Source of the DNA: Planctomycetota bacterium
GTDB taxonomy: Bacteria; Planctomycetota; Phycisphaerae; UBA1845; PWPN01
NCBI GenBank assembly: GCA_016209665.1
Contig: JACQVT010000341.1
Coordinates: 1 to 17,445, forward strand
Length of the DNA: 17,445 bases
Reading direction: 5' to 3'
The position numbers and the translations under genes are program-made. This document shows positions 1 through 17,445 of the stretch, piece by piece. The notes beneath the pieces were generated by a model that saw only the letters and a list, made by a program, of their open reading frames with translations, was not told the origin of the DNA and ran no database searches. The first letter of the stretch is position 1. Every line of letters starts with the position of its first letter.

Positions 1-3000
1 CCACTGCGGTGAGCGGCCGGGCCGCCCCCATCAGAGCAGCTTCCACCCTTGACACGCCGGGGTCTCGGACGCGACAAGGAGCGGCGGAGCCGCCCGGCGT
101 GTCAAGGGCCACCTCCTGCCGCTCGCCACCCGCCGCGGCGGGTAAACTCAGTGGAAACACGGTCAGCCGAACCCGGGCCTGGTCGCCTTTGCGGGCCGGC
201 GGATCGGGACCGCAGCGCACGGCCCGGTAGGTGTCGCCGGTGCTGGAGCGATTGATGAACTCGCGTATCTCATAGCGGCTGCCGATCCGATGGCCCGCCG
301 GCCAAGCATCCGCAGGCGGGGCGCCACGGGGAGCACGGCCAACCGAACAACGACGAACCCAGGTGTACAACCCGCCCAGCGGTTCGCTCAGCCACTTGGG
401 CAGGTTGGCCAGGGCCTCGCCGGGCAGCGGCGGCGGAGCCCCCGGCGAGGCCTCCTCGTGGGCCGCCAGCGCCTCCAGATACTTCGTAGTGGCCGCGGCC
501 CGCAGCGCACCGATCCGGACCTGGCAGGCTGCAAGCTGTCGAGCGACGTACTGGCGGATGCACTCGCGAGCCTGGGCTGCGCCGGCCTGGGCAGGCGGGC
601 AAGACGGGCCCTGGCGGGCCAGGATTTGCTCCCAGATCCGCACCGCGTCCGGAATCTCATCGGAATCGGCGATCTGCTTCGCCGTCTTCAGGTCGGGCAA
701 CTCCTTGACCAGGCAGGCGGCGATGTCCAGAGCAGCCTGGCTCTGGGCATCGAGTCCGGCCTTCAATCCTCTGGCTTGACTCAGAATGGCCAGGGCATTG
801 CCCGCGAGTGACGCCGCTTCATCGAACTCGCCGCTGGCCCTTGACGCGCCGGGCGGCTCCGCCGCTCCTTGTCGCGTCCGCGACCCCGGCGTGTCAAGGG
901 TGGCCACCAACTCCATCGCCCGGTGGCAGTCCTCCCGGGAGGTCCGGACGGCGACCTCCAGCTTCTCGGTCTTCATCCGGATGACCGCGATCAGATTGGC
1001 GGCGGCGAGCCGGGCGTCGTCGTCCGCGTCCGGATGATGGAGGATCTGTTCGGCCAGGATCTTGGCCTCGGGCACGGAGTCGGCCTCATACAGGGCCCGG
1101 GCCTGGGCGGCCTGGGCGCGCAGCGATTGCCGCAGGGCCTCCCAGGCCCTCTCGACCGCCTCGGCCAGCGCGGCCGCCTGCTGGGCGATGGAGGCTTCCG
1201 GGAACGTGCCGTAACGCTCAGCCGTCTTGCGGGCCTCGCTCAGGCGGCCGCGTCCAGCCTTCGGAGCCGAGCCTGCTCCGGCCTGTGCCGAGGCCGCCCA
1301 GCCGGTCTTCGACCCTGAGTGCTCAGACCGAAGGGGGGCGGCTGGGCCACAGGTCTCCTGGGCCGCCGCCAGTTCCGCCCGCGCCGCCTGGATGATCCGC
1401 GACCGCTCCTCAGCCGCCCGCTCCCGCAGGTTCGTGGCCAGGTAGACCTGGTCCGCCGAGCCGCCCTGCGGGGCCAGCTCGCTCAGCACCTTCTCGCAGG
1501 CCTCCTCGACCCGATCGAGGTCCTGCCAGGCCGCCCAGGGGGCTTCGCCCCCCGCACCCCCCGACCCGATTGCCGGTTGCCGATTCCCGATTGCCGATTC
1601 CCGATTTTCGATTTGGGATGGTCCGCCCCCCACGACGGAAGAAGGCGGGCAGGCAGGCCCGCCCCCCGACACGGCGTGGGTGAGCCATTGCAGCGCGCTG
1701 TCCAGCAGGTTCGTGATCGGAAGCTGGATGGCTTCGGCCGAGGCGACCCGGCTCAGGATCGCCCGGGCCGCCTCCTCCTGTGGAGCGGCGCTGTGCCGGT
1801 CGGCCACCACCGACTCGGCCAGGGCCCTGGCCCGCAGCAGCGTGACCTTGTCGAGCCGGCCCGAGTCGAGCAGGGCCTGGGCGCTGGCCAGCGAGCCGGC
1901 GGCGCCGCGACGGCTGCCCAGGTGCTTGAGGCAGTCCTCGACCATGCTCCGCGCCGAGGCGATCCGCGGGGCAACCGTCTCGGGTATGGTCGTCAGCTTC
2001 TCTAAGTTCTCGGCGACGGCGACGATGCCCTTCTCGAGCTTTTCCAGCTCGGCGTCGGTCACCTCCTCGCGGACCAGCAGGCGCCGGTAGGGTCGCGACT
2101 GCTCCACCAGCCAGGCTTCCTCCAGCACCTTCAGCAGGCTCAGGGTCTGGCGGGCCTCGTCGCGCATCTGCTCGCGGATGTACTGAAGGGCGATGATCGC
2201 CTCGCACAACGTGCGGACCCGGCCATGATCGTTGGCGGCCAGGCCCTCCCGCACGCCGCGGACCAGTTGTTCGCCGCCCGAGACCTGGTCCCGCCGGGCC
2301 TTCACCTCGCCGGCCAGGGCGCCGGCGGCGGCCAGTTGGCTCGGGTTGGCCAGGCGGCTCGAACGGACCGCCTCGAGGTGGGTCTCCGATTGCTTCAGCA
2401 GGGCCTCGTCGTACTGTCGATCGAACTGCTTGAGGGTCCGGCGGGCCTCGTCCAACTGCCGGGCCGCCTGCTCGACGGCAGTCCGACGCTCGTGGAGTCG
2501 GCCGCGGAGGCGGTCGGCCTCCTGCGTGAATGGTTCGATTTCGATCGGCCTGGTCACCGCGGCGGGCGGTCGCGCGGCGGCGGCTTCTCCGCCGGTCGAC
2601 GTGGCGACCGCCAGGCCGCTGGCCTGCCAGGCCTGCTCGACCCGCTGCACGACGGCGGCGAGGGCCGCCGCAATCTCGTCGAAGGCCGGCGAGTCCAGTT
2701 CGCCGGCGTCCAGACGGCCGCCCAGCCGACGCAGCTCCTCCTGCTCCCGCAAGACGGCCGCCCGCAGGGCCTTGGCCCGCTCCCGCCGCTCGTGCTCGGC
2801 GATCTCGGCGCTGATCCGGGCGGGGATGTCCGGGTCCATCCGGGCCAGCTCCTCGCGCAGCTTCGTCGCGGTGTCGATCCGCTCGGCCGCCCGGACATCC
2901 GCGGTCGCGTTGATCAGGCGGATCAGGTTGACCAGTTGCTTCTCATCGGACGAGAGGACCCGCTTGTGTTCCTCGTAGGCCTCCAGCACCTTGGCCCAGC

Positions 3001-3760
3001 GGCGATCCGGCGATGCCCTCTGCAGCGGGATGTACTCGAAGAGCGAGGCGTACTTCTCCCACATGCCGTACTTGGCCCGTCCGCCCGCGGGCAGGTTGGG
3101 ATCCAGGTAGGGGTGGCAGTAGGCGAGCAATTCATAGAGCACGACGCCCAGGGCGTGCAGATCGCTCCGCCCATCGGGCAGACCGCCCCCCGGCCCCCAC
3201 AGCGATAGGTCCACGTAGCCGGCGATGCGGTCGGCGTCCGAGCGGTTCGGTGGGATCCATTCCCAGGTGCCGCTGATCGTGGGGCTGTCCTCCCGGCCGC
3301 CCTGCCGCAGGGCCAGGAGCTTGAAGTTGCCCATCGCGTCCTCGAAGGCGCCGGCGATCCCCAGGTCCGTGATCTTCCACAGCGCCCCTGTCCGCAGCAC
3401 GCAAGCCGGACAAAACCCGCCGTGGACGACGCCCGCTCGGTGGGCCGCCTCCAGGCCGCCGGCCACGCAGTAGGCCAGCACCAGGATCGGCTGCAAGTCG
3501 CCTGCGGTGGGCAGGCTGGCAGGATCGCTCAGCCGCGGCAGCGGCTCAATGGCCACCGGCTCGTGCCGGATGAGGAACGCCTCGTCCGTGACCTCAATGC
3601 CGGGCTGAACGCGAAGGATCCCCTCGCCACCGGGGCCGGCGGTGAGTTGGGCCTGGCGCTGCACGCACTGCTCCAGGGCGTGGCGCAGCCGTTCGACCTG
3701 GTCCGGCGTCGCCCCCGGGGGTTTGAGCACGCGTCGAAAGTGCACGGGTTGCTCGGCCAT
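1..3760 (-). CDS. Large pseudokinase / coiled-coil protein, 3' end outside the window
   Basis: The frame is open from the ATG at 3760 through base 1, at least 1,253 codons; I read every in-frame triplet and found no stop. An in-frame TGA at 3775-3773 ends the preceding gene and this is the first ATG after it. Residues about 40-240 resemble the C-lobe of a Ser/Thr protein kinase: VVHGGFCPAC (111-120) sits at the HRDLKPxN loop, DLG (132-134) at DFG, and RSDLHALGVVLYELL carries the subdomain IX Asp (D200). The catalytic Asp, Lys and Asn positions are Gly115, Cys117 and Cys120, and there is no room for a normal G-loop and VAVK lysine, so it is probably a pseudokinase. Residues about 260-1100 are Ala/Glu/Arg-rich and probably coiled coil. 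From about residue 1160 a second kinase-like N-lobe begins (RYEIREF...GDTYRA), also with a poor G-loop and Thr where the lysine is expected. The gene carries two 63-bp palindromic insertions and one heptad-repeat patch in frame. Its partner and substrate are unknown; a scaffold or signalling role is inference. Confidence 0.8.
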   Translation of the reverse strand, partial: MAEQPVHFRRVLKPPGATPDQVERLRHALEQCVQRQAQLTAGPGGEGILRVQPGIEVTDEAFLIRHEPVAIEPLPRLSDPASLPTAGDLQPILVLAYCVAGGLEAAHRAGVVHGGFCPACVLRTGALWKITDLGIAGAFEDAMGNFKLLALRQGGREDSPTISGTWEWIPPNRSDADRIAGYVDLSLWGPGGGLPDGRSDLHALGVVLYELLAYCHPYLDPNLPAGGRAKYGMWEKYASLFEYIPLQRASPDRRWAKVLEAYEEHKRVLSSDEKQLVNLIRLINATADVRAAERIDTATKLREELARMDPDIPARISAEIAEHERRERAKALRAAVLREQEELRRLGGRLDAGELDSPAFDEIAAALAAVVQRVEQAWQASGLAVATSTGGEAAAARPPAAVTRPIEIEPFTQEADRLRGRLHERRTAVEQAARQLDEARRTLKQFDRQYDEALLKQSETHLEAVRSSRLANPSQLAAAGALAGEVKARRDQVSGGEQLVRGVREGLAANDHGRVRTLCEAIIALQYIREQMRDEARQTLSLLKVLEEAWLVEQSRPYRRLLVREEVTDAELEKLEKGIVAVAENLEKLTTIPETVAPRIASARSMVEDCLKHLGSRRGAAGSLASAQALLDSGRLDKVTLLRARALAESVVADRHSAAPQEEAARAILSRVASAEAIQLPITNLLDSALQWLTHAVSGGGPACPPSSVVGGGPSQIENRESAIGNRQPAIGSGGAGGEAPWAAWQDLDRVEEACEKVLSELAPQGGSADQVYLATNLRERAAEERSRIIQAARAELAAAQETCGPAAPLRSEHSGSKTGWAASAQAGAGSAPKAGRGRLSEARKTAERYGTFPEASIAQQAAALAEAVERAWEALRQSLRAQAAQARALYEADSVPEAKILAEQILHHPDADDDARLAAANLIAVIRMKTEKLEVAVRTSREDCHRAMELVATLDTPGSRTRQGAAEPPGASRASGEFDEAASLAGNALAILSQARGLKAGLDAQSQAALDIAACLVKELPDLKTAKQIADSDEIPDAVRIWEQILARQGPSCPPAQAGAAQARECIRQYVARQLAACQVRIGALRAAATTKYLEALAAHEEASPGAPPPLPGEALANLPKWLSEPLGGLYTWVRRCSVGRAPRGAPPADAWPAGHRIGSRYEIREFINRSSTGDTYRAVRCGPDPPARKGDQARVRLTVFPLSLPAAAGGERQEVALDTPGGSAAPCRVRDPGVSRVEAALMGAARPLTAV
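46..108 (+). repeat. 63-bp in-frame palindromic element, copy 1
   Basis: The element has perfect 16-bp terminal inverted repeats (CCCTTGACACGCCGGG at 46-61 and its complement at 93-108) around a GC-rich centre. It is flanked by the 3-bp direct repeat CCA (43-45 and 109-111). It lies within the second kinase-like domain of the long minus-strand gene and adds about 21 residues (LDTPGGSAAPC...), roughly residues 1219-1239, without a stop or frameshift. The orientation is arbitrarily called forward and is the same as copy 3. Confidence 0.9.
838..900 (-). repeat. 63-bp in-frame palindromic element, copy 2 (inverted)
   Basis: This copy has the same length and ends as copy 1, but its centre is in the opposite orientation. 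One arm has a single mismatch (TTGACGCGCC instead of TTGACACGCC). It is flanked by direct repeats TGG (835-837 and 901-903), which read CCA in the element's own orientation. It sits in the coiled-coil region of the long kinase-like gene, at about residues 955-975, and encodes LDTPGSRTRQGAAEPP... in frame. Confidence 0.9.
1566..1614. repeat. Seven tandem heptads (CCGATTG-like) inside a gene
   Basis: Seven consecutive 7-bp units read CCGATTG, CCGGTTG, CCGATTC, CCGATTG, CCGATTC, CCGATTT and TCGATTT. On the minus strand they encode the Asn/Glu/Ile/Gly-rich stretch IENRESAIGNRQPAIG at about residues 716-732 of the kinase-like protein. On both sides the gene turns very G/C-rich and low in complexity (about 1535-1675, including the hairpin GGGGGCTTCGCCCCC). 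The whole patch looks like an insertion tolerated in a linker rather than conserved protein. Confidence 0.75.
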
Positions 3761-3772
3761 GCTCGGTTCGGC

Positions 3773-5362
3773 TCATTCTAAGCGATTCAGGAGGAACCTG
3801 CGCTCGATGAGCCGGCGAACCACGTCCAGCAGGACCGGCGCGATCTCGACGGCCGGTTTGCCCAGTTCGCCGGCCAACCCGTCCATCAACTCGCCGAGCG
3901 TCCGGCTGCCGTCGCAGCGTGCCACCAAGTTGGCCACGAAGGGATCGGCCTGACCCGAGTACGCGAGGCCCTGTTCGAGATGGAACGAGGCTTCCGTCGT
4001 TGCCCAGCCTTCCGCCGACGGCCGCAGGCTCTGCTTGAGTACCACGTGCGGCGAGACCTTCAACCGTTGCCGAAGCAACACGGCGTCGTCGCGGGCGGCG
4101 TCCAGGAAGTCCCGGGCCTCGAACGCGCCGGCCACGTCCTCGCCGGCCGAGCCCAGCATCTTCTCGGGGGCGTCGTCGCCCCGGAACCAGTTACCGCCGC
4201 CGCTCTCGTCAGGGCGAGCCGCCCGCCGCCGCATCGTGATCAAGCCCCCGCTGACCGCTTCGATCCGCTGGCTGCGGTAGTACTCCGTCCAGGCCTCGAA
4301 CCGCTGCTGGTAGTGCTCGGGATCGTCGCGTTCGGTGTGGCGGATCCACTTGGCGGCGTAGCCCTCGGCGTCGAGCGTGTCCGAGCGCATTGCCCAGACG
4401 TCGCAGCCGGTGCCTCGCCCCCAGTCGCGCAGCCGGGCCTGCCAGTCCTGTCCCTCGATGTGGGCCCAGTTGCACAACATCTGGCAGAACCCGCCCTCGA
4501 CCAGCACCGCCGGCACCTGCCGAACGATCGATTGCACCAGGCCGTCGCCCGCGACCCCGCCGTCCCGGTAGATGTAACTCGTCTCCGGCGAGACGACGAA
4601 CGGCGGATTGCAGACCACGAGGTCGAATGGCTGGCCGGCCACGCCGCTGAACAGATCGCTCTGGCGGCAGGAGACGTTCTTCAGGCCGTTCAGCCGCGCG
4701 TTGAAGGCGGCGAACCGCACCGCGCGGGCGTTGCGGTCGACGGCCACGACCTCATCGCAGTGCCGGGCCGCCAGCAAGGCGAGGATCCCGCAACCGGTCC
4801 CCAGGTCGAGCGCCCGCCGCATCCGACGACGGATCGTCAGGTTCGCGAGCGTCAGCGTACTGCTACCGATGCCCATCACGTAGTCTTCATGCCGGCCCCC
4901 CTCAACCCAAGGCGGCAGATCGAACGCCACCAGCAAGCCCTGGAACGCGACCAGCTTGATCCGGCCTCGCACTGAGCCCGCCTCCCTTGACACGCCGGGG
5001 TCGCGGACGCGACAAGGAGCGGCGGAGCCGCCCGGCGTGTCAAGGGCCTCGACCTGGACCAGGCCGGCCGCCTCCCAATCGGCGAGCCTCATCGGCGCGA
5101 TCACCTCCTCGATCCATCCGGCCTCCACCGGCACCCCGACCAGGAACAGCCGAACCAGCGCGTTGAGCGGGGTGCGCTGCTCGGTCTTGGCGAGCAGCGT
5201 CGAGAGGTCCCGCTCCGAGAGCGAGTGCCCGGATTTGATACCCAGCAGTTCGCAAATCGTGCGGTCATCGTAGTGATAGCCGCCAACCAGGGAACGAAAT
5301 CCTTCGATAGCCTCGGGAGTGTCGGACCACAGGAATCGTGAGTCGTCGCCGGATGATGCCAT
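3773..5362 (-). CDS. Class I SAM-dependent methyltransferase with C-terminal winged-helix-like domain
   Basis: The product is 529 residues from the ATG at 5362. Motif I is ALDLGTGCG (D186, G188, G190, G192). VAVD follows at the adenosine-binding acidic strand. The motif IV tetrapeptide NPPF begins at N252, as in N-methyltransferases of the RsmC/HemK type that modify nucleic-acid bases or glutamine amides. An N-terminal region of about 105 residues (SDTPEAIEGFRSLVGG...) precedes it. A C-terminal segment of about 120 residues ends in a helical winged-helix-like tail (RTLGELMDGLAGELG). The layout resembles large actinobacterial and planctomycetal methyltransferases of unknown substrate, which I recall as carrying DUF7059 and DUF7782 domains. 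One 63-bp palindromic element adds residues about 107-127 at the junction before the SAM domain. The stop lies 12 nt before the kinase-like gene in the same frame, so the two are probably one operon. The substrate cannot be told from sequence. Confidence 0.85.
   Translation of the reverse strand: MASSGDDSRFLWSDTPEAIEGFRSLVGGYHYDDRTICELLGIKSGHSLSERDLSTLLAKTEQRTPLNALVRLFLVGVPVEAGWIEEVIAPMRLADWEAAGLVQVEALDTPGGSAAPCRVRDPGVSREAGSVRGRIKLVAFQGLLVAFDLPPWVEGGRHEDYVMGIGSSTLTLANLTIRRRMRRALDLGTGCGILALLAARHCDEVVAVDRNARAVRFAAFNARLNGLKNVSCRQSDLFSGVAGQPFDLVVCNPPFVVSPETSYIYRDGGVAGDGLVQSIVRQVPAVLVEGGFCQMLCNWAHIEGQDWQARLRDWGRGTGCDVWAMRSDTLDAEGYAAKWIRHTERDDPEHYQQRFEAWTEYYRSQRIEAVSGGLITMRRRAARPDESGGGNWFRGDDAPEKMLGSAGEDVAGAFEARDFLDAARDDAVLLRQRLKVSPHVVLKQSLRPSAEGWATTEASFHLEQGLAYSGQADPFVANLVARCDGSRTLGELMDGLAGELGKPAVEIAPVLLDVVRRLIERRFLLNRLE
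4984..5046 (+). repeat. 63-bp in-frame palindromic element, copy 3
   Basis: This copy has the same 63 bp, orientation and arms as copy 1; the centre differs by one base (TCGCGGAC versus TCTCGGAC). It is flanked by direct repeats CCT (4981-4983 and 5047-5049). It lies in the methyltransferase gene and is read on the minus strand as LDTPGGSAAPCRVRDPG..., between the N-terminal region and the SAM-binding domain. Confidence 0.92.
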
Positions 5363-5368
5363 GTTCAA

Positions 5369-5372
5369 CTCC
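5369..5372 (-). promoter_or_regulatory. Ribosome binding site choosing the methyltransferase start
   Basis: GGAG on the minus strand ends 6 nt before the ATG at 5362. A TTG two codons further upstream (5368) would abut this site and could not use it, so the ATG is preferred. Confidence 0.6.
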
Positions 5373-5613
5373 GTCGCCTCGGTCTCGGGCGTCAGGGGGG
5401 GACGCGAATCCTGCCCGCCATAATGGTCGTGGTTTGGAACCCGCTTCGCTCACATTGTCTCGCAGGTGCCGACCCACAACAAGACCGCAAATGTGCCGCA
5501 AGCCCCCTATCATTCATGCAGTGCATTGGTGCCAGTGGATCATATCAGCCCGGACGGGCCGAAACTGCACGAGTTACGAGTCGATCGAAAGAAAACGGTC
5601 GGGAGACCAAGCC

Positions 5614-5844
5614 ATGTGGACCAAGCGGAGTGTTCGCGCGCTCGTGGGGATTGTGGCCTTCGCGTGCCTGCTGGGCGCCAACTGCCAGGCGCCCCCGCCG
5701 GCCGGTACCGCCGATACCGACGACGATGGCGTAGGCTCGGTCGTGTCCGTCCGATCGGCCGCTGCCGGCTCAGCCCGACTGATGGGCCTGACCAACCCCT
5801 TGTTCCGGGTCGTGGGCTCGCAAGCTGTGGCCTGCCGGCGGTAA
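5614..5844 (+). CDS. Small lipoprotein-like ORF, possibly a truncated gene
   Basis: The product is 76 residues from the ATG at 5614, with GGGAGA at 5601-5606 as a well-spaced ribosome binding site. The N-terminus is a signal sequence: MWTKR, then a hydrophobic run VGIVAFACLLG, then ANCQ, a near match to a lipobox with Cys at about residue 24. After the Cys comes a Pro/Thr/Asp-rich linker (PPPAGTADTDDD) typical of exported planctomycetal lipoproteins. The remainder is short and shows no recognisable domain. It ends 18 bp from the end of the convergent gene at 5863. It may be a genuine tiny lipoprotein or the 5' remnant of a longer one. No function is proposed. Confidence 0.5.
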   Translation: MWTKRSVRALVGIVAFACLLGANCQAPPPAGTADTDDDGVGSVVSVRSAAAGSARLMGLTNPLFRVVGSQAVACRR

Positions 5845-5862
5845 TCAGTGATGTCCCCTGGC

Positions 5863-7068
5863 TTACAGTGCGTCGTGCGTGCCCTTCAGCATGAACATGA
5901 GCCTCTGGCCGGAGCGATCGTCCGAGGGGGCGACGTTTTCCCGGCTCGAGGGGAGCCAAGGCTGGTGGTTCGCTTCCAGGTAGTGGAGATGAGCCTCGCT
6001 CGGTTCCGCGCGTTCCCCGAAGGCGTCGATGGCGTAGGTGAGGCCGAAACCGAGGTCGACGGTTTTCGAGACCCGCTTGACGTAGTACAGGTCGGCGTAC
6101 CCGTAAACGCTGGCCGCCTTTCCCCAGTTCTTGCCGATCTGGGCGATGTTGGGCGTGACGACCACGCCGCCGGTCAGGGCAAACCCCGTGCTCCGGCCAA
6201 ACCGGGACCAGTGAATCCCGGCCGCCGGCGCCGGGACGTCGAAGAAAACGCCGGCCGGGATCGCGATCGTACCGACGTTGAGCAGCGAGCTGTCCGGCAG
6301 GGCCGCCAATTCAGCCGGGAGCAGCCGGTCCATGGCCCCCAGAAGCGGACGCTTGAGCGGCAGTAGCGAGCTGGAACTGACCCAAGCCCAGGTGGGCAGG
6401 ATGGTAACCCAGCCGAACGCGGAAAGATCGAGGCGAATTTTCGACAGCAACTGCTCCAGCTCCTTCTGCGTGATTTGCTTGTCGCGAGCGAGCGCCGCCA
6501 GCGCCTTCACGAGTTCCCGGGGATCATAATGGAGTTGAACGTTGAAATTCATCCGAACGAGCTTGCCCATGGCCGTTGCCCGGCCGTCCAAGCTGAGACG
6601 TTGCTGATCGACCTTCGGACTCTTGATCTGAACCTTGATCAACGTCGGGCTGTCGAGCGTGGTCGAGTACGGGCTTGGCAGTTCCAGCACAAAGCTGGCG
6701 GTGCCGTTGAGAATCCCATTCTCAATGGACACCTTGGGATCCTTCAAACGCATGGTCGGCGTGTCCGTGGGCCGACGCGCATCCCGCTCACGTAGCGTGT
6801 TGGGGAGTCTCGCGTTCTTGGGATCGGTCAGATTGCCCTCTTTGTCCTCCTTGTTGGCATCGGCCCAGCGCCGCGAGTCGTAGATGTCCTTCAGCATCTT
6901 CTTGAGTTCTGCGGGATCAACCAACTCCACCACCCGGTCCCAGACGCTCGTCGCCTTGTCCTTCAAGGGCTGGAGTTGCGGGTTATTGAGGATCGACGGG
7001 CTCAGGAGCGAAGAGCCCCCGGGCTGAAGCCAGGTTCCGAGGGGACCGGGAATTCTGAAACCGCCCAT
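5863..7068 (-). CDS. Hypothetical protein, 401 residues, beta-rich C-terminal half
   Basis: I do not recognise a family. The frame stays open upstream of 7068, but GAGGAG at 7081-7076, 7 nt before this ATG, decides the start. There is no signal peptide or clear membrane helix. Residues 35-75 are helical and charged (DPAELKKMLKDIYDSRRW). Residues 108-185 are predicted beta strands with alternating hydrophobics (SIENGILNGTASFVLELP, LIKVQIKS). A charged helix covers 185-212. The last 140 residues hold beta-strand-like, aromatic-rich segments (YGYADLYYVKRV, VDLGFGLTYAIDAFG) that could be a beta-barrel or sandwich. Its base composition looks less GC-rich than the kinase and sulfatase genes by eye. 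It is probably monocistronic and converges on the small lipoprotein ORF. Confidence 0.7.
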   Translation of the reverse strand: MGGFRIPGPLGTWLQPGGSSLLSPSILNNPQLQPLKDKATSVWDRVVELVDPAELKKMLKDIYDSRRWADANKEDKEGNLTDPKNARLPNTLRERDARRPTDTPTMRLKDPKVSIENGILNGTASFVLELPSPYSTTLDSPTLIKVQIKSPKVDQQRLSLDGRATAMGKLVRMNFNVQLHYDPRELVKALAALARDKQITQKELEQLLSKIRLDLSAFGWVTILPTWAWVSSSSLLPLKRPLLGAMDRLLPAELAALPDSSLLNVGTIAIPAGVFFDVPAPAAGIHWSRFGRSTGFALTGGVVVTPNIAQIGKNWGKAASVYGYADLYYVKRVSKTVDLGFGLTYAIDAFGERAEPSEAHLHYLEANHQPWLPSSRENVAPSDDRSGQRLMFMLKGTHDAL

Positions 7069-7075
7069 AAGCGTG

Positions 7076-7081
7076 CTCCTC
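7076..7081 (-). promoter_or_regulatory. Strong ribosome binding site fixing the start at 7068
   Basis: GAGGAG on the minus strand lies 7 nt from ATG 7068. Upstream in-frame starts up to 7275 lack a comparable site. Confidence 0.65.
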
Positions 7082-7290
7082 GCTGCGTCCGATGATCTCA
7101 TTCTCGTCCGATCCGAGGATTTCGTTGTCTGAAAATTGTAGGCCCTGCTGCGGATCGGGAACCACGGACTGTATCCTCTCGCTTGGAGTTCGACGCTCTT
7201 TTGTGTTTGCGTGTGCCGTGGTCCCTGCCAACGAGGCAGCAATATCCGCCCCGGCAATTGACTTGGGGTTAGCAACTCTCACAAACCTCT

Positions 7291-7321
7291 GTGTGGGACC
7301 GGCTGGAAGCCGGGCCCACAC
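7291..7321. repeat. Imperfect hairpin, 31 bp
   Basis: GTGTGGG at 7291 pairs with CCCACAC ending at 7321, and CCGGC pairs with GCCGG inside, around a short GA-rich loop. There is no T run, so it is not a typical intrinsic terminator. It lies about 180 bp behind the sulfatase stop. It resembles the dispersed extragenic palindromes of bacterial genomes; only one copy is in this window. Confidence 0.6.
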
Positions 7322-7497
7322 GTGCTGTCAGAGACCCTCAGACCGACGGGACGGGTTGGAGTCCACGAGGTTTGTCGCAGGATCGTACGAGCGCATCGAC
7401 TTCGGACTCACCGCGGCGGAGCGTTCGGTCGCTGCCGTCGCGTCTCGATCCGTCGATGCGTCGCGGCTGGGGAACGGCTCGATGAAAGCCGCCTCGT

Positions 7498-8940
7498 TCA
7501 CGGCCGGCGGAGCAGCCGCTTCAACTCGCGGACGGTTTCCGCGTACTTGGGGTCTTTGGCGAGGTTGCGATACTCCTTGGGATCGGCGTCGTGGTCGTAG
7601 AGTTCGGCGCCCTGGCGGCCCTCGTCCCACTCGGTGTATCGCCACCGCTCGGTCCGCACGCTGCGGCCCATTAGGCCCCGCCGCGCCGGCCTCGCTGCCT
7701 GGGTGGTCCCAACCGGAACGCCCCGGGTCACCTGCGTGAACGCGGGCGCGGACCAGGCCGCCCGGGGGTCCTCGAGCAGCGGCCGCAGGCTCTTGCCCTC
7801 GGCCCCCGCCGCGTCGAGGCCGCACAAATCGGCCAGCGTCGGGTAGACGTCCACGAGTTCCACCGTGCGGCCGCAGCCCTTGCCCGCCCCGGCCGCGCCG
7901 GGCACGGCGATGATCAGCGGCACCCGGGCCGACTCCTCGAACAGGCTCATCTTCTGCCATTGGCCGTGCTCGCCCAGCAGCCACCCGTGGTCGCCGAAGA
8001 ACACGACGATCGTGTTGTCCGCCAGCTTCAGGCGGTCCAGGGCCGCCAGCAGTCGGCCCACCTGCGAGTCGACGAACGTCACGCAGGCGTGGTAGGCCTG
8101 CAGGAAGTTCATCAACTGCTCCGTCGTCAGCCCGTAGTTCGCCGGCCGGACGTGGAACGCGATCTCGGGAATCCCCGCCAGATGGTCCGCCGGTTCCCGC
8201 GGCAGCGAGAGGGTGGACTGAGGATGCTCCGCGAAGTAGTGCTTCGGCGCGACGCAGGGCACGTGCGGCCGAAAGAACCCGCACGCGATGAAGAACGGAC
8301 GGTCGCGGTGCTCCTCCATCAAGCGGATCACCTCGGACGCGATCTTCCCGTCGGTCTGCTCCTCGTCCGTGCCCTCGGCGGCCAGGAACGAGATCGCCGC
8401 CCCCAGCGAGCCCTTCTGGCCGGTGTACTGGATGACCTCATCCTCGTCGTCCTTGTCACGGCCCCTCGGGTTGATCCGCAGTTGCCACGACGGCGCGTCG
8501 TCCAGGCCGTCGGTGCCGATTTGTGCGGGCACGCCGTAGTGGTAGATCTTGCCCACCCGGGCCGCGAAGTAACCGTGCCGCTGAAACAGTTGGGGCAGCG
8601 TGGCCACGTCCGGCAGTTTCTCGCGGAAGTGCGTGCGGTTTTCGAGCACGCCCGTGGTGTCGGGCCGCCGCCCGGTCATGAACGACGCCCGGCTCGGGTT
8701 GCACAGCGGGAACTGGCAGTACGCCCGGTCGAACCGCATCCCCATCGACGCCAGCCGGTCAATGTTCGGCGTCTTGGCCACCGGGTACCCGTAGCAGCCG
8801 AGCGAGTTGTTCAGGTCATCTGAAATGACCAGCAGCACGTTCGGCGGCCGCGCAGGTTTGCCCCCCGCCGATGGTGCATCGCTACCGACAGCAACGCCGG
8901 CCAACAGCGACAGGACACTCAAGATAGTCAGTGATCGCAT
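7498..8940 (-). CDS. Secreted formylglycine-dependent sulfatase (iduronate-2-sulfatase-like)
   Basis: The product is 480 residues. The ATG at 8940 is preceded by GGAGG (8951-8947). The N-terminus MRSLTILSVLSLLAGVAVG is a signal peptide, so the enzyme acts in the periplasm or outside. NVLLVISDDL gives the metal-binding Asp pair (D41, D42). CNPSR (Cys80-Arg84) followed by ASFMTGRRP is the sulfatase signature whose Cys is oxidised to formylglycine. GDHGWLLGEHG (D317, H318) supplies further metal ligands, and KMSLFEESARVPLII follows as in the family. Overall order and length fit S1-family sulfatases near iduronate-2-sulfatase, which remove sulfate esters from polysaccharides. The exact glycan is not predictable. 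The gene begins 26 bp after proS and is probably co-transcribed with it. No sulfatase-maturing enzyme is in the window. Confidence 0.93.
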   Translation of the reverse strand: MRSLTILSVLSLLAGVAVGSDAPSAGGKPARPPNVLLVISDDLNNSLGCYGYPVAKTPNIDRLASMGMRFDRAYCQFPLCNPSRASFMTGRRPDTTGVLENRTHFREKLPDVATLPQLFQRHGYFAARVGKIYHYGVPAQIGTDGLDDAPSWQLRINPRGRDKDDEDEVIQYTGQKGSLGAAISFLAAEGTDEEQTDGKIASEVIRLMEEHRDRPFFIACGFFRPHVPCVAPKHYFAEHPQSTLSLPREPADHLAGIPEIAFHVRPANYGLTTEQLMNFLQAYHACVTFVDSQVGRLLAALDRLKLADNTIVVFFGDHGWLLGEHGQWQKMSLFEESARVPLIIAVPGAAGAGKGCGRTVELVDVYPTLADLCGLDAAGAEGKSLRPLLEDPRAAWSAPAFTQVTRGVPVGTTQAARPARRGLMGRSVRTERWRYTEWDEGRQGAELYDHDADPKEYRNLAKDPKYAETVRELKRLLRRP

Positions 8941-8946
8941 GAGATG

Positions 8947-8951
8947 CCTCC
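8947..8951 (-). promoter_or_regulatory. Ribosome binding site fixing the sulfatase start
   Basis: GGAGG lies 6 nt before ATG 8940. The frame is open upstream into the end of proS (to 9024), but the signal peptide begins at this ATG. Confidence 0.7.
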
Positions 8952-8966
8952 GGGCTGACAGCCTCC

Positions 8967-10496
8967 TCAATACGCCTTTCCGAACACGACGCGCTGACGG
9001 CTCGGCTTGCCGCTGACGACGCACTTACCGTCTTCCGCCGGGGCGTCCAGCGGGATGCAGCGGACCGTCACCTGCAAGTCGTTGCGGAGAGTCTCCTCCA
9101 CCTCGCGCTCGCCGCTCCAGTGGGCGAGGGCAAAGCCGCCGTGGATCTCCGGCTTGTCCTTGTTGGCCGGCGTGAAGAAAGCGTAGAAGTCGTCCTTGTT
9201 GTCGATGCGGACGGTATTGGCCTCGCGGAACGCCCTGGCCCGTTCCAGCAGGCCCTTTTGCATCTCATCGAGCAGGGCGGGGAGCCCGGCCACGAACTCC
9301 GCCCGCTTGGCGCTGTACTTTTCCTTGGGGCCCTGGTCGCGCCGGCCGACGAACACCGAGTCGGCCGCCATGTCCCGCGGCCCGACCTCCAGGCGCAGCG
9401 GGATACCCGCCTTGATCCAGCCCCAGACCTTCTCCCCGCCGCGGCCCTCGCGGGCATCCAACTCGACCTGCACGCATCGACCGTCGTAGTGCACGCCCCG
9501 CAGCTCGCGGGCGAGGTTCTCGCAATACTGCATGACCTCGGCCTTGGTCTCCTCCTTGTGGATCACCGGCAGGATCACCACGTGCGATGGAGCCAGCCGC
9601 GGCGGCAGCACCAGGCCGTCGTCGTCGCCATGCGTCATCACCAGCCCGCCGATCAGCCGCGTCGAGACGCCCCACGACGTCGTCCAGGCATGAATCCGCT
9701 CGCCCTTTTCGTCCAGGAACATGATCTCGGAGGCCTTTGCGAAGTTCTGGCCCAAAAAGTGCGACGTGCCGGCCTGGAGGGCCTTGCGGTCCTGCATCAT
9801 GGCCTCGATGCAGTACGTGTTCACCGCGCCGGGGAAGCGCTCGCCCTCGGTCTTCTCGCCCATGATGACCGGCATGGCCATGTACTCCTCGGCGAAGCGG
9901 GCGTAGACGTCGAGCATCTTCATGGTCTCGTCCATCGCCTCGTCGCGGGTGGCGTGGACGGTGTGGCCCTCCTGCCACAGGAACTCCGTCGTCCGCAGGA
10001 ACAGCCGCGTCCGCATCTCCCACCGCACGACGTTCGCCCACTGATTGATCAGCAGCGGCAGGTCGCGGTAGCTCTGCACCCACTTGGCGAACATCGCTCC
10101 GATGATCGTCTCGGAGGTCGGCCGGACGATCAGCGGCTCTTCCAGCTCCGCCCCCGGCGCCGGGGCGAGTTTGCCGTCCTTGCCCATCTCCAACCGGTGG
10201 TGCGTGACCACCGCGCACTCCTTGGCGAAGCCCTCGACGTGCTCGGCCTCCTTTTGCAGGTAGCTGATGGGGATGAACAAGGGGAAATAGGCGTTCTTGT
10301 GCCCGGTCTCCTTGAACATGCCGTCGAGCACGCGCTGGATGTTCTCCCACAGCGTGTACCCCCACGGCTTGATGACCATGCACCCCCGGACCGGCGAGTT
10401 CTCCGCCAGGTCCGCCGCCCGGATCACCTGCTGGTACCATTCCGGATAGTCTTCCGCCCGCGTGGGCGTGATTGCTGTCTGTACCTTGCCTGCCAT
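8967..10496 (-). CDS. proS: Prolyl-tRNA synthetase, archaeal/eukaryotic type (ProS type 3)
   Basis: The product is 509 residues and charges tRNA-Pro with proline in the cytoplasm. The start ATG 10496 has AGGAAGG 5 nt upstream (10508-10502). Class II motifs are present: RPTSET (125-130), motif 2 RWEMRTRLFLRTTEF (158-172), QAGTSHFLGQ (241-250) and DDDGLVLPPRLAP (291-303), the type-3 form of motif 3. An anticodon-binding domain follows (about 305-400), then a C-terminal domain ending in VVFGKAY with a terminal Tyr, as in archaeal-type enzymes. The bacterial editing insertion between motifs 2 and 3 is absent. In the C-terminal zinc-like region GKCVVSGKPS has one Cys where some relatives have two. 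The gene heads a likely operon with the sulfatase. Confidence 0.96.
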   Translation of the reverse strand: MAGKVQTAITPTRAEDYPEWYQQVIRAADLAENSPVRGCMVIKPWGYTLWENIQRVLDGMFKETGHKNAYFPLFIPISYLQKEAEHVEGFAKECAVVTHHRLEMGKDGKLAPAPGAELEEPLIVRPTSETIIGAMFAKWVQSYRDLPLLINQWANVVRWEMRTRLFLRTTEFLWQEGHTVHATRDEAMDETMKMLDVYARFAEEYMAMPVIMGEKTEGERFPGAVNTYCIEAMMQDRKALQAGTSHFLGQNFAKASEIMFLDEKGERIHAWTTSWGVSTRLIGGLVMTHGDDDGLVLPPRLAPSHVVILPVIHKEETKAEVMQYCENLARELRGVHYDGRCVQVELDAREGRGGEKVWGWIKAGIPLRLEVGPRDMAADSVFVGRRDQGPKEKYSAKRAEFVAGLPALLDEMQKGLLERARAFREANTVRIDNKDDFYAFFTPANKDKPEIHGGFALAHWSGEREVEETLRNDLQVTVRCIPLDAPAEDGKCVVSGKPSRQRVVFGKAY

Positions 10497-10666
10497 GTGT
10501 ACCTTCCTGCGACCAAACTTTACCCTAACGCGACCGTCTATTCTACAGGGCCTGGCGGCAGTCGCCCAGTGTTCCAGGCCGTGTGCCGGCCAGACAAGAG
10601 GGCACGCACGTTCGCTGGCGGTCTTACGAGTGCCTGCCTCGTACACCTGTGTCGACCCGACGCAGC

Positions 10667-10695
10667 CTGCACCCGCCACCCCCACGGTGTACAAT
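10667..10695 (+). promoter_or_regulatory. Possible promoter for the ATPase-RloB pair
   Basis: TACAAT at 10690-10695 is a good -10 box. The hexamer 17 bp upstream, CTGCAC, is a poor -35. It would place the transcript start about 25 nt before the ATG at 10729. This is a guess from consensus only. Confidence 0.3.
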
Positions 10696-10704
10696 GGAAG
10701 GGCT

Positions 10705-10718
10705 GGGACTCACGTCCC
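10705..10718 (+). other. Short hairpin directly before the ATPase ribosome binding site
   Basis: GGGAC and GTCCC flank a 4-nt loop (TCAC). The GAGGTG ribosome binding site (10719-10724) starts immediately after it, 4 nt before the ATG. It might modulate translation, but a stem of 5 bp can occur by chance. Confidence 0.3.
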
Positions 10719-10728
10719 GAGGTGCCGA

Positions 10729-12024
10729 ATGCTGATCGAGTTCAAGGTTGCCAACTTCCGCTCGTTCAGGGACGAGCAGACGCTTAGCATGGTCGCGAGC
10801 GAGGCCGACCAGACGCATCAGGCCAACCTCGTCCGGCAGGATGGCTTTGCCCTCGTGAAGGCTGCCGCCGTCTACGGCCCAAATGCTTCTGGCAAGAGCA
10901 ACCTCATATCAGCCTTGCAGTGTGTCCAGACCTTCGTTGGCGAATCCGCTTCAAGGATGAACCTTGAGGACGAGATTCCTGGAATATCACCATTCCGTCT
11001 CGACCAAGCCTATAGCGACCGCCCATCCAGCTTCGAAGTCCAGTTCACGACGAGGACGGCTCATTACCGGTACGGCTTCTCTGCCTCGCACTGGATGGTC
11101 TGCGAAGAATGGCTTTTCGTGCGGGAACCCCGCGTTGAGATCGAGAAACTGTTGTTCTCCCGAGAATGTAACCCCTCCAACGGGAAGACTTGCTGGGAAT
11201 TCGGTGAACCACTCGCCGGAGGCGACAGAGACATCATCGAGAAGAGAACACGGGAGAATGGCTTGGCGTTGTCCCGCGGTGCCGAGTTGAACGTCGGCCC
11301 CCTGCTTGAACCCTTCCGCTGGTTCCGCAACGAGCTGCGGGTACAAGATCTCTCGCAGAACCTTCACCCGCTTGTCCGCGACACGGTTCGTCGAATGGGC
11401 GACCCGGAGTTCAAGCGACATCTGATCTCCATGCTCCAACACGCGGACCTGGGCATCAAGAATATCGTGATCGTCGAGGGGCCCTGGGAGCAACGCCCGC
11501 TGATTCCGCTGACTCGGGCAACTGCCGAGGAGGGATCCGTATTCGCGGTCCACAGCACGAATACCCGCGATTCCACGGTCGACATGGACTTCTTTCGCGA
11601 TGAATCCCTCGGGACCCAGCGGTTCCTCGTGATGGCCGGTTTTCTTCTTTCCGCCCTGACCGAGGGACAGACGCTGGTGTTGGACGAGTTCGACTGCAGC
11701 CTCCATCCGCTGCTGGCCCGCAAGCTGATTGAGCTGTTCCAGAGCGAAGACCTCGGCAAAGCGGGCGGGCAACTCATCTTCGCCACGCACGATAGCACCT
11801 TGATGGACCCTGTCCTGTTCCGCAGGGATCAGATCTGGCTGGTCGAGAAGAACGCACTGGGGGGATCAGAGCTTTGCTCGGTCCACGATTTCGACGTAAG
11901 CAGCGAACGACCGACGACGGCAAGCCTCCAGCGAGACTATCTCGCAGGTCGATTTGGTGCTGTGCCGAGATTCGGCCCGACCTTCGAGGATCTGAAGCTG
12001 AAGCCCGCTGGAGCAAATGAATGA
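10729..12024 (+). CDS. AAA/ABC-type ATPase, RloA/AbiLi-like defence component
   Basis: The product is 431 residues; the start ATG 10729 has GAGGTG close upstream. It opens with MLIEFKVANFRSFRD, the usual N-terminus of SMC/ABC-like ATPases of the AAA_21/AAA_15 type. Walker A is GPNASGKS (50-57). A signature-like segment SLGTQRF lies near 293. Walker B is TLVLDEFDCSLHP (D319, E320), followed by a switch histidine in FATHDSTLMD (H354). The architecture and the RloB gene directly behind it match the RloA/RloB pair first seen in Campylobacter restriction loci and the AbiLi/AbiLii abortive infection system. Presumed role: the ATPase senses infection and controls the TOPRIM-like partner. The 4-nt overlap with RloB implies translational coupling. 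Anti-phage activity is inference from family, not shown here. Confidence 0.9.
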   Translation: MLIEFKVANFRSFRDEQTLSMVASEADQTHQANLVRQDGFALVKAAAVYGPNASGKSNLISALQCVQTFVGESASRMNLEDEIPGISPFRLDQAYSDRPSSFEVQFTTRTAHYRYGFSASHWMVCEEWLFVREPRVEIEKLLFSRECNPSNGKTCWEFGEPLAGGDRDIIEKRTRENGLALSRGAELNVGPLLEPFRWFRNELRVQDLSQNLHPLVRDTVRRMGDPEFKRHLISMLQHADLGIKNIVIVEGPWEQRPLIPLTRATAEEGSVFAVHSTNTRDSTVDMDFFRDESLGTQRFLVMAGFLLSALTEGQTLVLDEFDCSLHPLLARKLIELFQSEDLGKAGGQLIFATHDSTLMDPVLFRRDQIWLVEKNALGGSELCSVHDFDVSSERPTTASLQRDYLAGRFGAVPRFGPTFEDLKLKPAGANE

Positions 12025-12686
12025 TGAGGCGAGGCCGCGCCCCACTGGACATCCGACCGAAGCGCCTTCCCCGGCATCGCCAGCCCGTTGAGACAATCCT
12101 GATCGTTGGTGAAGGGAAGGAGACCGAGCCCAACTACTTCCGGGGCCTCCGCGACGACCCACGGGTGCGCGATCGAATCCGTTTGATCGTGAAGGAGGGC
12201 CGTGGGGGTTCCCCGGAGGACGTCACCCGGCAGGCCATCAAAGAAAAGGCTGATGCGGAGGACCGCCAGGAAGCATTCGAGGAAGTGTGGTGTGTATGGG
12301 ACTTGGAGGGATCGAACCAGTTCCAGTCAGCCCGAACGGCGATCGGCCTGGCCACCGCGAACGGCGTCACCCCCTGTGCCTCGAACCCGTGCTTCGAGGT
12401 GTGGTTCCTATCCCACTTTCAACGAGCGTCGCGTCCGTTCAACGACGGTGACGCTGTGATCCGGGAGCTGAACAGGTACTGGCAGGATCACTGCGGACAG
12501 AGGTATCGTAAGTCGGATGCAGACGTCTACAGTCGCCTGTCCGGCCTGACGAGCACCGCCATCAGCAATGCTCGGGAAGTCCTGGAGAGCGACCACCAAG
12601 GCAGGCCATGCATCGAAGCCAATTCCTCGACCGAGGTCTACCGCCTCGTCCGCCGGTTACTTGGACAACAGAAGGAGGCGACTTGA
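12021..12686 (+). CDS. RloB-family protein, TOPRIM-like putative effector
   Basis: The product is 221 residues. The ATG at 12021 overlaps the ATPase stop (ATGA), and GGAG at 12010-12013 gives a 7-nt spacing. Family hallmarks: ILIVGEGKETEPNYF (26-40), with the Glu expected at a TOPRIM active site; WCVWDLEG (90-97), where the acidic D94-x-E96 replaces the more usual D-x-D; SNPCFEVWFLSHF (121-133); and a C-terminal STEVYRLV. The N-terminal 20 residues are basic. It is the likely effector of the ATPase-RloB module, possibly acting on nucleic acid. The reaction has not been established for this family as far as I know. A second in-frame ATG at 12024 is an alternative start. Confidence 0.9.
   Translation: MMRRGRAPLDIRPKRLPRHRQPVETILIVGEGKETEPNYFRGLRDDPRVRDRIRLIVKEGRGGSPEDVTRQAIKEKADAEDRQEAFEEVWCVWDLEGSNQFQSARTAIGLATANGVTPCASNPCFEVWFLSHFQRASRPFNDGDAVIRELNRYWQDHCGQRYRKSDADVYSRLSGLTSTAISNAREVLESDHQGRPCIEANSSTEVYRLVRRLLGQQKEAT
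12672..12678 (+). promoter_or_regulatory. Ribosome binding site inside the end of rloB for a TTG start
   Basis: AAGGAGG lies 4 nt before TTG 12683, which overlaps the rloB stop (TTGA). It suggests the truncated gene behind rloB was once translated, possibly coupled to it. Confidence 0.5.
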
Positions 12687-12943
12687 CCGGTCGCATTGTC
12701 TCATGGGCGTCTCTCGTGGCTGTTGCTGTCCAGACCGCAACGGCACAGCCCGCGACCGCGCCGGCGGACGTCTGGCAGCGTAGCGACGCTGGCGAAACGC
12801 TGATCGTGCCGATGGCCAATGCACCGTTCCCGCACGAGAGCCGCAAGGACGGCTTCAAAACTCGCGACAAGGTGTTCCCGCGGCGGCGGCGCTGGCCGAA
12901 CGATGGGAGAATCATCTCTGGAACGGCCGACGAGATGAGTTGA
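12683..12943 (+). pseudogene. 5' stub of a secreted-protein gene, cut by a transposase remnant
   Basis: From TTG 12683 the frame encodes a signal-peptide-like start (TGRIVSWASLVAVAVQTATA) and then QPATAPADVWQRSDAGETL, PMANAPFPHESRKDGF. The NAPFPHESR stretch reminds me of secreted planctomycetal proteins of the alpha/beta-hydrolase kind, but this is weak recall. Homology would end near 12878. Beyond that the same DNA reads sensibly only in another frame as transposase, and this frame gives a basic nonsense tail (FPRRRRWPND) to a stop at 12943. The catalytic part is missing, so the gene is almost certainly dead. Confidence 0.55.
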
Positions 12944-13290
12944 TCGCCGAGTTCAAGGCGTACGCAGATCAATGGGGCCCGCCACAGGAGTCTGACGGCC
13001 CGGACCATCCCCGTCGGGTGCTGGCCAACAACGTCGGCTACTTCCAAGCGCATCGGCATCACATGGACTACCCGAAGTATCGGGCGAAAGGCTGGCCGAT
13101 CGGCTCCGGCGTCACCGAGTCGGCGGTCAAGCTGTTCAACAAACGGGTGAAAGGAACCGAGCAGTTTTGGAACGTGCCAGGCGTCGAGTCGATCCTGTCG
13201 TTGCGAGCCCTCTGGCTGGCCCAAGATGACCGATGGGAACGGTACTGGCAGGCCCGGCCAGCCTACAACAAGGCCACCAAAACTGTCACG
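12880..13290 (+). pseudogene. 3' remnant of a DDE transposase, ISKra4-like
   Basis: In the frame of 12880 the sequence reads AALAERWENHLWNG, then IAEFKAYADQWG, RVLANNVGYFQ and DYPKYRAKGWPIGSGVTESA, followed by VKLFNKRVKGTEQFWN and ILSLRALWLAQDDRW. The (G)xPIGSGVxES motif near the C-terminus, with its last catalytic Glu, is characteristic of ISKra4-type and related transposases. Everything before about residue AALAERWENH is gone, so only roughly the last 130 residues survive, without a start codon. The end is approximate: the frame continues to 13512 but after about 13290 it runs opposite the hicB gene and looks non-coding. I could not identify the terminal inverted repeats. Confidence 0.75.
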
Positions 13291-13340
13291 GACCCGCTGC
13301 GGACTCGGCCACCCGCTGCGTGTGGGGCATTCCCCAGGGA

Positions 13341-13553
13341 TCACGCCGCGTGGACGACATCCGCGGTCGCCGCGGGTGGGGGCACGGGTTCGCCGTGTCG
13401 ACGCAGGGAGTCGATGTGCAGGTCAACCGCCTCCGCGATGAGCCGTCTGGCCTCGTCGCGTGTGTCCCCACAGGAGACACAGCCCGGAAGGTCCGGCACG
13501 TATGCCGAGTAGCTCCCATCACTCGCCTTCTCGATGACAACCACGTAGTCCAT
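13341..13553 (-). CDS. HicB-like antitoxin, no HicA partner visible
   Basis: The product is 70 residues from ATG 13553, with GGAAGG just upstream. The sequence DYVVVIEKASDGSYSAYVPDLPGCVSCGDT, followed by RDEARRLIAEAVDLHIDSL, is the HicB N-terminal fold (partial RNase H-like), with the conserved PDLPGC core and the helical segment after it. The protein ends soon after GEPVPPP, so it lacks the C-terminal DNA-binding helix-turn-helix or ribbon-helix-helix domain seen in longer HicB proteins. No hicA (about 60 residues with a GSH motif) is found upstream in 13554-13726 or downstream, where the transposase remnant converges on it. It may be an orphan antitoxin, or a stand-alone HicB-fold protein. 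Confidence 0.82.
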   Translation of the reverse strand: MDYVVVIEKASDGSYSAYVPDLPGCVSCGDTRDEARRLIAEAVDLHIDSLRRHGEPVPPPAATADVVHAA

Positions 13554-13572
13554 ACCCTTCCACCCAGTCGTT

Positions 13573-13601
13573 ATTGTTACGAGTCCAGGCCGGTGGTTCA
13601 A
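13573..13601 (-). promoter_or_regulatory. Possible hicB promoter
   Basis: On the minus strand TTGAAC (13601-13596) and AACAAT (13578-13573) are separated by 17 bp. Transcription would start about a dozen bases before the ATG at 13553, leaving a short leader that contains the ribosome binding site. Confidence 0.4.
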
Positions 13602-13653
13602 GGGGGCGGTGAGCCGACTACGCCAAGCTATGTTGTGGCGGATGACGAGCCAC

Positions 13654-13693
13654 GGGGTTTATCCCCGGGCTTGGGTGCGCGGGGATAAACCCC
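13654..13693. repeat. Perfect 14-bp inverted repeat upstream of metX
   Basis: GGGGTTTATCCCCG (13654-13667) and its exact complement (13680-13693) are separated by 12 bp. There is no adjoining T run. Each arm is itself partly palindromic (GGGG...CCCC), so it can form a cruciform or a pair of small hairpins. It lies between the divergent hicB and metX-metW genes. It may be a dispersed extragenic palindrome or a regulatory site; only one copy is in the window. Confidence 0.7.
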
Positions 13694-13726
13694 ACGCCTC
13701 GTTAGCGATGACACTGGCGATGAAAG

Positions 13727-15577
13727 GTGGGCGGGCTATACTGGTTTGACGTGGCTACCGCCGTGACCGAGGTCAAGCGCGACAAGCTCGCCAACTCCGT
13801 CGGCATCGTCCAGACGCAGACGGTCCGCCTGTTCGACCGGCCGGGTGACGAGCTGCGCCTGGAGTGCGGGCGGACACTGGCCCCGGTCGACGTGGCCTAC
13901 GAGACCTACGGGACGCTCAATGCCGAGCGCACCAACGCCGTACTGATCTGCCACGCCCTGACCGGCGATGCCCACGTGGCCGGCTGGCACAGCGAGACCG
14001 ACCGCAAGCCCGGCTGGTGGGACATCATGGTCGGGCCGGGCAAGGGCATCGACACCCACAGGTACTTCGTCATCTGCTCAAACGTGCTGGGGGGCTGCCG
14101 GGGCACGACCGGCCCGTCCTGCATCAACCCCGCCACCGGCAGGCCGTGGGGCCTGGACTTCCCGGTCATCACCATCGAGGACATGGTCAAGGTGCAAAAG
14201 CGGCTCGTCGAGCACCTGGGCATCCGGCGGCTGCTCTGCGTGACCGGCGGGTCGATGGGCGGCATGCAGGTGTTGGAGTGGACGGTGCGCTACCCGGAGG
14301 CCGTCGCCTCGGCGATTCCGATCGCCACCACCGCCCGGCTCAACGCTCAGTCGATCGCGTTCGATGCCGTAGGCCGCAGCGCCATCCTGGCCGACCCGAA
14401 CTACGCCAACGGGCAATATCACCAGGGTCCGTCGCCGGACCGCGGTCTGGCCATCGCCCGCATGGTCGGCCACATCACCTACCTGTCCGAGCAGGGCATG
14501 CACGAGAAGTTCGGCCGGCAGCTCCGCAACGCCGACACCTACAAGTACGATTTCACCAGCGAGTTCTCCGTCGAGACATACCTGGACCACCAGGGCCGCA
14601 TCTTCGTCGAACGGTTCGACGCCAACAGCTATCTTTACATCACCAAAGCGGTGGACTACTACGACCTGGGCGCCCAGCGGGGTTCGGTCGAGGCCGCGTT
14701 CAAGAACGTGCAGGCCCGCTTCCTCGTGATCAGCTTCTCGAGCGACTGGCTGTTCACGTCGCCCCAGTCGCGGCAGATCGTCGACGCCCTGCTGGCCAAC
14801 GACAAGGACGTGTCGTACAGCGAGGTGAACTCGCGTTACGGGCACGATGCGTTTTTGCTCGAGCCGGAGGTCCTCGGCCGGCTCATCGGGGGGTTCCTGG
14901 CCCGGGTCGAGGGCCGGCCCGTGCTGCAGGACAGCCAGGACCTCCACCCGTACCGCCAGAAGCCGGACGTCGAGTCCGCCTGGCGCCGCCGCCGCATCGA
15001 CTACGAGCGGATCGAAGACCTGATCGCGCGGGGCAGCCGGGTCCTGGACCTGGGATGCGGACGTGGCATATTATTGTCACTCTTGCAGCAGCGCAAACAG
15101 GTGGACGGTCTGGGCGTCGAGGTCGTGCAGGCCGATCTTTGCGAGTGCATCGACCGCGGCTTGCGGGTGCTGGATCTCGACATCGAGACCGAGCTGGGCT
15201 CGTTCGCGACCGGTGCCTATGATTACGTCATCCTCGCCCATACGCTCCAGACGCTGACCCGCCCCGACCGCGTGCTCCGCGAGATGCTCCGCGTGGGACG
15301 CCAGGGCATCGTCAGCTTTCCGAACTTCGCCTACTGGCGTTCCCGCTGGCAGATGGCGGTGGGCCGGGCCCCGGTGACCGAGACGCTGCCCTACCGCTGG
15401 TACAACACCCCGAACCGGCATTTCCTGTCCATCGCGGACTTCGAGGACTTCTGTCGCGACAATGGCATCCGCATCAGCCGGCGCCTCCCGCTGATCGAGG
15501 GCCATCGCGGCGCGATCCACCTGCTGCCCAACCTCCGTGCCTCCGAGGCCATCTTTGTCATCAGCAATCATGGATGA
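13727..15577 (+). CDS. metX: MetX-MetW fusion: homoserine O-acyltransferase with MetW methyltransferase-like domain
   Basis: This is a single 616-codon ORF. Residues about 25-400 are MetX, which acylates the hydroxyl of L-homoserine in methionine synthesis. They include LECGRTLAPVDVAYETYGTLN, the nucleophile elbow GGSMGGMQ (Ser176), Asp340 in SFSSDWLF and His373 in YGHDAFLLE, a complete alpha/beta-hydrolase triad. Residues 423-616 are MetW: RIDYERIEDLI, motif I VLDLGCGRG (439-447), and later FPNFAYWRSRWQ and PYRWYNTPNRHFLS, all typical of MetW. The two are usually separate adjacent genes (metX-metW); here no stop separates them. The start is uncertain: GTG 13727, 13751 or 13763 all precede the conserved part, none with a strong ribosome binding site. 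A TATACT at 13737-13742 would fit a leaderless start at 13751. Acetyl or succinyl preference cannot be read from this alone. Confidence 0.93.
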   Translation: MGGLYWFDVATAVTEVKRDKLANSVGIVQTQTVRLFDRPGDELRLECGRTLAPVDVAYETYGTLNAERTNAVLICHALTGDAHVAGWHSETDRKPGWWDIMVGPGKGIDTHRYFVICSNVLGGCRGTTGPSCINPATGRPWGLDFPVITIEDMVKVQKRLVEHLGIRRLLCVTGGSMGGMQVLEWTVRYPEAVASAIPIATTARLNAQSIAFDAVGRSAILADPNYANGQYHQGPSPDRGLAIARMVGHITYLSEQGMHEKFGRQLRNADTYKYDFTSEFSVETYLDHQGRIFVERFDANSYLYITKAVDYYDLGAQRGSVEAAFKNVQARFLVISFSSDWLFTSPQSRQIVDALLANDKDVSYSEVNSRYGHDAFLLEPEVLGRLIGGFLARVEGRPVLQDSQDLHPYRQKPDVESAWRRRRIDYERIEDLIARGSRVLDLGCGRGILLSLLQQRKQVDGLGVEVVQADLCECIDRGLRVLDLDIETELGSFATGAYDYVILAHTLQTLTRPDRVLREMLRVGRQGIVSFPNFAYWRSRWQMAVGRAPVTETLPYRWYNTPNRHFLSIADFEDFCRDNGIRISRRLPLIEGHRGAIHLLPNLRASEAIFVISNHG

Positions 15578-15628
15578 CGAGCGGGCCCCGGTCCCGGCGG
15601 GCGGCGATGACGCTGGAGGAGGTGCCGA

Positions 15629-16042
15629 TCAGGCGGGGGCGGCGCTTGCCGGCCGGGGCCTGGGCCGTTCCCGCCCGCGTCGCCGACGGCCGCTGGAGTG
15701 GATCTCGCCCAGCGTCGCCAGCACCTCCGCCGCGATGGCGTGGGCGGGTTGGCGCGTGTCGGCCTTGATGTGATGCAGGTACCGGGTCAAGATCAGCTTG
15801 GTGATCAGCACCTCGGGCAGGCCCAACTCCCTCAAGCCCTGTTGAAGCTGACAGATGGAACGTTCCGGCGTCGGTTCCCGCATCGCCAGGCCCAGCAAAC
15901 GTCCGACCTCGGCCGCCTGCTCGGCGTGCCGCGACTCCCAGTAGATGGACATCGCGGCGAACCATTCGGGCTCGAGGATCTCCGTCTCGGGCGGGGGCTG
16001 CGGCAAGGAGGGCGGGATGATGGTGTTGCGTTTCCGAGCCAC
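15629..16042 (-). CDS. Hypothetical small protein, 137 residues
   Basis: I do not recognise a family. The GTG start at 16042 has a full AGGAGG (16053-16048) 5 nt upstream, which is the main reason to believe the gene. The N-terminus is basic then Pro-rich (ARKRNTIIPPSLPQPPPE). The middle (residues about 25-115) is amphipathic helical (WFAAMSIYWESRHAEQ, ICQLQQGLRELGLPEVLI). The tail is Arg/Pro-rich (GRRRRGRERPRPRPAS), suggesting nucleic-acid or acidic-partner binding, which is inference only. There is no signal peptide or membrane segment. It converges with metX-metW, with 51 bp between the stops. Confidence 0.65.
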   Translation of the reverse strand: MARKRNTIIPPSLPQPPPETEILEPEWFAAMSIYWESRHAEQAAEVGRLLGLAMREPTPERSICQLQQGLRELGLPEVLITKLILTRYLHHIKADTRQPAHAIAAEVLATLGEIHSSGRRRRGRERPRPRPASAAPA

Positions 16043-16047
16043 CTGCG

Positions 16048-16053
16048 CCTCCT
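16048..16053 (-). promoter_or_regulatory. Perfect ribosome binding site for the GTG start at 16042
   Basis: AGGAGG on the minus strand lies 5 nt from the GTG. It favours this gene over longer overlapping frames on the same strand. Confidence 0.7.
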
Positions 16054-16215
16054 TGTGCTCGTGCCAACCAACGGCGGGCCGGCCCAGGGGACCCGGGCCG
16101 GCGCCGCCGATCCAGCCGCGCCGCAGACGGGGTGCGGCAGCGCTGCGTGGATGTTCGAGTCACGTCACAACCACACGGGTTGAGCCGGTGGGAGGGCCAC
16201 CGAAGCCGTTACTGC

Positions 16216-16243
16216 TACATACCCCCGCTCTGCGGCGAGGCAA
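16216..16243 (-). promoter_or_regulatory. Weak candidate promoter for the 16042 gene
   Basis: On the minus strand TTGCCT (16243-16238) and TATGTA (16221-16216) are 16 bp apart, downstream of the groEL terminator. This is a consensus match only, and the implied leader is about 165 nt. Confidence 0.25.
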
Positions 16244-16298
16244 ATGAAATCTTTGACTGGCGTGCCAACAGTGCGGCACGCGACCCCCTCGCAGCCAC

Positions 16299-16335
16299 AA
16301 AAAAACGCCCGAGCGGCGGGACGCCCGGGCGTTTT
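16299..16335 (-). terminator. Intrinsic terminator of groEL
   Basis: AAAACGCCCG (16302-16311) and CGGGCGTTTT (16326-16335) form a perfect 10-bp stem around a 14-nt GC-rich loop. On the minus strand it is followed by seven consecutive T (complement of A 16299-16305). It lies about 50 nt behind the groEL stop and points the right way. The flanking T run on the other strand is shorter, so termination is mainly for groEL. Confidence 0.88.
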
Positions 16336-16386
16336 GACTGCCAAATCGGCTCTCAGGCTGTGACGGTTTTCCGTCTGGGCCCCAGG

Positions 16387-17445
16387 TCACATGTGGCCGT
16401 GGCCCGCATGGCCACCGCCCTTGTCCTTCTTGTCTTCCTTGATTTCGCTGACGATGGCGTCCGTCGTCAGCAGCAGGGCAGCGATTGAGGCCGCGTTTTG
16501 CAGCGCCACCCGCTCGACCTTGGTCGGGACGATCACACCCATGTCCACCATGTCGCCGTACTCCGCGGTCAAGGCGTTGTAGCCGAAGTTCTGCTCCTTG
16601 GCCTCCTGGACCTTCTGGCAGACGATCGAGCCATCGAGTCCGCCATTCTGGGCGATCTGCTTGATGGGCGCCGTCATCGCCCGCCGAACGATGTCCACGC
16701 CGGTCTTCTGCTCGCCCTTGAGCTTCTTGGCCAAGCCGTCCAGCGCCCCCAACACCCGCAACGGAGCGACACCGCCGCCCGGCAGGATGCCTTCCTCGAC
16801 CGCCGCCCGGCAGGCATGCATGGCGTCCTCGACCAGGGCCTTGCGATCTTTCATTTCGACCTCGGTGGCCGCCCCGACGTTGATCTGGGCCACGCCGCCG
16901 GCCAGCTTGGCCAATCGCTCCTCGAGCGTCTCCCGGTCGTAGTCGCTGGTCGTGGCCTCGATCTCGTTCTTGAGCTGCTGGATGCGGCCCTTGATCGCCT
17001 GCTGCGAGCCGGCCCCCTCGATGATCGTGGTGTTGTCCTTGTCGATGGTCACCTTCTTGGCCTGGCCGAGATCCTTCAGGTCGATCGACTCCAGGGCGAT
17101 GCCCAGGTCCTCGAAGATCGCCCGCCCGCCGGTCAGGATCGCGATGTCCTCGAGCATGGCCTTGCGGCGGTCGCCGAAGCCCGGGGCCTTCACCGCCGCC
17201 GCTTGCAGCGTGCCGCGGAGCTTGTTGACCACCAGCGTTGCCAGGGCCTCGCCCTCGATCTCCTCGGCGATGATCAGCAGCGGCCGGCCGGCCTTGGCCA
17301 CCTTCTCCAGCAGCGGGATCAGGTCCTTGACCGCCGAGATCTTCTTCTCGTGGATGAGGATGTAGGGCTTCTCGAGCACGACTTCCATCGACTCGTAATT
17401 GTTGATGAAATGCGGCGACAGGTACCCCTTGTCGAACTGCATGCC
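16387..17445 (-). CDS. groL: Chaperonin GroEL, C-terminal two thirds (5' end outside the window)
   Basis: GroEL forms the double-ring ATP-driven folding chamber in the cytoplasm. The window holds the part from [13 protein letters not shown] (near residue 190 of E. coli GroEL) to the stop, about 352 residues, consistent with a full length near 545. Recognisable parts are the apical segment [26 protein letters not shown] with [17 protein letters not shown], the intermediate segment [19 protein letters not shown], and the equatorial segment [16 protein letters not shown], followed by [19 protein letters not shown]. The tail is [14 protein letters not shown], a short His/Gly-rich end instead of the usual GGM repeats. 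An intrinsic terminator follows. Whether groES precedes it is outside the window. Confidence 0.97.

Follow-up and report, generated by a model that had tools for sequence, protein, structure and literature searches.

A dispersed, foldable palindromic element with short target duplications lies in frame within genes of Phycisphaerae-type bacteria

Results

Three copies of a 63-bp element on one contig

The window analysed here is the whole 17,445-bp stretch of contig JACQVT010000341.1, which belongs to a Phycisphaerae-type MAG. Its first part holds two minus-strand open reading frames (ORFs) that are interrupted by three copies of a short palindromic element, with the following features:

2..3760, minus strand: host ORF of copies 1 and 2 (1253 aa), which runs off the contig
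46..108, plus strand: copy 1 (63 bp), near the 3′ end of ORF 2-3760 at the contig edge, scoring 71.8 bits with model R1
43..45 and 109..111: 3-bp target duplication CCA, left and right of copy 1
838..900, minus strand: copy 2 (63 bp), in the same ORF as copy 1 and opposite in orientation to copies 1 and 3
835..837 and 901..903: 3-bp target duplication TGG, left and right of copy 2
3773..5368, minus strand: host ORF of copy 3, with DUF7059, MTS methyltransferase and DUF7782 matches
4984..5046, plus strand: copy 3 (63 bp), within the methyltransferase gene, reading LDTPGGSAAPCRVRDPGVSR on the minus strand
4981..4983 and 5047..5049: 3-bp target duplication CCT, left and right of copy 3

An original prediction made from the DNA letters had described these 63-bp copies and their exact repeats CCA, TGG and CCT, and both coordinates and repeats were confirmed. 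Each copy starts with CCCTTGAC and finishes with GTCAAGGG; the 16-bp inverted ends that had also been predicted are perfect in copies 1 and 3, but carry one mismatch in copy 2. Copy 3 forms a 22-codon insert between the DUF7059 and methyltransferase matches of its ORF, and the peptide predicted from this segment is LDTPGGSAAPCR. ORF 2-3760 had no Pfam matches and a search with its residues 880-1253 recovered only the protein itself. No homologous gene was found for copies 1 and 2, so that the case for their insertion comes from the duplications and from their place in the family. Rfam gave 0 matches in the window at gathering cut-offs.

The copies belong to a family with target duplications

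The MAG that holds the window contains a family of approximately 60 copies. A gapped pattern, CCCTTGACN{28,58}GTCAAGGG, occurs at 46 places in this genome, compared with 0 for the reversed control, and 16 exact copies were counted in a second genome (G002). The exact copies accepted into the family are approximately 61-84 bp long and have no transposase gene, and the octamer ends are common to different genera and phages. The original prediction had proposed that other genomic copies be checked for flanking repeats: an exact repeat of 3 or 4 bp flanks 39 of the 45 exact copies with readable flanks, whereas 5000 shuffles of the right flanks among copies averaged 5.1 and never exceeded 14, in agreement with its argument that the repeats are not due to chance. 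Omitted from this count are the outer composites of the nests in L045 (80) and L093 (77), along with the L031 copy, which lies at a contig edge (C703).

The CCW target suggested by the three window copies proved too simple: of the 29 duplications of 3 bp, CGA/TCG accounts for 11 and CCA/TGG for 10, and a further 10 copies have 4-bp duplications, six of them CCAG/CTGG. The bases bordering the duplication on its two sides are G...C in 22 of 39 cases. Some copies in genomes G002, G005 and G010 occupy hairpin loops (triloops or palindromes). Insertion into hairpin loops only was rejected as a general rule, since in genome G000 palindromic pairs flanking the target are modestly enriched (85 versus 70.5 shuffled in 37 copies, nested copies left out; 91 of 5000 shuffles were as high). 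Four outlying matches were not accepted as members: L230 (Prevotella title), L234 (Chloroflexi) and L238 (Alphaproteobacteria) have neither a duplication nor inner hairpins of this kind, and L318, from a viral contig, is an AT-rich simple hairpin in which the duplication is absent.

Nested copies and empty sites

The element inserts cleanly, duplicating 3 or 4 bp of target, and also inserts into itself. In all three nested cases examined, removal of the inner copy and one duplication left a complete outer element, which was identical to the inner one in L093 and measured 63 bp in L045 and 72 bp in L122, with a separate duplication for each element. Empty sites were found in homologous genes. 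Among the best 119 of 680 methyltransferase matches, 117 have no residue in the columns of the copy 3 element, as expected from the original view that the peptide reflects a mobile insertion and not a conserved protein motif. Similarly, the nucleoside-transporter orthologue of genome G008 lacks exactly 44 aa, which corresponds to the 2 x 66 bp of two nested copies. The Pfam families of the interrupted genes are unrelated to one another. The alternative that the element is an immobile protein motif or a structured RNA of these genes has an open frame and a strong fold in its favour, but is refuted by the empty sites and nested copies, fits poorly with the unrelated protein families, the duplications and the lack of Rfam matches in the window, and can be dismissed for practical purposes.

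Insertion keeps the reading frame

The predicted retention of frame was borne out: the frame is unbroken across all 25 copies whose two flanks score as coding on the same strand, and the element is open in each, with none shifted and none stopped. Here, left and right 180-bp flanks were scored independently at a cut of 6, with the element unconstrained, and the result was the same with flanks of 150 bp (24/24) and 240 bp (22/22). The remainder comprised two copies that scored best on opposite strands (1 and 5 with the other two flank lengths) and 34 copies that were not coding on both sides. An earlier genic score, which had given 25/25 multiples of 3 and a near-absence of the TGA phase, was discounted, as both outcomes are largely built in by its demand for one open frame through the element. 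From the open frames, we infer that the element is translated as part of the host protein.

Element length and duplication length are coupled. Expressed as length modulo 3 and duplication length, the 50 copies fall into the classes (0,3) with 31, (2,4) with 15, (2,3) with three and (1,4) with one. The coupling is also strong in rows scored as intergenic or edge, where 20 of the 24 with an exact duplication are multiples of 3, so selection within genes alone is an incomplete explanation. Some of the intergenic or edge rows sit at gene ends.

A covarying fold with inner hairpins

The original prediction described the palindrome by its inverted ends. These ends hold, but the fold also includes two or three inner hairpins, which are enclosed by the outer stem, covary and recur with differing sequence. 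In the covariation alignment, 96.2% of cells were paired compared with 90.1% after shuffling, 12 pairs were changed on both sides, and the covariation score was reached by 0 of 500 shuffles. Of the 65 distinct copies measuring 60-66 bp, the alignment omitted 22 that were unlike the two-hairpin reference (15 of G002, six of other genomes and L089). In three copies (L041:8762, L048:584 and L090:756), changes at both ends fall exactly at paired positions, in a copy scan whose requirement for 12 of 15 paired end positions favours paired changes. Overall, the element is dispersed, has near-invariant CCCTTGAC ends, lies in frame within coding genes and has a foldable structure that is kept by paired changes.

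Related elements on phage contigs

Related elements of 77-84 bp are present on phage contigs, several of them within head-protein genes. A 4-bp duplication flanks only five of 11 exact phage copies, while copy L315 has a 3-bp repeat, giving 83. These phages probably infect the environmental bacteria that carry the family. A search of a phage collection returned only partial matches (≤52% of the query) with an E value of 5.

Search for a mobilising enzyme

The original prediction held that a transposase must act in trans. The element indeed has no enzyme of its own, but searches for five transposase families found none that could account for movement, and the two most copy-rich genomes each lacked four of these families. 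In the incomplete MAG G000, DDE_Tnp_1 (PF01609), DDE_Tnp_1_4 (PF13701), ISAzo13-type (PF07592) and rve were all without a match and Y1_Tnp had four. In G002, likewise an incomplete MAG, there was no match to Y1_Tnp, DDE_Tnp_1, DDE_Tnp_1_4 or rve and one fragment of the ISAzo13 type (PF07592). The absence of rve matches from both of these incomplete MAGs gave no sign of an IS3/IS1397-like, REP-targeting parent. Y1_Tnp was present in 12 of the 14 genomes searched, including G000; lone CCCTTGAC strings occurred at seven of 30 Y1_Tnp loci, with an opposite-strand partner at none.

No long element bounded by these ends and encoding a transposase was found in the loci examined. These contain 89 end pairs 150-4000 bp apart, of which nine, from five places, share a 3- or 4-bp repeat and proved to be neighbouring short copies or chance. 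Unpaired CCCTTGACNCG sites in the window's own genome were also considered; among the matches listed of 114, those inspected were decayed short copies or chance. A plasmid match of 27 bases within an annotated IS5-family transposase gene (E value 0.1) was taken as chance.

Discussion

We consider it very probable that the element is a non-autonomous, frame-neutral palindromic transposon of MITE size (approximately 61-84 bp), moved in trans by a putative enzyme. Such an enzyme would recognise the ends, probably together with the fold as a cruciform or single strand, make staggered cuts 3 or 4 bp apart in target sites similar to G^NNN(N)^C, and insert the element there. Genes would lose those insertions in which element and duplication together do not amount to whole codons, as well as those in which the TGA of the closed phase falls in frame. 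The survivors would be translated as a linker of approximately 22-28 residues, which would allow the element to persist within coding DNA. Phages that probably infect these bacteria have related copies and may carry elements between hosts.

The most credible alternative, and quite a possible one, is an ordinary MITE of a DDE insertion sequence, in which only the ends are recognised, in double-stranded form, and the inner hairpins persist for a different reason, such as transcript tolerance. The near-invariant 8-bp ends, the 3-4 bp duplications and the surrounding G...C bias look DDE-like, and there is a precedent in ISPsy8, which is described in the cited passages as producing 3-bp direct repeats in REP palindromes (PMC1525189). 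However, this leaves a parent element to be expected, and none was found, with PF01609, PF13701 and rve all unmatched in the copy-rich but incomplete G000 and G002; recognition of ends only also does not predict covarying, recurring inner hairpins of different sequence.

Capture mediated by RNA or repair is unlikely. A folded transcript or single-stranded hairpin would be copied into a staggered break, with fill-in making the 3-4 bp duplication. This could explain why covariation conserves the structure of an element expected to be co-transcribed with the host gene, why the stagger varies between 3 and 4 bp, and why both-end changes fall exactly at paired positions in three copies, as fold-back copying or correction would give, although the paired-end requirement of the copy scan favours such changes. 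In opposition, the precise ends and the single octamer across genera and phages suggest enzymatic end recognition.

A REPIN-like element moved as folded single-stranded DNA by a Y1 (HUH, RAYT) transposase is less plausible still. Its topology would be close, given the inverted halves, hairpins and compensatory changes described for REPINs in the cited portions of the source (PMC3116915), and Y1_Tnp is widespread in the genomes searched. Nevertheless, target duplications at both ends, the absence of a GTAG tag and the location of copies in genes argue against it, as do the 16 exact copies of G002, which has no Y1_Tnp match, and the lone, unpartnered end strings at Y1_Tnp loci.

A DDE transposase would not need inner hairpins and an HUH enzyme would not be expected to leave duplications, so neither textbook mechanism covers both facts. 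Returning to the trans-mobilised palindromic transposon, we tentatively suggest that it could represent a new class of transposon in bacteria and phages, one that would move as a folded strand, a three- or four-way-junction palindrome read by a novel enzyme. Element and duplication lengths would be fitted to each other such that an insertion usually adds a whole number of codons, enabling life in coding DNA and passage between Phycisphaerae and their phages.

In-gene palindromes and MITEs are known kinds to which this element adds a variant. To our knowledge, in-gene palindromes are known mainly from Rickettsia, without a clear way of moving. Similar behaviour is now seen in a phylum far from Rickettsia, accompanied by hallmarks of mobility (duplicated target bases, insertion of the element into itself and empty sites), to which the related copies in phage head-protein genes add, so that how palindromes enter genes and why proteins tolerate them become directly testable. 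The family also illustrates how simple arithmetic can make a transposon harmless within genes, and points to a mobilising enzyme yet to be found.

Comparison with known systems

We know of no target duplication reported for Rickettsia palindromic elements (RPEs). RPEs are described in the cited passages as dispersed palindromes inserted in frame within unrelated protein genes (PMC10969869, PMC3733652), of approximately 150 bp and with a CGTC tag at one end (PMC3733652, PMC10969869). The present element is likewise a palindrome in frame in protein genes, but differs from that description in its length of approximately 61-84 bp and its CCCTTGAC...GTCAAGGG ends, and also in its exact 3-4 bp target duplications and its occurrence in GC-rich Phycisphaerae and phages.

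Target duplication is a general feature of MITEs, and the present element has both this and terminal inverted repeats. Bacterial MITEs (RUP, NEMIS, ERIC, Nezha and others), according to the parts of the reviews cited, have inverted ends and no gene and are presumably moved in trans (PMC10969869, PMC3733652), which, together with target duplication, also describes the element studied here. Its size falls at the bottom of, or short of, the 70-300 bp range given there for MITEs (PMC3733652). In contrast to MITEs, no parent insertion sequence was found among the five transposase families searched for in these incomplete MAGs, there are two or three covarying inner hairpins, and element and duplication lengths mostly sum to whole codons.

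REPINs, as portrayed in the cited text, are short and non-coding, with inverted halves that form a hairpin and compensatory changes (PMC3116915), and our element shares this shortness, lack of coding capacity, inverted halves and compensatory changes with the REPIN/REP-RAYT system. However, the REPINs of that description lie outside genes and are linked to RAYT genes, whereas this element lies in genes with target duplications, has no GTAG tag and is present in G002 without a Y1_Tnp match. Finally, mitochondrial double-hairpin or repetitive hairpin-forming elements are, in the sections of the report cited, also tiny, potentially mobile and found in genes (PMC2800124), three traits that they share with the element described here. 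The latter differs in being bacterial and phage-borne, with a three- or four-way fold closed by an outer stem and clear 3-4 bp duplications.

Copies in the source genome

Re-reading of the window bore out exactly the original observation of three 63-bp palindromic copies, each between 3-bp direct repeats:

46-108, within the minus-strand ORF 2-3760: copy 1
838-900, within the same minus-strand ORF: copy 2
4984-5046, within the minus-strand methyltransferase ORF 3773-5368: copy 3

In the source MAG (4.87 Mb, 940 contigs, 77.6% complete), the gapped end pattern CCCTTGACN{28,58}GTCAAGGG occurs at 46 places, versus none for the reversed control pattern. A covariance model built on the two-hairpin form gave 105 matches with both strands counted, while a tolerant scan of fetched stretches, demanding 12 of 15 paired end positions, gave 64 rows, of which three are composite or doubtful, so the family comprises about 60 copies in this genome. 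A degenerate GATTGCCGATTCCCGA-type repeat at window positions 1560-1620, within the ORF that also holds copies 1 and 2, recurs near position 1170 of another copy-bearing stretch (L041) and is possibly another in-gene repeat family. Elsewhere in the window, a single ORF (13727-15577) fuses an alpha/beta hydrolase, presumably homoserine acetyltransferase-like, with MetW, and an AAA ATPase (AAA_21) is directly followed by an RloB-like protein (10462-12686), a pair similar to the RloA/RloB defence genes.

Target duplications, nested copies and empty sites

After one of the 46 exact copies was dropped at a contig edge, 39 of the remaining 45 were found to be flanked by an exact direct repeat of 3 bp (29 copies) or 4 bp (10 copies), compared with an average of 5.1 and at most 14 when right flanks were shuffled among copies in 5000 rounds. 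The most frequent duplications were CGA/TCG (11), CCA/TGG (10) and CCAG/CTGG (6), with G before and C after the duplication in 22 of the 39 copies. Three of the six copies without an exact repeat (L087, L090 and L096) show a 4-bp repeat with one mismatch. At the same TGGA/TCCA site in a similar repeated context, different elements of 61 and 68 bp are present in stretch L067 (genome G009) versus L129-L131 (G003), which represent two genera.

Three nested cases were examined, and in silico removal of the inner copy plus one duplication restored a whole outer element in all of them.

Table. Outer elements of the nested cases
L093: 63 bp, identical to the inner copy, own TCG duplication
L045: 63 bp, CCA duplication
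L122 (genome G010): 72 bp, TCAG duplication

The two copies of L045 share one open frame, and its product has matches to the nucleoside-transporter families Nucleos_tra2_N, Gate and Nucleos_tra2_C; the G008 orthologue can be aligned to either side of the copies and is missing 44 residues in between, equal to 2 × 66 bp. At the copy 3 site, 117 of the 119 methyltransferases aligned (the best 119 of 680 homologues) show a gap throughout the columns that the element peptide occupies, the exceptions being P0065 with two residues and P0031, whose 13 residues look like a different local repeat. A protein search found no homologues of the ORF carrying copies 1 and 2. The nested cases and empty sites are direct proof of insertion, and the alignments of methyltransferases and of the G008 transporter uphold the original view of an insertion and not a conserved peptide. 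By eye, copies also occupy the loops of other palindromes in L105-L120 (G002), L126 and L128 (G005) and L122 (G010): elements of 64 bp in the TTC/GAA loop of 66-bp ones, elements of 66 bp within another repeated palindrome, and copies within the loop of a terminator-like hairpin.

The mobile palindrome originally proposed is supported by its duplications, nesting and empty sites, but the transposase sought for it was not found among Y1_Tnp, DDE_Tnp_1_4, DDE_Tnp_1, ISAzo13-type and rve families, each searched in 14 genomes. Of these families, the source genome matched only Y1_Tnp (four times), and a single ISAzo13-type fragment was all that G002 yielded. Incomplete MAGs often lose repeated insertion sequences, and this absence is weak evidence because both genomes are such assemblies.

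Insertions in genes preserve the reading frame

In a first table, where a copy counted as genic only when a single open frame, coding-like in its codon use, ran through the element, the sum of element and duplication lengths was a multiple of 3 in all 25 genic rows with an exact duplication, a result largely built in by that definition. The same held for the single ambiguous row and for 20 of 24 intergenic or edge rows with exact duplications (exceptions L038:4116, L082, L084 and L144). An independent test therefore carries more of the argument: the flanks of 61 copies were scored separately, with nothing required of the element. With 180-bp flanks and a cut of 6, both flanks were coding on the same strand for 25 copies, and all 25 had a continuous frame and an open element, none being shifted or stopped; this was also true of 24/24 at 150 bp and 22/22 at 240 bp. 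This agrees with the first table and substantiates the original claim of frame retention. The best-scoring strands were opposite for 1, 2 and 5 copies at 150, 180 and 240 bp, and the flanks of 34-36 copies, depending on flank length, were not both coding. These classes come from a rough gene finder whose training set was the same stretches; with a GC content of 0.67, coding-like scores on both strands are common, and L088 and L150 switch class with flank length.

Over 50 rows with exact duplications, the combinations of length modulo 3 and duplication length were (0,3) in 31, (2,4) in 15, (2,3) in 3 and (1,4) in 1. In the simplest reading, an enzyme would leave a 3- or 4-bp duplication and only whole-codon insertions would survive in genes. 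Since length and duplication are strongly coupled in intergenic-scored rows as well, the element lineages themselves may have become frame-neutral. In one of its three phases the end octamer contains TGA; L041:8762, the only copy to be read that way, has both ends altered to CCCTTTAC/GTAAAGGG, so the stop is gone. Pfam matches were obtained for 17 of 20 element-bearing proteins scanned, mostly to families unrelated to one another, such as DUF1611, M20 peptidase, sulfatase, MFS, class I aminotransferase and ABC transporters.

A conserved fold

Covariation was assessed in 43 of the 65 distinct 60-66-bp copies, those like the two-hairpin reference, aligned without the use of structure. In the tested structure, an outer stem of 15 pairs with hairpins of six and five pairs, 96.2% of cells pair, versus 90.1% when shuffled, and both partners vary in 12 of 26 pairs, although the copies are relatives and these counts are not independent events. 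None of 500 shuffles reached the covariation score, and sliding the partner abolished the signal. Nine outer pairs are invariant, eight of them fixed by the search pattern itself, and pair 9:57 is unpaired in 22 of the 43 copies. Five strands, among them both strands of copy 3, were folded with DNA and with RNA energies and scored 6.7 to 8.6 s.d. lower than their shuffled versions; the predicted DNA structure branches as expected in every case, and one three-hairpin copy takes another shape when RNA energies are used. Copies of 69-84 bp are generally three-hairpin by eye. Among 16 end-changed copies, the changes affect a single end in 12 and both ends in three (L041:8762, L048:584 and L090:756), where they fall exactly at paired positions, an outcome favoured by the scan because it demanded 12 of 15 paired end positions; the remaining copy is doubtful.

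Distribution among genomes and phages

The exact gapped pattern was found in 18 of 101 genomes searched, source included, and the reversed control matched once in each of three; some single-match genomes, such as G004 and G027 (without a duplication), may reflect chance. The pattern was absent from the sole genome of the same genus. The covariance model matched 15 of 41 genomes, led by the source (105), G002 (40), G010 (11) and G005 (10), counting both strands. In a named genome collection, which may omit records of the source genome, a stricter pattern found 28 stretches, 24 of them titled Phycisphaerae, Phycisphaerales, Phycisphaera or Planctomycetota. Three of the other four do not resemble family members; the fourth, L219 (under a gammaproteobacterial title, Nevskiales), is likely a family copy with a CCAG duplication, and its contig may be misbinned phage DNA, judging by a length of 63,078 that equals the length of a contig encoding a Phycisphaerae-type phage capsid homologue.

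Three patterns identified exact copies of 77-84 bp in six contigs of a viral collection (L311, L312, L313, L315, L316 and L317); a seventh, L318, was rejected. Scanned proteins of five contigs include terminase, portal, head protease, capsid, head-tail joining or tape-measure proteins, and the single protein scanned from L315 had no match. Exact 4-bp duplications flank five of seven copies in L311-L313, with sums of 81 or 84, and none of four in L315-L317, where the repeat at the L315 copy is of 3 bp (sum 83) and an 84-bp L317 copy would sum to 88. L316 and L317 have one insertion in common, located in the prohead protease gene and identical on opposite strands. Several phage copies are in frame within head-protein genes. 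A 77-bp copy lies in frame in a head protease/capsid fusion of L313, its 4-bp repeat decayed (2/4 mismatch); among 119 aligned homologues, 111 have no residue in the insert columns and seven have one to six, while the close relative P0123 shares the insert and P0148 has a similar peptide at another place. Thirteen of the 17 homologues listed with an organism name are Phycisphaerae-type, two are other Planctomycetes and two are other organisms, so the element-bearing contigs are probably phages infecting that group.

Relationship to known elements

The family is real, mobile, frame-neutral and palindromic. Listing-level searches of open-licence literature on in-frame palindromes, MITEs and Phycisphaerae or planctomycetes found no prior description, and as far as these searches reach the family is new. 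Compared also with mitochondrial hairpin elements (PMC2800124) and with ISPsy8 insertions in REP palindromes (PMC1525189), its nearest counterparts are Rickettsia palindromic elements in behaviour (PMC3733652, PMC10969869), REPINs in shape (PMC3116915) and MITEs in anatomy (PMC3733652, PMC10969869).
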